DNA from: Sphingomonas rosea
Lineage (GTDB): Bacteria; Pseudomonadota; Alphaproteobacteria; Sphingomonadales; Sphingomonadaceae
Direction of reading: 5' to 3'
DNA length: 64,000 nucleotides
NCBI RefSeq assembly: GCF_039538065.1
Contig: NZ_BAABBR010000001.1
Coordinates: forward strand, 844,501 to 908,500
Both the position numbers and the translations under genes were made by a program. This document shows positions 1-64,000 of this stretch, one piece after another. The notes under the pieces were generated by a model. It ran no database searches, was not told the origin of the DNA, and saw only the letters and a program-made list of their open reading frames with translations. Numbering within the stretch: position 1 is the first letter of the stretch; each line of letters begins with the position of its first letter.

Positions 1-1394
1 GGATCGATCATGATCATTCGGCACTGGTCCGGGCCCATCCGGTAGAGCAGCGAGAGGATCATGCAGTTGAGGCCGACCGACTTGCCCGAGCCGGTGGTAC
101 CCGCGACGAGCAGGTGCGGCATGGGCGCGAGGTCGGCGATGACGGGGTCGCCCGCGATATTCTTGCCGAGCACCAGGGGCAGGCTCATCGCCTGGTCGGC
201 GAAGGCCTGGCTGCCGATGAGTTCGCGCAACGCGACGCTTTCGCGTTTGGGATTGGGCAATTCGATGCCGATGACGCTGCGGCCCGGAATGGTCGCGACG
301 CGGGCCGAGAGTGCGCTCATGTTGCGGGCGACGTCGTCGGCGAGCTGGATGACGCGGCTGGCCTTGATTCCGCTCGCGGGCTCCAATTCGTACATGGTGA
401 CGACGGGGCCCGGGCGGACCTCGACGATGTCGCCGCGGACGTGGAAGTCCTCGAGCACGCTTTCGAGCAGGCGGGCATTGCGCTCGAGGCCCGCGCGATC
501 GACCTGGTTGCGACCTGATTCGGCAGGCAAAGCGAGGAGGTCGATCGGGGGCAGCGCGTAGCTGTCGCCGAGCGCGAGGCTCTGCTGCTGCGCGGCGCCG
601 GCGGCGCCCTTGCGGCCCTTGACCTTTTCGGCGGCGGCGGGCGCGATCGAGCGGGTCGGCTCCTTGACCGCCACCTCGGGCCGCGACTTGGGCGGCGCGG
701 CGACCCGCGGTTCGGCCTCTTCCCTGGCGGTCCGGCGCGGTGCGGGGAGCCGCTCGGTCGAGCGCTTGAGCTTGTCGGTGACGAAGGCCTTCTCCTCGTC
801 GCGCAGCGCCAGCGCGATGAAGGCGAGGACGAGTCCGCCGAGGCCGAGCAGGAGGATGAGCGCAATCCGGCTCGGGCCGGCGATCGACTGCTCGGGGATC
901 ATGGCGAGGAGCGCGTTCCAGCCATTGGCGCCGGCGAGACCGAGCACCCCGCCCCATCCGGCCGGCAGCCCCGATACGCCCGAATTGACGAGCAGGCCGA
1001 GCGCCATGCCGATGAGCACCGCGCCGAGCGCAGCGACCGACAGCGCCCGCCCGACCCGGCCCGCGGGCTGGCCGCCGAGGAGACGGATTCCGGCGAGGCC
1101 GAGTACCGGCAGCAGGACCACGCCGCCAAGGCCGAACAGGAGCAAGAGCAGGTCGCTGGCATAAGCGCCGGGCAGACCGAGCCAGTTGGCCGCGGGGCCG
1201 CCCGCCGCGGTGCTCCAACTCGGATCGGTCCGCTCGTGCGTCAGGAGCGCGATCGCCAGCGCCACCGAGATACCGAGCAGGATCGCGCCGACGAAGCGCA
1301 GCGAGAAGTCACGCGCCGCGCCGCCCAACCGGTCACGCCAGTCGGGTTCGAGCTCGCGCCGGTCCGCCCGGGTCCGTGCCGCTGCCGTTGCCAT
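1..1394 (-). CDS. ftsK: DNA translocase FtsK, N-terminal part (runs off the left edge)
   Basis: FtsK anchors at the division septum and pumps chromosome DNA to resolve termini. The visible 464 codons start at the ATG at 1394 and are open to base 1. The N-terminus carries about four hydrophobic segments (the first near residues 34-52), then an Ala/Pro/Lys-rich linker, then the alpha domain and the start of the beta domain. A Walker A motif GTTGSGKS sits near residues 427-434. The Walker B motif and the DNA-reading gamma domain lie outside the window. A gap of about 105 bp separates it from the divergent ubiH-like gene, so both promoters must be there. Assignment is firm; only the length is unknown. 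Confidence 0.95.
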   Translation of the reverse strand, partial: MATAAARTRADRRELEPDWRDRLGGAARDFSLRFVGAILLGISVALAIALLTHERTDPSWSTAAGGPAANWLGLPGAYASDLLLLLFGLGGVVLLPVLGLAGIRLLGGQPAGRVGRALSVAALGAVLIGMALGLLVNSGVSGLPAGWGGVLGLAGANGWNALLAMIPEQSIAGPSRIALILLLGLGGLVLAFIALALRDEEKAFVTDKLKRSTERLPAPRRTAREEAEPRVAAPPKSRPEVAVKEPTRSIAPAAAEKVKGRKGAAGAAQQQSLALGDSYALPPIDLLALPAESGRNQVDRAGLERNARLLESVLEDFHVRGDIVEVRPGPVVTMYELEPASGIKASRVIQLADDVARNMSALSARVATIPGRSVIGIELPNPKRESVALRELIGSQAFADQAMSLPLVLGKNIAGDPVIADLAPMPHLLVAGTTGSGKSVGLNCMILSLLYRMGPDQCRMIMID

Positions 1395-1499
1395 TCTCGT
1401 CTATTCCCACCCGCTCAAATCTGTTCCCCCATTGTGCCTGTCAGCCGAGTCCATGGTCAAGGATGACGGCATGACGATCAGCCCCTACATGCGTCTTCC

Positions 1500-2720
1500 A
1501 TGACACGCACCGACGTCATCATCCTCGGCGGCGGCCTGGTCGGCCTCGCGCTCGCCAGCGCCCTCGACCATGCCGGGCTCCAATCCATCATCGTCGATCC
1601 GGCGGACCCCGACACGCGCCGCGACGCGGCCTTCGACGGGCGCACCACCGCGGTCTCCTCGTCGAGCATGCGGATGTTCGGGACCATCGGAGTCCTCGAC
1701 CATCTCGCCGGAGCGGGTTGCCCGATCGAGGCGATCCGCGTTGCCGACGGGCTTCAGCCGGGCTCGCTGACCTTCGAGCCGGGCGAGGACGGCGAGCCCT
1801 TGGGCGTGATGCACGAGAACCGCCACCTGCGAGCCGCCCTTCTTGCGCGGGCCGAAGCGGCGAGCCATGCGACGCTGATGTGGAAGCGGCAGGTCAAAGA
1901 AGTCGTCCGAGACGACCATCGGGCCACCGTTCGCCTTGCCGACGGCGAAGAACTGACCGCACCGCTGGTGATCGGGGCCGAGGGCCGCCAGTCACCGAGC
2001 CGCGAGGCGGCGGGCATCCGCATGGCGCGCTGGTCCTACCGGCACACGGCGATCGTCTCGACCCTCGCGCACGACCGGCCGCATGAGCATGTCGCCTACG
2101 AGATCTTCTATTCGACCGGCCCGTTTGCGCTGTTGCCGATGAACGACCTCGAGGACGGGACGCATCGCTCGGCGATCGTCTGGTCGATCGAGAACGACAA
2201 GGCGGCGGGGCTGCTCGCGCTGTCGGACGAGGCGTTCGCGGCCGAGGCCCAAGCGGCGATGGGCGGCTTCCTCGGGCGCATCGGGCTGCTGACACCGCGC
2301 TCCTCCTATCCGCTCGGTTTCCACCATGCGGTGCGGATCACCGACCGGCGGCTCGCGCTTGTCGGCGACGCCGCGCATGCGGTCCATCCGATCGCGGGTC
2401 AGGGGGTCAATCTCGGCTTCCGCGACGCGGCGGCGCTGGCCGAGGTGCTGGTCGACGGCGCGCGGCTGGGTCTCGACCTCGGAGACGCGCAATTGCTCGC
2501 CCGCTACCAGCGCTGGCGGGCGCTCGACGCCTTCAGCGTGGCGCTGGCGACCGACGGGCTGACGCGACTCTATGGCGTGCCCGGCAAGACCGCCTCGGCG
2601 GTCCGCCGGCTCGGGATGGGGATCGTCGACCGGCTGCCGCCATTGAAGGCCAGGCTCAACGCGGCGGCGCGGGGAAACAGCGGCGAACTGCCGCGGCTGC
2701 TGCTCGGCGAAACCCTCTAG
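1500..2720 (+). CDS. ubiH: UbiH/UbiF/Coq6-family FAD-dependent aromatic hydroxylase (ubiquinone biosynthesis)
   Basis: A 406-residue flavoprotein monooxygenase. It has the N-terminal dinucleotide fold (GGGLVGLALA, about residues 10-19) and the second FAD motif GDAAHAVHPIAGQG near residues 287-300, typical of the UbiH/UbiF/VisC group. These enzymes hydroxylate the benzoquinone ring precursor during ubiquinone synthesis at the inner membrane. Which ring carbon is modified cannot be told from sequence, so the symbol marks the family only. The ATG at 1500 gives the usual start just before the first beta strand. It is divergent from ftsK and meets the LON-domain gene tail to tail, with no gap. Confidence 0.85.
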   Translation: MTRTDVIILGGGLVGLALASALDHAGLQSIIVDPADPDTRRDAAFDGRTTAVSSSSMRMFGTIGVLDHLAGAGCPIEAIRVADGLQPGSLTFEPGEDGEPLGVMHENRHLRAALLARAEAASHATLMWKRQVKEVVRDDHRATVRLADGEELTAPLVIGAEGRQSPSREAAGIRMARWSYRHTAIVSTLAHDRPHEHVAYEIFYSTGPFALLPMNDLEDGTHRSAIVWSIENDKAAGLLALSDEAFAAEAQAAMGGFLGRIGLLTPRSSYPLGFHHAVRITDRRLALVGDAAHAVHPIAGQGVNLGFRDAAALAEVLVDGARLGLDLGDAQLLARYQRWRALDAFSVALATDGLTRLYGVPGKTASAVRRLGMGIVDRLPPLKARLNAAARGNSGELPRLLLGETL

Positions 2721-3362
2721 CTATTGCATGCGGGGGGTCATGTCCCCGCCGCCCTGTGCCAGCCGCAGGAACTGCATCAGCTGGATGAGGAGCTCGGCGC
2801 GTCGATCGAGCCGGTCCTCCTCGAGCAGCGCCTGCTTGGCGCCGGTGTCGAACGGCGCGACCTGCGCGATCGCATTGACCAGCATCTCGTCGTCGAGCCG
2901 CTCGACCGCGGCCCAGTCGACGGTCAGCCCCATGGCGTCACCAAGCAGGCGCGCTTCCTGCTCGACCGCGGCGCGAAGCACCGAGGCGAGTGCCTCTGGC
3001 TCATCCTCGGCATCGCCGCCCGGCACGACATCGGCCTGGCGATAGGGGGTCCCCGTGTCGGCCTCGGCGATGAGCGTGAAGCGGGTGGTGCCCTGGAGCA
3101 CGATATTGAAGCGCCCGTCGCCCAGCTCCTCGAGGCCGACGATCTCGCCGATGCAGCCCACCCGATAGAGCTCGGGCTGGCCGAGGCCGTCGTCGGGTGC
3201 GGCCTTGGGCTGGATCATGCCGATGAGGCCGCCGCCCGCGACCGCATCCTCGATCATCTGCCGGTAGCGCGGTTCGAAGATGTGGAGCGGAAGGTGGCTG
3301 CGCGGAAACAGCACCGCGCCCCCAATCGGAAAGAGCGGGAGCCGGAGGGGTCCGTCGCTCAC
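2721..3362 (-). CDS. LON-protease substrate-binding (LON N) domain protein
   Basis: A 213-residue stand-alone LON N-terminal domain without ATPase or protease parts. The domain opens with LPLFPIGGAVLFP and continues with HIFEPRYRQM, the usual LonSB signature. I start it at the GTG at 3362, which overlaps the stop of the thioredoxin gene by four bases (GTGA) and places the domain right at the N-terminus. The longer frame from 3407 would add about 15 residues read from inside the upstream gene. The overlap implies translational coupling with the thioredoxin-like protein, a pairing that suggests a shared protein-quality role (inference). Confidence 0.85.
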   Translation of the reverse strand: MSDGPLRLPLFPIGGAVLFPRSHLPLHIFEPRYRQMIEDAVAGGGLIGMIQPKAAPDDGLGQPELYRVGCIGEIVGLEELGDGRFNIVLQGTTRFTLIAEADTGTPYRQADVVPGGDAEDEPEALASVLRAAVEQEARLLGDAMGLTVDWAAVERLDDEMLVNAIAQVAPFDTGAKQALLEEDRLDRRAELLIQLMQFLRLAQGGGDMTPRMQ

Positions 3363-4267
3363 GTGAACAGCAGGGCCGAGAGGCGGCGGCGCTGCGCCTT
3401 CGCCCACGGATCCTCTAGACCGGTCGCTTCCAGAAGCTTGAGGAATTGCGCGCGGGCCGCCCCCTCGTTCCAGTCGCGGTCGCGGCGGACGATCTCAAGC
3501 AGGGCGTCGGCAGCCTCGTCGCGGCGCCCGCCGGCCATCAGCGCGCCGGCGAGCTCCATTCGCGCTCCATGGTCGTCGGGATTGGCGTCAAGCCGCCGCT
3601 CGAACTCGCCCGTGTCGACCGCCGGCCCGGCGCCGGCGATGTCGAGGCCGGCGCGCGCCCGCGCGATCGCGGGGTCGCTCGCGGCCTTTTCGGGCAGCGC
3701 GTCGATCAACTCGCGGGCTTCGTCGTGGCGACCGAGCGCGAGGAGTGCGCGGGCGAGCCCGCCGACCGCCTCGGGATGATCGGGATCCATGGCGACGATC
3801 TGGCGGAAGATGCTTTCGGCCCGCTCGGCGTCACCGCCCGCCAGCACTTCGTCGCCCATTGCCACCAAAGGCGCGATCTCCGCCTCGAGCGCCTGCGCTT
3901 CGCCCTTGACCGGCAACTGGCCGAGCAATTGGTCGATGACGCGCTTCAATTGGCCTTCGGAGCGATATTGGGTGAGGTCGGCGACGGGCTGGCCGCCGAA
4001 GATCGCATAGACGGTCGGGATCGACTGGATGCGGAACTGCGCCGCGATCACCTTTTCCTCGTCGACGTCGATCTTGACGAGCCGGACGCCCTTGTCGGCA
4101 TAATCGGCGGCGACCTTTTCGAGCACGGGGCCGAGCTGCTTGCACGGTCCGCACCATTCCGCCCAGAAATCGAGAATGACGAGATGCTCGAGACTGGGCT
4201 GGAGAACCCCCTCCTGGAAGCTGCGAATCGCTTCGCGTTCGTCCTCGCTCATGCCGATTGTTGCCAC
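3359..4267 (-). CDS. cnoX: Thioredoxin-domain protein with TPR-like C-terminus (CnoX/YbbN type)
   Basis: 302 residues: an N-terminal thioredoxin fold with active site WCGPCK, then a helical TPR-like half (SIFRQIVAMDPDHPEAV and ARRDEAAD-type repeats). Family members named CnoX/YbbN are chaperone-redox proteins that hand clients to GroEL and DnaK. I chose the GTG at 4267 (VATIGMSEDE) because an AGAGG ribosome site lies about ten bases upstream. The ATG at 4252 is a possible alternative. Both active-site cysteines are present, unlike in E. coli CnoX. It is first in a two-gene unit with the LON-domain protein. Confidence 0.85.
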   Translation of the reverse strand: MATIGMSEDEREAIRSFQEGVLQPSLEHLVILDFWAEWCGPCKQLGPVLEKVAADYADKGVRLVKIDVDEEKVIAAQFRIQSIPTVYAIFGGQPVADLTQYRSEGQLKRVIDQLLGQLPVKGEAQALEAEIAPLVAMGDEVLAGGDAERAESIFRQIVAMDPDHPEAVGGLARALLALGRHDEARELIDALPEKAASDPAIARARAGLDIAGAGPAVDTGEFERRLDANPDDHGARMELAGALMAGGRRDEAADALLEIVRRDRDWNEGAARAQFLKLLEATGLEDPWAKAQRRRLSALLFT

Positions 4268-4422
4268 GCAGTTCTGTCCTCTTTGACGCGTGAGCCATAT
4301 GGGCCAAGCCCACGTCATCGCCAAGGGCAGCAATTGAGGTAGCCACTAAGGGTTGCCAGCCCCGCAGGCCGTTGCTAATGGCCCGCGACCCGACGGCCTC
4401 CAGCGCCGTCCAAAACGCCAGA

Positions 4423-4497
4423 GCGGGCGTAGCTCAGGGGTAGAGCACAACCTTGCCAAGGTTGGGGTCGAGGGTTCGAATCCCTTCGCCCGCTCCA
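4423..4497 (+). tRNA. tRNA-Gly (anticodon GCC)
   Basis: 75 nt with encoded CCA end. Acceptor stem GCGGGCG pairs with CGCCCGC before discriminator T and CCA. Anticodon stem CAACC/GGTTG frames the loop TTGCCAA, with GCC at 4455-4457. The T arm GAGGGTTCGAATCCCTT is canonical. It decodes GGC and GGU glycine codons. It stands alone between the thioredoxin gene and the oxygenase gene. Confidence 0.97.
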
Positions 4498-4549
4498 GCG
4501 ATCTTTCCGAGATCCTGTCATCCGCCGCGATCAAGCGCGACAGCGCGCG

Positions 4550-5188
4550 TCAGCCGAACGGCCGCTCGCGATACCAGCGGGTCAGCACATATTTGACTCC
4601 GCGCCGGACCTTCATCCCCTGGTGGAGGGTCGCCGGATTTGGCCGCCCGTCGGGAAGCAGGTTGTTCCAAGCGAGCAATTTCCCGGCTTCGGGCTGGACC
4701 GTCTTGCCGATGGTCTTGAACCGCGTCGCGCCGCCTTCCTCAACGTCGTTGAGATAGATCATCGCGGTCCAGGTTCGCTGACCGCTGTCCGCGCAATGGA
4801 TAAAAAAGTCGGCGCCGGTCGGTTCGAACGTGTCGGTGTGCAGCTTGAACTCCTGCCCCGGGGCGTAGCGCTGGCCCTGCAGCGGTTCGCCGAGGCGGTC
4901 GTCGAGACCGAGGAGATCGCTGATTCGCGCGTTGATCGCGGCAACGAGCGGGTCGGTGCCGGCAAGGTCGCAGGTCTCGCTGGTGCGGAACGCCGATTCG
5001 CCGCGGTCGTCGGCGATGGTCGAGGGCCGCCGTCCCCCATCGATCATCGCGATCAGCGCCGCGCGTTCGGCCGCGTCGAGGAAATCGCGGCGGATGAACA
5101 GTTCGAGCGCCGGATTGGGGACGCGCTGGACCCCCGCGGCCGCCCGGAGCCGGGTGGCGACCGCGCTAGAGGACAAGGCTGCCGCCAT
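4550..5188 (-). CDS. 2-oxoglutarate/Fe(II)-dependent oxygenase, prolyl-4-hydroxylase-like
   Basis: 212 residues. The double-stranded beta-helix core shows the iron ligands HTD (in FKLHTDTF) and a distal His in LHQGMKV, followed by a Lys/Arg-rich strand ending KYVLTRWYRE that would bind 2-oxoglutarate. This is the P4Hc type found in many bacteria; the physiological substrate (protein, peptide or small molecule) cannot be read from sequence. The ATG at 5188 lies inside the 3' end of the beta-lactamase-like gene (23-bp overlap), so the two are probably co-transcribed. Confidence 0.8.
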   Translation of the reverse strand: MAAALSSSAVATRLRAAAGVQRVPNPALELFIRRDFLDAAERAALIAMIDGGRRPSTIADDRGESAFRTSETCDLAGTDPLVAAINARISDLLGLDDRLGEPLQGQRYAPGQEFKLHTDTFEPTGADFFIHCADSGQRTWTAMIYLNDVEEGGATRFKTIGKTVQPEAGKLLAWNNLLPDGRPNPATLHQGMKVRRGVKYVLTRWYRERPFG

Positions 5189-6203
5189 CGGCCTCGTGTG
5201 CGGCGATCACTGCGCGAACGACATCGTTCATGAGGTTCATCCGGACGATCAGCGGGGTCGCGGTGCGCTTGATCATCACCGCCACCGCATAGCTCCGCCC
5301 ATCGGGCGCGGTGAGGATGCCGATGTCGTTGTAGCCCGCCTGCTCGCCGCCGAGGATCTGGCCGGTGCCGGTTTTGTGGGCGAGGGTCCAGCCGGGCTTG
5401 AGGCCGCCGCGAAGCCGGTTCTTGCCGGTGCGCGTGTCGCTCATGATGGTGAGGAGCCGTGCGGTCGAGGCCGGGCTCAGCAACTCGCCGCGCTTGAGCC
5501 GCGCCAGCGTACCGACGATCGCGGCGGGGGCGGCGCCATCATAGGGATCGGCGATGTAGCGGTTGAACAGGCTTCGCCGCACCGCCAGCGGAAGCGCATC
5601 GCGGGCTTTGTAGAAAGCGTCGCCGATCGAATAGCTCTGGCTCCACGTCAGCCCCGCGATCCGTGACTGGAGCGCGCGCTCGCCCTCGTAGAAGCGGATA
5701 TGGCCAAGCCCCTTGCCGGCAATGAAGCGGCGCACCGCCGCCGGCCCGCCCGCGACCCGCATCAGTTTGTCGTTGGCGGTATTGTCGGACTTGGTGATCG
5801 CGTCGACCAGCAGGTTCTCGACCGTGGTCGTATAGGTGCCGCCCGCGATCACCCGCTGGGCGATCGGCTGGTTGAAGACGGTGAGGTCGTCGCGGGTGAG
5901 CGTGACCGGGCCCGACAGGGTCAGCCTGCCCTTGTCGACCGCATCCATCGCGGTCAGCGCGACGAAGAATTTGCTGACGCTCTGCTGGGGGTAGAGCTCC
6001 TCGTCCTTCCAGCCGGTGCGCCAGCCGCGGTCGACCGACTGGACCGCGATCCCCACTTGCCCCGCAAAGCCGCGGCCGAGGACATCGATGCGCTCGGTAA
6101 GGCCCGGCGGGGTGCGCTCGGCGCGCATCTGGGCGTGGGCGGAGCCGCTCAGGGCCGCAAGCGCGAGCGCTCCCAGCGACAGGCGCTTCAGCAGTGACGT
6201 CAT
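5166..6203 (-). CDS. Class A beta-lactamase-like serine hydrolase
   Basis: 345 residues with a Sec signal peptide ending SAHA-Q (about residue 25). The class A motifs are SVSK (S70xxK73), SDN (130-132) and KTG (234-236). Counting from SDN as in TEM-1, Glu166 is present (in GERALQ) but residue 170 is Gln instead of Asn. About 25-30 extra residues follow the omega loop. It may hydrolyse beta-lactams in the periplasm, but the altered omega loop leaves activity uncertain. The ATG at 6203 has a GAGGAGGGG ribosome site; the longer frame from 6248 lacks one. It overlaps the oxygenase gene downstream. Confidence 0.8.
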   Translation of the reverse strand: MTSLLKRLSLGALALAALSGSAHAQMRAERTPPGLTERIDVLGRGFAGQVGIAVQSVDRGWRTGWKDEELYPQQSVSKFFVALTAMDAVDKGRLTLSGPVTLTRDDLTVFNQPIAQRVIAGGTYTTTVENLLVDAITKSDNTANDKLMRVAGGPAAVRRFIAGKGLGHIRFYEGERALQSRIAGLTWSQSYSIGDAFYKARDALPLAVRRSLFNRYIADPYDGAAPAAIVGTLARLKRGELLSPASTARLLTIMSDTRTGKNRLRGGLKPGWTLAHKTGTGQILGGEQAGYNDIGILTAPDGRSYAVAVMIKRTATPLIVRMNLMNDVVRAVIAAHEADGGSLVL

Positions 6204-6271
6204 GGCGTCTCCCCTCCTCGCCGACGGACCTACCCGCTTGATTCGCAAAAGCGACTTGGCCGCGCAAGCCT

Positions 6272-7072
6272 CTACTGGCGGAGGAGCGCGGCGCTTTCGA
6301 TCTCGTCCAGCGCGCGGTGCGAGGCGACGTAGGAGCGCGCGTCAGCGACCCATTTGGGCGCCGCGTTGATGCCGGGCAGCCGCATTGCCTCGGCCAGCGC
6401 CTGGTCGACCTGCCCGGCGGCAAGCTTGGCCGAGGCGCGGTCGTAGGTCGGGACGGGGCGCTGGCTCGGCTGGTCGGCACGGCGGATGCTGACGAGATTG
6501 CCCATCTCGCGGCGGACGCTCTGCCACAGGCTCGCGCTTTCGGGCGCGGCCTTGAGCTTGGGCGCGAGCACCGCGAAGTCGGCCATCAGCTGGTCGAGCC
6601 GGACGGGCTTGCGCGAGGACGTGACGATGGTCGCCACCGCCTGCGCGTGCGCCGCGCCGAAACGCTCGGCGAGGAGCGGCTCGAGATAGCCGAGCGCCAC
6701 TCCGCGCTCGATCGCGCGGCGCGCGGCAAAGGCGACGAGCAGGGCATCGGCCCGGCCCGCGGATCCCTCGGCGCGAGCAGTCGCATTTTCGACTCGGGCG
6801 AGCCGTTCCTCGAGGGTCGCCACGCGCGCTTCGGTGGCGGGCGGCACGACGGCGGAATTCACGGCCGGCGCGGCCTGGACCACCGGCTGTGCGGGGGCGG
6901 GCGATGACAGGGTGGCGGCGGGAACGGTTTGCGTGAAGCCGGCGAAGCGCGCGACATCGGGATAGCGCGAGAGGAGCAGGATCGTCACCGCGCCGCCGGC
7001 CAGCAGCAGCAACAGCCCCGTCAGCAGGACGGCGCTCAGGGACATGCCGCGGGACTGACCGACGCTGCTCAT
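6272..7072 (-). CDS. Mitofilin-like (COG4223/Mic60-related) membrane protein
   Basis: 266 residues. One transmembrane segment (about residues 14-33), a Pro/Ala linker, a short coiled coil (ATLEERLARVENATARAEG), and a helical C-terminal domain. The family is the alphaproteobacterial relative of mitochondrial Mic60, which shapes the inner membrane. Its position directly after hemC-hemD is the usual alphaproteobacterial arrangement, which supports the call more than sequence alone. The ATG at 7072 lies four bases after the hemD stop. The open frame extends upstream to 7441, but that part is a shadow of hemD. Confidence 0.75.
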   Translation of the reverse strand: MSSVGQSRGMSLSAVLLTGLLLLLAGGAVTILLLSRYPDVARFAGFTQTVPAATLSSPAPAQPVVQAAPAVNSAVVPPATEARVATLEERLARVENATARAEGSAGRADALLVAFAARRAIERGVALGYLEPLLAERFGAAHAQAVATIVTSSRKPVRLDQLMADFAVLAPKLKAAPESASLWQSVRREMGNLVSIRRADQPSQRPVPTYDRASAKLAAGQVDQALAEAMRLPGINAAPKWVADARSYVASHRALDEIESAALLRQ

Positions 7073-7076
7073 GGCT

Positions 7077-7715
7077 TCAGTCCTTGCACAGCTTGGCGGC
7101 GAGGGAAAGCAAGGCGCCGTCCTCGGGCCGCTCGGCGGAAAGGCAGGCCGCCCAGCCCTCCCCGCAGGCCAACGCCGCAGCATCGCTGATCGCCGCGATG
7201 CGAATCCCGCGGCGGTTGCCGTCGAATTCGGCCAGCCGCCGGCCAGCGGCGGGCGAGTGGACGAGGAGCACCTTGCCCGCAAACGCCTCCGGCTCGGGCA
7301 GCGGAAGCGGCGCCGCGCGGTAGACGGTGACCGGGATGATCTGCTGGCGGGGCGCGGCCGGTGCGATGCGGTCTTCTCCGGCAAGGTGGAGCAGCCGAAG
7401 ACCGGCCGGAAGCGCCGCCAGCAGCGCATCGATCCCGCCACGACCGACCGTCACGACCTCGGCCCCTGCATCGCGGGCGGCGGCGGCGGTGGCGTCGCCC
7501 ACCGCATGCACGGGAAGCGTCGGCAACCTGCCCGCTTGCCGCACCGCATTGGCGCTCGTCAGGAGCAGGCCGTCGAACGCGCCGTCGGGCATCGTCCAGG
7601 CGACCGCTTCCATCGCGAAAAGGGGGTGGCGCTCGGCCTCGAGCCCAAGTTCACGCGCCCGCCGGGCGGTGGCCGACGCGCCCGGCTCGGGCCGGAGGAT
7701 GACGAGCCGCCTCAC
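7077..7715 (-). CDS. hemD: Uroporphyrinogen-III synthase
   Basis: 212 residues. HemD closes and inverts ring D of hydroxymethylbilane to make uroporphyrinogen III, the common precursor of heme and sirohaem. The fold is two alternating alpha/beta domains. Recognisable stretches are RRLVILRPEPG at the start and LLLTSANAVR (the conserved S-A-N segment) in the first domain. The GTG at 7715 overlaps the hemC stop (GTGA). Sequence conservation in this family is low, so the hemC linkage is important support. Confidence 0.85.
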   Translation of the reverse strand: MRRLVILRPEPGASATARRARELGLEAERHPLFAMEAVAWTMPDGAFDGLLLTSANAVRQAGRLPTLPVHAVGDATAAAARDAGAEVVTVGRGGIDALLAALPAGLRLLHLAGEDRIAPAAPRQQIIPVTVYRAAPLPLPEPEAFAGKVLLVHSPAAGRRLAEFDGNRRGIRIAAISDAAALACGEGWAACLSAERPEDGALLSLAAKLCKD

Positions 7716-8635
7716 GACCCGGTGAACAGCGCCCTGATGTCGGGCCCTGCGCGGCCGAGCAGTTCCTCCGCCAGCGCCGCGCCCGCGGCCTCCTCGTCGC
7801 CCGCCTCGGCCCGGACCTCGCCGGCGACGTGGCTCGTCCCGTCGCTGCTGAGGAGTTCGGCGCGGAGCCAGATGCGCTCGTCGCCCTCGACCACGGCCAG
7901 AGCCGCGACCGGCGAATGGCATGAGCCGCCGACCGCGCGGGCAAAGGCGCGCTCGGCCAGCACCGCGCGATGCGTCGGAACGTGGTCGATCGCCGCCAGC
8001 AGCGCGCGCGTTTCCTCGTCGTCGGCGCGGCATTCGATCGCGATCGCCGCCTGCCCCGGCGCGGGGAGGAAGTCCTGCGTCTCGACCGCGCAACCCTCGT
8101 CGATGCCGAGCCGGTCGAGCCCCGCGGCGGCGAGGAAGGTCGCGTCATAGGCGCCCTCGGCGATGCGGTTGAGGCGCGTCGCGACATTGCCGCGCATGAT
8201 CGACACCTGCAGGTCCGGCCGCATCCGAAGCAATTGCGCGGTCCGGCGCGGCGACGACGTGCCGACCTTCGCACCTTGGCTCAGCGCCTCGATCGACGGC
8301 GAACCGATCAGCCGGTCGCGCACATCGGCGCGGGGGAGAAAGGCGGCGATCACCAGTTCGGACGGCCGCTCGCTTTCGACGTCCTTGCAGCTGTGCACCG
8401 ACAAACGCGTCGTCCCGCCCAGCAGCGCGATGTCGAGCTCCTTGGTCCACAGCGCCTTCCCGCCGATCTCGGCAAGCGCGCGGTCCTGGACCTTGTCGCC
8501 GGTGGTGCGCACCTCGAAGATCGAGACCGTGCCGGCGGGCCAGCCGTGCGTTTCCTCGAGCGCGGCGGCGGTCGCGTGCGCCTGTGCGAGGGCCAAAGGC
8601 GAGGCCCGGGTGCCGAGCATGAGAGGCGCTGTCAT
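7712..8635 (-). CDS. hemC: Hydroxymethylbilane synthase (porphobilinogen deaminase)
   Basis: 307 residues. Polymerises four porphobilinogens on a dipyrromethane cofactor. The cofactor cysteine is in GGSCHSP. The substrate-binding arginines are in SSPRRTAQL and RGNVATRL, and the catalytic Asp is in HSCKDVES. Most relatives have Met where this one has Cys in that last motif (HSMKDV). Start ATG at 8635, 49 bp from the divergent tsaD, the standard alphaproteobacterial hemC/tsaD layout. First gene of hemC-hemD-mitofilin. Confidence 0.95.
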   Translation of the reverse strand: MTAPLMLGTRASPLALAQAHATAAALEETHGWPAGTVSIFEVRTTGDKVQDRALAEIGGKALWTKELDIALLGGTTRLSVHSCKDVESERPSELVIAAFLPRADVRDRLIGSPSIEALSQGAKVGTSSPRRTAQLLRMRPDLQVSIMRGNVATRLNRIAEGAYDATFLAAAGLDRLGIDEGCAVETQDFLPAPGQAAIAIECRADDEETRALLAAIDHVPTHRAVLAERAFARAVGGSCHSPVAALAVVEGDERIWLRAELLSSDGTSHVAGEVRAEAGDEEAAGAALAEELLGRAGPDIRALFTGS

Positions 8636-8684
8636 CGGCACCACTCTTGCCAGACCTGCCCGCCAAGGCAATGGCCCCCAAGCA

Positions 8685-9716
8685 ATGACGCTGATCCTCG
8701 GTCTCGAATCCTCCTGCGACGATACGGCGGTGGCGCTGGTCACCGGCGACCGCCGGATCCTCGCCCAGCGCGTCGTCGGCCAGAACCAGGCGCACCAGCC
8801 GTTCGGCGGCGTGGTTCCCGAAATCGCCGCCCGGGCGCATGTCGAGGTCCTGCCCTCGCTCGTCACCGACGTCCTCGGCGAGGCGGGGATCGCGCTCGAC
8901 GAGGTTGACGCCATTGCGGCAACCGCGGGGCCGGGGCTGATCGGCGGGGTGCTGGTCGGGCTCCTCACCGCCAAGGGCCTCGCGCTCGCCAGCGGCAAGC
9001 CGCTCGTCGCGGTCAATCATCTCGAGGGCCATGCGCTCTCGCCGCGGCTGGTCGATCCCGACCTCGCCTTTCCCTATCTCCTGCTCCTCGCCAGCGGCGG
9101 GCATTGCCAGCTGCTCGAAGTGCGCGGCGTGGGCGATTATTCCCGGCTCGCCACCACCATCGACGATGCGGCGGGCGAAGCGTTCGACAAGGCTGCGAAG
9201 CTCCTTGGCCTGCCCTATCCCGGTGGACCGGCGGTCGAGGCACTGGCGCGCTCCGGTGATCCCAAGGCGGTGCCGCTGCCACGTCCGCTCGTCGGGAGCG
9301 GCGAACCGCATTTCTCCTTCGCCGGCCTCAAGAGCGCGGTGCAGCGCGCCGTCCTCGCGGGCACGCACCGGCCCGAGGATATCGCCGCGAGCTTCCAGCA
9401 GGCGGTGGTCGACTGTTTCGTCGATCGCACCCGGATCGCGCTGGCGAAGAGCGACGCGCCGACGCTGGTCGTTGCCGGCGGAGTCGCGGCCAATATTTCG
9501 GTTCGGTCCGCGCTCGAGCAGCTGGCCGCCAGCGAGGGCCGCCGTTTCTCGGTCCCGCCCGGCTGGCTGTGCACCGACAATGCCGCCATGATCGCCTGGG
9601 CCGGGGCGGAGCGCTTCGCTGCCGGCCTCGTCGACGGTCTCGACGCGCCGGCACGCGCGCGCTGGCCGCTCGACGAGAGTGCGGAGACCGTGCGCGGGGC
9701 GGGAGTGAAGGCATGA
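8685..9716 (+). CDS. tsaD: tRNA N6-adenosine threonylcarbamoyltransferase TsaD
   Basis: 343 residues, the family's usual length. Transfers the threonylcarbamoyl group to A37 of ANN-decoding tRNAs together with TsaB and TsaE. The metal motif HxxxH is in VNHLEGHAL. The ASKH-type ATP motifs GLESSCDDT (N-terminus) and VVAGGVAAN are clear. The ATG at 8685 puts the domain at the N-terminus; the frame is open upstream only as antisense of hemC. Overlaps gpsA by four bases (ATGA). Confidence 0.96.
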   Translation: MTLILGLESSCDDTAVALVTGDRRILAQRVVGQNQAHQPFGGVVPEIAARAHVEVLPSLVTDVLGEAGIALDEVDAIAATAGPGLIGGVLVGLLTAKGLALASGKPLVAVNHLEGHALSPRLVDPDLAFPYLLLLASGGHCQLLEVRGVGDYSRLATTIDDAAGEAFDKAAKLLGLPYPGGPAVEALARSGDPKAVPLPRPLVGSGEPHFSFAGLKSAVQRAVLAGTHRPEDIAASFQQAVVDCFVDRTRIALAKSDAPTLVVAGGVAANISVRSALEQLAASEGRRFSVPPGWLCTDNAAMIAWAGAERFAAGLVDGLDAPARARWPLDESAETVRGAGVKA

Positions 9717-10690
9717 AGGTCGGGGTGATCGGCGGCGGCGCGTGGGGGACCGCGCTGGCGCAAGTGGCGGCGCAGGGCGGCGAGACATTGCTGTGGGCGC
9801 GCGAGCCCGAGGTGGTGGAAAGCATCGCCCAGCGCCGCGAGAACAGCCTGTTCCTGCCCGGCCTCGCGCTGTCCGAGCAACTGCGCCCGACCGCCGACCT
9901 TGCCGACCTTGCCGCCTGCGACCTGTGGCTGGTGGTGACGCCCGCCCAGCATATGCGCGCCGTCCTCGAAGCCGCGCCGCGCTGCGCCGCCGCCCTTCTT
10001 CTCTGCTCCAAGGGGATCGAAGAGCGTTCGGGACAATTGCTCCACCGGGTCGCGCGCGATTCCTGCCCTTCGGCGCAGGTGATGGTGCTGTCGGGCCCGA
10101 CCTTCGCGCATGAAGTGGCCGCAGGGCTTCCCACCGCGCTGACGCTGGCCGCCGAGGACGAGGGTGACGCCGAAATCGTCCGCCGCCGCCTCGCCCGCCC
10201 CGAGTTTCGAATATATCTCTCGGACGACGTCGCCGGCGCCGAGGTCGGAGGCGCGGTCAAGAACGTGCTCGCCATCGCCTGCGGCGTGGTCGAAGGCCGC
10301 GGCCTCGGCCAGAATGCGCGGGCGGCGCTGATCGCGCGCGGCTTTGCAGAAATGACCCGCTTCGGGCTCGCGCATGGCGCGCGGCTGGAGACGCTGGCCG
10401 GCCTGTCGGGCCTCGGCGATCTCGTGCTGACCTGCTCTTCGACGAGCTCACGCAACTTCTCGCTCGGAAAAGGGCTGGGCCAGGGCCGACCCGCGGCCGA
10501 ATTGATGGCCGATCGCCGTACCGTCGCCGAGGGCGCGTTCACCGCGCCGGTGCTGCGCCGGCTGGCCGAGGACCAGGGCATCGACATGCCGATCGTCGCG
10601 GCGGTGGACGACCTGCTCGCGGGCCGCGTCGGGGTCGATGCGGTGCTCGAGCGCCTGCTCAGCCGGCCTTTACGGGGCGAACGCGCGTGA
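9713..10690 (+). CDS. gpsA: NAD(P)-dependent glycerol-3-phosphate dehydrogenase
   Basis: 325 residues. Reduces dihydroxyacetone phosphate to sn-glycerol 3-phosphate for phospholipid synthesis. The Rossmann motif GGGAWGTALA is at residues 7-16. The conserved catalytic region reads GGAVKNVLAIACG with the lysine in VKN, then GLSGLGDL. The ATG at 9713 overlaps the tsaD stop, so it is translationally coupled to tsaD. Confidence 0.95.
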   Translation: MKVGVIGGGAWGTALAQVAAQGGETLLWAREPEVVESIAQRRENSLFLPGLALSEQLRPTADLADLAACDLWLVVTPAQHMRAVLEAAPRCAAALLLCSKGIEERSGQLLHRVARDSCPSAQVMVLSGPTFAHEVAAGLPTALTLAAEDEGDAEIVRRRLARPEFRIYLSDDVAGAEVGGAVKNVLAIACGVVEGRGLGQNARAALIARGFAEMTRFGLAHGARLETLAGLSGLGDLVLTCSSTSSRNFSLGKGLGQGRPAAELMADRRTVAEGAFTAPVLRRLAEDQGIDMPIVAAVDDLLAGRVGVDAVLERLLSRPLRGERA

Positions 10691-10695
10691 GCGCA

Positions 10696-10863
10696 TCAGA
10701 AATCCCAGGCGATGCCCTTCTTCTCCCAGTCGCCGTAGCGCGTGGGATCGGGCCGCGGCTTGTCGCCGGCGGGCGGCGGCGCGGGCGGGACTGCCTCGGG
10801 CTCGGGCACCGGGGGCGACTTGCTGAGGTAGGCGGGCGGCTGAAGGTTGGCTGGACGCGGCAT
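10696..10863 (-). CDS. DUF1674 protein (SDHAF4-like succinate dehydrogenase assembly factor)
   Basis: A 55-residue protein: a proline-rich N-terminal half, then the family signature DPTRYGDWEKKGIAWDF at the very C-terminus. The mitochondrial relative Sdh8/SDHAF4 protects flavinylated succinate dehydrogenase subunit A before complex assembly; the same role here is inference. It meets gpsA tail to tail, 5 bp apart. Its start codon is only 2 bp from the proposed TTG start of the divergent methyltransferase gene, so one of the two starts, or the promoter layout, is unusual. Confidence 0.8.
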   Translation of the reverse strand: MPRPANLQPPAYLSKSPPVPEPEAVPPAPPPAGDKPRPDPTRYGDWEKKGIAWDF

Positions 10864-10865
10864 GA

Positions 10866-12110
10866 TTGGGGAGATGGTCGCTGAGACAGCCGACGCCAAG
10901 AGGGTCCGAAGCCGGGGTCGAACCGCGCCGGGCTGCGCTGCGCATTCTCGACCGCGTGCTGCGCGGCGGGCAGACGATGGAATCGGCAGCCCAGGGCGGC
11001 CCCAGGCTCGCCCCCGCCGACCAGGCGCTGGCGCTGGCGATCGCCGGCGAGACGCTGCGGCGCGTTCCGCTCCTCGACCGGCTGATCGATGGCGCAACGC
11101 GGCAGGCGCTCCCCGAAGACTCCAAGGCGCGGATGGTGCTGCGCCTCGCGCTCGCCCAAAGAGTCGCGCTCCACGTGCCCGACCATGCGCTGGTCGCGAC
11201 CGCGCTGCCGCTGGTCGAGGGCGGTCCGCGCCGGCTGGTGCATGGGGTGCTCGGCACCCTTCTTCGCGGCAGCCTCCCCGACGCCGACCTAGGCGCGCTT
11301 CCGGTCGAGGTGGCCGAGCGCTGGACGAAGGCCTGGGGCGAGGCCGCCGTGGCTGCGGCCGCCCGCGCCATCGTTCGCCGCCCGCCGCTCGACCTCAGCT
11401 TCAAGGACGATGCCGCCGCCAAGGCCTTCGCCGAGGCGGAAGGCGGGGTCGTCGTCGCCGAGCGTCATGTCCGCCTCGCCGACAGCCGCGCGGTGACCGG
11501 CCTTCCCGGCTTCGAGGCGGGCGACTGGTGGGTGCAGGACCTGTCCTCGACCTTGCCTGCCCGGATGATCCCGGCGGACGCGACGCGCGTTCTCGACGCC
11601 TGCGCGGCGCCGGGCGGCAAGACCTTGCAGATCGCCGCGGCCGGCCACGAGGTCACCGCACTCGACCGGTCGGAGAGTCGTCTCGCGCGACTTCGCGCCA
11701 ACCTCCACCGGATCAAGCTCGGCGCGACCATCGTCACCGAGGACGTTCTCGCCTTCGCGCCGGCCGAGCCGTTCGACGCGGTCCTCCTCGACGCGCCCTG
11801 CTCGGCGACGGGCACCTTCCGCCGCCACCCCGAAGTGCTGTTCCGCGCCAGCCCCCGGATCATCGCGGAGAGCGCCGAACTCCAGGGCCGGTTGCTCGAA
11901 GCATCGGCGGCCTGGGTTCGGCCGGGCGGAAGCCTCGTCTATGCCGTTTGCTCCCTCGAGCCCGAGGAAGGCGAGGATCGGATCGCCGCCTTCCTCGCCG
12001 CCCGGACCGGCTTCGCCCTCGCCGAACAGCGCCGAGTCCTTCCCGGCGAGCGCGAGGAAGAAGGCGGAATGGACGGCTTCTTCACGGCCCGCCTTGTCCG
12101 ACAGGGGTAA
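10866..12110 (+). CDS. rsmB: RsmB-family RNA (cytosine-5) methyltransferase
   Basis: About 414 residues. An N-terminal NusB-like helical domain (PRRAALRILDRVLRGG...) is followed by a SAM-dependent Fmu domain with DACAAPGGKT (SAM binding), DAPCSATGTFRRHPE (motif IV cysteine) and YAVCSLEPEEGE (catalytic motif VI cysteine). It would methylate a cytosine of 16S rRNA, probably C967. No ATG or GTG lies upstream of the NusB domain, so a TTG at 10866 is the only standard start; no good ribosome site is seen before it. rpe follows after 18 bp. Confidence 0.85.
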   Translation: MGRWSLRQPTPRGSEAGVEPRRAALRILDRVLRGGQTMESAAQGGPRLAPADQALALAIAGETLRRVPLLDRLIDGATRQALPEDSKARMVLRLALAQRVALHVPDHALVATALPLVEGGPRRLVHGVLGTLLRGSLPDADLGALPVEVAERWTKAWGEAAVAAAARAIVRRPPLDLSFKDDAAAKAFAEAEGGVVVAERHVRLADSRAVTGLPGFEAGDWWVQDLSSTLPARMIPADATRVLDACAAPGGKTLQIAAAGHEVTALDRSESRLARLRANLHRIKLGATIVTEDVLAFAPAEPFDAVLLDAPCSATGTFRRHPEVLFRASPRIIAESAELQGRLLEASAAWVRPGGSLVYAVCSLEPEEGEDRIAAFLAARTGFALAEQRRVLPGEREEEGGMDGFFTARLVRQG

Positions 12111-12128
12111 GCCCGTCTAATCGGTCCC

Positions 12129-12791
12129 ATGGCCCAGCCGATCATCGCCCCCTCGATCCTCTCCGCCGATTTCGCCAGGCTCGGCGAGGAGGTGCGGGCG
12201 ATCGACGCCGCCGGCGCCGACTGGATCCACATCGACGTCATGGACGGGCATTTCGTGCCCAATCTCACCATTGGGCCGATGGTGGTGAAGGCACTGCGCC
12301 CGCACAGCGCCAAGCCGTTCGACGTCCACCTGATGATCTCGCCGGTCGACCCGATGCTCGACGCCTTTGCCGAAGCGGGCGCGGACATCATCACGGTCCA
12401 TCCCGAGGCCGGGCCCCACCTCCACCGGACGATCCAGCGCGTGAAGGGCCTCGGCAAGAAAGCCGGCGTGTCCCTCAATCCCGCGACGCCGGCGAAGATG
12501 CTCGACTATGTGCTCGAGGAACTCGACCTCGTCCTCGTGATGAGCGTCAACCCGGGCTTCGGCGGGCAGAAGTTCATCGCCTCGCAGCTCCGCAAGATCG
12601 AGGCGATCGCCAAGCAGATCGCCAAGCAGGGTCTCGACGTCACGCTCGAAGTCGATGGCGGGGTCGATGCCGAGACCGCGCGGCAGTGCGTCGATGCCGG
12701 CGCAACCGCACTGGTCGCCGGCACCGCGGCCTTCCGCGGCGGTCCCGGCGCCTATGCGGCCAACATCGCGGCCCTCAAGGGCGCCGGATGA
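12129..12791 (+). CDS. rpe: Ribulose-phosphate 3-epimerase
   Basis: 220-residue TIM barrel interconverting ribulose 5-phosphate and xylulose 5-phosphate. Metal-binding and catalytic segments are visible: APSILSADF at the start, [29 protein letters not shown] and EVDGGVD near the C-terminus. Start ATG at 12129 is supported by the conserved N-terminus. It sits 18 bp after rsmB and overlaps the heparinase gene by ATGA. Confidence 0.97.
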
Positions 12792-14425
12792 GCGACAAGG
12801 GGGCGCTCCAGCGACTAGCGGCCGTTCCGCTTCTCCAGCGGCTGGTCAGCCACGGCAAGCCGCCGCTGCGCCTGATCGGGGTCGCGCGCGACCATGTCGT
12901 CGGAAGCAAGGCGCGCGGCGCGCAATTGCTCGCCTACCAGTATCTGCATGGCGGCGAGGCGATCGTGCTGACCGAGCTCGACTGGACCACGGTCGATCCG
13001 GCCACCCCGCTCGGCGCCGAGCTCCACACTTTCTCCTGGTTGCGCGACCTCGCCGCCGCGACCACCCGCGAAAAGGGCGCGGCACTCGCCGAGGATCTGG
13101 TGGGGCGCTGGCTCCTCGCGCATGGCGGCAAGGTCGACGCGGCATGGGCCCCCGCCCTGTGGGGTGAGCGGCTGCTCTTCTGGCTCGCCTACGCGCCCTA
13201 CATCCTGTCGCGGCGCGACGCCGATTATCGCTCGGCCCTGCTCAACACGCTCGCGCGCGGGACCCGGCATGTCCTTGCCGAGGCCGATCGCGCGCCGCCC
13301 GGCCTGCCCCGGATCACCGCCTGGGCGGGGCTCACCGCCGGCTGCCTCCTCCTGTCCTCGGGCACCGCGAAGCTCGCCCGGGCCGAAAGCGGGCTGTCGC
13401 GGGCACTTGCCAGCGCCCAATATGACGATGGCGGGCTGATGAGCCGCTCGCCCGCCGAGCAGGCGCTGCTGGTCGATCGCCTCGGCCTCCTCCGCGCCGC
13501 CTATGCCGCCGCGCGACACGACTTTCCGCAGGGCCTCGAGGATGCCGGCGCCGCCGCGCTCGCTGCGCTTCATGGCGTCACCATGGGCGACGGGACCCTG
13601 TCGAGCTGGCAGGGCGGCAACGAGGGCAGCCGCGCCGCGCTCGCCGCGCTGGTCGAGGGTTGCGGCTTTCGTGCCCGGCCGCTGCGAAGTCCCCGCGGCT
13701 GGGGCTATCACCGGCTGAGCGCGCTCGGCACCGTGATCGTCGTCGATGCCGCCGCGCCTCCTTCGCGGCAGCTCGCGCGGATCGGATCGGCCTCGACTCT
13801 CGCCTTCGAGATGAGCGACGGCCAGCAGAAGCTGGTCGTCAATTGTGGCGGACCTGGCCTTGCGCTCGGCACCTTGCCCGAGGGCCTTGCGCCCGCACTC
13901 CGGACCACCGCCGCCCATTCGACCCTGTCGCTCGCCGACACCAATTCGACCGCGATCCTGCCCGACGGCTCGCTCGGCAAGGGCGTCGCCGAGGTCGTCG
14001 TCGCCCGCAGCGAGGACAATGACGCGAGCCGGCTCGAGGTCAGCCACGATGGTTATGTCCGCGGCTTCGGCCTCGTCCACGACCGCGCCCTCAGCCTTGG
14101 CAACGACGGCAAGGAGATCCGCGGCCTCGACCGGCTGATTGCCAAGGGTCGCCGCAAGATCCGCGAGGACGTTCCCTTCGCGATCCGCTTCCACCTCGCG
14201 CCCGGAGTCGAGGCCGATCCAACCGCCGACGGCATGGGCGCGCTGATCCGCTCGCCTGGCGCCCCGCCGTGGAACTTCCGTTGCCGCGGCGCCCAGCTCG
14301 GCCTTGAGGAAAGCGTCGCGGTCGACGGCACCGGCGCTCTCCGTTCCACCCTCCAGCTCGTGCTCGTCGGCGAGGTCTCGCACCTCGGCGGCGAGATCGG
14401 CTGGCAATTCCGCCGCTCAAGCTAG
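12788..14425 (+). CDS. Heparinase II/III family protein (putative polysaccharide lyase)
   Basis: 545 residues: a helical alpha/alpha-toroid N-terminal half and a beta-sandwich C-terminal half (from about residue 330) of the heparinase II/III type. The substrate is not evident; relatives act on uronic-acid polysaccharides. There is no clear signal peptide. The start ATG at 12788 overlaps the rpe stop. The same frame stays open upstream to 10847, but that stretch reads as a shadow of rsmB and rpe. The position between rpe and purH recurs in alphaproteobacteria from memory. Confidence 0.8.
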
Positions 14426-14440
14426 GACATTTTCATCGCC

Positions 14441-16030
14441 ATGACCGATCTCGTTCCCCTCCGCCGCGCCCTGCTGTCGGTGTCCGACAAGACCGGCCTC
14501 GAGGAACTTGCCTCGGGCCTGGTGCAGCGCGGGGTCGAACTGGTCTCGACCGGCGGTACCGCCGCGCGCCTGCGCGAGCTCGGCCATCCGGTGAAGGACG
14601 TGAGCGAGCTGACCGGCTTTCCCGAGATGATGGACGGGCGCGTGAAGACGCTCCACCCGACCGTCCACGGCGGTCTTCTCGCGGTGCGCGACGACCCCGG
14701 CCATGCCGCCGCCGCCGACGCCCACGGGATCGGCTTCATCGACCTGGTGGTCGTGAACCTCTATCCATTCGAGAAGACCGTCGCGGGCGGCGCGGACCGC
14801 GACACGGTGATCGAGAACATCGACATCGGCGGGCCGTCGATGGTTCGCTCGGCGGCCAAGAACCATCGCTACGTCGCGATTCTCACCGACAGCGCCGATT
14901 ATCCCGCTTTGCTGGGCGAACTCGACGCGAACGACGGCATGACGTCACTCGCACTTCGCAAGCGGCTGGCTGCAAAGGCCTATGCCCGCACCGCCGCCTA
15001 TGACAGCGCGATCGCGAGCTGGTTCGCCTTCGCCGATCAGGGCGAGGCCATGCCCGCCACCCTGCCCGTCGCGCTGACCCGCGCGGCGAGCCTGCGCTAT
15101 GGCGAGAACCCGCACCAGTCGGCCGCGCTTTATCTTCCGCAGAGCGGCGCCGCCGGGGTCGCAGGTGCCCGCCAGGTCCAGGGCAAGGAGCTGAGCTACA
15201 ACAACCTCAACGACGCCGACGCCGCGCTCGAGCTCGTCAGCGAATTTCGCGGTGGCAATCCCGCCTGCGTCATCGTCAAGCACGCCAATCCCTGCGGCGT
15301 CGCGCAAGGCGCCAGCCTCGCCGAGGCCTATCAGGCTGCGTTCCAGTGCGACTCGGTCTCGGCCTTCGGGGGCATCGTCGCGGTCAATCATCCGCTCGAC
15401 GGCTCGACCGCCCGCGCGATCGTCGACATCTTCACCGAGGTCGTGATCGCCCCCGATGCCGACGAGGAAGCACTGGCTGCCTTTGCCGCGAAGAAGAACC
15501 TCCGGCTGCTGCTGACCGGCGACCTTCCCGATCCGCGGCGTGCCGGGCTGACGATGAAGAGCATCGCTGGCGGGATGCTCGTCCAGAGCCGCGACAATGG
15601 CGTGATCGTGCCCTCCGACCTCAAGGTCGTGACCAGGCGCCAGCCGACCGCGACCGAAGTGGCCGACTGCCGCTTCGCCTGGACCGTCGCCAAGCACGTC
15701 AAGTCGAACGCGATCGTCTACGCCCGCGACGGCGTGACGGCGGGGATCGGCGCCGGCCAGATGAACCGGCGCGATTCGGCGCGGATCGCGGCGGCCAAGG
15801 CACGCGAGGCGGCCGAGACCTTCGGCTGGGCCGAACCGCGCACGGTCGGCTCGGCGGTGGCGAGCGACGCCTTCTTCCCCTTTGCCGACGGCCTCCTCGC
15901 CGCGGTCGAGGCGGGGGCGACGGCGGTGATCCAGCCGGGCGGTTCGATGCGCGACGACGAGGTGATCGCCGCTGCCGACGAAGCGGGCCTTGCGATGATC
16001 TTCACCGGCATGCGCCACTTCCGCCACTAG
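14441..16030 (+). CDS. purH: Bifunctional AICAR transformylase/IMP cyclohydrolase
   Basis: 529 residues, standard length. Catalyses the last two steps of IMP synthesis. The N-terminal cyclohydrolase domain starts [14 protein letters not shown] and includes STGGTA and GRVKTLHP. The C-terminal transformylase domain has [16 protein letters not shown] (the catalytic Lys-His pair) and [10 protein letters not shown]. Starts 15 bp after the heparinase gene without a strong ribosome site. Convergent with the flippase, 3 bp gap. Confidence 0.97.
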
Positions 16031-16033
16031 GGG

Positions 16034-17569
16034 TCAGCGGGGCGCGTCTCCGCTCGTGCCCGGCGCGGGCAGGTCGACGGCGATATCCTTCTTCTTCATC
16101 CGGAAGAGCTCGCGGTCCTCGGGCCCGAAGCCACGCCGCCAGACGACGAAGCCGAAGGCCGCGAGAATCAGCGGCACCCCGAGGCTGAGTTCAAGCCATT
16201 CGGGCAGGCGGATGACGAGGTAACCCACGACGCCTGCCGCGGCCGCCGCCCAGACCAGCGGCCAGCGCCAGCCGGAGACCGGCGCACCCAGCAGGCGCGA
16301 GGCGAGCCGCGCCTTGGTGATCGCGGCGAAGACCAAGGCGAGGCACAAGGCGACAGCGGGCGCGGTCGCCTGCCAGGCGGGCGGCCAGCCCAGGCGCTGG
16401 AAGAGGATGATCAACGCCACCGTGAGCACCGCCTGCAGCGCGAGCATGGCGAGGCTGAGCATCATGTTGCGGTGGCGCGCGATGTAGATGAGCGCGGCCT
16501 CGCTGGTGGTGGCGGTGGCCGCGATCACCTCGGCGCCGAGCAGGAAGCAGAGCGCGGCGGTGCCCGCGACGAAGGCCGGCCCGACGAGCCCCATCACGCC
16601 CTCGCCCGGAATGCCGAGCGCCAGCGCGACCGCGGCCTGCGCGGCGATCACCCAGAAGCCGACCTGCCGGATCTGCTTGGCGACCCCGACACGGTCGCCT
16701 TCCTCGAGGCTGCGGCTGATCACCGGGCCCATGATCGGATCGAAGCTGGTCTTCAGCTTGCTCGGAAGCGAGGCGACGTTCTGTGCGACATAATAGATGC
16801 CGACGAGGCCGGGCGAGGCGAACAGGCCGAGGATGGCGAGGTCGATCCTGCGGCTTCCCCACTCGACCGTGTCGGCAGCGGCGATCGGCATGTAACGGCG
16901 CGCGAGCCGCCAGCTTTCAGCCGGCTGCGGCCGCCAGCCATGCGCCCGGCCGTAGGTGCGCAGGAAGGGGATGATCGAGGCGATCAGCGCGGCGATCATC
17001 GACAGCGCGTAGGCGAAGATGAGGCCGTCGCGCTTGGACACGAAGGCGAAGATCAGCGCCGCGATGCTGATGGTCCACGGCTCGACGATCGCGCGCGCCC
17101 GCACCGTGGCCCCGACGTCGTGGCGATAGGCGAGCGCGGCGAGCATGACGTCGCTCCACGCCAGCGCCAGTACCGCCACGGGGAGCAGCCATTCGTGGCC
17201 GTAAATCTCGCTGTTGGGGAACATCGCCTGCGGGAAGGCGAACAGGATGGTCATCCCGATCAGGCTCGCGACGAACGCCACGAGCAGCGCATCCCAGGTG
17301 ATGCAGACGTGGGGCCGGTCGGTCTTGCTCAGCTGCTCGGCGAGGCCGCGCTTGAGGCCGAGCGTCGCCAGCTGCGCGACGAACTCGACCACCAGCACCG
17401 CATAAGCGAAGCGCCCGAGGGCCTCGGCGCCATAGAGCCGGCCGGCGATGAACAGGAACGGCAGGCGCGCGGCGAGGCGCAGCAGGAAGCCGAAGAAGTT
17501 GATCCGACCACCGCGAGCAAGCGCGGCGAGATCGTTCTTGTTGTCGGGGGACGCGGCGGCCTCGCTCAA
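16034..17569 (-). CDS. Polysaccharide/lipopolysaccharide flippase (MVF/Wzx-like)
   Basis: 511 residues with about 12-14 hydrophobic helices and a charged, cytosolic C-terminal tail. The N-terminal pattern NFFGFLLRLAARLPFLFIAGRLYGAEALGRFAYA is typical of Wzx-type polysaccharide transporters of the MATE/MVF superfamily, which flip undecaprenyl-linked repeat units. No glycosyltransferase cluster is next to it, so the exact polysaccharide is unknown. Overlaps the polA stop by four bases and is likely co-transcribed with it. Confidence 0.75.
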   Translation of the reverse strand: MSEAAASPDNKNDLAALARGGRINFFGFLLRLAARLPFLFIAGRLYGAEALGRFAYAVLVVEFVAQLATLGLKRGLAEQLSKTDRPHVCITWDALLVAFVASLIGMTILFAFPQAMFPNSEIYGHEWLLPVAVLALAWSDVMLAALAYRHDVGATVRARAIVEPWTISIAALIFAFVSKRDGLIFAYALSMIAALIASIIPFLRTYGRAHGWRPQPAESWRLARRYMPIAAADTVEWGSRRIDLAILGLFASPGLVGIYYVAQNVASLPSKLKTSFDPIMGPVISRSLEEGDRVGVAKQIRQVGFWVIAAQAAVALALGIPGEGVMGLVGPAFVAGTAALCFLLGAEVIAATATTSEAALIYIARHRNMMLSLAMLALQAVLTVALIILFQRLGWPPAWQATAPAVALCLALVFAAITKARLASRLLGAPVSGWRWPLVWAAAAAGVVGYLVIRLPEWLELSLGVPLILAAFGFVVWRRGFGPEDRELFRMKKKDIAVDLPAPGTSGDAPR

Positions 17570-20352
17570 TGCGCGACGCCCCAGTTTTCGCCCCAGCCCA
17601 CTTCGACGCTCAGCGGCACGTCGAGGGCGACCACCGGCTCGGCGGCGGTCGCCATGACGTCACGGATGACCGCGGCGGCGCGTTCCTCGTCGCCATGGGG
17701 GACTTCGAACACCAGTTCGTCGTGGACCTGGAGCAGCATGCGCGTGCGCTCGAGTCCTGCGGCGGCGAGCGCGGCGGGCATCTTGACCATCGCGCGCTTG
17801 ATGATGTCGGCGCTGGTGCCCTGGATGGGCGCATTGATCGCCGCGCGCTCGGCACCCTGGCGCAGGCTCTGGATCGACGACTTGATGTTCGGGAAATGCG
17901 TCTTGCGCCCGAACAGGGTCTCCGAATAGCCGCTCTCGCGGACCGCCTCCAGCGTCGTCGAAATGTAGTTCTTGATGCCGGGGAAGCGCTCGAAATAGCG
18001 GTCGATCATCGCCTTGGCGTCCTCGGTCGGGATCCCCAGCCGCCCGGCCAGTCCCCAGCTCGAGATGCCGTAGAGGATGGCGAAGTTGATCGTCTTGGCC
18101 TTGCCGCGGCTGTCCTTGCCGGCGTCGCCGAACAGTTCCTGCGCGGTGATGGTGTGGATGTCGTCCCCGCGCGCGAAGGCTTCCTTCAGCTGCGGCACGT
18201 CGGCGATATGCGCGGCGAGGCGAAGCTCGATCTGGCCATAGTCGGCCGACAGGAGGCTGAAGCCTTCCTCGGCGATGAAGGCGTTGCGGATCTTGGCACC
18301 GAGCTCGGTGCGGATCGGGATGTTCTGGAGGTTGGGATCGGTCGAGGACAGGCGCCCGGTCTGCGCCGCCGCCAGTGCGTAACGGGTGTGGACCCGGCCG
18401 CTCTTGGGATCGATCTGCGCCTGGAGCGCGTCGGTGTAGGTCTGCTTCAATTTGGTCAGCAGCCGCCAGTCGAGCACCAGCCGCGCGACCTCGACCCCGT
18501 CGGCCTCGAGCCGCTCGAGTTCGGCCTGGTCGGTCGAATAATTGCCGCTCTTGCCCTTGCGCCCGCCCTTGAGGCCGAGGCGGTCGAACAGCACCTGCCC
18601 CAGCTGTTGCGGCGAGCCGATGGTGAAGGGCCCGCCCGCCGCCGCGAAGATCCGCTCCTCGAGGCTGGCGGTCTCGGCGGCGAAGGTGCCCGACAGTTCG
18701 GCCAGATAGGAGCGGTCGACCTTGACGCCGTCGCGCTCCATTTGCCCGACTACGGGCACCAGCGGCAGGTCGACGAGGCGATAGACCCGCGTCGCATGCT
18801 CGGCCGCCAGCCGGTGTTGCAGTCGCTGCCACAGCCGCCAGACCATGTCGGCATTCTCGGCGGCATATTCGGTCGCGGGCCCGAGCGGCGCGTCGCCGAA
18901 GCGGATCGCCTTCTGCCCGGTGCCGCACACGGCCTTCAGGGCCAGGCACTCGTGCTCGAAATGCTTCTTCACCAGCTCGTCGAGCCCGTGCCCGAAACGC
19001 CCGCCGTCGAGCGCGAAGCTCGCCAGCATCACGTCCTCGACCGGCGCCACGACGATGCCGTGGTCGGCGAGCAGCTTGAGCTGGTCCTTCACATTGTGCC
19101 CGATCTTGAGGACGCTGTCGTCCTCGAGGCACGGCCGGAGCAGCCTCAGACCCTCGGCGAGCCCGAGCTGCGTCGGGCCTTCGCTGAGGAGGTCGGTCGC
19201 ACCATGGCCGAGCGGCACGTAGGCGGCCTTGCCGGGCGCCAGCGCGAGGCTGACCCCGGCCAGCCCTTCGGCAAGCCCGTGCCCGCCGTCGCCCTGAAGG
19301 TCGATTGCGATCACGCCCTGCGTCGCCGCCTCGGCCAGCCATTCGCCGAGCGTCGCCGCGTCGGTGATGGTGAGATAGGCCGCGCGGTCGACGCTGATCG
19401 TCTCGGGTTCGCCCGGTCCCGCCACCCGCGGCGCCGTGGCAGCCGGCCGCTCGCCACCGGACGGGCGCGAGCCTTGCCCGACCATCCGGTTGAGAAGGCT
19501 CTTCCAGCCCTGCTCCTCGAGGAATTCGCGCAAGGGCGCTTCGGGAATGTTCTTGAGCTCGAGCGCTTCCAGCGGCTCGGGCAGGGTCATCTCGCACACC
19601 AGCCGGACGAGCTCGCGGCTCAGCCGGGCATTGTCGGCATGTTCGATCAGGTTCTGGCGAAGCTTGGGCTTCTTGATGCCCTCCGCGGCGGCGAGCACCG
19701 CCTCGAGACTGCCATGCTCCTGGATCAGCTGGCTCGCGGTCTTGGGGCCGATGCCGGGCACGCCCGGCACATTGTCGACGCTGTCGCCCATCAGCGCGAG
19801 CACGTCGCCCAATTGCTGCGGGGGAACGCCGAACTTCTCGACCACGTAGCCGCGGTCGATCCGGCGGTCGTTCATCGTGTCGAGCATGTCGACCGAGCCA
19901 TCGTCCTCGATCAACTGCATCAAGTCCTTGTCGGAGCTGACGATGGTCACTTTCCAGCCGGCGGCGCGCGCGGCGCCGGTGTAGCAGGCGATGATGTCGT
20001 CGGCCTCGAGACCCGCTTCCTCGATGCAGGGGATCGAGAAGGCCCGGGTCGCGACGCGGATCAGCGGGAGCTGCGGCACGAGGTCCTCGGGCGCCGGCGG
20101 GCGGTGCGCCTTATACTGGTCGTACATCTCGTTGCGGAACGAGCTCGACCCCTTGTCGAGGATCACCGCCATGTGGGTCGGGCCGTCGGCCTTCGACAGG
20201 CTCTCGGCGAGCTTCCACAGCATCGCGGTATAGCCATACACCGCGCCGGTGTTCATCCCGTGGCGGTTGGTCAGCGGCGGGAGCCGATGATAGGCGCGGA
20301 AGATGTAGCTCGACCCGTCGACGAGGTAGAGATGGGGCTGGGCGTCAGGCAT
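17566..20352 (-). CDS. polA: DNA polymerase I with degenerate 3'-5' exonuclease domain
   Basis: 928 residues, as long as E. coli Pol I. The 5' nuclease domain (about 1-300) and the polymerase domain (about 520-928; ADYGQIELR, INFAILYG, QVHDELVFEV) look intact. In the middle exonuclease domain the four acidic metal ligands of E. coli (D355, E357, D424, D501) align with D351, Q353, Q424 and N500; Y496 is kept. Three of four carboxylates are thus lost, so proofreading is probably absent (inference). It would still do Okazaki-primer removal and gap filling. First gene of a two-gene unit with the flippase. Confidence 0.95.
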   Translation of the reverse strand: MPDAQPHLYLVDGSSYIFRAYHRLPPLTNRHGMNTGAVYGYTAMLWKLAESLSKADGPTHMAVILDKGSSSFRNEMYDQYKAHRPPAPEDLVPQLPLIRVATRAFSIPCIEEAGLEADDIIACYTGAARAAGWKVTIVSSDKDLMQLIEDDGSVDMLDTMNDRRIDRGYVVEKFGVPPQQLGDVLALMGDSVDNVPGVPGIGPKTASQLIQEHGSLEAVLAAAEGIKKPKLRQNLIEHADNARLSRELVRLVCEMTLPEPLEALELKNIPEAPLREFLEEQGWKSLLNRMVGQGSRPSGGERPAATAPRVAGPGEPETISVDRAAYLTITDAATLGEWLAEAATQGVIAIDLQGDGGHGLAEGLAGVSLALAPGKAAYVPLGHGATDLLSEGPTQLGLAEGLRLLRPCLEDDSVLKIGHNVKDQLKLLADHGIVVAPVEDVMLASFALDGGRFGHGLDELVKKHFEHECLALKAVCGTGQKAIRFGDAPLGPATEYAAENADMVWRLWQRLQHRLAAEHATRVYRLVDLPLVPVVGQMERDGVKVDRSYLAELSGTFAAETASLEERIFAAAGGPFTIGSPQQLGQVLFDRLGLKGGRKGKSGNYSTDQAELERLEADGVEVARLVLDWRLLTKLKQTYTDALQAQIDPKSGRVHTRYALAAAQTGRLSSTDPNLQNIPIRTELGAKIRNAFIAEEGFSLLSADYGQIELRLAAHIADVPQLKEAFARGDDIHTITAQELFGDAGKDSRGKAKTINFAILYGISSWGLAGRLGIPTEDAKAMIDRYFERFPGIKNYISTTLEAVRESGYSETLFGRKTHFPNIKSSIQSLRQGAERAAINAPIQGTSADIIKRAMVKMPAALAAAGLERTRMLLQVHDELVFEVPHGDEERAAAVIRDVMATAAEPVVALDVPLSVEVGWGENWGVAH

Positions 20353-20416
20353 GCGCCGGCGGGTTTAGCAACATCGCTCCCATAATCCACCCGAGCGCGG
20401 CGAACCGCCCGCCCAT

Positions 20417-20458
20417 TTGACAAGCGTCAAGGCGCACCCCGCGCCGTCGTCCTATTCC
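20417..20458 (+). promoter_or_regulatory. FNR-type box and class II-spaced promoter
   Basis: TTGACAAGCGTCAA at 20417-20430 matches the FNR/FixK-type inverted repeat TTGA-N6-TCAA with perfect arms. A TATTCC hexamer at 20453-20458 would be the -10 element. This puts transcription start near 20465 and the box centre near -41.5, the classical activating position. The target gene starts at 20486. The FNR-like regulator is the next gene but one end, facing it. Confidence 0.6.
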
Positions 20459-20485
20459 CTGGCCCGCAAGCCAGGGAGAAGAGCC

Positions 20486-20920
20486 ATGACCGACCATGTC
20501 ACGAGGGAGCTGCTGACCGCCCGCGGCGAGATCGTCGCCCCGCCCGCGGCCACCGACCGGCGCCCTTATTGCACCGACCGCAATTTCGGCCTTCCGCCGG
20601 CACTGCTGCTCGGCGCCTTCGCCTTCTTCTTCGCCTATCTCGCGGTGATGTGGGTGGGCTTCGCGGCGGACGGGCTGGTCCTGCCGATGGTCGTCAATGT
20701 CGTCTTCGTCGCGGCCTTTGCCTTCGTGCCGGCCAAGTGGGCGACGATGAAGCCCGATCGCAGGGACAAGGCGCTCGACTGGGCCCATTTCCGTAGCGTC
20801 GGGATCGACACCGCCACCGGCCAGACCGAGGCGAGCGAAGCGATCACCCTCGTCCTCCTGCTCCCGGCCTGCATCCTGTTCTGGGGGATCGCCACGACCA
20901 CCATCGCGGCGCTGGTCTGA
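20486..20920 (+). CDS. Small membrane protein of unknown function, probably FNR-controlled
   Basis: 144 residues. A soluble N-terminal stretch of about 37 residues is followed by two transmembrane helices (about 38-60 and 63-82), a polar loop with many Lys/Arg/Asp, and a last helix (about 118-140). I do not recognise the family. The ATG at 20486 follows the ribosome site CAGGGAGAAGAG. The FNR-like box upstream and the convergent fnr-like gene suggest a role under low oxygen or respiratory change (inference). Confidence 0.7.
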   Translation: MTDHVTRELLTARGEIVAPPAATDRRPYCTDRNFGLPPALLLGAFAFFFAYLAVMWVGFAADGLVLPMVVNVVFVAAFAFVPAKWATMKPDRRDKALDWAHFRSVGIDTATGQTEASEAITLVLLLPACILFWGIATTTIAALV

Positions 20921-20938
20921 CACACCTTGGCCTGGATC

Positions 20939-21631
20939 TCAGGCCGGAACCCCCAGCCGCGCGGCATCGACCAGTTCGATGCCGCGCAGCCCGTGCCGGC
21001 GGATGACCCCGTCCCGTTCGAGCGCCGACAATTGCCGGCTGACCGTCTCGATGGTGAGCCCGAGCAGCCCCGCCATCTCCGCCCGGCTCAGGGGCAGGTC
21101 GAAGCGCGCGGCCGGATGGCAGGGCGAATCGCTCGCCGCTTCCCCCATGGCGAGAAGAAAGGCCGCAACCCGTTCGCGGGCCTTGTGCCGCCCGACCATC
21201 GCCATCAGCGAGCGCGCGCCGAACAGATCCTCGCTCGAGCGCCGCAGCAGCGCCCGGGCGAGCGCCGGATAGCGCTCCACCGCCGCTTCATATTCGCGCC
21301 GCGAGAACAGGCAGACCTCGCTTTTCGTCAGCGCCACCACGTCGAACCGCGCGACCGGCGCGAACAGTTCGCCGACGAACCCCGCCGGGTGGACGAGGCT
21401 CAGGATCCGCTCGGTCCCGTCGGCGTCGGTGGCGCTGATCTTGAGCGCCCCGCGGACCAGCGTCGCGCAGGCGTCGCTTGGCGCGTCGGCGGCAAACAGG
21501 TTCTCGCCCGCTTCGAGGGTCCGGTGCCGGCCGAGCCGCGCGAGGTCCGCCCGCTCGCCCTCGTCGAGCGCGGCGCAGGCCGCCCGGTCGCGGACCGGAC
21601 AGGAGGCGCAGGCAAGCGGGCTCGAACTCAT
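20939..21631 (-). CDS. Crp/Fnr-family regulator with FNR-type iron-sulfur cysteines
   Basis: 230 residues. The N-terminus carries C8-x2-C11-x7-C19, and a further cysteine C107 lies in SEVCLFSRREYE, matching the four [4Fe-4S] ligands of oxygen-sensing FNR/FnrL proteins. The cyclic-nucleotide-binding-like fold (about 30-150) is followed by a winged helix-turn-helix whose recognition helix reads TIETVSRQLSAL. The E-x2-S-R pattern is the one that reads TTGA half-sites. Such a box lies before the convergent membrane-protein gene. C55 is an extra cysteine. Confidence 0.9.
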   Translation of the reverse strand: MSSSPLACASCPVRDRAACAALDEGERADLARLGRHRTLEAGENLFAADAPSDACATLVRGALKISATDADGTERILSLVHPAGFVGELFAPVARFDVVALTKSEVCLFSRREYEAAVERYPALARALLRRSSEDLFGARSLMAMVGRHKARERVAAFLLAMGEAASDSPCHPAARFDLPLSRAEMAGLLGLTIETVSRQLSALERDGVIRRHGLRGIELVDAARLGVPA

Positions 21632-21696
21632 GGGTGCAGGTCTAGCGCAAGCCGCCGAGGGATTGCCACCGCCGCCGCCGGAGCCGATGAAGCGGC

Positions 21697-21876
21697 ATGG
21701 GAGAACGTTTCGAACGCCACCGTCAGCCCTGGACCGCCGACGAGAACACCAAGCTGCACACGCTGGCGGGCAAGGGCATGGGGCTGAAGGCCATCGCCAA
21801 GGCCCTGACGCGCTCGGAAGAGAGCACGCAGGCGCAGGCCAAGGTCCTCAAGATCAAGATCGCCAAGATGCGCTGA
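21697..21876 (+). CDS. Small SANT/Myb- or GcrA-like helix-turn-helix protein
   Basis: 59 residues, very basic. It reads PWTADENTKLHTLAGKGMGLKA then IAKALTRSEESTQAQAKVL. This is the spacing of a Myb/SANT or GcrA-type helix-turn-helix: an early Trp, an acidic first helix, an I-A-K-x-L turn and a final basic helix. Similar tiny proteins are common in sphingomonads. The target is unknown. It lies divergent from the fnr-like gene and 6 bp before the next small gene. Confidence 0.6.
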   Translation: MGERFERHRQPWTADENTKLHTLAGKGMGLKAIAKALTRSEESTQAQAKVLKIKIAKMR

Positions 21877-21882
21877 GAGGCG

Positions 21883-22278
21883 ATGGGCGGTCAGGAAGAT
21901 TTCGGTCGCTTGTGCGGCGGGCCTCGTCTCCTGGCCATTCTTGGGGCGCTGGCTTCGACCTCGTGCGCTCGCGAAACACCCAGCCGTGATCAAGTCGAGA
22001 GGGTCGAAAGAGCGCTCTCTCAGGCGCCGTGCGTCGGCGACCTTGGGCGCTGGCTTCGTTCTTACCGATACGCCGCCGCTCCACCGCGCAATCAGACCGT
22101 CCTCCGAAACGTCATACTCTTCGACCTCATTCGCGGACCGGGGGTCAAGCCGGGCCGCCAAGTCGTCGCGGCGCAAAGCTATTCGGTCGACGGCGAGGGC
22201 TGGAAGCTGTCAGGTTCCTACCGTCTGTCATCGTCGTCGCTGCGGGTGGAGGGCTGCACCTACGACCTGCCCCGCTAG
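21883..22278 (+). CDS. Hypothetical secreted or lipid-anchored protein
   Basis: 131 residues. A hydrophobic segment LLAILGALASTSC (about residues 16-28) precedes a polar region. The cysteine after AST-S could be a lipoprotein site, but the lipobox is weak. Two more cysteines (in APCVGDLGRWLRSY and VEGCTYDL) could form a disulfide. From memory, sphingomonads carry similar small exported proteins with the CVG-L-RW pattern, but I cannot name the family. It converges on nadB with a 3-bp gap. Confidence 0.5.
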   Translation: MGGQEDFGRLCGGPRLLAILGALASTSCARETPSRDQVERVERALSQAPCVGDLGRWLRSYRYAAAPPRNQTVLRNVILFDLIRGPGVKPGRQVVAAQSYSVDGEGWKLSGSYRLSSSSLRVEGCTYDLPR

Positions 22279-22281
22279 TCG

Positions 22282-23859
22282 CTACGGCGCCAGCACCGTA
22301 TCCCTCGGCTGCGCCAGCATCTTGGGATAATCGGTGGTGAAGTGAAGGCCGCGGCTTTCGTGGCGGCGTAGGGCCGAGCGGACGATGAGGTCGGCGACCT
22401 CGACCAGGTTGCGCAATTCGATGAGGTCGGGCGTTACGCGGAAGTTCGAATAATATTCGGTGATCTCGCCGCGCAGCATGTCGATCCGCCGCCGGGCCCG
22501 CTCGAGCCGCTTGGTCGTCCGGACGATTCCGACATAGTTCCACATGAAGCGGCGGATCTCGCCCCAGGTCTGGGCGATGACCACTTCCTCGTCGCTGTTG
22601 GTGACGCGGCTTTCGTCCCACTCGCGGATCTTCGGGAGCGCCGGCAGCTCCTCCCAGCGCTCCAAAATGTCCTTCGCCGCCGCCTCACCGAACACGAGGC
22701 ATTCGAGCAGGCTGTTGGAGGCAAGCCGGTTGGCGCCGTGGAGCCCGCTCTCGGTCACCTCGCCCGCGGCATAGAGGCCGGGCGCGTCGGTCCGGCCGGC
22801 GAGGTCCACCACCACCCCGCCGCAGGTGTAATGCTGCGCCGGGACGACCGGGATCGGCTCCCTGGTCATGTCGATGCCGAGGCCGATCAGCTTCTCGTAG
22901 ATGTTGGGGAAATGCCCCTTCACGAACTCGGGATCGCGGTGGCTGATGTCGAGGTGGACATAGTCGAGGCCGTCGCGCTTGATCTCGTTGTCGATCGCGC
23001 GGGCGACGACGTCGCGCGGCGCGAGCTCGGCCCGCTCGTCATAGTCGGGCATGAAGCGGTGCCCCGTCACGGGGTGCTTGAGGATCCCGCCCTCGCCCCG
23101 CACCGCCTCGGTGATCAGGAAATTCTTGACCGTCAGATTGTAGAGGCAGGTCGGGTGGAACTGCATCATCTCCATGTTGGAGACGCGGCAGCCCGCGCGC
23201 CAGGCCATGGCGATGCCGTCGCCGGTCGCCCCGCGCGGCGCGGTCGAATAGAGATAGACCCGGCCCGCGCCGCCGGTGGCCAGCACCGTCGCGCGGGCGA
23301 GCAGGGTCTCGACCTTCCTGGTCTGCCGGTTGAGGGCATAGAGGCCGTGGACCGCGCCCGAGGTCGAGAAGCGCTCCTCGTGCCGCCCGGTGACGAGGTC
23401 GATCGCGACCATGTCGGGCAGCAGCGTGATGTTGGGATTGGCGAAGGCGGCCTTTTCGAGCGCCTGCTGCACCGCCCAGCCGGTCGCGTCGGCGACATGG
23501 ACGATCCGGCGGTGGCTGTGCCCGCCCTCGCGCGTCAGGTGGAGCGCGCCGCCTTCCTCGGCGAAGGGCACGCCGAGGTCGATCAGCCGCTGGATCGCGG
23601 CCGGCGCCGCGCCGACCACATGCTCGACGACGTTGCGGTCGTTGAGCCCGGCCCCCGCGACCATCGTGTCTTCGACATGCGCCTCGAAGCTGTCGCCTTC
23701 CTCGAGGACCGCGGCGATCCCGCCCTGCGCCCAGCCGGTCGCGCCTTCGCCCAGCGCGCCCTTGGCGATCACCGCGACGCGCCGAGTCGCCGCGAGATTG
23801 AGCGCGGCGGTGAGACCCGCGGCGCCCGAGCCGATGATCACGACGTCAAAAGTCTGCAC
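22282..23859 (-). CDS. nadB: L-aspartate oxidase
   Basis: 525 residues. Oxidises L-aspartate to iminoaspartate for NAD synthesis. FAD motif [13 protein letters not shown] at the N-terminus. Active-site segments are [13 protein letters not shown] and [10 protein letters not shown], with [14 protein letters not shown] near the FAD pyrimidine side. Full length for the family. nadA and nadC are not adjacent in this window. Its promoter must lie in the 193-bp gap before 24053, where I see no other gene. Confidence 0.95.
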
Positions 23860-24052
23860 GGTCAGCCATATGCGGTTTTCCGGGATAGTTTTCTGAACAA
23901 GGTCTCGAAGGTCATAGGGTCGGGGGATGCATCGTCACGTCGCCAGTGACCTACACGCTCCGATCCAAGGGTCACAGCCAGACGAACGACGGCAGGCATG
24001 GTTCATCGTATGAACCCATCTGGCACAAAATGATCAATCTGGCAATCGGGCG

Positions 24053-24973
24053 TCAGCGCCGCACGAGACTGAGGAACACGTCCTCGAGGTCGGGCTCCCT
24101 GGTCACCACGTCGACGATCCCGAGCCCGTCGCGCTGGAGCACCGCGAGCACCTCGCCCGCATTCACCCGGTCCTTCTGATAGGTGATGGCAAGGTTGCGC
24201 TCGCCCTGCAGCACGATCCGGTCGAAGCAGGCATTTTCCGGTACCCGCACGATGTCGCGGTCGACGGTGACGACGACGTTCTTTTCCTGCGCGCGGGAGA
24301 GCAGCTGGGCGGTCGGCTCGTTCGCGACGACCTTGCCGTGGTTGATGATCGCGATCCGCTCGCACAATTCCTCGGCTTCCTCGAGATAGTGCGTGGTCAG
24401 GATCACCGTCGCGCCGGCCGCGTGCAGTTCGCGGACATATTCCCACAATTGCTGGCGAAGCTCGATGTCGACCCCGGCGGTCGGCTCGTCGAGGACCAGG
24501 ATCGGCGGCGAGTGGACCATCGCCTTGGCCACCAGCAGCCGGCGCTTCATGCCGCCCGACAGCGTCCGGCTATAGGCATGCGCCTTGTCGGTGAGGCGCA
24601 TCGCGGCGAGCAGTTCGTCGCTCCGCCGCTCGCTCTTGGGAATGCCGTAGAGCCCGGCCTGGATTTCGAGCGCCTCGCGCGGGGTGAAGAAGGGGTCGAA
24701 CAGGATTTCCTGCGGCACGATTCCGATCGACAGCTTCGCGTTGCGCGGATGCTGGTCGATGTCGAAGCCCCAGATGTCGACCTTGCCCTCGCTCTTGGTG
24801 ACGAGACCGGCGAGGATGTTGATCAGCGTCGACTTGCCCGCGCCATTGGGCCCGAGGAGGCCGAAGAACTCGCCTTGCCGGACTTCGAGCGAGACTCCGT
24901 CGAGCGCCCGCTTGCCGCCTTCGTAGGTCTTGCCGAGTCCGTCGATTCGGATCGCGGGTTGGTCGTTGCTCAT
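24053..24973 (-). CDS. ABC transporter ATP-binding protein (ABC-2/YadG type), no permease adjacent
   Basis: 306 residues. Walker A GPNGAGKS (near residue 40), signature LSGGMKRR, Walker B PPILVLDEPTAGVD and switch His in TTHYLEEAEE. The C-terminal extension after about residue 215 is typical of ABC-2-type ATPases that pair with a separate permease. None is seen on either side: nadB lies downstream and a DUF4402 gene is divergent upstream. I start at the ATG at 24973 (MSNDQPAIRI); the longer frame from 25033 runs into the operator-like repeat. Confidence 0.85.
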   Translation of the reverse strand: MSNDQPAIRIDGLGKTYEGGKRALDGVSLEVRQGEFFGLLGPNGAGKSTLINILAGLVTKSEGKVDIWGFDIDQHPRNAKLSIGIVPQEILFDPFFTPREALEIQAGLYGIPKSERRSDELLAAMRLTDKAHAYSRTLSGGMKRRLLVAKAMVHSPPILVLDEPTAGVDIELRQQLWEYVRELHAAGATVILTTHYLEEAEELCERIAIINHGKVVANEPTAQLLSRAQEKNVVVTVDRDIVRVPENACFDRIVLQGERNLAITYQKDRVNAGEVLAVLQRDGLGIVDVVTREPDLEDVFLSLVRR

Positions 24974-25018
24974 GGCCGATTCGCTTAGCGGTCGGGCGGG
25001 GCGGGGGACAAGCGGCAC

Positions 25019-25039
25019 AGGTAAATTCACCATTTACCT
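25019..25039. promoter_or_regulatory. Operator-like perfect inverted repeat upstream of DUF4402 gene 1 (element A)
   Basis: Arms AGGTAAAT (25019-25026) and ATTTACCT (25032-25039) are perfect reverse complements around TCACC. The inner 19 bases fit GGTAAA-N8-T(A/T)ACC, shared with two elements at the second DUF4402 locus. It lies 46-66 bp before the DUF4402 start and 46-66 bp before the divergent ABC gene start, so it could control either. Confidence 0.5.
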
Positions 25040-25084
25040 TACTTGGCAGGGTGGATTTGACGTTAACCCTCCTAATGACCGGCC

Positions 25085-25591
25085 ATGCGGCGCGCCCTTC
25101 TCCTGTTTTCCGGCCTTCTGATGATCGCCGCCCCCGCGGCGGCGCAGAAGTTCAGCAGCCTGCCGCGCGCCAAGGCCAATGCCGCGCTGGTGTTTCCACT
25201 GACCGTCATCACCAAGCAGAACCTCGATTTCGGCTATATCTCGGTGAATGCCGCGGGAACCGTGGTGATCAACCCGAACACGAGCGCCCGGAGCGTGACG
25301 GGCGGCGTCCTCGCCATGGGCGGACGTCCGCAGCCCGCGACCTTCATCGGGGTCGCACGAAGCGCGTCCGTCGTGAACATCCGGATCCCCAAGCAGCCGA
25401 TCACGCTGACGCGGGTCGGCGGGACCGAGACCATGCAGGCCACCAACTTCACCCTGCAAGGTCAGGACAAACGGGTCCTGGCCCGGATGGAGGCGTTCGA
25501 GTTCAACGTCGGCGCCACGCTCAACGTCGCGGCGGGCCAGGTCGAGGGGGTCTACACCGGGCAATTCGACGTCACCGTCCAATATCCCTAA
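25085..25591 (+). CDS. DUF4402 secreted protein 1
   Basis: 168 residues with a signal peptide ending PAAA-Q (about residue 21). The mature part is beta-rich: LDFGYISVNAAGTVVINPNTS, then a late AAGQVEGVYTGQFDVTVQYP. The glycine-x-Tyr-x-G-x-hydrophobic ending (GVYTGQFDVTVQY) is the hallmark of the DUF4402 family, whose fold recalls fimbrial subunits. Function is unknown; a surface or pilus-like role is a guess. It lies 115 bp before a second DUF4402 gene. Confidence 0.8.
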   Translation: MRRALLLFSGLLMIAAPAAAQKFSSLPRAKANAALVFPLTVITKQNLDFGYISVNAAGTVVINPNTSARSVTGGVLAMGGRPQPATFIGVARSASVVNIRIPKQPITLTRVGGTETMQATNFTLQGQDKRVLARMEAFEFNVGATLNVAAGQVEGVYTGQFDVTVQYP

Positions 25592-25619
25592 CCCTAACAA
25601 AGCTGAAACAGCAGGGTTA
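25589..25619 (+). terminator. Stem-loop at the end of DUF4402 gene 1
   Basis: TAACCCT (25589-25595, beginning at the stop codon) pairs with AGGGTTA (25613-25619), and GCTG-AAA-CAGC nests inside. There is no T-run after it, so it may slow or protect the transcript rather than terminate fully. Confidence 0.35.
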
Positions 25620-25706
25620 CCGGATCCTTCATCGACCTTGGTGAACCGCTGTTGAGGCGGGGCCATCATCATCGAAGTCCTCAACCAATGTGGGGATTTT
25701 GATCAG

Positions 25707-26237
25707 ATGCGTTACACCTTCACCCTGGCGGCGCTCGCCGCTGCCACCGCTTTCGCCGCTCCTGCCGCCGCCCAGACCGTCTCCTCGTCGGACACGATCA
25801 AGGCGCAGGCGCTCATCATCCAGCCCGCCACGCTCCAGCGCGTCGACGACCTGAGCTTCGGCACCATCATCGCCACCCCGACGGCGGTCGGCTCGGTCAC
25901 GATCGACGCCGATGACGGCAGCCGCGCCTTCACCGGCACCGGCCTGACGCTGTCGAGCACCGACGTCGGTGGCCGCGGCCGCTTCCTCGGCAACGGCAAC
26001 CTCAACGTCGACGTGCCGCTGAACGTCTCGTTCCCGGCCTATCTGTCGAATGTCGCGGACCGCACCAAGACGGTGACCTTCACCGGCAAGCTCGACGCGG
26101 CCGCCAACGACCTCCTCGTCAACACCGGCGCGACCGGCGTCTTCTACGTCGGCGTCGGCGGCAAGATCGACATCGCCGCCGGCCAGATGCCCGGCCTCTA
26201 CGACGGCGAAGTCACCCTCACGGCTCAGTTTCAATAA
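25707..26237 (+). CDS. DUF4402 secreted protein 2
   Basis: 176 residues with a signal peptide ending PAAA-Q (about residue 22). Mature segments LSFGTIIATPTAVGSVTID, a middle strand region FPAYLSNVADRTKTVTF and the family ending GLYDGEVTLTAQFQ. It shares the first-half LxFGxI pattern and the G-x-Y-x-G end with the other three DUF4402 proteins here. The ATG follows an ATGTGGGG leader stretch that resembles the one before DUF4402 gene 3. Confidence 0.8.
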   Translation: MRYTFTLAALAAATAFAAPAAAQTVSSSDTIKAQALIIQPATLQRVDDLSFGTIIATPTAVGSVTIDADDGSRAFTGTGLTLSSTDVGGRGRFLGNGNLNVDVPLNVSFPAYLSNVADRTKTVTFTGKLDAAANDLLVNTGATGVFYVGVGGKIDIAAGQMPGLYDGEVTLTAQFQ

Positions 26238-26257
26238 GCACCCCACAGCTTATTGAA
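26230..26257 (+). terminator. Stem-loop overlapping the DUF4402 gene 2 stop
   Basis: TTCAATAAGC (26230-26239) and GCTTATTGAA (26248-26257) form a perfect 10-bp stem with loop ACCCCACA. The stop codon TAA lies within the left arm. Probably the 3' end hairpin of the DUF4402 transcript. Confidence 0.5.
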
Positions 26258-26263
26258 GCCAAG

Positions 26264-26302
26264 GGAGGCGGTTGCTACCTCGCGGGGTATGCAACCGCCT
26301 CC
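26264..26302 (+). repeat. Twelve-bp inverted repeat with the next gene's start codon at its loop edge
   Basis: GGAGGCGGTTGC (26264-26275) and GCAACCGCCTCC (26291-26302) are perfect complements with a 15-nt loop. The ATG of the zinc-finger gene (26289-26291) sits at the loop/right-arm junction. It could be a second terminator or a structure that controls translation of the zinc-finger gene and tldD. Confidence 0.45.
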
Positions 26303-26483
26303 TGAAGTCGTTCGAGTGACCAGCAACGCCGTCCATTGCGATGGCAGCGGGGACATCAGCCCCGCGCTCGGCCACCCCCGCGTATTCCTCCGCATCGACG
26401 AGAAGGGCTTCGTCGAATGCGGCTATTGCGACCGCCGGTTCATCCTCGTCGGCGGACCGGCCGATGACGGGGCCGCCGCCTGA
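26289..26483 (+). CDS. Small CHCC zinc-finger protein
   Basis: 64 residues. Cys-x-Gly start VHCDG, then ALGHPRVFLRID, then VECGYCDRRFIL. This is the C-x..H-x..C-x2-C pattern of the zf-CHCC family, related to the NDUFS6 accessory subunit of mitochondrial complex I. In bacteria it may be a complex I accessory or free metal-binding protein (inference). The ATG at 26289 lies in a strong inverted repeat; the GTG at 26316 is an alternative start. Overlaps tldD by one base (TGATG). Confidence 0.75.
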   Translation: MQPPPEVVRVTSNAVHCDGSGDISPALGHPRVFLRIDEKGFVECGYCDRRFILVGGPADDGAAA

Positions 26484-27904
26484 TGGGGGCCGAGGACCCC
26501 CGCCGCTTCCTCTACTCGGCAGCGCTCGATCCCGACGAGGCGCGCCGCCTCGCCGCCCGCCACCTCGCCGGGCATGACGATGGCGAACTCTACCTCCAGT
26601 ATCGCCGCAGCGAATCCTTCGGCTTCGACGACGGGCGCCTCAAGACCGCCGACTATCATGTCGGGCAGGGCTTCGGCCTGCGCGGCGTCAGCGGCGAGGC
26701 GACCGCTTTTGCCCATGCCAATGAGCTGAGCGCCGCCGCGATCGACCGCGCCGCCGAGACGCTCAAGCTCCTGACCCCCGGCGCCGGCACGCCCGCGCCC
26801 GCCCCGCCGCGCACCAACCGCGCACAATATGGCAGCGAGGATCCGCTCGGCACCCTGCCCTTCGCCGACAAGGTCGCGCTGTGCCAGGCGATCGACGCCG
26901 CCGCCCGCGCCCGCGATCCCAAGGTCGTGCAGGTCAGCGTCGGCCTCCAGGCGAGCTGGAGCGTGGTCGAGATCGTCCGCGCCGACGGCTTCGTCGCGAC
27001 CGACGTTCGCCCGCTCGTTCGCCTCAACGTCGGCATCGTCGCCGAGCGCAACGGCCGGCGCGAGCAGGGCTTCCACGGGCTCGGCGGGCGCTACGACATG
27101 AACCGCCTGTTCGACGAGGCGACCTGGAACCGGGCGATCGACATCGCGCTCGGCCAGGCGCTGGTGAACCTCGATTCGGTCGCGGCCCCGGCGGGCGAGA
27201 TGACCGTCGTCTGCGGCCCCGGCTGGCCCGGCGTCCTCCTCCACGAGGCGGTCGGCCACACGCTCGAGGGCGACTTCAACCGCAAGGGGACGAGCGCCTT
27301 CTCGGGCCGGATGGGCGAGCGGGTCGCCGCGCCCGGCGTGACCGTGGTCGACGACGGCGCGATGCACGAGCGGCGCGGCAGCCTGTCGATCGACGACGAG
27401 GGCACGCCGACCGGCCGGACCACGCTGATCGAGGACGGGATTCTCGTCGGCTATCTCCAGGATCGGCTGAACGCGCGGCTGATGGGGGTCGAGCCGACCG
27501 GCAACGGCCGGAGAGAAAGCTTTGCCCACGCCCCCATGCCGCGGATGACCAACACCTTCATGCTCGGCGGGCAGGACGATCCGGCCGAGCTCCTCAGCCG
27601 CGTGAAGGACGGGATCTACGCCAAGAGCTTCGGTGGCGGGCAGGTCGACATCACCAGCGGCAAGTTCGTGTTCGGCTGCACCGAGGCCTATCGCGTCCGC
27701 AACGGCGTGATCGGCGAGCCCTTGAAGGGCGCGACGCTGATCGGCGACGGCCCGACCGTCCTTACCCGGGTGAAGGGCATCGGCAACGACCTCGAACTCG
27801 ACGAAGGCGTCGGCATCTGCGGCAAGGGCGGGCAAAGCGTGCCCGCCGGGGTCGGCCAGCCGACGCTGCTGATCGAAGGCCTGACGGTCGGCGGGACGGC
27901 CTAG
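26483..27904 (+). CDS. tldD: Metalloprotease TldD
   Basis: 473 residues. TldD with its partner TldE forms a zinc protease that trims modified peptides and unfolded proteins. The metal motif HEAVGHTLEGD (HExxxH) is about residues 253-263, preceded by GPGWPGVLLH. The C-terminal MTNTFMLGG and GGGQVDITSGKFVFGCTEAY segments are typical. tldE (pmbA) is not in the window. Starts within the zinc-finger gene's stop, so translationally coupled to it. Confidence 0.94.
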   Translation: MGAEDPRRFLYSAALDPDEARRLAARHLAGHDDGELYLQYRRSESFGFDDGRLKTADYHVGQGFGLRGVSGEATAFAHANELSAAAIDRAAETLKLLTPGAGTPAPAPPRTNRAQYGSEDPLGTLPFADKVALCQAIDAAARARDPKVVQVSVGLQASWSVVEIVRADGFVATDVRPLVRLNVGIVAERNGRREQGFHGLGGRYDMNRLFDEATWNRAIDIALGQALVNLDSVAAPAGEMTVVCGPGWPGVLLHEAVGHTLEGDFNRKGTSAFSGRMGERVAAPGVTVVDDGAMHERRGSLSIDDEGTPTGRTTLIEDGILVGYLQDRLNARLMGVEPTGNGRRESFAHAPMPRMTNTFMLGGQDDPAELLSRVKDGIYAKSFGGGQVDITSGKFVFGCTEAYRVRNGVIGEPLKGATLIGDGPTVLTRVKGIGNDLELDEGVGICGKGGQSVPAGVGQPTLLIEGLTVGGTA

Positions 27905-27916
27905 CGTCCCTTCACG

Positions 27917-28330
27917 CTAGAGCAGGTGCTCGACCGCGCCGAGGCTGTAGCCCGCCTGTTCGGCGCAGCGCTCGACGTCTTCGCGCGGGACCCCATTCTC
28001 GCGGCAGGCGACCGCCCAGGCCAGCGTCGAACGCATCCCCGAGCGACAGAAGGCGAGCATCTTGCCGTCGCCCACCTCGCTCATCGCCGACACCATCTCC
28101 TCGATCTGCGAGGGCCCCATGCCGCGCGCGATCGGGATGTGGCGATAGTCGAGGCCCAGCCGGTCGGCTTCGGCTTCCAGCTCGGCGCTCGTCAATTGCC
28201 CGGCGTCCTCGCCGTCGGGGCGGTTGTTGATCACCATGGTGACGCCATAACGCTTGGCTTCCGCAAGGTCGGCGAGGCTGATCTGCCCGGCCACCAGCGT
28301 CTTGTCGTCGAGCGGCTTGAACTCGGTCAT
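27917..28330 (-). CDS. TIGR01244-type phosphatase/sulfurtransferase-like protein
   Basis: 137 residues of dual-specificity-phosphatase fold with a P-loop CRSGMRS (C-x5-R) and an N-terminal FKPLDDKTLVAGQ. This family is called beta-lactamase-hydrolase-like or TIGR01244 sulfur transferase; the true reaction is unsettled. The ATG at 28330 overlaps the sterol-desaturase-like stop by four bases, so it is third in a recQ/desaturase/phosphatase unit. The frame is open upstream to 31228 only as a shadow. Confidence 0.8.
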   Translation of the reverse strand: MTEFKPLDDKTLVAGQISLADLAEAKRYGVTMVINNRPDGEDAGQLTSAELEAEADRLGLDYRHIPIARGMGPSQIEEMVSAMSEVGDGKMLAFCRSGMRSTLAWAVACRENGVPREDVERCAEQAGYSLGAVEHLL

Positions 28331-29220
28331 TGCGGCTTCCCTTCCTCGGCCCCGCGCCAGCGCGCGCGGATGGTGTCGCTGGTGTCCCGGCTGCCATCGT
28401 GGCTCCAACCCGGCTCCCGCCACAGATAGCCGAGTTTCGCACGGAGTGGCGCGGAACGGAAATCGCGGGCCATCCCGACCCATTCGTGCGTCGCCGCCCA
28501 CAGCGGGTTGTGCGAGCGCAGCGGCGTGACGATCCCGTAGCGTGGCGCGTCGTCGCTCCGCTCGGGCTCGAAGGTGCCCAGCATCCGGTCCCAGACGATG
28601 AACACCCCGGCATAATTGCGGTCGAGGTAGCGCGGGTTGACCGCATGGTGGACGCGGTGGTGCGAGGGCGTGTTCATCACCGCCTCGAACCAGCGCGGCA
28701 TCCGCCCGATCGCCTCCGTGTGAATCCAATATTGGTAGACGAGGTTCAGCCCCGCGCAGAACAGCACCAGCTCGGGCGCGAAGCCGATCAGGCACAGCGG
28801 CACCCGGAAGAGGAAGTTCAGGCTGACGAAGCCCGTCCATGTCTGCCGCAGCGCGGTCGCAAGATTGTAGCGCTCGCTCGAGTGATGGACGACGTGGCTC
28901 GCCCAGAACCAGCGGACGCGGTGCGCCGAGCGGTGGAACAGATAATAGCCGAAGTCGTCGGCGACGAAGCACAGCGCGAAGCTCCACCACGTCACCGGAA
29001 TGTCGATCAGCCGGTGCGCGTACAGCGCCTTCATTAGCGCCAGCACCAGCCCGGCGGTCAGCGCCCCGGCAACGAGGCTGCCGAGCCCGAGGCTGAGCGA
29101 GGCGGCGCTGTCCTTCCATTTCGGTGCCCTTCCCCGACCCCGTTTCAGCCACCAGGCTTCGAGCGCCAGCGTCACCAGGAAGAAGGGAATTGCCCAGATG
29201 ACCGGATCGGGAAAGGCCAT
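28327..29220 (-). CDS. Sterol desaturase/fatty-acid hydroxylase-superfamily membrane protein
   Basis: 297 residues with four or more membrane helices and the di-iron histidine clusters HRSAH, HVVHH and HRVHH. Superfamily members oxygenate lipids such as fatty acids, sterols, carotenoids or alkylglycerols. The actual substrate is not predictable here. The tail of about 50 residues is basic and polar. Lies 9 bp after recQ and overlaps the next gene by ATGA. Confidence 0.85.
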   Translation of the reverse strand: MAFPDPVIWAIPFFLVTLALEAWWLKRGRGRAPKWKDSAASLSLGLGSLVAGALTAGLVLALMKALYAHRLIDIPVTWWSFALCFVADDFGYYLFHRSAHRVRWFWASHVVHHSSERYNLATALRQTWTGFVSLNFLFRVPLCLIGFAPELVLFCAGLNLVYQYWIHTEAIGRMPRWFEAVMNTPSHHRVHHAVNPRYLDRNYAGVFIVWDRMLGTFEPERSDDAPRYGIVTPLRSHNPLWAATHEWVGMARDFRSAPLRAKLGYLWREPGWSHDGSRDTSDTIRARWRGAEEGKPQ

Positions 29221-29229
29221 GCACCGAGT

Positions 29230-30990
29230 CTAAGCGAAAGCGGCGACCGTCTCCAGCATTGCCGCGCCATAGCGTTCGAGCTTGGCCGCGCCGACGCCCT
29301 GCACCGCGCCAAGCTCGTGCAGGGTCTGCGGCCTGGCGGCGGCGATCTCGCGCAGCGTCGCATCGTGGAAGATGACGTAGGGCGGGACCCCGCTCTCCTT
29401 GGCGAGGGTGCGCCGTGCCTCGCGCAGTGCCTCGAACAATGGATCGTGCGGGCCGTCGGCGCCCACACCCCGCCGGGCGCGCCGCTTGCGTGGCGGCGGC
29501 AGCGCGATCCGCACTTCCTCGCCGCCCTTGAGGATGCCGCGCGCGCCGAGCCCGAAGCTGAGGCCCCCATAGGCGTCGGCGCGAAGCGCGTCGCGGGCGA
29601 TAAGGGCGCGGGCGACGGGCTGGATCAGCGCCAGTTCCTCGGGCGAGCAAATCCCGAACACGCTCAGGCGATGGTGGCCGTTGGCATGGACCTTGTCGGT
29701 TTCCTTGCCTGCCAGAACGTCGGCAAGATGGCCGACTCCGAAGCGCATCTCGGTCCGGAAGGCGGCCGACAGCAATTTGCGCGCGACTTCGGTCACCTCG
29801 ACCGTCTGCGGCGGGTCGAGGCAATTGTCGCAATTGCCGCAGGTGGGCGGCGGGCTCTCCCCGAAATGCCGGAGCAGCACCGCGCGGCGGCACTCGGTCG
29901 TCTCGACCAGCGCAGCGAGGCTTTGGAGCCGCGCGCGTTCGTCGGCCTGTCGCTCGGGCGCAGCCTCCTTCTCGATCCGCTGCCGGGCGAGCGCGAAGTC
30001 GCCCGCGCTCCACAGCATGTGCGCCTCGGCCGGATCCCCGTCGCGGCCCGCGCGCCCGGTTTCCTGGTAATAGGCCTCGATCGACTTGGGCGTGCCGGCG
30101 TGGATGACGGTGCGGACGTCGGGTTTGTCGATCCCCATGCCGAAGGCGATGGTCGCGGCCATCACCATTTCCTCCGAGGCCACGAACGCCGCCTGGTTCG
30201 CCGCGCGGACCTGGGGATCGAGCCCGGCATGGTAGGGCAGCGCCGCCCGCCCGCTCGCCGCGATCGTCGCCGCCATGCTGTCGGCATCCTTGCGGCTCGA
30301 GACGTAGACGATTCCCGGGCCCGGCCGCTCGCGCAGCAGGTCGAGCACCTGCCGCCCGGCCCCGTCGCGCGGACGGATATGATAGCGGATGTTGGGCCGG
30401 TCGAAGCCGCTGACGATCAGCCCGTCCTCGGGGATTCCGAGCTGGACGAGGATGTCGGCGCGGGTGCGCGGGTCGGCGGTTGCGGTCAGCGCCAGCCGCG
30501 GCACTTCCTTGTGGTCGCCGAGCAATTTCGTCAGCAAGCGATAGTCGGGCCGGAAATCGTGCCCCCATTCGCTGACGCAATGCGCTTCGTCGATCGCGAC
30601 CAGGCTCAACGGCACCCGGTCGGCCAGCCGCCGGAAGCTGTCGGTGGTCGCCCGCTCGGGCGCGACATAGAGGAGGTCGAGCTCGCCCCCGAGGAACCGC
30701 CGGACCACGGTGTCGCGGTCGTCGGCGCTGGTCAGGGAGGCGGCCTTGATCCCCAGCGCCTCGGCCGAGCGGATCTGGTCGTGCATCAGCGCGATCAGCG
30801 GCGAGATGACCAGCGCGGTCCCGTCGAGCGCCAGCGCGGGCAGTTGGTAGCACAGGCTCTTGCCCGCGCCGGTGGGCATGATCGCCAGCGTCGGCCGCCC
30901 GGCGAGCACGCGCCCGACCACCTCTTCCTGCACCCCGCGGAAATGGTCGAATCCAAAGACTTGTTTCAAAAGCTGATGCGGGTCGGTCAC
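29230..30990 (-). CDS. recQ: ATP-dependent DNA helicase RecQ
   Basis: 586 residues. Superfamily 2 helicase: Walker A MPTGAGKSLCYQLPAL, IDEAHCVSEWGHDFRPDY, ETGRAGRDGDPAEAHM. The zinc site follows (CRRAVLLRHFGE then CGNCDNC), then a winged helix, then a C-terminal HRDC domain ending GVGAAKLERYG. It unwinds recombination intermediates and stalled forks. I chose the GTG at 30990 (VTDPHQLLKQVFG), preceded by AAAGGCGAAGC; the frame from 31056 adds a non-conserved basic leader. Confidence 0.94.
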   Translation of the reverse strand: MTDPHQLLKQVFGFDHFRGVQEEVVGRVLAGRPTLAIMPTGAGKSLCYQLPALALDGTALVISPLIALMHDQIRSAEALGIKAASLTSADDRDTVVRRFLGGELDLLYVAPERATTDSFRRLADRVPLSLVAIDEAHCVSEWGHDFRPDYRLLTKLLGDHKEVPRLALTATADPRTRADILVQLGIPEDGLIVSGFDRPNIRYHIRPRDGAGRQVLDLLRERPGPGIVYVSSRKDADSMAATIAASGRAALPYHAGLDPQVRAANQAAFVASEEMVMAATIAFGMGIDKPDVRTVIHAGTPKSIEAYYQETGRAGRDGDPAEAHMLWSAGDFALARQRIEKEAAPERQADERARLQSLAALVETTECRRAVLLRHFGESPPPTCGNCDNCLDPPQTVEVTEVARKLLSAAFRTEMRFGVGHLADVLAGKETDKVHANGHHRLSVFGICSPEELALIQPVARALIARDALRADAYGGLSFGLGARGILKGGEEVRIALPPPRKRRARRGVGADGPHDPLFEALREARRTLAKESGVPPYVIFHDATLREIAAARPQTLHELGAVQGVGAAKLERYGAAMLETVAAFA

Positions 30991-31085
30991 GCTTCGCCTT
31001 TGGCCGCGCTTGGGGGCCGCGCGCAACCTTGTCTTGGCCCGCGCAGCCGTCCACACGGGCGATCGAGGGTAGGGGAAGAGAAGAA

Positions 31086-31667
31086 ATGACCATGTCCGGG
31101 CGGAGCCTCGAGCAGCTCCACGCCGATTTTCGTGCGACCAGCACCAACGCCATGCCGATCGCGGGGCTCGTCACCTGGGCCGCGCTCGGCCTTGCCGCGC
31201 TCGTCCTGCCCGAGCGCACGGTCGCCAACGCCTCGCTCTACATCATGGCGGCGATCCTGCCGCTCGCCTTCCTCATCGACCGGCTGCGTGGCCGCAACCT
31301 GTTCGGCGGGGGCGACAATCCGCTCGTGCGCCTGTTCCTGCTCGGGATCCTGATGGTCGGGCTGACCGTCCCGCTCGCGGTGATCGGGACCAAGGGCGGG
31401 CAGGCGCTGCTGATCCTGCTCGGCATGGCGATCCTCGCCGGGATCGTCTGGATCCCCTTCGCCTGGGCCGCCGACGATCCGACCGGGATCACCCACGCCG
31501 TCGTCCGCGCGCTCGGCTGCTATCTCGCCTACGGCTTCGTCCCCGCGCCCTTCACCGCCAGCGCGATCTGCGCGGTGGTCGTCGCGGCCTATGTCTATTC
31601 GCTCCTCGCCATGCGCCCGATCGGCCCGGCGGCAGTCACCGCGGAGGCTCGCACCGCCGCCGCATGA
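31086..31667 (+). CDS. Six-helix membrane protein, possibly DUF7010-like
   Basis: 193 residues. A polar N-terminus (SGRSLEQLHADFRATSTNAMPIAG) precedes about six transmembrane helices. The N-terminal pattern resembles the DUF7010 group, of unknown function; this match is from memory and not firm. The ATG at 31086 follows GGGGAAGAGAAG. It overlaps the HerA-like ATPase gene by ATGA, so the two are made together. Confidence 0.65.
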   Translation: MTMSGRSLEQLHADFRATSTNAMPIAGLVTWAALGLAALVLPERTVANASLYIMAAILPLAFLIDRLRGRNLFGGGDNPLVRLFLLGILMVGLTVPLAVIGTKGGQALLILLGMAILAGIVWIPFAWAADDPTGITHAVVRALGCYLAYGFVPAPFTASAICAVVVAAYVYSLLAMRPIGPAAVTAEARTAAA

Positions 31668-33109
31668 CCGTCGCCGTCGACATGGGCCTGTCGCCGCAAG
31701 GCCAGCCCGTCACCATCGATCTCGAGGAGCTCCTCGCCACCCGCTTGCTCGTCCAGGGCAATTCGGGCTCGGGCAAGTCGCACCTCCTGCGCCGCCTGCT
31801 CGAAAAGAGCGCCGGCCAGGTCCAGCAGATCGTGATCGACCCCGAGGGCGATTTCGTCACGCTTGCCGGCCCCTACGGCCACCTCGCGATCGAGGCCGCC
31901 GACCATGACGAGAAGGAGATTGCGAGAGCCGCCGCCCGGATCCGCGAGCATCGCGCCTCGGTCGTCCTCAGCCTCGAGGGCCTCGAAGCCGAGGGGCAGA
32001 TGCGCTGCGCCGCGTCGTTCCTGTCGGCCCTGTTCGATGCCCCGCGCGACCACTGGTATCCCGCCCTGGTGGTGGTCGACGAAGCGCAGCTGTTCGCCCC
32101 GGCCGGCGGCGGCGAGGTGGCGGAGGAAGTCCGCCGCGCCTCGCTCAGCGCCATGACCAACCTCATGTGCCGCGGCCGCAAGCGCGGGCTCGCCGGGATC
32201 ATCGCCACCCAGCGCCTCGCCAAGCTCGCCAAGAACGTCGCGGCCGAGGCCTCGAATTTCCTCATGGGGCGGACCTTCCTCGACATCGACATGGCCCGCG
32301 CCGCCGACCTTCTCGGCATGGAGCGGCGGCAGGCCGAGGCGATCCGCGACCTGCCGCGCGGCACCTTCCTTGCGCTCGGCCCCGCGGTCAGCCGCCGCCC
32401 GCTGTCGATCGCGATCGGCGAAGTGGAGACCCGCGCCCGCTCGATGAGCCCCAAGCTCGTGCCGCTGCCCACCGCGACCAAGAGCGAGGACCTCCAGGAA
32501 CTGCTGTTCCAGCCCGGCTTCGACTTCGAGCCCGCTCCTGCGCCCCGCCCCGAGCCCAAGCCGCTTCGCTCCGAAGCGCTGATCGAGATGCTCGCCGCCA
32601 AGCAGCCTGCGCCGGCGCCGTCGCTTCCGGCCAAGTCGGACGAGGAGCAGGCCGCCGCGGTCGCGGCCGCGCTCGAGGCGATGGTCGCCGATCCCGATTC
32701 CTCGGGCCGCTCGGGCGCGGTGCTGTTTCAGGACTTCACCGTCCGGCTGCGCATGGCCGGCGTCTCCCCGAGCCCGCTCGACCTGCCCGCCTTCACCCGC
32801 CGCCTCGCCATGGCCCGCGCCGGCATCTTCACCGAGGACCCCGACTGGCACCCCGCGCTCGAGGCGGCCGAGGGCCTGCCCGAAGACATGCTCGGTCCCT
32901 TCCTCCTCCTCGCCCGCGCCGCGCGCGACAGCCAGCCGACCCCGAGCGACGAGGCGATCGCGGCGAGCTACGGCACCGCCAGCCTCGGCCGCGCGCGGCG
33001 CCTCCTGAGCTATATCGAAAGCCGCGACCTCATCGTCACGCGCACCGACCTCAGCGGCAAGCGCAGCATCGCGATTCCTCGGCTCGGCTGGAGCACGGCG
33101 GCGGCCTGA
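31664..33109 (+). CDS. HerA-like (DUF87) ATPase with C-terminal winged-helix-like region
   Basis: 481 residues. Walker A GNSGSGKS (about residues 32-39), Walker B ALVVVDEAQLFAP (near residue 130), then RGRKRGLAGIIATQRLAKL, which is the usual HerA/FtsK-superfamily order. A long Pro/Ala linker leads to a C-terminal part (about 380-478) that looks like paired winged helices (SLGRARRLLSYIESRDLIVTRT). It probably binds DNA. The partner may be the overlapping membrane protein. No nuclease (NurA, SIR2 or similar) is adjacent. Confidence 0.75.
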   Translation: MTVAVDMGLSPQGQPVTIDLEELLATRLLVQGNSGSGKSHLLRRLLEKSAGQVQQIVIDPEGDFVTLAGPYGHLAIEAADHDEKEIARAAARIREHRASVVLSLEGLEAEGQMRCAASFLSALFDAPRDHWYPALVVVDEAQLFAPAGGGEVAEEVRRASLSAMTNLMCRGRKRGLAGIIATQRLAKLAKNVAAEASNFLMGRTFLDIDMARAADLLGMERRQAEAIRDLPRGTFLALGPAVSRRPLSIAIGEVETRARSMSPKLVPLPTATKSEDLQELLFQPGFDFEPAPAPRPEPKPLRSEALIEMLAAKQPAPAPSLPAKSDEEQAAAVAAALEAMVADPDSSGRSGAVLFQDFTVRLRMAGVSPSPLDLPAFTRRLAMARAGIFTEDPDWHPALEAAEGLPEDMLGPFLLLARAARDSQPTPSDEAIAASYGTASLGRARRLLSYIESRDLIVTRTDLSGKRSIAIPRLGWSTAAA

Positions 33110-33114
33110 GCGAC

Positions 33115-33138
33115 GTCTGCTTGCGACCCATTGCGGAC
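33115..33138 (+). repeat. Short palindromic repeat, copy 1
   Basis: GTCTGC - TTGCGACCCATT - GCGGAC. The arms pair fully if one G-U pair is allowed. It begins just after the HerA-like gene stop and forms the left boundary of a lower-GC islet. Confidence 0.6.
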
Positions 33139-33155
33139 ATTAGCCGGAGTGAGCC

Positions 33156-33473
33156 TTAGGTCGTAAACCAAGCTTTCAGAGCCTGTAGGATCTCTGGAAC
33201 CCGAGCTTTTAAGGTGTTCGGCACATCGATAAACAACAGGGGGCGCGGTCGAGAATCGTCATCAGCAGGTTCGACACAGGACGAGAGTTCCGAACCCCAA
33301 TCAACATCTTCTGCGACGGTAACTACTGCGGCTTTGAGGTCGGACTCTACGAAGAGCAGGCTGTCATCTAGTGAATGAAACGCATCAAGTGGCCTGCAGC
33401 GTAGTGGCAGGCTGAGCTTTGCAACTGCACTCAGCAGCTCGGAGCGAAGCTCTTGCTTATCATCAGGCGACAT
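33156..33473 (-). CDS. ORFan, 105 residues, in the low-GC islet
   Basis: I do not recognise this protein. It is acidic, with a helical N-terminus (SPDDKQELRSELLSAVAKL), a beta-rich middle (LLFVESDLKAAVVTVAEDVDWG) and a helical end (ARVPEILQALKAWF), so it could be a real small alpha/beta protein. Base composition is clearly less GC-rich than its neighbours, hinting at transfer. It is bounded by palindromic repeat copies 1 and 2. The start at 33473 is the first ATG. Confidence 0.45.
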   Translation of the reverse strand: MSPDDKQELRSELLSAVAKLSLPLRCRPLDAFHSLDDSLLFVESDLKAAVVTVAEDVDWGSELSSCVEPADDDSRPRPLLFIDVPNTLKARVPEILQALKAWFTT

Positions 33474-33495
33474 AGGCTCGATTGTAGAGAGCGGA

Positions 33496-33523
33496 ATGCC
33501 TGCTTTCCACCCATTGCAGGCAT
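33496..33523 (+). repeat. Short palindromic repeat, copy 2
   Basis: ATGCCTGC (33496-33503) and GCAGGCAT (33516-33523) are perfect arms around TTTCCACCCATT. Same orientation and loop type as copies 1 and 3. Its first three bases would be the ATG of a longer reading of the next ORF. Confidence 0.7.
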
Positions 33524-33549
33524 CATTCGTCCGTGCTGAACCCGTTCGA

Positions 33550-33765
33550 ATGAAAACTCATGACCAGTGCTCCGATGTTGCTAGCAAAAGAAGGCTCGCG
33601 GCTATGGGCTTCCTGGTCTTCTGCGCCCCAATCTTCTTCGTGTGGTACATACAGACTCCCGACTATCCGAGGTCATTTCAGCGGCTCCTTAACGGGTGGG
33701 CGGCTCTATGGTTCGGAGGCTTGGCATTCCTCATCGTGGGAAGCATCGCGACAGGATACACCTGA
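33550..33765 (+). CDS. ORFan small membrane protein in the low-GC islet
   Basis: 71 residues from the ATG at 33550. Two hydrophobic helices (MGFLVFCAPIFFVWYI and ALWFGGLAFLIVGSIATG) are joined by a short loop. The frame opens at 33496, but those 18 codons begin in palindromic repeat copy 2, so I prefer the later start. The stop codon overlaps copy 3. No family recognised; base use is lower in GC than the neighbours. Confidence 0.4.
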   Translation: MKTHDQCSDVASKRRLAAMGFLVFCAPIFFVWYIQTPDYPRSFQRLLNGWAALWFGGLAFLIVGSIATGYT

Positions 33766-33792
33766 TGTCCGCTTTCCACCCAAAGCAGACAT
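33765..33792 (+). repeat. Short palindromic repeat, copy 3
   Basis: ATGTCCGC (33765-33772), loop TTTCCACCCAAA, GCAGACAT (33785-33792). One mismatch in the stem. It ends the islet 45 bp before the ABC exporter stop. Confidence 0.65.
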
Positions 33793-33836
33793 TCCCATTG
33801 CGCTCGCGAAGCAGGTAACGCGACTTCCCTTGTCGC

Positions 33837-35657
33837 CTATTCCGCCGCTTGCGCCTCTTCCTCGCGCTCGGCCTGCTGGCGGGCCCACATGTCGGCGTAG
33901 AGTCCGTTCCGGCGGAGGAGGTCGGCGTGGCTGCCTTCTTCCGCGACCCTGCCGCCGTCGAGGACCACGATCCGGTCGGCGTCCACCACCGTCGAGAGGC
34001 GGTGCGCGATGGTGATGGTGGTGCGGCCGGTCGAGACCCCGCGCAATGTGTCGAGGATCGCTTCCTCGGTCCGGCTGTCGAGCGCGCTGGTCGCCTCGTC
34101 GAGGATCAGGATCGGCGGGTTCTTGACCAGGGTCCGCGCGATCGCGACGCGCTGCTTTTCGCCGCCCGAGAGCTTGAGGCCCCGCTCGCCCACCCGGCTG
34201 TCGAAGCCGTCGGGGAGCGCGCGGACGAAGCCGTCGAGCGCCGCGCCGCTGGCCGCCGCGGCGACATCCTCGCTGCTCGCCTCGTCGCGCCCGTAGGCGA
34301 TGTTGTAGCCGAGCGTGTCGTTGAACAGCACGGTGTCCTGCGGCACGATTCCGATCGCGGCGCGTAACGACGCCTGGCTGACCTGCGAAATGTCCTGCCC
34401 GTCGATGGTAATCCGCCCGGCTAACGGATCGTAGAAGCGGAACAGGAGGCGGGCGAGGGTCGACTTGCCCGCGCCGCTCGGCCCCACCACCGCCACCGTC
34501 TGGCCGGCCGGCACGTCGAGCGTCAGGCCCTTCAGGATGTCGCGCCCGTCTTCATAACCGAAACGGACGTCTTCGAACCGGACATGGCCCCGTTCCACGT
34601 GGAGCGGCGGCGCGTTCGGAACGTCGCTGACTTCCTCGGGCGTGTCGAGCAGCCGGAACATCTCGTCCATGTCGGTCAGCCCCTGCCGGATCGTCCGGTA
34701 GACGGTGCCGAGCATGTCGAGGGGCCGGAAGAGCTGGGTCAGCAGCGCGTTCACCACGACCAAGTCGCCGGTCGAGAATTGCCCGCGGCTCCAGCCCCAG
34801 ACCGTATAGGCCATCGCCCCGCCCATCAGCAGGTTGGTGATCAGGCTCTGCCCGATGTTCATCGCCGCGAGGCTGGTCTCGATCTTGACGGTCGACTTGG
34901 CGAGATTCTGGACGGCGCGGCCGTAGAGCTTCCGTTCGCGCTCCTCGGCGTTGAAATATTTGACCGTCTCGAAGTTGAGCAGGCTGTCGACCGCCCGCGC
35001 GGTGGTGGCGGTGTCGTGCTCGGTCCATTGCTCGCGCAGCCGGACGCGCCAGTCGGTGACGGCCTTGGTGAACCAGATGTAGGCGACCACCGCGACCGCG
35101 GTCGCCGCGACCAGCCCGGGCCCGAACTGGATCCAGAACAGCACCGCGACGATGCCGAGCTGGAGGATCGTCGGGGCGAGATTGAACAGGAGGAAATAGA
35201 GCATCATGTCGATGCTCTTGCTTCCCCGCTCGATGATCTTGGTCACCGCGCCGGTGCGCCGCTCGAGGTGGAAGCGCAGCGACAGGCCGTGCAAATGCGC
35301 GAAGGTCCGCTCGGACAGGACCCGCGTCGCTTCCTGGCCGACCGTCTCGAAGATGCCGTTGCGCAGATTGTCGAGGAGCACGCCGCCGAAGCGGGCGAGC
35401 GCGAAGGCCGCGACCAGCGCCAGCGCCACCGAGGCCGCGTCGCGTCGTCCGCCCGCCATGGCGTCGACCGCGCCGCCGAAGGCCTTGGGGAGGACGATGG
35501 TGGTGACGGTGATCGACAGGACCACCATCAGGAAAGAGGCGACGACGCGCACCTTGAGCCCCGGCTGACCCGCCGGCCACAGATAGGGCAGGAAGCGCAG
35601 CAGGACCTTGAAGCCGCTGCGTTCGCGGTTGGTCAGTCGTTCGGTGGCGGGAGGCAT
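33837..35657 (-). CDS. Atm1-type ABC exporter (fused permease and ATPase)
   Basis: 606 residues: six transmembrane helices (about 30-320), then a nucleotide-binding domain with Walker A VGPSGAGKS, signature LSGGEKQR, Walker B ILILDEATSALD and switch His IAHRLST. It closely follows the layout of Novosphingobium Atm1 and mitochondrial Atm1/ABCB7, which export glutathione persulfide or related species and give heavy-metal tolerance. The same substrate is likely but inferred. The ATG at 35657 gives the family N-terminus (MPPATERLT). Confidence 0.88.
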   Translation of the reverse strand: MPPATERLTNRERSGFKVLLRFLPYLWPAGQPGLKVRVVASFLMVVLSITVTTIVLPKAFGGAVDAMAGGRRDAASVALALVAAFALARFGGVLLDNLRNGIFETVGQEATRVLSERTFAHLHGLSLRFHLERRTGAVTKIIERGSKSIDMMLYFLLFNLAPTILQLGIVAVLFWIQFGPGLVAATAVAVVAYIWFTKAVTDWRVRLREQWTEHDTATTARAVDSLLNFETVKYFNAEERERKLYGRAVQNLAKSTVKIETSLAAMNIGQSLITNLLMGGAMAYTVWGWSRGQFSTGDLVVVNALLTQLFRPLDMLGTVYRTIRQGLTDMDEMFRLLDTPEEVSDVPNAPPLHVERGHVRFEDVRFGYEDGRDILKGLTLDVPAGQTVAVVGPSGAGKSTLARLLFRFYDPLAGRITIDGQDISQVSQASLRAAIGIVPQDTVLFNDTLGYNIAYGRDEASSEDVAAAASGAALDGFVRALPDGFDSRVGERGLKLSGGEKQRVAIARTLVKNPPILILDEATSALDSRTEEAILDTLRGVSTGRTTITIAHRLSTVVDADRIVVLDGGRVAEEGSHADLLRRNGLYADMWARQQAEREEEAQAAE

Positions 35658-35773
35658 CTACCCCCAAAGGTAGGTTCGCCATGCCCCCCTTGCAAACGCG
35701 GGGATGAAACGACTGGAACCGCACGTTTATTTTCCCGTTCTGACAAGCAAGTCACCTTGCGGGGTTAAGCATC

Positions 35774-36022
35774 ATGGGTCCGGTTACGTATCTCATTGCC
35801 ATTCTGGGTTGCGCCGACGGCGGCGCCTCGTGCAGCCAGGTCGCGCAGGCGCCGGCCCGCTACGAGAGCGCCGCGGCCTGCGAAGCCGCCACCGGCGACG
35901 TCCTCGCCGCCAATTCGGACCTCGACTTTCCCACCCTCCTCGCCCGTTGCCAGGCGACCAAGTCGCCGGCCGCCGCCGAGCGTGCGCCCGTCCGCAAGGG
36001 CGCGGTGGTGAAGGAAGGCTAA
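35774..36022 (+). CDS. Small exported hypothetical protein
   Basis: 82 residues. The N-terminal hydrophobic stretch VTYLIAILGCADGGASC is short for a signal peptide but could act as one. Four cysteines (C13, C20, C36 and one in LARCQATK) suggest disulfides or a periplasmic location. The tail is Ala/Lys-rich. It lies 5 bp before the SDR gene and is probably co-transcribed with it. Family unknown. Confidence 0.5.
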   Translation: MGPVTYLIAILGCADGGASCSQVAQAPARYESAAACEAATGDVLAANSDLDFPTLLARCQATKSPAAAERAPVRKGAVVKEG

Positions 36023-36027
36023 GTATA

Positions 36028-36885
36028 ATGGCCGAAGTCCTCGATCCGCCGATCCACGAAGAGCCCAAGCTTCCGGGTAGCGAGCGTGAGCTCGACCCCA
36101 AGCCCGAATGGCAACCGCGCTACGCGGGATCGGGGCGGTTGAAGGACAAGGTCGCGATCGTGACCGGCGCCGACAGCGGCATCGGCCGCGCGGTCGCGGT
36201 CCTGTTCGCGCGCGAGGGTGCCGACGTCGCGATCCTCTACCTCGACGAGCATGACGATGCCGCTGACACGAAGAAGTTCATCGAGGCCGAGGGCCGCCGC
36301 GCCATCTGCATTCCGGGCGATCTCGGCAGTCGCGATCATTGCTTCCGCGCGGTCAGCCAAGTCGTCGACACGTTCGGCAAGCTCGACGTCCTCGTCAACA
36401 ATGCCGGCGAGCAGCATCCCGACGAGAAGATCGAGGACATCACCGAGGAGCAGCTTCGCCGTACCTTCCAGAGCAACATCTTCTCGATGTTCTTCATGAC
36501 GCAGGCCGCGATGCCGCACCTCAAAGACGGCGCAACGATCGTCAACTGCACCTCGGAGACGATGTACAAGGGCGCGCCGATCCTGCTCGATTATTCGTCC
36601 ACCAAGGGCGCGATCACGGCGTTCACCCGGAGCCTCGCCCAGAACCTGGTCGAGCAGGGCATTCGCGTGAACGGCGTGGCGCCGGGCCCGATCTGGACCC
36701 CGCTCAATCCGTTCGGCGGCCAGCCGCCCGAGAAGATGCCCGAATTCGGCAAGAACACGCCGATGAAAAGGCCGGGCCAACCCAATGAGGTCGCCCCGGC
36801 CTTCCTGTTCCTCGCGTGCGAGGATTCAAGCTACATGACCGGACAGGTGCTCCACCCCGACGGTGGCAACACCATGTCCAGCTAG
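36028..36885 (+). CDS. Short-chain dehydrogenase/reductase (general-stress type)
   Basis: 285 residues. An N-terminal extension of about 38 residues (PPIHEEPKLPGSERELDPKPEW) is typical of the YdaD/YhdF general-stress SDR group. Cofactor motif TGADSGIG, NNAG, catalytic Ser (in VNCTSET) and YSSTKG. The substrate is unknown. The ATG at 36028 comes just after the small exported gene; the frame from 35704 is not supported upstream. Confidence 0.85.
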   Translation: MAEVLDPPIHEEPKLPGSERELDPKPEWQPRYAGSGRLKDKVAIVTGADSGIGRAVAVLFAREGADVAILYLDEHDDAADTKKFIEAEGRRAICIPGDLGSRDHCFRAVSQVVDTFGKLDVLVNNAGEQHPDEKIEDITEEQLRRTFQSNIFSMFFMTQAAMPHLKDGATIVNCTSETMYKGAPILLDYSSTKGAITAFTRSLAQNLVEQGIRVNGVAPGPIWTPLNPFGGQPPEKMPEFGKNTPMKRPGQPNEVAPAFLFLACEDSSYMTGQVLHPDGGNTMSS

Positions 36886-36889
36886 AGGC

Positions 36890-37408
36890 TCACTGATAGG
36901 CGACCTGAATGTCGAGCGTGCCCGTGTAGAGGCCGTCGGCCTGGGTCGAGCTGAAGCTCAGCGTTCCGCCGACCTCGAAGATCTTGCCCGGGTTGCCGCT
37001 GTTGTCGACCGTGACGCTCGACGGGAAGGTCGGGGTCAGGGTGAGCGTGCCGCCGGCACCGTTGCTCATCGACACGGTCGGCGTCGCCGAGGTGATCAGC
37101 GCGACGTTGTTGTTCGAGCCGACGACGCGATACTGCGCCGTACTGAAGGTGCCCGAGCAGGTCAGACCGCCGGTGGTGCCGCAGGTCCGGCCCGACGGCG
37201 TGATCGCGACGGTGTCCGAACCGGTGAAGGTGCCGACGAGCACGTTGCCGAACACGAGGTTGCGAAGGCCGGTCAGCTGGAGCGGCTTCATCACGTTGAC
37301 CGTTGCGGTCGGCTTGGCGCCGGTGACGCTGACCTGCTGCGCGGCAGCGGGTGTGGCGAAGGCGAGGAAGGCAGTCAGGGCGGCAGCGCCCTTCAGGAAG
37401 TTACGCAT
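36890..37408 (-). CDS. DUF4402 secreted protein 3
   Basis: 172 residues with a clear signal peptide ending PAAA-Q (about residue 23). Mature part: LRNLVFGNVLVGTF, a two-cysteine strand region (RTCGTTGGLTCSG), and the family ending ADGLYTGTLDIQVAYQ. The start is the ATG at 37408 (MRNFLKGAAALT); the frame from 37462 has no signal-peptide logic. A TGTGGGGG leader and element B lie upstream. It ends 4 bp from the convergent SDR stop. Confidence 0.8.
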   Translation of the reverse strand: MRNFLKGAAALTAFLAFATPAAAQQVSVTGAKPTATVNVMKPLQLTGLRNLVFGNVLVGTFTGSDTVAITPSGRTCGTTGGLTCSGTFSTAQYRVVGSNNNVALITSATPTVSMSNGAGGTLTLTPTFPSSVTVDNSGNPGKIFEVGGTLSFSSTQADGLYTGTLDIQVAYQ

Positions 37409-37484
37409 ATTGGTCGACCCCCACAGTCGGTTTCTGGTAACTGCCTCGTTAACCCCAACCACTTACCGACCCGTTCGATTGCAT

Positions 37485-37503
37485 GGTTACCGGGCCGTTT
37501 ACC
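37485..37503 (-). promoter_or_regulatory. Operator-like element B upstream of DUF4402 gene 3
   Basis: On the minus strand the 19 bases read GGTAAACGGCCCGGTAACC, matching GGTAAA-N8-T(A/T)ACC. It lies 77-95 bp before the start at 37408, in the only gap between the two DUF4402 genes. A GTTAAC hexamer is at 37448-37453. Confidence 0.5.
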
Positions 37504-37514
37504 GTTGGCCGGGA

Positions 37515-38030
37515 TCAGAGATAATCGACGGTGATCGGCACGTCGCCGCGGTAGTTTCCCTCGGCGTCGCCGCTGACGAACAGCGCGCCGCCGAAGCGAA
37601 TCCGGAGCCGGCCGTCGCTGTCGAGGCGCGGGAAGGCGGGCAGGTCACTGGTGATCGTGTCGATGCTGAGCGTGCCGCCCGAAAATCCGAATAGCTCGAT
37701 CCGCCGCGGCAGCTCGACCCTCACCGCTCGGCCCGGCTCGCCGCGGATCACGACTTCGCCATTCATCGCGCGGCCCGTCATTGGCGCCAAAGCGCCACTC
37801 GTGGTGCGGCCGCCGTCGGGCCCGACCTTGGCGGTGCCCCCGGCCGCGCCGGTCAGGATGACCCGGTCGAAGTCGAGGCTGGTCTCGACCTGAAGCGCCA
37901 TCGGCGCGGCCTGCTCCTGCGGGGCGGTCAGCGTGTCCCCGTCGCGGCACAGTCGGCACGGCCCCCCGCCGGCCAGTGCCGGGGCGGACGGCCCGAGGGC
38001 CAGGAGCAGAGCAGGCAGGATCCACCGCAT
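37515..38030 (-). CDS. DUF4402 secreted protein 4
   Basis: 171 residues with a signal peptide (MRWILPALLLALGPSAPALA). The N-terminal mature region carries C-R-L-C (GPCRLCRDG), unlike the other three. The core (LDFDRVILTGAAGG) and ending (GNYRGDVPITVDYL) are those of DUF4402. The ATG at 38030 is preferred over the upstream frame from 38111. It is upstream of, and in line with, DUF4402 gene 3, 106 bp apart. Confidence 0.78.
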   Translation of the reverse strand: MRWILPALLLALGPSAPALAGGGPCRLCRDGDTLTAPQEQAAPMALQVETSLDFDRVILTGAAGGTAKVGPDGGRTTSGALAPMTGRAMNGEVVIRGEPGRAVRVELPRRIELFGFSGGTLSIDTITSDLPAFPRLDSDGRLRIRFGGALFVSGDAEGNYRGDVPITVDYL

Positions 38031-38064
38031 GATCCGGGAAATAGGTCCACAATGGTGTAAGCTT

Positions 38065-38083
38065 GGTAAAGCCGCCGCTAACC
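38065..38083 (+). promoter_or_regulatory. Operator-like element C between DUF4402 gene 4 and msrB
   Basis: GGTAAAGCCGCCGCTAACC, 19 bases fitting GGTAAA-N8-T(A/T)ACC. It is 35-53 bp from the DUF4402 gene 4 start (38030) and 55-73 bp from the msrB start. A GTTAAC hexamer is at 38117-38122, nearer msrB. Confidence 0.5.
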
Positions 38084-38137
38084 ATTGCTCCATCGCGGTT
38101 GGACCCCACATTGTTCGTTAACAAGGAGCCTTTCACG

Positions 38138-38551
38138 ATGAGCGACGAACCCCGCACCGACACCATGCCCCAGACCGAGGAGGAATGGCGCGCCAAGCTC
38201 GGTCCCGAGCGCTACCGCATCCTGCGCGAGCATGGCACCGAGCCCGCCTGGACCGGCGCCCTCCTCGGCAACAAGGAAACGGGCGAATATGTCTGCGGCG
38301 GCTGCGGCGCGCCTTTGTTCGAGAGCGACACCAAATATGAGAGCGGCAGCGGCTGGCCGAGCTTCACCAATCCGGCCGACAACGGCGCGGTGACCGAGGT
38401 CGAGGACAACAGCTTCGGCATGCGCCGCGTCGAGGTGCGCTGCGCCAAGTGCGCCGGCCACCTCGGCCACGTCTTCCCCGACGGCCCGGGTCCGGAAGGC
38501 CTGCGCTACTGCATCAATTCGGCGAGCCTCGACTTCAAGCCGGAGAAGTAA
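38138..38551 (+). CDS. msrB: Peptide-methionine (R)-S-oxide reductase
   Basis: 137 residues. Reduces the R-form of methionine sulfoxide in proteins. Zinc cysteines are in CGGC and CAKC. The catalytic cysteine is in RYCINSASL; the GSGWPSF and GHLGHVF segments are typical. Start ATG at 38138 with ribosome site AAGGAG. It is divergent from DUF4402 gene 4. A GC-rich hairpin follows. Confidence 0.95.
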
Positions 38552-38562
38552 GCCCGTCGTCC

Positions 38563-38599
38563 GGGAGGCGGCCTGCACGCGACACCCTTGCCGCCTCCC
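38563..38599 (+). terminator. GC-rich hairpin after msrB
   Basis: GGGAGGCGGC (38563-38572) and GCCGCCTCCC (38590-38599) are a perfect 10-bp stem with a 17-nt loop. No T-run follows, so full intrinsic termination is uncertain. It separates msrB from the PBP gene. Confidence 0.45.
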
Positions 38600-38625
38600 C
38601 CGCAACGTCCTAACCCTTCGCGTCC

Positions 38626-40776
38626 ATGGCGAAACAGCCCGTTCGTCCGCGCCCCGCGCCGGCTCCCACTTCCTCCGGCATCGGCGGGTTCCTCATGGGC
38701 CTTGTCAAATGGGGGATCGTCGCCGCGCTGGTCGGCCTGGTCGTGCTCGGGGTGGCGGTCAGCGTCGCCTACACCCAGCTCCCATCCTACCAGAACCTGT
38801 CGAACCGCACCGACCTCGGCCAGAACATCCGGGTCCGCTCGGCCGACGGCAAGCTGCTGGTCCAGCTCGGCCCCAACCTCGGCGAATGGATCCCCTACGA
38901 CCAGATTCCCGCGACGATGCGCGCGGCGATGATCGCGGTCGAGGACAAGCGCTTCCGCAGCCACCCCGGTGTCGACCCGATCGGCATGGCGCGCTCGGTC
39001 AAGGTCCGCCTCCAGACCGGTCGCTTCAGCCAGGGTGGCTCGACCATCACCCAGCAGCTCGCCCGCAACATCTTCCTCAACAACAGCCGCAACTTCGGCC
39101 GCAAGCTCAAGGAAGCCGTGCTGGCGCTCGCGCTCGAGGCCAAGTTCAGCAAGAACCAGATCCTCGAGCTCTATCTCAACCGGGTCTATTTCGGTGGCGG
39201 CGCCTACGGCATCGATGCCGCCAGCCGGACCTTCTTCGGCCATAGCGCCAAGCGCCTGAGCCTCGGCGAAGCGACCATCATTGCCGGCCTCGTCAAGGCG
39301 CCGAGCAACTATTCGCCCACCGCCGACGTCGAGGCTGCCCGCAGCCGCGCCGGGGTCGTCCTCCAGTCGATGGTCGAAAACGGCTTCGTCTCGGCCAGCG
39401 CGGCCGCCAATGTCGACCCGGCGCAGATCGTCGTCCAGCAGGGCGCCAAGCAGAACAGCATCCGCTACTTCACCGACTGGGCGCTGCCGCAGCTCGACAC
39501 GCTGATCGACGAGACCAGCGAGCCGATCGAGGTCTGGACCACGCTCGACACGGGCATGCAATTCGCCGCCGACCGCGCGATCAATGCCAATGCGCCGAAG
39601 GGGGCACAGGGCGCGCTGGTGGCCCTCGACCGCGACGGGGCCGTCCGAGCGATGATCGGCGGGCGCGACTATGTCAGCAGCATCTACAATCGCGCGACCC
39701 AGGCGAAGCGTCAGCCGGGCTCGTCGTTCAAGCTGTTCGTCTATCTCGCGGCGCTCGAAAGCGGCATGAAGCCGACCACCACGCTGGTCGACGAGCCGGT
39801 CGATGTCGAAGGCTGGAAGCCGCGCAATTCGACCCGCACCAACCTGGGGCCCGTCAGCCTGCGCGAGGCCTTCGCCCGCTCGATCAACACGATCAGCGCC
39901 AAGATCGGCGCGCAGCTCGGCTTCGGCACCATCGCCGACATGGCCCGGCGCTTCGGCATCACCTCGCCGCTCTCGACCTATCCCTCGATGGTGCTCGGCA
40001 CCTCCGACGTCCGCCTGATCGAGATGACCCGCGCCTTCGCCTCGGTCGCGGCGCAGGGCGTTTCGGTCAGCCCCTATGCGATCACCCGCGTGACCAGCTC
40101 GGACGGACGCCTGCTCTACCGCCATGCCCCCGAGGAGCAGCGCACACTCGTCGCCCCGTGGGTCGCGGCGGGCATGACCGACCTCCTCCAGACCGCGGTG
40201 ATGAGCGGCACCGGCCGCGCGGCGCAGATCGGACGCCCGGTCGCGGGCAAGACCGGCACGACCCAGTCGAACAAGGACGGCTGGTTCATCGGCTTCTCGA
40301 GCGGGATCACCGCCGGCGTGTGGATGGGCCGCGACGACGCGCGCGCCATTTCGGGCCTTCAGGGCGGCACCGCGCCCGCCCGCGCGTTCCACGACTTCAT
40401 GGTCAAGGCGGTCGCCAATCGCCCGGTCGAACAGTTCCAGACCGAAGTGCCGATGCCCGACTGGCAGCTCGAGCCCGGGGAGGAATCCTATACCGGCAAC
40501 GAGCTCGCGCCGTTCGAGCCGCAGGTCGATGCCGACGGCAATCCGATCGATCCGTCGGTCGGTGCCGATCCGCTGGGACCGCAGCCGGGCACGACCAATC
40601 CGCCCGAGCCAGCGCCGCCGGGGCAGCCGACCGAGATTGACCGAATCTTCACCGGCGATCCCGCGCCCGGCGACCGGCCGCAGCCCGCACCGGTCCCGCG
40701 CGAGCGGCCGACCCTGCCGCCGCCCTCAGCCCCGGCCGAGAGCCCGCAACGCAGGCCCGAGCCGGCGCAATTCTGA
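38626..40776 (+). CDS. Class A penicillin-binding protein (PBP1A type)
   Basis: 716 residues. One transmembrane anchor (about 28-50). A GT51 glycosyltransferase domain with EDKRF and GGSTITQQLARN. A transpeptidase domain with PGSSFKLF (active-site Ser in SxxK), SIN and KTGTT. A Pro-rich C-terminal tail of about 100 residues. It polymerises and cross-links peptidoglycan in the periplasm. mrcA-type, but no pilus or division genes adjoin. Its last 51 bases overlap the convergent metallopeptidase gene. Confidence 0.93.
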   Translation: MAKQPVRPRPAPAPTSSGIGGFLMGLVKWGIVAALVGLVVLGVAVSVAYTQLPSYQNLSNRTDLGQNIRVRSADGKLLVQLGPNLGEWIPYDQIPATMRAAMIAVEDKRFRSHPGVDPIGMARSVKVRLQTGRFSQGGSTITQQLARNIFLNNSRNFGRKLKEAVLALALEAKFSKNQILELYLNRVYFGGGAYGIDAASRTFFGHSAKRLSLGEATIIAGLVKAPSNYSPTADVEAARSRAGVVLQSMVENGFVSASAAANVDPAQIVVQQGAKQNSIRYFTDWALPQLDTLIDETSEPIEVWTTLDTGMQFAADRAINANAPKGAQGALVALDRDGAVRAMIGGRDYVSSIYNRATQAKRQPGSSFKLFVYLAALESGMKPTTTLVDEPVDVEGWKPRNSTRTNLGPVSLREAFARSINTISAKIGAQLGFGTIADMARRFGITSPLSTYPSMVLGTSDVRLIEMTRAFASVAAQGVSVSPYAITRVTSSDGRLLYRHAPEEQRTLVAPWVAAGMTDLLQTAVMSGTGRAAQIGRPVAGKTGTTQSNKDGWFIGFSSGITAGVWMGRDDARAISGLQGGTAPARAFHDFMVKAVANRPVEQFQTEVPMPDWQLEPGEESYTGNELAPFEPQVDADGNPIDPSVGADPLGPQPGTTNPPEPAPPGQPTEIDRIFTGDPAPGDRPQPAPVPRERPTLPPPSAPAESPQRRPEPAQF

Positions 40777-41418
40777 CCGCGCGGCGGCCACCGGACCGCC
40801 GTAAAGCGCTTCTTCGGCCTTCTTGAACGCCGGCGAGTGGTCCATGTGCAGCCGGTGTGCGACCTCGTGGGCGACCACGAACCGCAGGACGTCGGGCGGG
40901 GCGAGGATCAGCCGCCAGCTGTAACGGATCGCGCCCGAGGACGAGCAGCTCCCCCACCGGCTCGCCGGATCGCCGATGCTGACCGCGGTGACGGTGACGC
41001 CCGCCGCCGACGCGACCCGCGCGGTCTCGTTGCTCAAACGCTCGCGGGCGAGCGCCTTAAGCCAGCGCAGCACCGTCGGACCGAGGCTATCGGCAGGACC
41101 GCCGATCACCAATTCGTCGCCATTCACGCACACGCCGCGCCGTCCCGAAGGATCATGGCGAAGCCGGAGCGATCGTCCCTCGACCTCGATCACGGCGCCG
41201 TCGGTCAGGGGCGTCGAAGGCGGCGCGGCGTCGAGCTGGCGGTCGACCCACGCACGCTGTCCCGCGACCCAGTCGAGCGCCGCCCTTGCCGACGCGCGCC
41301 ACGGCATGGTCAGCCGGAGCAGCCGCCGGTCATGATCCATCCGCAGCCGCAGTCGCTTCGACCGGCGCAGGCGCTTCAGCTCGATCGGGACCGGAAGCCG
41401 GGGATCCTCAGAGATCAC
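40726..41418 (-). CDS. DUF45/YgjP-type M48-like metal-dependent hydrolase
   Basis: About 230 residues. Zinc motif HEVAHRLHMDHSPAF near residues 180-194, after the family's RWGSCSSSGAIRYSWRLILAPP. The role is uncertain; relatives are called UPF0758/YgjP-like peptidases. The start is the GTG at 41418, which overlaps the YcgN-type gene by 11 bases. The frame from 41736 above it is a shadow. The 3' end overlaps the PBP gene's Pro-rich tail. Confidence 0.75.
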   Translation of the reverse strand: MISEDPRLPVPIELKRLRRSKRLRLRMDHDRRLLRLTMPWRASARAALDWVAGQRAWVDRQLDAAPPSTPLTDGAVIEVEGRSLRLRHDPSGRRGVCVNGDELVIGGPADSLGPTVLRWLKALARERLSNETARVASAAGVTVTAVSIGDPASRWGSCSSSGAIRYSWRLILAPPDVLRFVVAHEVAHRLHMDHSPAFKKAEEALYGGPVAAARSELRRLGPALRALGRG

Positions 41419-41857
41419 GGTCGACGAGGTGGAATTCGAGCTCGCCCGCATCGACCTCGCTGATCGTCCAGCCGCGGGTCGACATGCCCGCCTGGTGGAC
41501 GCTCTCGCAGTCGCCACTCTCGAGATAATGCCAGTCCGGGAGCGGCTCGCCGAACGCGCGCAGCTTGTAGGCGCAGGTGCCCGGCAGCCATTCGAGCTCC
41601 TCCAGCTTGTCCTTCGACAACTGGACGCAGTCGGCCACCCACTTCTTGCGATTGGGGTAATCGGTGCACCGGCCGTTCTTCCGGTCGAGGAGCTTGCACG
41701 CGACATTGGTCGGATAGAGTTCGCCCGTGTCCGCATCCTCGAGCTTGTGGAGGCAGCAGCGGCCGCAGCCGTCGCACAGCGCCTCCCACTGCGCCGCGTC
41801 GAGCGCGGCGAGCGGCTTGTCCCACCAGCGGGCGTCGGGAGCGGTCGGCTTGTTCAT
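41408..41857 (-). CDS. YcgN-family cysteine-cluster protein
   Basis: 149 residues. Cysteines in CDGCGRCC, CKLLDRKNGRCTDYPNRKKWVADC and GTCAY give the multi-cysteine iron-sulfur-like cluster of the UPF0260/YcgN family. Function is unknown. Upstream (41858-41929) is a small palindrome and the divergent ankyrin gene. Likely co-transcribed with the overlapping DUF45 gene. Confidence 0.85.
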   Translation of the reverse strand: MNKPTAPDARWWDKPLAALDAAQWEALCDGCGRCCLHKLEDADTGELYPTNVACKLLDRKNGRCTDYPNRKKWVADCVQLSKDKLEELEWLPGTCAYKLRAFGEPLPDWHYLESGDCESVHQAGMSTRGWTISEVDAGELEFHLVDRDL

Positions 41858-41864
41858 TGGAAGC

Positions 41865-41879
41865 GCAGACTTGGTCTGC
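41865..41879. repeat. Small palindrome between the YcgN-type and ankyrin genes
   Basis: GCAGAC-TTG-GTCTGC: perfect 6-bp arms with a 3-nt centre, 8 bp from the YcgN-type start. It could be an operator or a short hairpin. The GCAGAC arm matches an arm of the islet palindromes, but the loop does not. Confidence 0.35.
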
Positions 41880-41929
41880 TATCGGCGCCCTTTCAAGCAT
41901 TTAAACATTTCGGGCGGGACAGGGACCAG

Positions 41930-42532
41930 ATGGTCAGGCGGATCTTCCTCATCGCGGCGGCGACGATTGGCATGGTGGCGACGCCGCTCGCCGCGCAGAT
42001 GAGCGAGAGCCCGAGCCTCAAGTTCCTGAAGGCGATCCGCGAGCGCGACGGCAACACCGCGACCGAACTCGTCACCGCGCAAGGCAAGGCGGTCCTCAAC
42101 GCCCGCGACGATCGCGGTGACGGGGCCATCCACATCGTCGCCGCGCGCCGCGACGCGCAATATCTGCGCTTCCTCGCGGGCAACGGGGCCGACGTCGACC
42201 TGCCCAACTTCAAGGGCGACACGGCGCTGATCATCGCCGCGCGCCTCGGCTTCGACGATGGGGTCGAGACCCTCCTTCGCGCGGGCGCGCAGGTCGACAA
42301 GACCAACCGTGCGGGCGAGACCCCGCTCATCGTCGCGGTCCAGCAGCGGCAGATGGCCACGATCAAGCTGCTCGCCGAGCATGGCGCCAACCCCGACAAG
42401 ACCGACAATGCCACCGGCCGCAGCGCGCGCGATTATGCCAAGCGCGATGCGCGCGGGCCCGAGATGATCAAGCTGATGGACGCGGCCAGGACCGCCAGGC
42501 CCAAGGCCGAGGTCGCCGGCCCCAAGTTCTGA
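41930..42532 (+). CDS. Ankyrin-repeat protein with signal peptide
   Basis: 200 residues. Signal peptide ends PLAA-Q (about residue 22). Four ankyrin-type repeats follow (DDRGDGAIHIVAARRD, NFKGDTALIIAARLGF, NRAGETPLIVAVQQRQ, NATGRSARDYAKRDARG). A periplasmic protein-protein interaction role is likely; no partner is visible. Start ATG at 41930 with a GACAGGGA ribosome site. It is convergent with mmcB (4-bp gap). Confidence 0.82.
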   Translation: MVRRIFLIAAATIGMVATPLAAQMSESPSLKFLKAIRERDGNTATELVTAQGKAVLNARDDRGDGAIHIVAARRDAQYLRFLAGNGADVDLPNFKGDTALIIAARLGFDDGVETLLRAGAQVDKTNRAGETPLIVAVQQRQMATIKLLAEHGANPDKTDNATGRSARDYAKRDARGPEMIKLMDAARTARPKAEVAGPKF

Positions 42533-42536
42533 GGGC

Positions 42537-43034
42537 TTATTGCCCCCAGCCGAGCGTCGGGTCGATCTGCGCGCTCAGCCGCCGCGCGGCCCGACGGGCG
42601 AACCGCAGCAATTCGGCTTTGCGACGCGCGGGCGCGAGCGGGCGATGCGGCGCCTCGCGGATCACCGCCGCGTCATAGCGGTCGGCGACGATCACTCCCG
42701 CGGTCTCGGGCAGGAAACGATGCTCGTCGAGGAGGCCCGCCAGATGGTCGGGGACCGCCCAGAAGAAGCGGTCGCAATAATCGAGATAGTCGGTCCACTT
42801 GGCGTCGGTGGTGAGATCGGCCTTGCTGACCTTGATCTCGACGATCGTCAGCTGCCCCTTGGCGTCGATCCCCATCAGGTCCGCGCGGCGCCCGTTGGGC
42901 AGCGGCACTTCGCAGATTGCGAACAGGTCACGTCGGCAGAACAGGCGCGTGACGCCGCGCGCCACCTCGACGGCGACGGGGGGCAAGTCCTGGAAGCAGT
43001 GACCGGGAACGAGGGAATCGGGAGCGGTGGACAC
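42537..43034 (-). CDS. mmcB: MmcB-family DNA repair nuclease-like protein
   Basis: 165 residues of PD-(D/E)XK fold. The catalytic pattern is RRADLMGID, then TIVEIKVSKAD. MmcB of Caulobacter is an SOS-induced repair protein that helps survive mitomycin C. Here it would act on damaged DNA. There is no LexA box I can confirm upstream. Spaced 39 bp from the SleB gene. Confidence 0.83.
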   Translation of the reverse strand: MSTAPDSLVPGHCFQDLPPVAVEVARGVTRLFCRRDLFAICEVPLPNGRRADLMGIDAKGQLTIVEIKVSKADLTTDAKWTDYLDYCDRFFWAVPDHLAGLLDEHRFLPETAGVIVADRYDAAVIREAPHRPLAPARRKAELLRFARRAARRLSAQIDPTLGWGQ

Positions 43035-43073
43035 GCCCCGTGCTTAGAACAAGTCGGGAACGCCGACTAGTCT

Positions 43074-43748
43074 CTAGCGATAGAAGACGTGGTTGCCGAC
43101 CGACGCGATGCGGGTCATGCGCCAGCCCGGGCTCACGCGCTTGGCGTGGAAGAACAGGGCCTTGCCGACATTGCTCTCGCGCATGTCGCCGGCGACGATG
43201 CGAGCGATGGCGACCGCATTCTGCCACTGGAGACCGGCCTTGTTGATCGACGGCCAGCGGCCGCCGCGAACGAAGCTGAACTGGCCGCGCTGCGTCAGCA
43301 CGCCGCAATAGGTCTTGGGGAAGCGACCGCCGCTCTCGGCGCGGTTCTCGATCACCTGGCCGACGGCGAGCTGGCCGGCGAGCGGCTCGCTCTTGCTCTC
43401 GAAGTAGACGCCGACGGCGAGGCATTCGAGCTCGCGGCTGCCTGGGTCGGTGCGGCGCATCGCGCTGACGGCCTCGGCCAGGCTCGCGCCCTTCGGGAAG
43501 GCGACCGGCGCATCGTCATCGTCGGTGGCGGGCTGCGCCGTGGCCGGCTCGTCGGTGCCGGCGACGGTGGCCGGAGCGAGCGGGTCCTTGGCGAGCGGGG
43601 TGGTGACAAGCGGTTCATCGTTCATCTTGGCGACGGCGGCGACGACCTGCTCGGTGGCCGGACCCTGATTCTGGAGAACCTGGGCCGGAGCAACGGAGCC
43701 TGCGCCAAGCGCAATGCCGGCAACCATCAAGACCAAACGACGAACCAC
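43074..43748 (-). CDS. SleB-like cell wall hydrolase
   Basis: 224 residues. Hydrophobic start LMVAGIALGAGSVAPA-Q as a signal peptide, then a low-complexity Ala/Pro/Asp region, then a hydrolase_2 (SleB/CwlJ) domain: ECLAVGVYFESKSEPLAGQLAVGQVIENR and FSFVRGGRWP to the end. It cuts peptidoglycan in the periplasm. I start at the GTG at 43748, six bases after AGGG. A 20-bp palindrome sits in the leader. Confidence 0.85.
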   Translation of the reverse strand: MVRRLVLMVAGIALGAGSVAPAQVLQNQGPATEQVVAAVAKMNDEPLVTTPLAKDPLAPATVAGTDEPATAQPATDDDDAPVAFPKGASLAEAVSAMRRTDPGSRELECLAVGVYFESKSEPLAGQLAVGQVIENRAESGGRFPKTYCGVLTQRGQFSFVRGGRWPSINKAGLQWQNAVAIARIVAGDMRESNVGKALFFHAKRVSPGWRMTRIASVGNHVFYR

Positions 43749-43793
43749 GTAATCCCTAACAACCTGCGGTGGACCGCCACTCGGCAGAGGGAT

Positions 43794-43813
43794 GCGACCG
43801 ATCACTCGGTCGC
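43794..43813. repeat. 20-bp palindrome in the SleB leader
   Basis: GCGACCGA (43794-43801), loop TCAC, TCGGTCGC (43806-43813): a perfect 8-bp stem with a tetraloop. It lies between the DUF1491 stop and the SleB start, so it may end the upstream operon or shape the SleB leader RNA. Confidence 0.45.
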
Positions 43814-43930
43814 TTCACGTCATGCCTGGGCAAATCCCCCGTCTCGCGCGGCTCCCCAGGACGGATTGACCGGCCCGGGAAGCACCCCGCTCGAAAGCTG
43901 TTCCTCGGTTCGTCGCAAATCTTTTGAAGG

Positions 43931-44266
43931 TCAATCGTCCGAGATCATTCCCGCGACGAATCGTTCCGACGACGGGACGTCCAGTTCGATTGCCCACAGA
44001 TCGGGGTCCCGATCGAGCGCACGCGCAAGATGTTGTTGCACTGCCGCCGAATCGGCCAATGACCGCGATTCCCAGCGATAGCGGCCATCGCGCTGGAGCA
44101 GCCGTTCGACCGTCGCCACCGGTTCCCCGCGCTCGGCCAGGACCACCAGCACGGTGCCCTTGTCGGCGTCCCCGCGACGCAGCACCGTGCCGAACCCGCC
44201 CTCGCCTCGCGCCCGGGCGAGCAGCGCGGAAACCTCGACCGACGGCGCCAGCCTGGCGTCGCTCAT
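43931..44266 (-). CDS. DUF1491 protein
   Basis: 111 residues. The N-terminal pattern is APSVEVSALLARARGEGGFGTVLRRGDADKGTVLVVL and the C-terminal FVAGMISDD. It fits the alphaproteobacterial DUF1491 family, function unknown. The ATG at 44266 overlaps the thioesterase stop by four bases. It ends the maf-to-DUF1491 chain of minus-strand genes. Confidence 0.75.
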   Translation of the reverse strand: MSDARLAPSVEVSALLARARGEGGFGTVLRRGDADKGTVLVVLAERGEPVATVERLLQRDGRYRWESRSLADSAAVQQHLARALDRDPDLWAIELDVPSSERFVAGMISDD

Positions 44267-44742
44267 CCCGGCCGATATCCGGCGAGGCCCGCCAGTGCGA
44301 TGTGCGAGCGCATGAAGGTGCCGGTCCCGCGCGCGCATTCCTCGCCGCTCGAATCCACGATCCGCGCTTCGGCGACGAACACCCGTCGCCGGCCCGACAC
44401 CCAGCGCCCCTCGGCATGCGCCGGCCCCTCGCGCAGCGGCTTGGTGAAGTGGAGATTGAAGGCGGTGGTCAGGAGAAAGCGGTCGCTCACCAGGCTGTTT
44501 GCGGCATAGAAGGCCGCGTCGTCGAGCATCTTGAAGTAGAGCGTCCCGTGCGCCGCGCCGGCCGCATGGAAGCTGTCGGGCGCTACGGTGAAGTCGATCC
44601 GCGAGACGCCCGCCTCGTCAAGCCGGAGCGCCGAGCGGAACAGGCCGTTGATCGGCGCCGAGGCGTAGAGCTGCTCGAGCCCGCGGAAATGGGCATCGGC
44701 ACCGCTCACCGGTCCCGCCGTGTCAGGCGGCGTGCGGCTCAT
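44263..44742 (-). CDS. PaaI-family hotdog thioesterase
   Basis: 159 residues. Hotdog core with AAGAAHGTLYFKMLDDAAFYAANS, the conserved H-G...D motif. It would hydrolyse an acyl-CoA thioester. The ATG at 44742 overlaps ptsN by 20 bases; the GTG at 44709 is an alternative that removes the overlap. It is coupled downstream to DUF1491. Confidence 0.75.
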   Translation of the reverse strand: MSRTPPDTAGPVSGADAHFRGLEQLYASAPINGLFRSALRLDEAGVSRIDFTVAPDSFHAAGAAHGTLYFKMLDDAAFYAANSLVSDRFLLTTAFNLHFTKPLREGPAHAEGRWVSGRRRVFVAEARIVDSSGEECARGTGTFMRSHIALAGLAGYRPG

Positions 44743-45187
44743 CGACCCCGATCAGCACCGCGGCCAGCGCATCGCGCGAGCGGGCGCCCCGCAATTTCTC
44801 CAGCGTCGGCCCGTGGCGCACCACCCGGCTGATCGCCGCCAGCGCCTTCAGGTGATCCGCGCCCGCGTCGGGCGGCGAGAGGAGCAGGAAGACGAGATCC
44901 ACCGGGTCGCCGTCGATCGCCTTGTAGTCGAGCGGCTCGGCGAGCTGCGCGACGAGGCCATAGATCCGCTTCAGCCCCGCGATCTTGCCGTGGGGAATCG
45001 CCACGCCGTTGCCGAAGCCGGTCGACCCCAGCCGCTCGCGCTCGGCAAGCGCGGTGACGAGCTCGGCCGGGTCGATCCCCAGCCGCTGCCCGGCGATCTG
45101 GCCGAGGCTCTGGAACAGGGCGCGCTTGTTCGCCGCCGACAGCGCCGGACGCATCGCGTCGAAGTCGATGAAGGAACCAAGCTGCAT
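44723..45187 (-). CDS. ptsN: PTS IIA-like nitrogen regulatory protein
   Basis: 154 residues. EIIA(Ntr) domain with the phosphorylated His in VAIPHGKI. It relays phosphate from PTS-Ntr to control potassium and nitrogen responses. It lies after hpf, as is common in proteobacteria where rpoN-hpf-ptsN cluster; rpoN is not here. Start ATG at 45187. Confidence 0.93.
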   Translation of the reverse strand: MQLGSFIDFDAMRPALSAANKRALFQSLGQIAGQRLGIDPAELVTALAERERLGSTGFGNGVAIPHGKIAGLKRIYGLVAQLAEPLDYKAIDGDPVDLVFLLLSPPDAGADHLKALAAISRVVRHGPTLEKLRGARSRDALAAVLIGVDEPHAA

Positions 45188-45250
45188 GCACTGTTACTCT
45201 GAAACGGCCTTCTGCCCGGGCGGGCTGATGCCTCAACGAAGGGCCGCGGT

Positions 45251-45829
45251 CTAGCGATCCCTTGGTTCGACCCAGCCGATGGTCCCGTCGTCGCGGCGAT
45301 ACACCATGTTATAGGCGCCGGTGCCGGTGTTGCGGAACATGAGCGCGGTGGTGTTGCGCAGGTCGAGCATCATCACCGCGTCCGAGACACTGGCGCTGGG
45401 AATGTCGACCCGGGTCTCGGCGACCACCGGCGGGTGCTCGGGCGCAGGCTCGTCCTCGGAGGCCGGCGGGGCGAAGACGGTATAGGCCGCGCCATCCTCG
45501 GGTTCGGCCGACGCACCGCCGCCCTCGCCCTTACGGTCGCGCAGCCGCGACTTGTAGCGCTTGAGCTGCCGTTCGATCTTGTCGGCCGCGCCGTCGAACG
45601 CGACCTGCGCCTCGAACGCCTTGTTGCTGGCCTTGAGCACGACCCCATTCACCACCGGAGCGATGATGTCGCAGGTGAAGCCATTGTCGTGCGGGCCCTT
45701 GCCGAAGGTGACATTGGCGGCCGACGCGCGGTTGAAATAGCGGGTGATCATGGGCTCGAGGCGATCGGACACATGGTTCTGGAGCGCGGCCCCGGTCTCG
45801 ACCTGGTGACCTGAAACCCTGATGTCCAT
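45251..45829 (-). CDS. hpf: Ribosome hibernation promoting factor (long form)
   Basis: 192 residues: the ribosome-binding alpha/beta domain (about 1-110; VSGHQVETGAALQNHV) and a C-terminal dimerisation domain (about 130-192; MLDLRNTTALMFRNT). Long HPF dimerises 70S ribosomes into 100S in stationary phase. Start ATG at 45829. Lies between dnaQ and ptsN. Confidence 0.94.
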   Translation of the reverse strand: MDIRVSGHQVETGAALQNHVSDRLEPMITRYFNRASAANVTFGKGPHDNGFTCDIIAPVVNGVVLKASNKAFEAQVAFDGAADKIERQLKRYKSRLRDRKGEGGGASAEPEDGAAYTVFAPPASEDEPAPEHPPVVAETRVDIPSASVSDAVMMLDLRNTTALMFRNTGTGAYNMVYRRDDGTIGWVEPRDR

Positions 45830-45867
45830 CGCCGTCTCCCTCCAGTCGCCCGGGGAAGTCCCGGCAC

Positions 45868-46575
45868 TCAGCTGGCCGGGATGCTCGCCCAGAGCGGTTC
45901 CTTGATCTTCGCTATGAACTGGGCATGCGCTGCCAGCTCGTCAAGCGAAGCGGCATGGGCTCGGGCCGGCCGGACCGGGCGCTGCGACGGGCGAAGGGTC
46001 GGGACCGGCGCTTCGCCGGCCGCCGCCGCGGCACTGGCCTCGGCCAGCAGCGACAGGCCGATCTGCCGGCCGCCGGTCAGTTCGACATAGACTTGCGCGA
46101 GAAGCTGCGCGTCGAGCAGCGCGCCATGCTTGACCCGGGCCGAGCGATCGACCCCGAAGCGGGTGCAGAGCGCGTCGAGGCTGTGCTTGGCGCCCGGATG
46201 CTTCGAACGCGCCAGCACGAGGGTGCAGATCATCCGGCTCAGGCACACCGGATCGCGCCCGCAATGCGCGAGCTCGGCATTGAGAAACCCGAAGTCGAAC
46301 GCGGCATTGTGCGCGATCAGCGGCGCGTCGCCGATGAAGTCGAGCAGCGCTTCGCAGCCGTCGGAGAACAGCGGCTTGTCCGACAGGAAGATCGTCGACA
46401 GTCCGTGGACCGCTTCGGCCTCGCTCGGCATCGAGCGCTCGGGATTGTAATAAGCGTGAAATTCGCGGCCTGTCGGGCAGCGGTTGACGAGCTCGACGCA
46501 GCCGATCTCGACCATCCGGTCGCCGGTCGCCGGATTGACGCCGGTGGTCTCGGTATCGAAGACGATCTCACGCAT
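45868..46575 (-). CDS. dnaQ: DNA polymerase III epsilon (proofreading) subunit
   Basis: 235 residues. DEDDh exonuclease with FDTETTG, HNAAFDFGF and the late His-x4-Asp in VKHGALLDAQLL. It proofreads replicative synthesis. All catalytic residues are present, in contrast to polA in this window. It is part of maf-aroE-coaE-dnaQ, coupled to coaE with an 8-bp gap. Confidence 0.95.
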   Translation of the reverse strand: MREIVFDTETTGVNPATGDRMVEIGCVELVNRCPTGREFHAYYNPERSMPSEAEAVHGLSTIFLSDKPLFSDGCEALLDFIGDAPLIAHNAAFDFGFLNAELAHCGRDPVCLSRMICTLVLARSKHPGAKHSLDALCTRFGVDRSARVKHGALLDAQLLAQVYVELTGGRQIGLSLLAEASAAAAAGEAPVPTLRPSQRPVRPARAHAASLDELAAHAQFIAKIKEPLWASIPAS

Positions 46576-46583
46576 GGGTGGAG

Positions 46584-47177
46584 CTATGCGCCCGGGCCAA
46601 GTCCCAGTCCAGCAAGGATTTCATCGACCTGGGCCTCGGTCGCGGCAAGGCTGATCGAGGTGTCGATGACATGGGTGGCACGCGCCCGTTTCTCGGCGTC
46701 GGGCATCTGCCGGGCGAGGATGTGATCGAGCTTCTCCGGCGTCATTCCCGGCCGCGCCAGCACCCGCTCGCGCTGCACGTCCGCCGGAGCGGAAACGACG
46801 ATGATCACGTCGAACACTCGGTCGCCGCCGGTCTCGAACAGGAGCGGGATGTCGAACAGCAGGGCGGGGGCGTCGCCATGCGCGACGATGAAGCGCGTGC
46901 GTTCGTGGTGGACCGCCGGATGCATGATCGCCTCCAGCGCCTTCAGTTCGTCGGGCCGGCCGAGCACCGCCGCCGACAGCGCCTCGCGGTCGACCGCGCC
47001 GTCGCGCGTCGTGCCGGGAAACCGCTGTTCGATCACCGGCACGAGTTTGCCGCCCGGCCCCTGCAAGCGCCGCACCGCCGCATCGGCGTCGAACACCGGA
47101 ATGCCCCGCGCCGCGAACATCGCCGCGACGGTCGATTTGCCCATGCCGATCGAGCCGGTGAGCGCGATCGTCCTCAT
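46584..47177 (-). CDS. coaE: Dephospho-CoA kinase
   Basis: 197 residues. Last step of CoA synthesis. P-loop GSIGMGKSTVAAMF at the N-terminus, DADAAV and DIPLLFETGGD are typical. ATGA overlap with aroE. Order aroE-coaE-dnaQ is conserved next to alphaproteobacterial origins. Confidence 0.95.
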   Translation of the reverse strand: MRTIALTGSIGMGKSTVAAMFAARGIPVFDADAAVRRLQGPGGKLVPVIEQRFPGTTRDGAVDREALSAAVLGRPDELKALEAIMHPAVHHERTRFIVAHGDAPALLFDIPLLFETGGDRVFDVIIVVSAPADVQRERVLARPGMTPEKLDHILARQMPDAEKRARATHVIDTSISLAATEAQVDEILAGLGLGPGA

Positions 47178-48001
47178 GCCGTCAGCAACCCGCGCAACTC
47201 GGCGTCATGCTCGCGCGGGGCGGGCTCGCCGAAGAAGAGCTTGAAGGCTCCGCCTGCTTGTCCGACCAACATGATCAGGCCGTCGACCGCAGTAAGTCCA
47301 ATCGCTTCGGCCTTTTGGAGAAGTCCGGTCTTTAATGGTGAATAGACCATATCGAAGACGTAGGCGTCGGGAGCCACCGTCTCCAGCGCTGCCAGAATAT
47401 TGTCTGGCATGGGCCATTGTCCTGTCATGCCGAGAGGACTTGCATTGATGATGCCGTCGACATTGCGCATTGCCTCAGCAGCTTCGGCGAACGGATAAAA
47501 AGCAAGATCATAAGGTAGGGAAGATAGCGCGTGCCGGGCCTTGATCGGATCGCGAGCTACGACCCTGATGTCGAGCGCGCACATGACATCCAATGTCGGA
47601 ATGGCGGCCCTTGCAGCACCCCCAGCGCCAATGATGCAGACCGAGTTGTGAACACCGGGAATCGCTGCATCGACACCGCTGCCATCGGTGTTGAAGGCCA
47701 CCAGTTTGCCATTCTTCGGAACAATGCAGTTCGCCGCTCCAATGTCAGCGGCTGACTGGTCAATCTCATCGACGAGGGCGAGCGCTGCAATCTTGTGAGG
47801 AATAGTGAGGTTGCAACCCGTCCAGACGGGGTCCTCGCGCCGATGCTCCAGATAAGCCTGCAACTCTTCGGGAGCGACGTGACACGTCCGATAAACACCC
47901 GTGATCCCGAGCTTCGCCAGCCAGAAATTGTGGATCAGCGGCGACTTCGAATGGCCGACCGGATCGCCGATCACTTCGGCATAAGGCACGCCAGACGTCA
48001 T
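47174..48001 (-). CDS. aroE: Shikimate dehydrogenase
   Basis: 275 residues. Reduces 3-dehydroshikimate. Substrate residues SKSPLIHN, Lys in NLTIPHK, Asn/Asp in AANCI and FNTDGSG. NADP motif GAGGAARAA. The middle stretch, about 47260-47960, is visibly less GC-rich (about 53-55% in lines I counted) than its neighbours, while both ends are not. ATGA overlaps tie it to maf and coaE. Confidence 0.95.
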   Translation of the reverse strand: MTSGVPYAEVIGDPVGHSKSPLIHNFWLAKLGITGVYRTCHVAPEELQAYLEHRREDPVWTGCNLTIPHKIAALALVDEIDQSAADIGAANCIVPKNGKLVAFNTDGSGVDAAIPGVHNSVCIIGAGGAARAAIPTLDVMCALDIRVVARDPIKARHALSSLPYDLAFYPFAEAAEAMRNVDGIINASPLGMTGQWPMPDNILAALETVAPDAYVFDMVYSPLKTGLLQKAEAIGLTAVDGLIMLVGQAGGAFKLFFGEPAPREHDAELRGLLTA

Positions 48002-48582
48002 GACGGCAGCTTGCCCCGTTCCCGCAGCGCGCCCAGCAGCGGCAGCAGCGGAAGGCCGAGGATCGTGAAATGGTCGCCCTCGATCGTCTCGAACAATTGG
48101 ATGCCCGGCCCTTCGAGCCGGAACACGCCGACGCAATAGCTGACCTCGGGCCAGTCCGCCTCGAGATAGTCTTCGATGAACGCCTCGCTCAGCGGCCGGA
48201 CCTGGAGCCGCGCCTCGCTCGCATGGCGCCAGACGATCTCTCCGCCCTGCGCCAGCACCACCGCGCTGGTGAGCCGCATCGTCTTGCCCGAAAAGAAGCG
48301 CAGATGCTCGGCCGCGCTCTCGCGCCCCGCGGGCTTGTCAAAGCGGCGGCCCTCGACACTGACCAGGCTGTCGCTGCCGATCACCAGCGCGTCGCCTTGC
48401 ATGCCGCTCACCGCCAAAGCCTTGGCCTCGGCCAGCCGGGTCGCGAGCGCGGCATCGTCGCCCGCGAAGCCCGCCTTCACCGCCGCTTCGTCGACCCCGG
48501 GCGCCTGCGCCGCATAAGCGACGCCCGCATTGGCGATCAGGGTGCCCCGAATGGGCGAAGTCGAGGCCAGGATCAGGGTCAC
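47998..48582 (-). CDS. maf: Maf-family nucleotide pyrophosphatase
   Basis: 194 residues. N-terminal LASTSPIRGTLI, GSDSLVSVEG and DYLEADWPEVSYC are Maf features. It hydrolyses non-canonical nucleoside triphosphates. In Caulobacter a DUF299 gene lies between maf and the origin; here maf itself is the first gene leftwards. Starts at the edge of the proposed origin. Confidence 0.9.
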   Translation of the reverse strand: MTLILASTSPIRGTLIANAGVAYAAQAPGVDEAAVKAGFAGDDAALATRLAEAKALAVSGMQGDALVIGSDSLVSVEGRRFDKPAGRESAAEHLRFFSGKTMRLTSAVVLAQGGEIVWRHASEARLQVRPLSEAFIEDYLEADWPEVSYCVGVFRLEGPGIQLFETIEGDHFTILGLPLLPLLGALRERGKLPS

Positions 48583-48605
48583 GCCGCCAGTTCCATGTTC
48601 GTTCC

Positions 48606-48614
48606 TGTGGAGAA
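48606..48614 (-). promoter_or_regulatory. DnaA-box-like 9-mer 1
   Basis: TGTGGAGAA on the plus strand, one mismatch to the reverse complement of TTATCCACA. Confidence 0.45.
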
Positions 48615-48697
48615 ATGCCCCTCAGCCCCTAGCGCGGATCGGGGGATGGACCAATCGGAGCGCGTCCGGGCCGCTCGCCATCGATTCCCCGACTCGT

Positions 48698-48706
48698 TTA
48701 TCCACG
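48698..48706 (+). promoter_or_regulatory. DnaA-box-like 9-mer 2
   Basis: TTATCCACG, one mismatch (last base) to TTATCCACA. Confidence 0.6.
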
Positions 48707-48716
48707 GGGGACGAAG

Positions 48717-48725
48717 CCATCCACA
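48717..48725 (+). promoter_or_regulatory. DnaA-box-like 9-mer 3
   Basis: CCATCCACA, two mismatches (first two bases) to TTATCCACA, spaced 10 bp after box 2. Confidence 0.4.
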
Positions 48726-48729
48726 AGGC

Positions 48730-48738
48730 TGTGGATAT
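48730..48738 (-). promoter_or_regulatory. DnaA-box-like 9-mer 4
   Basis: TGTGGATAT, one mismatch to the reverse complement of TTATCCACA; faces boxes 2 and 3. Confidence 0.55.
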
Positions 48739-48889
48739 CGGGAGTCCCGCGCCGCGAATCGGCGGTCTTGCGAGAAGAACGGTTTCCGGCCACCTGTTGG
48801 CAACCGTGTGAGGTCCACTTAATCCCCCTCATGGGGCGACCAACAGACTCCAACTACCTTTTAAGAATCTAAGAGAGAAAGAGATAAGG

Positions 48890-49939
48890 GTGGCGGATCA
48901 GCCTTCGAGTTTGACGACCGACAAGCCCCTCCTTGCCGTCCTGCGCGGCGAGCGCCGGGATCCACCCCCGGTCTGGATGATGCGCCAGGCCGGCCGCTAT
49001 CTTCCCGAATATCGTGCGCTCCGGGCCGACAAGGGCGGCTTCCTCGACATGGTCTACGATCCGGCCGCCGCGGCCGAGATCACGCTCCAGCCGCTGCGCC
49101 GATTCCCGCTCGACGCCGCGATCCTCTTTTCCGACATCCTGATCGTGCCGCATGCGCTCGGCCAGCAGCTCAGCTTCGTCGCCGGCGAGGGGCCGCGCCT
49201 CGCACCGCCGCTGTCGGGCGCCGAGATGAGCGCCTTCGTGCCCGCGCCGGAGCGTTTCGAGGCCATCTACGAGACCGTTCGCCAGGTGAAGGCGCAGTTG
49301 TCGCCTGAAACGACTTTCCTCGGCTTTGCGGGCTCTCCCTGGACCGTGGCGACCTACATGGTCGCAGGCGAAGGCAGCCGCGAGCAGGCCGAGGCGCGCC
49401 AGCTCGCCTATCTCGACCCCGGCAAGTTCGGTGCGATCATCACCGCGATCGAGGACGCCAGCGTCGACTATCTGGTCGGCCAGGCCGATGCCGGCGTCGA
49501 TGCGGTGCAATTGTTCGACAGCTGGTCGGGCAGCCTCGCCCCGGCCGAGTTCGAGCGCTGGGTGATCGCTCCCACCGCGCGGATCGTCGATCGCCTGCGG
49601 AAAGCGCGTCCGAACCTCACCATCATCGGCTTTCCCAAGGGCGCTGGCGGCAAGCTTCCGGCTTATGCCCGCGAGACGGGAATCGACGCGGTCGGACTCG
49701 ACGAGACGGTCGATCCGGTCTGGGCGCATGCGAGCCTGCCCGACGGCATGCCGGTCCAGGGCAATCTCGATCCGCTCGCGCTGATCGCCGGCGGCGCCGC
49801 GCTGGAGAAGGCCGTGGGCAAGATCCTCGCCGCGCTCGAGGAGCGTCCGCACGTCTTCAACCTCGGCCACGGCATTCAGCAGACGACGCCGATCGCCCAC
49901 GTCGAACAATTTCTCCGCCTGCTCGGAAAGACCCTTTGA
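48890..49939 (+). CDS. hemE: Uroporphyrinogen decarboxylase
   Basis: 349 residues. Converts uroporphyrinogen III to coproporphyrinogen III. Signature PVWMMRQAGRYLPEYR near residue 24 and GFAGSPWTVATYM in the middle; the late FNLGHGIQQTTPIAHV is typical. Start GTG at 48890; the AT-rich leader is purine-rich (AGAGAGAAAGAGATAAGG). It marks the right edge of oriC, as in Caulobacter. Confidence 0.97.
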   Translation: MADQPSSLTTDKPLLAVLRGERRDPPPVWMMRQAGRYLPEYRALRADKGGFLDMVYDPAAAAEITLQPLRRFPLDAAILFSDILIVPHALGQQLSFVAGEGPRLAPPLSGAEMSAFVPAPERFEAIYETVRQVKAQLSPETTFLGFAGSPWTVATYMVAGEGSREQAEARQLAYLDPGKFGAIITAIEDASVDYLVGQADAGVDAVQLFDSWSGSLAPAEFERWVIAPTARIVDRLRKARPNLTIIGFPKGAGGKLPAYARETGIDAVGLDETVDPVWAHASLPDGMPVQGNLDPLALIAGGAALEKAVGKILAALEERPHVFNLGHGIQQTTPIAHVEQFLRLLGKTL

Positions 49940-49941
49940 CG

Positions 49942-50397
49942 ATGCTCGACGCCTACAACGGCTTCCTCGGCAACGCCTATCCGTGGGTGAAGGCCGCGCA
50001 CCTGACCTTCGTCATCTTCTGGATCGCGGGGCTGTTCCTGCTCCCGCGCTTCTACGTCTACCATCACGCGACCGCGCCCGGCTCGGCCGAGGATCGCGCC
50101 TGGATCGAGCGCGAGCGCCGCACCCGCTCGATCATCCTGACGCCCGCGCTGATCATCGTCTGGGTGCTCGGCCTCGCGCTCGCCTTCAACATCGGCGCGT
50201 GGAGCCAAGGCTGGTTCCACGGCAAGCTGCTGCTCGTGATAATGCTCTCGGGCTATCAGGGCTGGCTTGGTGCCTACGGCCGCAAGCTCGCGCGCGGCGA
50301 TCGCCCGCTCGAGAATCGCACGCTCCGCATCATGAACGAGGTGCCCGGCATCATGACCGCGCTCATCGTCGTGCTGGTGATCGTCAAGCCTTTCTGA
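49942..50397 (+). CDS. hemJ: Protoporphyrinogen oxidase HemJ
   Basis: 151 residues with four membrane helices. Family UPF0093/HemJ oxidises protoporphyrinogen IX at the penultimate heme step. The essential N-terminal His is in WVKAAHLTFVIFW and the basic loop RTRSIILTP is conserved. I prefer the ATG at 49942 over the TTG at 49936, which overlaps the hemE stop. It directly follows hemE, a heme-pathway pair. Confidence 0.88.
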   Translation: MLDAYNGFLGNAYPWVKAAHLTFVIFWIAGLFLLPRFYVYHHATAPGSAEDRAWIERERRTRSIILTPALIIVWVLGLALAFNIGAWSQGWFHGKLLLVIMLSGYQGWLGAYGRKLARGDRPLENRTLRIMNEVPGIMTALIVVLVIVKPF

Positions 50398-50426
50398 TCT
50401 TGCGAGGGGGCGGCAGGACCCCCATG

Positions 50427-50455
50427 TTGACTTGAGCCCCACCGGGGCATAGGCC
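50427..50455 (+). promoter_or_regulatory. Candidate sigma-70-type promoter for rho
   Basis: TTGACT at 50427-50432 and TAGGCC at 50450-50455, 17 bp apart, in the 172-bp gap before rho. The -35 is good, the -10 weak. The leader of over 100 nt could allow rho autoregulation, known in other bacteria. Confidence 0.35.
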
Positions 50456-50569
50456 GTCATCAATACGGCCGCACCGGCCCGTATTCCCCCTTTGCCGGTG
50501 TGTCCGCTCGGTTCTCGACGCGGCCTTTCAGTCATTCGACTGCAAACTTTCCAGACAAAAGACAGGTAA

Positions 50570-51826
50570 ATGCACCTCAAGGATCTCAAGCAGAAGACCC
50601 CCGCCCAACTCGTCGCTCAGGCCGAGGAAATGGGCATCGAAGGGGCTTCCACCCTGCGCAAGCAGGATCTGCTGTTCTCCATTCTCAAGGTCCGCGCCGA
50701 GACCGGCGCCGAGATCATGGGCTCGGGCACCATCGAAGTGCTCAACGACGGCTTCGGCTTCCTGCGCAGCGCGGAAGCCAATTATCTCGCCGGCCCCGAC
50801 GACATCTACGTCACCCCGCAGCTCGTCCGCCGCTTCGGCCTCCGCACCGGCGACACCGTCGAGGGCGAGATTCGCGCGCCCAAGGACGGCGAGCGCTATT
50901 TTGCGCTGAGCCGCGTCACGCTGATCAATTTCGACGAGCCCGACGCCGTCCGCCATCGCGTCAATTTCGACAATCTGACGCCGCTCTATCCGGATTCGAA
51001 GCTCAAGCTCGACACTCTCGATCCCACGATCAAGGACAAGTCGGCACGCGTCATCGACATCGTCTCGCCGCTCGGCAAGGGCCAGCGCGCGCTGATCGTG
51101 GCGCCGCCGCGGACCGGCAAGACCGTACTCCTCCAGAACATCGCCCGCGCGATCACCGACAACAATCCGGAAGTCTTCCTGATCGTCCTGCTGATCGACG
51201 AGCGGCCCGAGGAAGTCACCGACATGCAGCGCTCGGTGAAGGGCGAGGTCGTCTCCTCGACCTTCGACGAACCCGCGCAGCGCCACGTCCAGGTCGCGGA
51301 AATGGTGATCGAGAAGGCCAAGCGCCTCGTCGAGCACAAGAAGGATGTCGTCATCCTCCTCGACTCGATCACGCGTCTTGGCCGCGCCTACAACACCGTC
51401 GTGCCGAGCTCGGGCAAGGTGCTGACCGGCGGTGTCGACGCCAACGCGCTCCAGCGTCCGAAGCGCTTCTTCGGTGCCGCCCGCAACATCGAGGAGGGCG
51501 GCTCGCTCTCGATCATCGCCACCGCGCTGATCGACACCGGCTCCAAGATGGACGAGGTCATCTTCGAAGAGTTCAAGGGCACCGGTAACAGCGAAATCGT
51601 GCTCGACCGCAAGGTCGCCGACAAGCGCATCTTCCCGGCGCTCGACGTCGGCAAGAGCGGCACCCGCAAGGAAGAGCTGCTGGTCCCGCAGAACACCCTC
51701 ACCAAGATGTGGGTGCTGCGCCGGATCCTCATGCAGATGGGCACCGTCGACGCGATGCAGTTCCTCCTCGACAAGATGCGCGACGCCAAGTCGAACGAGG
51801 ATTTCTTCGCCTCGATGAACCAGTAA
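50570..51826 (+). CDS. rho: Transcription termination factor Rho
   Basis: 418 residues. N-terminal helical domain, OSB-type RNA-binding fold ([22 protein letters not shown]), then a RecA-like ATPase with Walker A APPRTGKT and [13 protein letters not shown]. The Q and R loops are in the HVQVAEMV to [22 protein letters not shown] span. ATG at 50570. Order hemE-hemJ-rho is the usual origin-right order. Confidence 0.97.
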
Positions 51827-51906
51827 CCGGAACGAAGGCGGCACTGGTGCGATGACAGCGCCGGTGCCGCGTTCCCCTTCACCGCTCGTACACGCCGGAG
51901 CCTGAC

Positions 51907-52620
51907 TTGCTTGACCTTCTGATCGCCGCCGCTTCCTCGATGGGCGGCCCTGCCGACATCTGGGCATCGATCATCAAGGATTTCAGCAACATCACCGAGC
52001 CGGCGGCCTTTGCGGCCTTCCTCCAGGTGCTGATGATCGACCTCGTCCTTGCGGGCGACAATGCGATCGTCGTCGGCGCGCTCGCCGCGGGCCTTCCCGC
52101 CGAGCAGCGCAAGAAGGTCATCCTGATCGGCGTCGCCGCGGCCCTGGTGCTGCGCATCCTGTTCGCGCTGATCGTCACCCAATTACTCCAGATCGTCGGC
52201 CTGATCCTCGTCGGCGGGCTTCTTCTCCTGTGGGTCGCATGGAAGATGTGGCGCGAACTGCGCCACGCCGCCGACAATGCCGGCAGCCCCGAGATCGAGG
52301 GCGACGAGCATAGCGGCCTCAAGCCCGCCAAGAGCTTCGCCAGCGCTGCCTGGGCCGTCGCGGTGGCCGATGTCAGCATGAGCCTCGACAACGTCCTGGC
52401 GGTCGCCGGCGCGGCCCGCGAGCATCCCGGCATCCTCATCGTCGGCCTGATCTTCGCGGTCGCCCTGATGGGCCTCGCGGCCAACATCATCGCCCGCTAC
52501 ATCGAGCGCTATCGCTGGATCGCCTACGTCGGCCTCGCCGTGATCCTCTATGTCGCGGTCAAGATGATGTACGAAGGCTGGATCGATCCGCAGGTCGGTC
52601 TCGGCCGCCTCTTCGGCTGA
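51907..52620 (+). CDS. TerC/YjbE-family integral membrane protein
   Basis: 237 residues with seven or so membrane helices and the twin acidic motifs LVLAGDNAIVVG and VADVSMSLDNVLAVAG typical of TerC proteins, thought to move metal ions (manganese or calcium in relatives). The TTG at 51907 follows GGAG by six bases; the ATG at 51940 is the alternative. Lies between rho and mnmE. Confidence 0.85.
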   Translation: MLDLLIAAASSMGGPADIWASIIKDFSNITEPAAFAAFLQVLMIDLVLAGDNAIVVGALAAGLPAEQRKKVILIGVAAALVLRILFALIVTQLLQIVGLILVGGLLLLWVAWKMWRELRHAADNAGSPEIEGDEHSGLKPAKSFASAAWAVAVADVSMSLDNVLAVAGAAREHPGILIVGLIFAVALMGLAANIIARYIERYRWIAYVGLAVILYVAVKMMYEGWIDPQVGLGRLFG

Positions 52621-52658
52621 GCTTGAAACGCCTCGCGGAGACGGGGCAAACAGCGCGG

Positions 52659-53933
52659 GTGACCGACACCATCTTCGCCCTCTCGAGCGGCGCGCTGCCC
52701 GCGGCCGTCGCCATCGTCCGTTGCAGCGGTCCGCTGGCTGAAGAAGCGCTTGAGCGCCTTGCCGGCCCGCTGCCACCGCCGCGCGAGCTCGCGCTGCGGA
52801 CGTTGCGGGCAGGGGACGGCACCACCATCGACCGCGCGCTGGTCGTCCGCTTTGCCGCGCCCGCGACCGTCACGGGGGAGCCGCTGGTCGAATTCCACTG
52901 TCACGGTGGCCGGGCCGTCGTCGCGCGCCTTCTCGCCGAGCTCGCCAGCATGGAAGGGCTGCGGCACGCCGAGCCGGGGGAGTTCACGCGCCGTGCGCTC
53001 GGCAACGGCCGGCTCGACCTGACCCAGGCCGAGGGCCTCGGCGAACTCCTCGGTGCCGAGACCGAATGGCAACGCCGCGCCGCCGTCGCCACCGCGGGCG
53101 GGGCGCTCCGCCACCAGGTCGAAGCCTGGCGCACGCGGCTCGTCATGCTCTCGGCGCAAGCGGAAGCCGCGATCGACTATGTCGACGAGGACGAGACCGA
53201 GCCGTCGATGGGCTTGCTCGCCGCCGCCGCGGACGACCTTCGCGCCGAATGGGAGCGCTGGCTGGCTTCGCCGCGTGCCGAGTTGCTGGCCGACGGACTG
53301 CGGGTGGTGCTCGCAGGACCACCGAACAGCGGAAAATCCAGTCTCTTCAACGCTTTGAGCGGTTCGGACAAGGCCATCGTCACGCCGATTGCCGGCACAA
53401 CCCGCGACGTCATCGAAACGCGGCTCGATCTTGGCGGTATTCCGATCACTCTCGTCGACACGGCCGGCCTTCGCGACAGCGAGGACGAGGTCGAACGCAT
53501 CGGTGTTTCGCGTGCGAGGGCAGCGCAGGAAGAGGCCGATCTCCTGCTCTGGCTCGGCGACCCTCGCGCGGCACCGACTGGAAGGTCGACCATCCTCGTC
53601 CATGCCCGCGCCGACGAGCGGAGCGATCCCGCGCCCTTGGCCAGCATCGCGACGTCGGTCATCGGCGGTGAGGGGCTCGACACCCTGACGAGCGCCATCG
53701 CGGAGCGTGCGAAGAATATTCTTCCACCACCGGACCGGACGGCACTCAATCGCCGCCAGGCGACATCGCTCGAGATCGCATGTGATGCACTGACCGATGT
53801 GACGGCGAACGACATCGTCATCACTGCCGATGCGCTTCGCCGAGCGCTCCTCGCGCTGGACCATCTGTCCGGTCGCTCAAGTACCGAAGACGTGCTCGAC
53901 GCGCTATTTGGGCGCTTCTGCCTCGGCAAATGA
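52659..53933 (+). CDS. mnmE: tRNA modification GTPase MnmE
   Basis: 424 residues. With MnmG it modifies wobble U34 (cmnm5U). N-terminal tetrahydrofolate-binding domain TDTIFALSSGALPAAVAIVRCSG, a central GTPase with GPPNSGKSSLFNAL and DTAGLRDS, and the C-terminal CLGK end carrying the catalytic Cys. I start at the GTG at 52659 (VTDTIFALSSG); the TTG at 52623 has no conserved sequence. A parS site follows directly. Confidence 0.94.
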   Translation: MTDTIFALSSGALPAAVAIVRCSGPLAEEALERLAGPLPPPRELALRTLRAGDGTTIDRALVVRFAAPATVTGEPLVEFHCHGGRAVVARLLAELASMEGLRHAEPGEFTRRALGNGRLDLTQAEGLGELLGAETEWQRRAAVATAGGALRHQVEAWRTRLVMLSAQAEAAIDYVDEDETEPSMGLLAAAADDLRAEWERWLASPRAELLADGLRVVLAGPPNSGKSSLFNALSGSDKAIVTPIAGTTRDVIETRLDLGGIPITLVDTAGLRDSEDEVERIGVSRARAAQEEADLLLWLGDPRAAPTGRSTILVHARADERSDPAPLASIATSVIGGEGLDTLTSAIAERAKNILPPPDRTALNRRQATSLEIACDALTDVTANDIVITADALRRALLALDHLSGRSSTEDVLDALFGRFCLGK

Positions 53934-53936
53934 CCC

Positions 53937-53952
53937 TGTTTCACGTGGAACA
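53937..53952. promoter_or_regulatory. parS site 1
   Basis: TGTTTCACGTGGAACA: one mismatch to the near-universal parS TGTTTCACGTGAAACA. It sits in the mnmE-mnmG gap, about 5 kb from oriC and 3 kb from parB, which binds it. Confidence 0.85.
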
Positions 53953-53989
53953 ACTCGTAAAAGCGGCTCGCCGGCGCTAGGGCGCGCTG

Positions 53990-55672
53990 ATGTTCGACGT
54001 CATCGTGATTGGAGCAGGGCACGCTGGTTGCGAGGCGGCGGCTGCGGCAGCGCGTCGCGGCTCCAAGGTCGCGTTGCTGAGCTTCGACCCCTCGAACGCG
54101 GGTCAGATGAGCTGCAACCCGTCGATCGGCGGGGTCGGCAAGGGCCATCTCGTCCGTGAACTCGATGTCTTCGACGGCCTGATGGCGCGCGCCGCCGATC
54201 GCGCGTCGATTCACCGGCGCATGCTCAACCGGAGCAAGGGACCGGCGGTATGGGGTCCCCGCATCCAGGCCGACCGCAAGCTTTATCGGCGGGCAATCGA
54301 AGACCTTCTGGCCGAGCTCCCGATCGCGCGCCTGACCGGCGAGGCCATCGCCTTGCTGATCGATTACGACCGCATCGCCGGGGTCGAGCTCGCCGACGGC
54401 ACCCGCCTTCACGCCCCCGCGGTGGTCGTTGCGACCGGCACCTTCCTCGACGCCCGGATATTCATGGGCGAGGAGTCTCGCCCCGCAGGCCGAGAGGGCG
54501 AGCAAGCCAGTGTTCCGCTCGCCGCGCAGCTCCGTGACGTCGGGCTCGCCGAGCGGCGGCTCAAGACAGGGACCCCGCCACGGCTCGATGGTCGTACCAT
54601 CGACTGGGCGCGCCTCGGTGAGCAGCCGAGCGATTCCGAGCCGTGGCGCTTTTCCGCGCATCCTGAGAGCTGGAAGCCCGTTCCCCAGCTCCGCTGCGCC
54701 ATTACGCGCACCAATGACGCGACCCACGCCATATTGCGCGAAGCCGAAGACCGCTCCCCGCTCTATTCGGGGGCGATCGAGGGGAGGGGGCCGCGCTATT
54801 GCCCGTCGATCGAGGACAAGATTCGCCGTTTCGGCGATCGCGACGGGCACCAGATCTTTCTCGAGCCCGAGGGGCTCGACGATCCGCTGGTCTACCCTAA
54901 TGGCATCTCGACCTCGATGCCGGTCGAGGTGCAGACCCGTTTCATCCGCTCGATCGTGGGACTCGAGCGGGCCGACATCGTCCGGCCTGGCTATGCGGTC
55001 GAATATGAGCATGTCGATCCGCGCCGACTCGGCACCGATCTCCAGGTCCGCGACCTGCCCGGCCTGTTCCTCGCGGGGCAGATCAACGGCACCACCGGTT
55101 ACGAGGAAGCGGCTGCGCAGGGCCTGGTCGCGGGTCTCAACGCTGCGGCGTTCGTTCGCGAAGAGGCCCCGGTCACCTTCACCCGCCAGTCGAGCTACAT
55201 CGGGGTGATGATCGACGATCTGACGCTCCAGGGCGTGACCGAACCTTATCGCATGATGACCGCGCGGGCCGAATATCGCCTGCTGCTGCGCGCCGATAAT
55301 GCGGTTTCGCGGCTAGGGGCGATGGCGCTCGACACCGATTGCCTGTCGAACGCGCGGCGCTCGGCGATCGTTCGCCACTTCGAGGCACGGGCGACATCGG
55401 AATTCGCCGCGACGGAGCAAGGGCAGGCAGACGCCCTCTATGCGCCTTATGTCGCGCGGCAGCAGAAGGAATGGGCCGACGTCGATCGCAGCCGCGCGAC
55501 GCGCCTTCCGGCGTCGCTAGCCTTTGCCTCCATCCCGGGCCTTTCTGCCGAGATGGCCGAACGGCTTGAGCTCGCGCGGCCCGAAAACCTCGATCAGGCT
55601 TCGCGCATTCCTGGGATCACGCCTGCGGCGCTGACGGCACTTTATGTCGCCGTCTCACGGACTGCCGCATGA
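53990..55672 (+). CDS. mnmG: tRNA uridine-5-carboxymethylaminomethyl synthase MnmG, shortened form
   Basis: 560 residues. FAD motif GAGHAGCEAAAAAARRG, SFDPSNAGQMSCNPSIGG, GLFLAGQINGTTGYEEAAAQG and RAEYRLLLRADNA are all present. Most relatives have about 620-630 residues. The loss of about 60 lies after RLLLRADN (near residue 429), in the helical C-terminal domain that binds MnmE and tRNA; the end ASRIPGITPAALTALYV is kept. ATGA overlap with rsmG. Confidence 0.92.
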   Translation: MFDVIVIGAGHAGCEAAAAAARRGSKVALLSFDPSNAGQMSCNPSIGGVGKGHLVRELDVFDGLMARAADRASIHRRMLNRSKGPAVWGPRIQADRKLYRRAIEDLLAELPIARLTGEAIALLIDYDRIAGVELADGTRLHAPAVVVATGTFLDARIFMGEESRPAGREGEQASVPLAAQLRDVGLAERRLKTGTPPRLDGRTIDWARLGEQPSDSEPWRFSAHPESWKPVPQLRCAITRTNDATHAILREAEDRSPLYSGAIEGRGPRYCPSIEDKIRRFGDRDGHQIFLEPEGLDDPLVYPNGISTSMPVEVQTRFIRSIVGLERADIVRPGYAVEYEHVDPRRLGTDLQVRDLPGLFLAGQINGTTGYEEAAAQGLVAGLNAAAFVREEAPVTFTRQSSYIGVMIDDLTLQGVTEPYRMMTARAEYRLLLRADNAVSRLGAMALDTDCLSNARRSAIVRHFEARATSEFAATEQGQADALYAPYVARQQKEWADVDRSRATRLPASLAFASIPGLSAEMAERLELARPENLDQASRIPGITPAALTALYVAVSRTAA

Positions 55673-56286
55673 TCGAATCGCTGGGAGAAGCATTCGGAGG
55701 GCCTGTTTCACGTGAAACGGCCGCGAAGATCGAGCGCTATGTGTCGCTTCTCCTCGACGAAAACAGCCGCCAGAATCTCATCAGCCGCGGCAGCGTCGAG
55801 GACGTTTGGCAACGGCACATCATCGACTCCGCCCAACTCCTCCGACACGCTCCCACCGACGCGTCCTGGCTCGATATCGGGAGCGGCCCGGGCCTCCCCG
55901 GCATGGTGCTCGCTATGCGCGATGTTAGAGAAGTTACGATGGTCGAACCCCGCCGCTTGCGCACTGCCTTTCTCGAGCGGTGTCGCGACGAACTCGACCT
56001 GAAGAACGTCACGATCGTCACGGGCAAGACCGACCAGCTTTCCGGCCGATATGACGTCATCACCGCCCGCGCGGTCGCCTCGATCGACAGGCTGTTCGCC
56101 ATATCCTTGCCATTGTCCCATCCCGAGAGCCGGTGGGTGCTGCCAAAAGGCCGAAGCGCGGCAAAGGAACTGGAAGAAGCCCGCCGCACGTGGCAAGGTA
56201 ACTTCCGACTGGAGCCCAGCGTAACCGATCCGGAAAGCCGGATCCTCGTGGCAGAGGCGGTCCGTCGGAAAGCGGGACGGGGATGA
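55669..56286 (+). CDS. rsmG: 16S rRNA (guanine-527-N7) methyltransferase RsmG
   Basis: 205 residues. SAM fold with LDIGSGPGLPGMVLA and the N-terminal NLISRGSVEDVWQRHIIDS typical of GidB. Methylates G527 of 16S rRNA; its loss gives low-level streptomycin resistance in other bacteria. A second parS lies inside codons 12-17. Order mnmE-mnmG-rsmG-parA-parB is the conserved one. Confidence 0.95.
   Translation: MIESLGEAFGGPVSRETAAKIERYVSLLLDENSRQNLISRGSVEDVWQRHIIDSAQLLRHAPTDASWLDIGSGPGLPGMVLAMRDVREVTMVEPRRLRTAFLERCRDELDLKNVTIVTGKTDQLSGRYDVITARAVASIDRLFAISLPLSHPESRWVLPKGRSAAKELEEARRTWQGNFRLEPSVTDPESRILVAEAVRRKAGRG
55704..55719. promoter_or_regulatory. parS site 2 (inside rsmG)
   Basis: TGTTTCACGTGAAACG, matching the parS consensus in 15 of 16 bases and with an intact GTTTCACGTGAAAC core. 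In rsmG codons reading PVSRETA, the usual place for a parS in this gene. Confidence 0.9.
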
Positions 56287-57062
56287 TCAAGGTCGCGATT
56301 GCCAATCAGAAGGGCGGGGTGGGGAAGACCACCACCGCCATCAATCTCGCCACCGGCCTCGCCGCCATGGGGTGGCGCGTGCTGCTGATCGACCTCGATC
56401 CCCAAGGCAATGCCTCGACCGGGCTCGGCATCGGCCCGTCGGCGCGTGAACGCTCCTCCTACGAAGTGCTGATCGGCACCGAAACCGTGACCGACAGCGT
56501 CCAGGCGACGCGCGTGCCGCGCCTCGACCTGCTCCCCGCGACACAGGACCTGTCGGGCGCCGAGGTGGAGATGGTCGACCTCGATCGCCGTACGCATCGC
56601 CTCGCCGACGCACTCGACGCCGCGCCGCCGCGGTGGGACATCTGCCTGATCGATTGCCCGCCCTCGCTCGGCCTGCTCACCGTCAATGCGCTTGTGGCCG
56701 CCCGTCACCTGCTCGTCCCCCTGCAGTGCGAGTTCTTCGCGCTCGAGGGCCTCAGCCAACTCCTGCAGACGGTCGAGCGCATTCGCACCCGCTTCAACCC
56801 CGAGCTGTCGATCCTTGGGGTCGCCCTGACCATGTTCGACCGCCGCAACCGCCTTTCGGCGCAGGTCGCCGAGGACGTTCGTGCCTGCCTCGGCGCCGCG
56901 GTGTTCGACACCGTCGTTCCTCGCAATGTCCGCCTGTCCGAAGCCCCGAGCCACGGACTACCGGCGCTCATCTACGATCTTCGCTGCTCGGGCTCGACCG
57001 CTTATGTCGGTCTGGCGCGCGAGCTGATGGCCCGCCTCCCGGCCCTGAAGGAAGCCGCATGA
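56283..57062 (+). CDS. parA: Chromosome-partition ATPase ParA
   Basis: 259 residues. Deviant Walker A KGGVGKTTTAINLA, DLDPQGNAS and LIDCPPSLGLLT. It forms the DNA-bound gradient that pulls ParB-parS complexes during segregation. Overlaps rsmG and parB by four bases each. Confidence 0.96.
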   Translation: MIKVAIANQKGGVGKTTTAINLATGLAAMGWRVLLIDLDPQGNASTGLGIGPSARERSSYEVLIGTETVTDSVQATRVPRLDLLPATQDLSGAEVEMVDLDRRTHRLADALDAAPPRWDICLIDCPPSLGLLTVNALVAARHLLVPLQCEFFALEGLSQLLQTVERIRTRFNPELSILGVALTMFDRRNRLSAQVAEDVRACLGAAVFDTVVPRNVRLSEAPSHGLPALIYDLRCSGSTAYVGLARELMARLPALKEAA

Positions 57063-57940
57063 ATCAGCCTGCGCGCGGCCTTGGCCGCGGCCTTTCCGCC
57101 TTGCTTGGCGATGCGCCCGTGGCCGCGCCCGGCAGCGCCGACGGCGTCCGCGAACTCGACGTCGCGGCGATCCGCCCCAATCCACGTCAGCCGCGCCGGG
57201 TCTTCAACGAGGACGCGCTGGCCGAGCTCGCGGAATCGATCGGCGCGCGCGGTGTGCTTCAGCCGATCCTCGTCCGCCCGGCGGGCGACGCGGGACAATA
57301 TGAGATCGTCGCGGGCGAGCGTCGCTGGCGCGCCGCTCAGCGCGCGCAGCTGCACAAGATTCCGGCGATCGTCCGGACCTTCGACGAAGCCGGGACCGCC
57401 GAAGTCGCGCTGATCGAGAACGTGCAGCGCGCCGACCTCGGGCCGCTCGAGGAAGCTGACGCCTATGCGGCGCTTGTCGAGCGTTTCGGCCACAAGCCTG
57501 AGGAAGTCGGCAAGCTCGTCGGCAAGAGCCGCAGCCATGTCGCTAACTTGTTGAGATTACGAGATCTTCCGGAGAGTGTGCGCGCCCATCTCGATGCGGG
57601 AACGCTGACGATGGGGCACGCCCGCGCCATTGCGTCTTCGGACGATGCGGAAGCGCTGGCGGAAGAGATTGTGAAGCGCGGCCTGTCGGTTCGGCAGACC
57701 GAAGCGCTCGCACGAAAGCGTCGGCCGGGGGCCGGAAGCGACATTGGCCGTGGCAGCGCTCGCCTCACTGCCGCGGCGCGCGATGCCGACCTGCTCGCGC
57801 TTGAGCGGCAGCTCGGCGATCTCCTCGGACTGAAGGTCTCGATCCAGCACCAGGGCGGGGCTGGTCAGGTCGCGGTGCATTTCTCGAGCCTCGACCAGCT
57901 CGACCTCATCTGCCAGCGCCTGAGCGGCGAGCCGATCTAG
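57059..57940 (+). CDS. parB: Chromosome-partition protein ParB
   Basis: 293 residues. N-terminal GLGRGLSALLGD (ParA-stimulating), the CTP-binding ParB/Srx domain with GERRWRAAQ and LIENVQRADLGPLEEA, a helix-turn-helix GKSRSHVANLLRLRDLP that reads parS, and a C-terminal dimer domain. It binds the two parS sites here. Its stop shares a CTAG with the convergent holA. Confidence 0.96.
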   Translation: MNQPARGLGRGLSALLGDAPVAAPGSADGVRELDVAAIRPNPRQPRRVFNEDALAELAESIGARGVLQPILVRPAGDAGQYEIVAGERRWRAAQRAQLHKIPAIVRTFDEAGTAEVALIENVQRADLGPLEEADAYAALVERFGHKPEEVGKLVGKSRSHVANLLRLRDLPESVRAHLDAGTLTMGHARAIASSDDAEALAEEIVKRGLSVRQTEALARKRRPGAGSDIGRGSARLTAAARDADLLALERQLGDLLGLKVSIQHQGGAGQVAVHFSSLDQLDLICQRLSGEPI

Positions 57941-58938
57941 CGTCCGGCTGCGCGGGCGAGCTGCATCAGCAATTCGCCGAGCGCCGCCGAGGGTGGGACA
58001 GGGCGCAGCATGAGCTCGCGCTCGAGCTTCTGGACCCGGACCATGACTTCGGCGAGGCGCGCGCTCGTCCAGCGCGGGAGGATCCTGGTCACGGCTGCCT
58101 TGTCGCGCCAGACCGAGCCGAGAACGGTGCCGATCGATTGACCGCTGTCGACCCGCGCGCGCAGCGGCACGAGCATCAGCAGGCGGCGCTGGAGCGCACG
58201 GACGACGGGAATGGCGTCGATCGCCGAAGCTTCGAGCAGCACCAGTTCGGCGCCCAGCTGGTGGAGGTCTCCGGCCAGTGCAAGGTCACCGGGGCGGCTG
58301 TGGTCGGTCTCCGCCTGGTCGATCCCGAGCGCATCGACGACGCTCTCGTCGAGGTCACAGGGGCGGTCGGGCGCGGCATCAGCGTAGAGCGCGAATTTCT
58401 GGAGCTCGAGCCGGGCGAGCATGAGGTCGCCGGCGGCCTCTTCGGCGACGCGTTCGGCGAGCTGCGGGGTCAGCCGCAATCCTTCGCCGCGCCCGAGTTC
58501 GAGGATCGCGGCCACGAGATCGCGGGCGGCGAGCGGCTCGCTCGCGACGTGGATCGCACCCGGCCGGCTGTCGGCGAATTTCGCGATCTTGCTGTCCTTG
58601 CGCAGGGTCGAGGCGATGATCGCGATCGCGGGGGCTTCGGCCGAGGGAAGGTCGAGCAAGGCGGTGACGGCGGGGAGAATGTCCTCGCCGGCGGGCTCGA
58701 TCCACAGCAGCCGCTGGCCGCCGAACATCGAGATGCTCGCAGCCTCGTCGGCGAGCCAGGCGGGATCGCTTTTCAATTGCGCGACGCTGGTGGCGACCTT
58801 TTCGGCCTTGAGCGCGCCAAGGAGGCGCTGGGCATGCAGCCGGCTCGTCGAGGAATCCGAGCCCGAAAAAAGATAGAAACGAACCGAGGGGTCGGGCCGG
58901 TCCAGCGTGGCGGCGACGCGGCCGGCCGCCAGCTTCAC
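57937..58938 (-). CDS. holA: DNA polymerase III delta subunit
   Basis: 333 residues, normal length. N-terminal YLFSGSDSSTSRLHAQRLLGAL and a helical C-terminus ending LGELLMQLARAAGR. Delta opens the sliding clamp in the clamp loader. Overlaps lptE by ATGA. holA-lptE-leuS is a common proteobacterial unit. Meets parB head-on at the shared CTAG stop. Confidence 0.9.
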   Translation of the reverse strand: MKLAAGRVAATLDRPDPSVRFYLFSGSDSSTSRLHAQRLLGALKAEKVATSVAQLKSDPAWLADEAASISMFGGQRLLWIEPAGEDILPAVTALLDLPSAEAPAIAIIASTLRKDSKIAKFADSRPGAIHVASEPLAARDLVAAILELGRGEGLRLTPQLAERVAEEAAGDLMLARLELQKFALYADAAPDRPCDLDESVVDALGIDQAETDHSRPGDLALAGDLHQLGAELVLLEASAIDAIPVVRALQRRLLMLVPLRARVDSGQSIGTVLGSVWRDKAAVTRILPRWTSARLAEVMVRVQKLERELMLRPVPPSAALGELLMQLARAAGR

Positions 58939-59429
58939 TTCGGGCGGCCCGCGTTGGCGTAGAGGCCAAGCCGACCGACGATCTGGTCCGCCACGACCTG
59001 AGCGAGGCGTTCGGCGGCCGTCTGCTCGGCCGCGAGGGTCGCAACGTCGGAGCTGACGACATCGAGGCCGGCGTCGGAGCCCGCGGTCGCGTCCAGAACG
59101 ACTCGTCCCGTGGCGCTTTCGACCAGGCGATAGCGGGCGCGGATGGTGCGCCGCTCCCGGGTCACGGCGGTGTCGCCGCGGATACCGAAGCCGGTGACGT
59201 CGTCGTCGACCTCGACCTCGAGCCGATAGGGCTGCGATCCCTTGGGCTCGCCGAGGCGCTCGGCGAGCGCGGAGCGGAGGAGCCAGCCGGTGCGCCCACC
59301 GGCGATGGGCTGGACCGCGATCGACGACAGGAAGGTGGCCGTCTGGCCGCTCGCGCCACCGCCATAGACCGGACGCAATCCGCAGCCGCCGAGCGCGGCG
59401 ATCAGGAGGAGGGGGGCGAACCGTTTCAC
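58935..59429 (-). CDS. lptE: LPS-assembly lipoprotein LptE
   Basis: 164 residues. Signal peptide [10 protein letters not shown] with lipid-attachment Cys at about 16, then GLRPVYGG typical of LptE/RlpB. It plugs and helps fold LptD at the outer membrane. The ATG at 59429 overlaps the leuS stop by four bases. Confidence 0.88.
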
Positions 59430-61933
59430 AGGACGATGTTCACGAGGCGATCGGGGACGACCACGATCTTCTTGGGCGTGGCTTCGGCGATCTGCGCGGC
59501 GATCTTCTCGGCCGACAGCGCCATCGCCTGAAGGTCTTCGCGGGACAGGCCACGCGGCGCATTCATCGTGTGGCGAAGCTTGCCGTTGACCTGCACCGCG
59601 ATCGTCACCTCGTCGTCGACCAGCAGCGCGGGATCATGGGCGGGCCAGGGCTGGTCCACCGCCATCCCGCTGCCGCCAAGCGCCACCCATGCTTCTTCGG
59701 CGAGGTGCGGCGCCATCGGCGCGACGAGGATGACGAGGCTCGAAATGGCGGCGCTGCGGTCGGCCGACGGGGCGGCCTTCTCAATCGCGCTGGTCAATTC
59801 GTAGACCGCCGCGACGGCCTTGTTGAATTGCAGGCCCTCGACCGCGCTGCCGACCGCGGCGATCGCGCGGTGGAGCTTACGGCGGAGCGCCATGTCCTCG
59901 CCCGCGCTCTGCCGCTCGGCGGTGGCGAGGCGCCACACACGCTGGACGAAGCGGGCCGCGCCCTCGATCCCGCCGATCGACCATTCGAGGTCGCGCTCGG
60001 GCGGGCTGTCGGAGAGCATAAACCAGCGCACGGCGTCGGCGCCGTAGCGATCGATGATGAAGTCGGGGTCGACGACATTCTTCTTCGACTTGGACATCTT
60101 CTCGACGCGGCCGCTGGTGACCGGATGGCCGCTCTCGACGTGAATCCAGTCGTCGCCCTCACGGCGGACCTCGTCGGGGCTGAGCCAGCTGCCGTCGCCC
60201 GCCTTGTAGGTCTCGTGCGTGACCATGCCCTGGGTGAAGAGGCCCTTGAACGGCTCCTTCACCGAGAGCTTGCCGATCCGCTCGAGCGCGCGGGTCCAGA
60301 AGCGGGCGTAGAGGAGATGGAGGATCGCATGCTCTACCCCGCCGATATACTGGCCGACCGGAAGCCAGGCCTGCGCTTCGGCCGCGTCGAACGGCTTGTC
60401 GTCGGGCTGTGATGCGAAGCGGATGAAATACCAGCTGCTGTCGACAAAGGTGTCGAGCGTGTCGGTTTCACGCCGCGCGGGGCTGCCGCAGGACGGGCAG
60501 TCGACCTTGCTCCACGTCGGGTGCCGGTCGAGCGGGTTGCCGGGAATGTCGAAGCTGACGTCTTCGGGAAGGACCACCGGGAGCTGGTCCTTCGGCACCG
60601 GGACCGCGCCGCACGCGTCGCAATGGATGATCGGGATCGGCGTGCCCCAGTAGCGCTGGCGGCTGACGCCCCAGTCGCGCAGGCGATACTGGGTCTTGCC
60701 CTCGCCCCAGCCATCGGCCTCGGCGCGGCGGATGATCTCGGCCTTGGCCGCGTCGGTGGTGAGGCCGTCGAGAAAGCGGCTGTTGACCGCGACGCCGGCG
60801 ATGGTCTCGGCCTCGGCGAGCGGGGCATCGGCCTCGTCGGCTCTGGACGCGACCACGCGGGTGATCGGCAGGCCGTATTTGGTCGCGAATTCGAAGTCGC
60901 GCGCGTCATGGCCGGGCACGCCGAACAGCGCGCCGGTGCCATAGTCCATCAATACGAAGTTCGCGATCCAGACCGGCAGCTGCCATGAGGAATCGAGCGG
61001 ATGCGTGACGGTGAGCCCGGTATCGAACCCGAGCTTCTCGGCGGTCTCGATCTCGGCCGCGGTGGTCCCGCCCTGCTTGCAGCGCGCGATGAAGTCGGCG
61101 ACGTCCTGCCGCTCGGCGGCGAGCGCCTCGGCAATCGGGTGGCCGGGCGAGATGGCGACGAAACTCGCGCCGAAGATCGTGTCGGGACGGGTGGTGAAGA
61201 CGTCCACCTCGCCGCCTTCGGGACGGGCGAAACGGAACTGCAGGCCACGGCTCTTGCCGATCCAGTTCTCCTGCATCAGCCGGACCTTGTCGGGCCACTG
61301 GTCGAGCGAGCCGAGGCCGTCCAGGAGCTCTTCGGCGAAGTCGGTGATCCGCAGGAACCATTGGTTCAGCTTGCGCCGCTCCACCAGTGCGCCCGACCGC
61401 CAGCCGCGTCCGTCGATCACCTGCTCGTTGGCGAGCACGGTCATGTCGACCGGATCCCAGTTCACCTCCGATTCGCGGCGGAAGACGAGCCCGGCGGCAA
61501 AGAGATCGAGGAACAGCGCCTGCTCGTGTCCGTAATAGTCGGGTTCGCAGGTCGCGAGTTCGCGGCTCCAGTCGAGCGCGAAGCCGAGGCGCTTCAGCTG
61601 GGCGCGCATCTGGGCGATGTTCTGGCGCGTCCAGTGGCCCGGATGGACCTTCTTCTCCATTGCCGCATTTTCGGCCGGCATGCCGAAGGCGTCCCAGCCC
61701 ATCGGATGGAGCACTTCATAGCCTTGCGCGCGGCGGAAGCGGGCGAGGACGTCGCCCATGGTGTAGTTGCGCACGTGCCCCATGTGGATGCGCCCCGAGG
61801 GATAGGGGAACATCTCGAGGACATAGGCCTTGGGCTTGGCGCTCGCGCTGTCGGCGCGGAAGCAGCCCTCCGACTCCCACCGCTCCTGCCAGCGGGAATC
61901 ACTCGCCGCGGGCACGAAGCGGTCGGTGGTCAT
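59426..61933 (-). CDS. leuS: Leucyl-tRNA synthetase
   Basis: 835 residues. HIGH-type motif [16 protein letters not shown], the CP1 editing domain (about 220-420), KMSKSKKN catalytic loop and an anticodon/C-terminal domain. Charges tRNA-Leu. First gene of leuS-lptE-holA; the promoter must lie in the short gap before 61958. Confidence 0.97.
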
Positions 61934-61957
61934 GGTAACTCCTGTACGTTGCGGCTC

Positions 61958-62386
61958 TTAGCCGACGGCGGCGCGGCGGATGTCGCGGGCGCGGGTGAGG
62001 ATGATGTCCTCGAGCTTCTGGACGGTCGCGGCCGTGACCGGCGCATCGACCCACTGGCCGTTCTGGTTGACCTGGCGCGAGGCGGCGACGCGCAGGGCGT
62101 CGGCGCGCAGGTCCTGGTCGAGGATCGAGACGGTTAGCTTGACTCGCTCGCCCGGCGCGCTCGGGTTGGCGTACCAGTCGGTGACGATCACGCCGCCGTT
62201 GCTGTCGGCGGTAAGCAGCGGCGCGAAGCTCAGCGTGTCGATCGCGGCGCGCCACAGATAGGTGTTCACGCCGATCGCGGTCGTCCGCGACGGCGCGAGT
62301 TCGACCGGAATGTTGCGATTGCGGCTGCAGCCCGCGGCCGTCAGCGCGACGGCTGACAGGAGAAGAAGGCTAAGCGGTCGGCGCAT
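61958..62386 (-). CDS. DUF3576 lipoprotein
   Basis: 142 residues. Signal and lipobox LTAAGC; mature IGVNTYLWRAAIDTLSFAPLLTADSNGGVIVTDWY is the DUF3576 signature. It is an alphaproteobacterial envelope protein of unknown role. The ATG at 62386 gives the signal peptide; the frame from 62494 is unsupported. Lies upstream of leuS, 24 bp apart, likely co-transcribed. Confidence 0.85.
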   Translation of the reverse strand: MRRPLSLLLLSAVALTAAGCSRNRNIPVELAPSRTTAIGVNTYLWRAAIDTLSFAPLLTADSNGGVIVTDWYANPSAPGERVKLTVSILDQDLRADALRVAASRQVNQNGQWVDAPVTAATVQKLEDIILTRARDIRRAAVG

Positions 62387-62572
62387 GGTCAATTCCCGAT
62401 TGAAGGAGGCGGATTGCTTGAGGAGCGTTATAGTGGTCGCGTCTTCACTCGCAACCCGTCCCCGGCCATCGCTCGGCTGTGGATTCGATGTCACATCGCG
62501 GGATGAATGGGGATGGGTCGTGGAACATTCATCTGCGCCAATCTATGTATCGACTGAAAGGACGCGAAATCG

Positions 62573-63301
62573 ATGAGTCGCCAGCGCGACATGAAGGCGA
62601 AGTGGAGCGTGGCGTTTGCCGCGGCCAGCCTTCTGTTGCCTGCGTCGGTCGTCATTGCCGCGCCGAAGTCGAGCGCCAAGCGCCCGCCGGCCGTGTCCCT
62701 TAGCTTCGACAGCGGTTTCACCCCGGCGCAGGCCGATCCGCGTCTCGCCGCGGCTCTTGCCAGCCGGCCCTCGCTCGGGTCCGATCTTCGATTCACGCCA
62801 GCAGCGAGCAGTCAGCGGCCGTCGCAGATCCGGATCGCGGTGCGCGCGCGGGCGACGACTCCGGCGCAGGTCGCGCTGCGTGATCGCGCGGCCGCCGCGG
62901 CGCCGATGGGCGGCACGATGACGCTGACCCCCGCCTCGTACAACCTCGGTGCGGCCGTGGGCTGGAAGCGGTTTGCCGTGGCCGCCGACGTCAGCAAGTC
63001 GCAGGGAGCGACGCCCGCGCTCAGCGCCCGCGAGGGTGCGGCGGTGGGCGTGAGCTATAGCTTGAAGCGCTTCACCGGCAGCGTGTCGGCCAGCGCCGAT
63101 CGCGCCGCGCGCGAACGGACCTCGGCGATCGTGGACCCGACCTCTTACGCTCTCGACGTGGGCGGTGCCTACAACATCAGCCGCAACGTGGCGGTGACCG
63201 GCGGCGTCAAGTACAAGATCGAGCGCGAGCAGGTCGCGACCCTGCGCGACCAGCGCCGTGACAGCCAGGCCGTCTACATCGGCACGGCGTTCAAGTTCTG
63301 A
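62573..63301 (+). CDS. Probable outer-membrane beta-barrel protein
   Basis: 242 residues. Signal peptide ASLLLPASVVIAA, a low-complexity linker, then alternating strands (VGVSYSLKRFTGSVSAS, SYALDVGGAYNISRNVAVTGGVKYKI) and an end in phenylalanine (GTAFKF), the usual C-terminal mark of BAM substrates. I know similar sphingomonad proteins only as hypothetical. The ATG at 62573 follows AAAGGA; the ATG at 62591 is an alternative. Its 3' end overlaps the next gene by 11 bp. Confidence 0.65.
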   Translation: MSRQRDMKAKWSVAFAAASLLLPASVVIAAPKSSAKRPPAVSLSFDSGFTPAQADPRLAAALASRPSLGSDLRFTPAASSQRPSQIRIAVRARATTPAQVALRDRAAAAAPMGGTMTLTPASYNLGAAVGWKRFAVAADVSKSQGATPALSAREGAAVGVSYSLKRFTGSVSASADRAARERTSAIVDPTSYALDVGGAYNISRNVAVTGGVKYKIEREQVATLRDQRRDSQAVYIGTAFKF

Positions 63302-63818
63302 GCCAACAGTCGATTCCCGCCCAGCCGTGGAAACCGCGCTCCATGAGGGTGCGTCCACGCCGATCATCCATGCCGCCGAGCGCGATGGCGGGGCGGCCGG
63401 CCATGAGCATCAGCTCGATCGCCCGTTCTTCGCCGAGCGGCCTCGCCCCTTCGTGCGAACGGGTCTCGTGAACGGGTGAGATGAAGACAAGGGCCGGACG
63501 GCGTTCGGCAGCGAGGCGTGCCTCCGCGTCGTCATGGACCGAAAGGCTGAAGGGAAGCTCCGTCGCGCAAGCCAGCGGATTATGGATGAGCGCAGCGCCG
63601 ACTTGGGCGGCAAGCTCCACGTCCCTTGCCACGGCGAGAACCGCACCAAGCCCCTTCACCTGCTCGGCGAGGCCACGCCGGCGCTCGGGGGAACTGCGGT
63701 GGTGCCGCACGACAATCCCCGCGCCGGCCGCGGCTGCCCGTCGCATCGCGTCGTCGAGCTCGCGGTCGATCCGCTCGTCGGTGAAGAGCCAGGCCGTCGG
63801 CCAGTCTTGCCTTTCCAT
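63291..63818 (-). CDS. Thiamine-phosphate-synthase-like (ThiE/TenI fold) protein
   Basis: 175 residues, shorter than canonical ThiE (about 210). WLFTDERI at the start, IVVRHHRSS, VFISPVHETRSH (the ThiE FxSPV motif, here with a His where a catalytic Thr/Lys would sit) and AIALGGMDDRRG. It may make thiamine phosphate or act like TenI. Convergent overlap with the barrel gene and divergent from yggS. Confidence 0.7.
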   Translation of the reverse strand: MERQDWPTAWLFTDERIDRELDDAMRRAAAAGAGIVVRHHRSSPERRRGLAEQVKGLGAVLAVARDVELAAQVGAALIHNPLACATELPFSLSVHDDAEARLAAERRPALVFISPVHETRSHEGARPLGEERAIELMLMAGRPAIALGGMDDRRGRTLMERGFHGWAGIDCWLRT

Positions 63819-63842
63819 CCCCTAGCCCCCTAGCAGGCCCGC

Positions 63843-64000
63843 ATGTCGCATGCAGCCGCCCGCCTCGCCGCCATCCACGATCGCATTGCGCAAGCCGCGC
63901 GCGCCGCCCGGCGCGAACCCTCGGCGGTGACGCTCGTCGCGGTCAGCAAGGGTCGCTCGGCGGAGGAGATCGAAGCGCTGATCGAGGCCGGCCAGCGCGA
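63843..64000 (+). CDS. YggS/PLPBP-family pyridoxal-phosphate homeostasis protein, N-terminus (partial)
   Basis: 52 codons to the window edge. LAAIHDRIAQAARAARREPSAVTLVAVSKGRS matches the family start, with the PLP lysine in AVSKGR (usually AVSKT). The rest lies outside the window. Confidence 0.8.
   Translation, partial: MSHAAARLAAIHDRIAQAARAARREPSAVTLVAVSKGRSAEEIEALIEAGQR

Follow-up and report, generated by a model that had tools for sequence, protein, structure and literature searches.

The chromosomal origin of Caulobacter crescentus (Cori) lies between hemE and a COG1806/DUF299 gene and contains five CtrA sites as well as a site for IHF, according to the sections of PMC1914354 that treat it; the preliminary description of the present DNA also placed the Caulobacter origin beside hemE. 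In the same sections, the origin of Wolbachia and its kin is placed between hemE and COG1253, with COG1806 not kept beside it, and the DUF299 gene of wMel persists elsewhere, more than 600 kb away; a pattern for CtrA sites and a consensus for DnaA can be found there too. For most Sphingomonadaceae, DoriC predicts an origin near hemE that carries conserved boxes and an unwinding element, as stated in the portion of PMC4741004 that concerns origins. Our literature search, outside which most subscription papers lay, found no title or abstract on the origin of the genus studied here.

We analysed a 64-kb window (the whole stretch of DNA under study, positions 844,501 to 908,500), which belongs to a single contig of 2,675,604 bp, a 2.68-Mb chromosome that is 99.96% complete, of a Sphingomonadales bacterium. 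We predict, with a probability of about 0.93, that the gap between maf and hemE is the chromosomal origin of this bacterium, and that it is of the hemE-linked alphaproteobacterial type.

The gap and its sequence elements

The preliminary description had identified a 307-bp gene-free gap at a point where gene direction flips, and both its coordinates and the flip were confirmed, the latter for the genes tested (Table 1). PTS EIIA, an S30AE-like ribosomal factor, an RNase_T exonuclease, aroE and maf run leftward on the left side, and hemE, UPF0093/hemJ, rho, terC, mnmE, gidA, gidB, parA and parB run rightward on the right side. The gap is thus directly upstream of hemE, as is characteristic of hemE-linked alphaproteobacterial origins.

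Table 1. Features of the predicted origin and its surroundings, in window coordinates.
Feature	Position	Strand	Remarks
Intergenic gap, predicted oriC	48583..48889 (genome 893,083-893,389)		307 bp; probably also holds the maf and hemE promoters
maf, left neighbour	47998..48582	-	PF02545, E 1.3e-39
hemE, right neighbour	48890..49939	+	PF01208, E 4.5e-108
DnaA box 1, TTCTCCACA	48606..48614	-	One mismatch from TTATCCACA
Conserved TAGCGCGG block	48630..48638		TAGCGC in 22/27 maf-type and 8/90 ppsR-type gaps
Six GANTC sites, candidate CcrM targets	48683, 48691, 48742, 48756, 48846, 48865 (48683..48869)		Only 48756 conserved in position
DnaA box 2, TTATCCACG	48698..48706	+	One mismatch from TTATCCACA
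DnaA-like word CCATCCACA, weak, doubtful	48717..48725	+	Two mismatches from TTATCCACA
DnaA box 4, ATATCCACA	48730..48738	-	One mismatch from TTATCCACA
TGTTGGCAA, invariant in maf-type gaps	48795..48803	+	27/27 maf-type and 22/90 ppsR-type gaps
AT-rich least stable 40-mer of the window, candidate unwinding element	48848..48887		Nearest-neighbour energies; overlaps hemE leader
parS-like site 1	53937..53952		0 mismatches to TGTTYCACGTGRAACA; 5.0 kb from gap
parS-like site 2, inside gidB	55704..55719		1 mismatch to TGTTYCACGTGRAACA; 6.8 kb from gap
parA	56283..57062	+	AAA_31, E 7.2e-59
parB	57059..57940	+	ParB_N, E 1.3e-36

Four DnaA-box-like 9-mers had been proposed in the gap, of which those at 48606, 48698 and 48730 stood and the degenerate word at 48717 is doubtful. 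At up to one mismatch the window contains four boxes, three of them inside the gap and the fourth (47929) in aroE, and the whole genome contains 98, compared with 161 for a backwards-read control word. The gap boxes are the only triple in the genome within 124 bp, start to start, an arrangement that arises in 0.1% of 20,000 draws with uniform placement of 98 sites, and at least three such boxes were found in none of 3000 draws from a Markov model of the gap. No exact-consensus box is among the three; the five exact boxes of the genome lie elsewhere and are unclustered. A cluster of DnaA boxes unmatched elsewhere in the genome, a further feature of hemE-linked origins, is thus present in the gap. 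Inspection of the gap by eye for DnaA-trios revealed no clean run.

The next nearest sets of boxes are a pair at 1,077,791 and 1,077,907, and, at 493,438-494,008, a series of TGATCCACA words. The members of the pair (1,077,791-1,077,915) are convergent and 116 bp apart; no further close pair occurs in the genome, and this one could be a regulatory DnaA site. Four TGATCCACA words occur on one strand at 493,438-495,442, with intervals of 282 and 288 bp between the first three, and are probably a repeated coding unit rather than DnaA boxes. The dnaA gene itself (1,707,920) is about 815 kb away from the predicted origin and is devoid of DnaA boxes nearby; an origin there was rejected, the nearest boxes at up to one mismatch being at 1,666,099 and 1,738,173.

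All six GANTC sites of the preliminary description were found at the positions it had given, and no other 187-bp stretch of the window holds more. Its expectation of about one site per 300 bp was a little too high, as the window contains 106 in 64 kb, or about 0.5 per 307 bp. Taken alone, the excess in this window is only suggestive, because a Markov model of the gap yields at least six sites in 1.4% of 3000 draws.

An AT-rich, easily melted stretch, also a feature of hemE-linked origins, is present at the hemE end of the gap, but because it overlaps the hemE leader its low stability is no proof of an unwinding element. The hemE promoter probably has its -35 region at TGTTGGCAA, and the TAGCGCGG block is probably the -10 region of a leftward maf promoter.

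Conservation among relatives

We compared the gap with hemE loci of relatives, collected as 120 loci from three sources (80, 10 and 30) between which some genomes may recur. Three loci (L012, L056 and L170) were dropped for having no hemE or no recognised upstream gene, leaving 117 gaps, of which 116 are distinct and among which near-duplicates were kept. The gene on the left is maf in 27 gaps (maf-type) and DUF299, or ppsR, in 90 (ppsR-type), and median gap lengths are 294 and 295.5 bp, respectively, with gap starts set from tblastn ends and not from annotated start codons.

Across the relatives' gaps, enrichment in GANTC is strong, with 16.4 sites per kb in maf-type gaps vs 1.84 in their flanks (8.9-fold) and 14.3 in ppsR-type gaps vs 1.92 (7.4-fold), the flank densities being computed on loci of unequal length. 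Control palindromes of the same letters (n=7) remained far below GANTC: AGNCT was up 2.3- and 3.5-fold, and TGNCA 2.7-fold in the maf-type gaps only. DnaA boxes were likewise concentrated, at 5.88 per kb in maf-type gaps vs 0.163 in flanks, and 7.09 vs 0.112 for the ppsR type. The real box word has 47 and 199 matches in maf-type and ppsR-type gaps, and the best of 200 shuffled words reached at most 14 and 31. At least one box at up to one mismatch occurs in 25/27 maf-type and 84/90 ppsR-type gaps (none in the other 2 and 6), and at least three in just 7/27 and 38/90. In 26/27 maf-type and 84/90 ppsR-type gaps, the 40-mer of lowest stability is found no more than 70 bp from hemE.

In the maf-type alignment, the best conserved segments are box 1, equalled by only 1.3% of 9-mer segments, and TGTTGGCAA, the rank of which was computed one base off, at 48796-48804 and not 48795-48803. 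Boxes 2 and 4 rank at 12.8% and 7.7%, and the word at 48717, at 67%, is no better conserved than average. Among the GANTC sites, 48756 ranks within the top 8-13% and the other five do not stand out, indicating that the density of these sites is kept and their positions mostly are not; we therefore rejected the six sites as positional elements, 48756 alone being kept in place. We also rejected TGTTGGCAA as an order-wide origin element, given its presence in merely 22 of the ppsR-type gaps. Outside the gaps it occurs 11 times in 1.07 Mb of loci.

Two side observations were made in this dataset. In several relatives of the Erythrobacter/Citromicrobium type (L036, L037, L052, L084 and others), box positions read TTATCGACA or TTGTCGACA, not TTATCCACA, which raises the question of a shifted DnaA specificity in them. 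Two loci titled Microvirga sp. SRT01 and Bacillus sp. 2B10 (L034 and L042) are Sphingomonadales-type hemE loci, with HemE identity of 68-70% to that of the window and with DUF299 and maf in order, and their labels look wrong.

Chromosome-scale signals and alternative readings

The searches used patterns that we take to be those of parS (TGTTYCACGTGRAACA), KOPS (GGGNAGGG), dif and IHF (WATCAANNNNTTR). Only two parS-like sites at up to two mismatches were found genome-wide, with none in the reversed control, and both lie close to the gap and to parA and parB, a proximity that is a further feature of hemE-linked origins.

Strand motifs were scored on stretches covering 39% of the chromosome. KOPS are mostly forward to the right of the gap (forward/reverse 29/7 in 893-1173 kb and 68/3 in 1339-2279 kb) and mostly reverse beyond 2279 kb and to the left of the gap (4/34 in 2279-2676 kb, 2/18 in 0-450 kb and 9/24 in 450-893 kb). 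Between the two forward stretches, the segment 1,173,000-1,339,000 is reversed (5/21) and holds the minimum of the sampled GC skew; this part of the right arm is probably inverted. The switch at the terminus is sharp, from 2,277,305 to 2,280,579, with one stray KOPS on each side in the range listed. No dif site was found at up to three mismatches. A looser scan of the same 39% of the genome returned a 28-mer at 2,278,227 that matches dif at 19 of 28 letters (next best 17/28), which we take as dif only because it is at the KOPS switch. The terminus is thus probably at 2.278 Mb, nearly opposite the gap, the chromosome being split into arms of 51.8% and 48.2% when measured between the middle of the gap and the dif-like site.

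A polarity fit combining KOPS with GGGCGGGG, a word chosen from the arms away from the origin, placed the best origin at 860-885 kb, 8-33 kb to the left of the gap; the fit left out 1.173-1.339 Mb after its reversed polarity had been seen. The gap scored within 4 of the maximum of 230, and lies inside, near the upper edge of, the bootstrap 95% range of 750-897.5 kb (terminus fixed). With KOPS alone and the reversed segment included, the best positions were 860 and 875 kb (134) vs 132 at 885-895 kb. The gap is therefore compatible with the polarity fit, near its edge; the fit is coarse because the strand motifs close to the switch are few and of mixed orientation.

The preliminary description had proposed cumulative GC skew as a check, and had named a minimum elsewhere, accompanied by clusters of DnaA boxes, as counting against the origin. 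The outcome is mixed: the sampled minimum falls near 1.27 Mb and not at the gap, and that within the window falls near 57-58 kb, about 8 kb to the right of the gap; no rival triple of DnaA boxes was found. We rejected GC skew as support for the origin, as it is weak and inconsistent.

For the methylation machinery, we identified a CcrM orthologue through a RAMA-domain match at 2,232,082, the protein also matching CcrM (PDB 6pbd, E 7.8e-164), and a GcrA match (PF07750) at 272,861 in a search that was not perfectly specific, one archaeal control also matching. The ccrM gene is about 46 kb away from the dif-like site. In Caulobacter, GANTC sites are hemimethylated behind the fork and remethylated late, upon ccrM transcription, in the account given in part of PMC4490391, and a ccrM gene near the terminus would fit the same logic.

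The location between maf and hemE given in the preliminary description is thus supported by the only box triple, the parS sites, the KOPS and dif-like signals, CcrM and GcrA, and the density of boxes and GANTC in relatives. The parS sites, the KOPS polarity, the dif-like word, the arm lengths, CcrM/GcrA and the densities in relatives are independent of the gap itself. From these signals we infer the following steps. DnaA would bind box 1 near maf and the middle boxes at 48698 and 48730, perhaps weakly also 48717, oligomerise towards hemE and melt the AT-rich 40 bp, where the helicase would load and from which two forks would leave. After fork passage the GANTC sites would be hemimethylated until CcrM is made late, a state that may time re-initiation or the transcription of flanking genes, and ParB bound to the two nearby parS sites would move the new origins apart.

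The same elements could instead serve only the divergent promoters of maf and hemE, under the control of DnaA and CcrM/GcrA, with replication starting elsewhere. Ordinary genes are also regulated by DnaA and by GANTC methylation, and conservation within the gap is among the highest in the promoter-like blocks, with TAGCGC pointing leftward and TGTTGGCAA and a CTAA-like block pointing rightward. We nonetheless consider this very improbable: the only box triple of the genome is in the gap, the parS, polarity and dif evidence all indicates this region, and no box at up to one mismatch is present within 29 kb of dnaA. It is just as hard to credit an origin in this region yet outside the gap, 8-33 kb to the left or near parS and gidA/gidB, to which the best polarity fit and the in-window skew minimum would point; the box at 47929 is the sole other one in the window at up to one mismatch, and strand motifs near the switch are sparse and mixed. 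A different or second origin, for instance at the box pair 1,077,791/1,077,907 or in the 1.173-1.339 Mb segment, where KOPS reversal and the sampled skew minimum coincide, has almost no likelihood, as polarity is forward on both sides of that segment, as from an inversion within one arm, and the pair has two boxes only and no triple.

Gene loss and comparison with known origins

The preliminary description had noted that the DUF299 gene normally found between the origin and maf is missing, and we found no PF03618 gene at the locus or anywhere else in the genome. Within the order, DUF299 is present in 268/297 genomes and in 74/77 genera. Among the 20 listed of the 29 genomes without it, all are of this genus, our own included, and none of the genus's listed genomes carries it; two other genera are also without it, and in L007, L008 and L025 its absence was seen within the locus only. 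At the level of the class, DUF299 occurs within the locus beside hemE in 23/30 loci, these being the best 30 out of the 50 genomes that gave a match when 57 were searched.

DUF299 proteins are regulators of pyruvate, phosphate dikinase (PPDK) or PEP synthetase, as stated in part of PMC2817694. Full-length PPDK (TIGR01828 over cut-off) was found in 90/98 genomes, and the eight without it comprise all five examined from this genus together with G001, G087 and G006; G006 has two partial matches side by side. The simplest reading is that the regulator was lost together with its target; however, the link is not strict, because G001, G006 and G087 carry DUF299. In G001 and G087, DUF299 perhaps regulates PEP synthetase, or the drafts are incomplete. 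We infer that the ancestral left neighbour of the origin, the DUF299 gene, was lost in this genus along with full-length PPDK, in whichever order, so that maf now abuts the origin; the length of the gap has not changed.

In this genus, which lacks DUF299, the origin may be a variant with off-consensus boxes and no recognisable CtrA or IHF site, in which the invariant TGTTGGCAA is not only a -35 element but is possibly bound by an unrecognised factor, specific to the lineage, through which hemE transcription is coupled to initiation, a suggestion that we consider unlikely.

If the predicted origin is correct, these data provide coordinates for an origin and a probable terminus in a genome whose sampled GC skew, taken by itself, would put the origin in the wrong place, and an example of an origin that keeps its length and core signals after the loss of a bordering gene. 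The hemE-DUF299 pair would then fail as an alphaproteobacterial origin landmark in this genus, where hemE alone still works.

Compared with Cori, as described in the sections of PMC1914354 cited above, the gap shares its position beside hemE, several DnaA boxes, an AT-rich stretch and a CcrM in the genome. Unlike Cori, with its DUF299 flank, five CtrA sites and IHF site, it has no DUF299 and no CtrA or IHF consensus was found: TTAA-N7-TTAA occurs neither in this gap nor in any of the 117 gaps, and WATCAANNNNTTR at up to one mismatch is absent from this gap, where looser IHF sites are possible. The absence of the CtrA motif says little, because the exact motif is rare, occurring within 600 bp upstream of hemE in 1 of the 30 class loci. 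The gap resembles the Wolbachia origin of the same source in being linked to hemE without DUF299 beside it, and differs from wMel, in which DUF299 persists elsewhere, in that the genome here has no such gene and its place is taken by the next one, maf. Finally, it shares its place and kinds of signal with the hemE-linked origins of Sphingomonadaceae, such as that of Sphingopyxis granuli TFA and the DoriC entries (the relevant portion of PMC4741004), but none of its boxes is an exact TTATCCACA, and it has maf on the left, unlike the order's 90 ppsR-type gaps. Origins next to hemE are already reported for most Sphingomonadaceae, as far as these sources extend, and this one has a changed neighbour, maf for DUF299.
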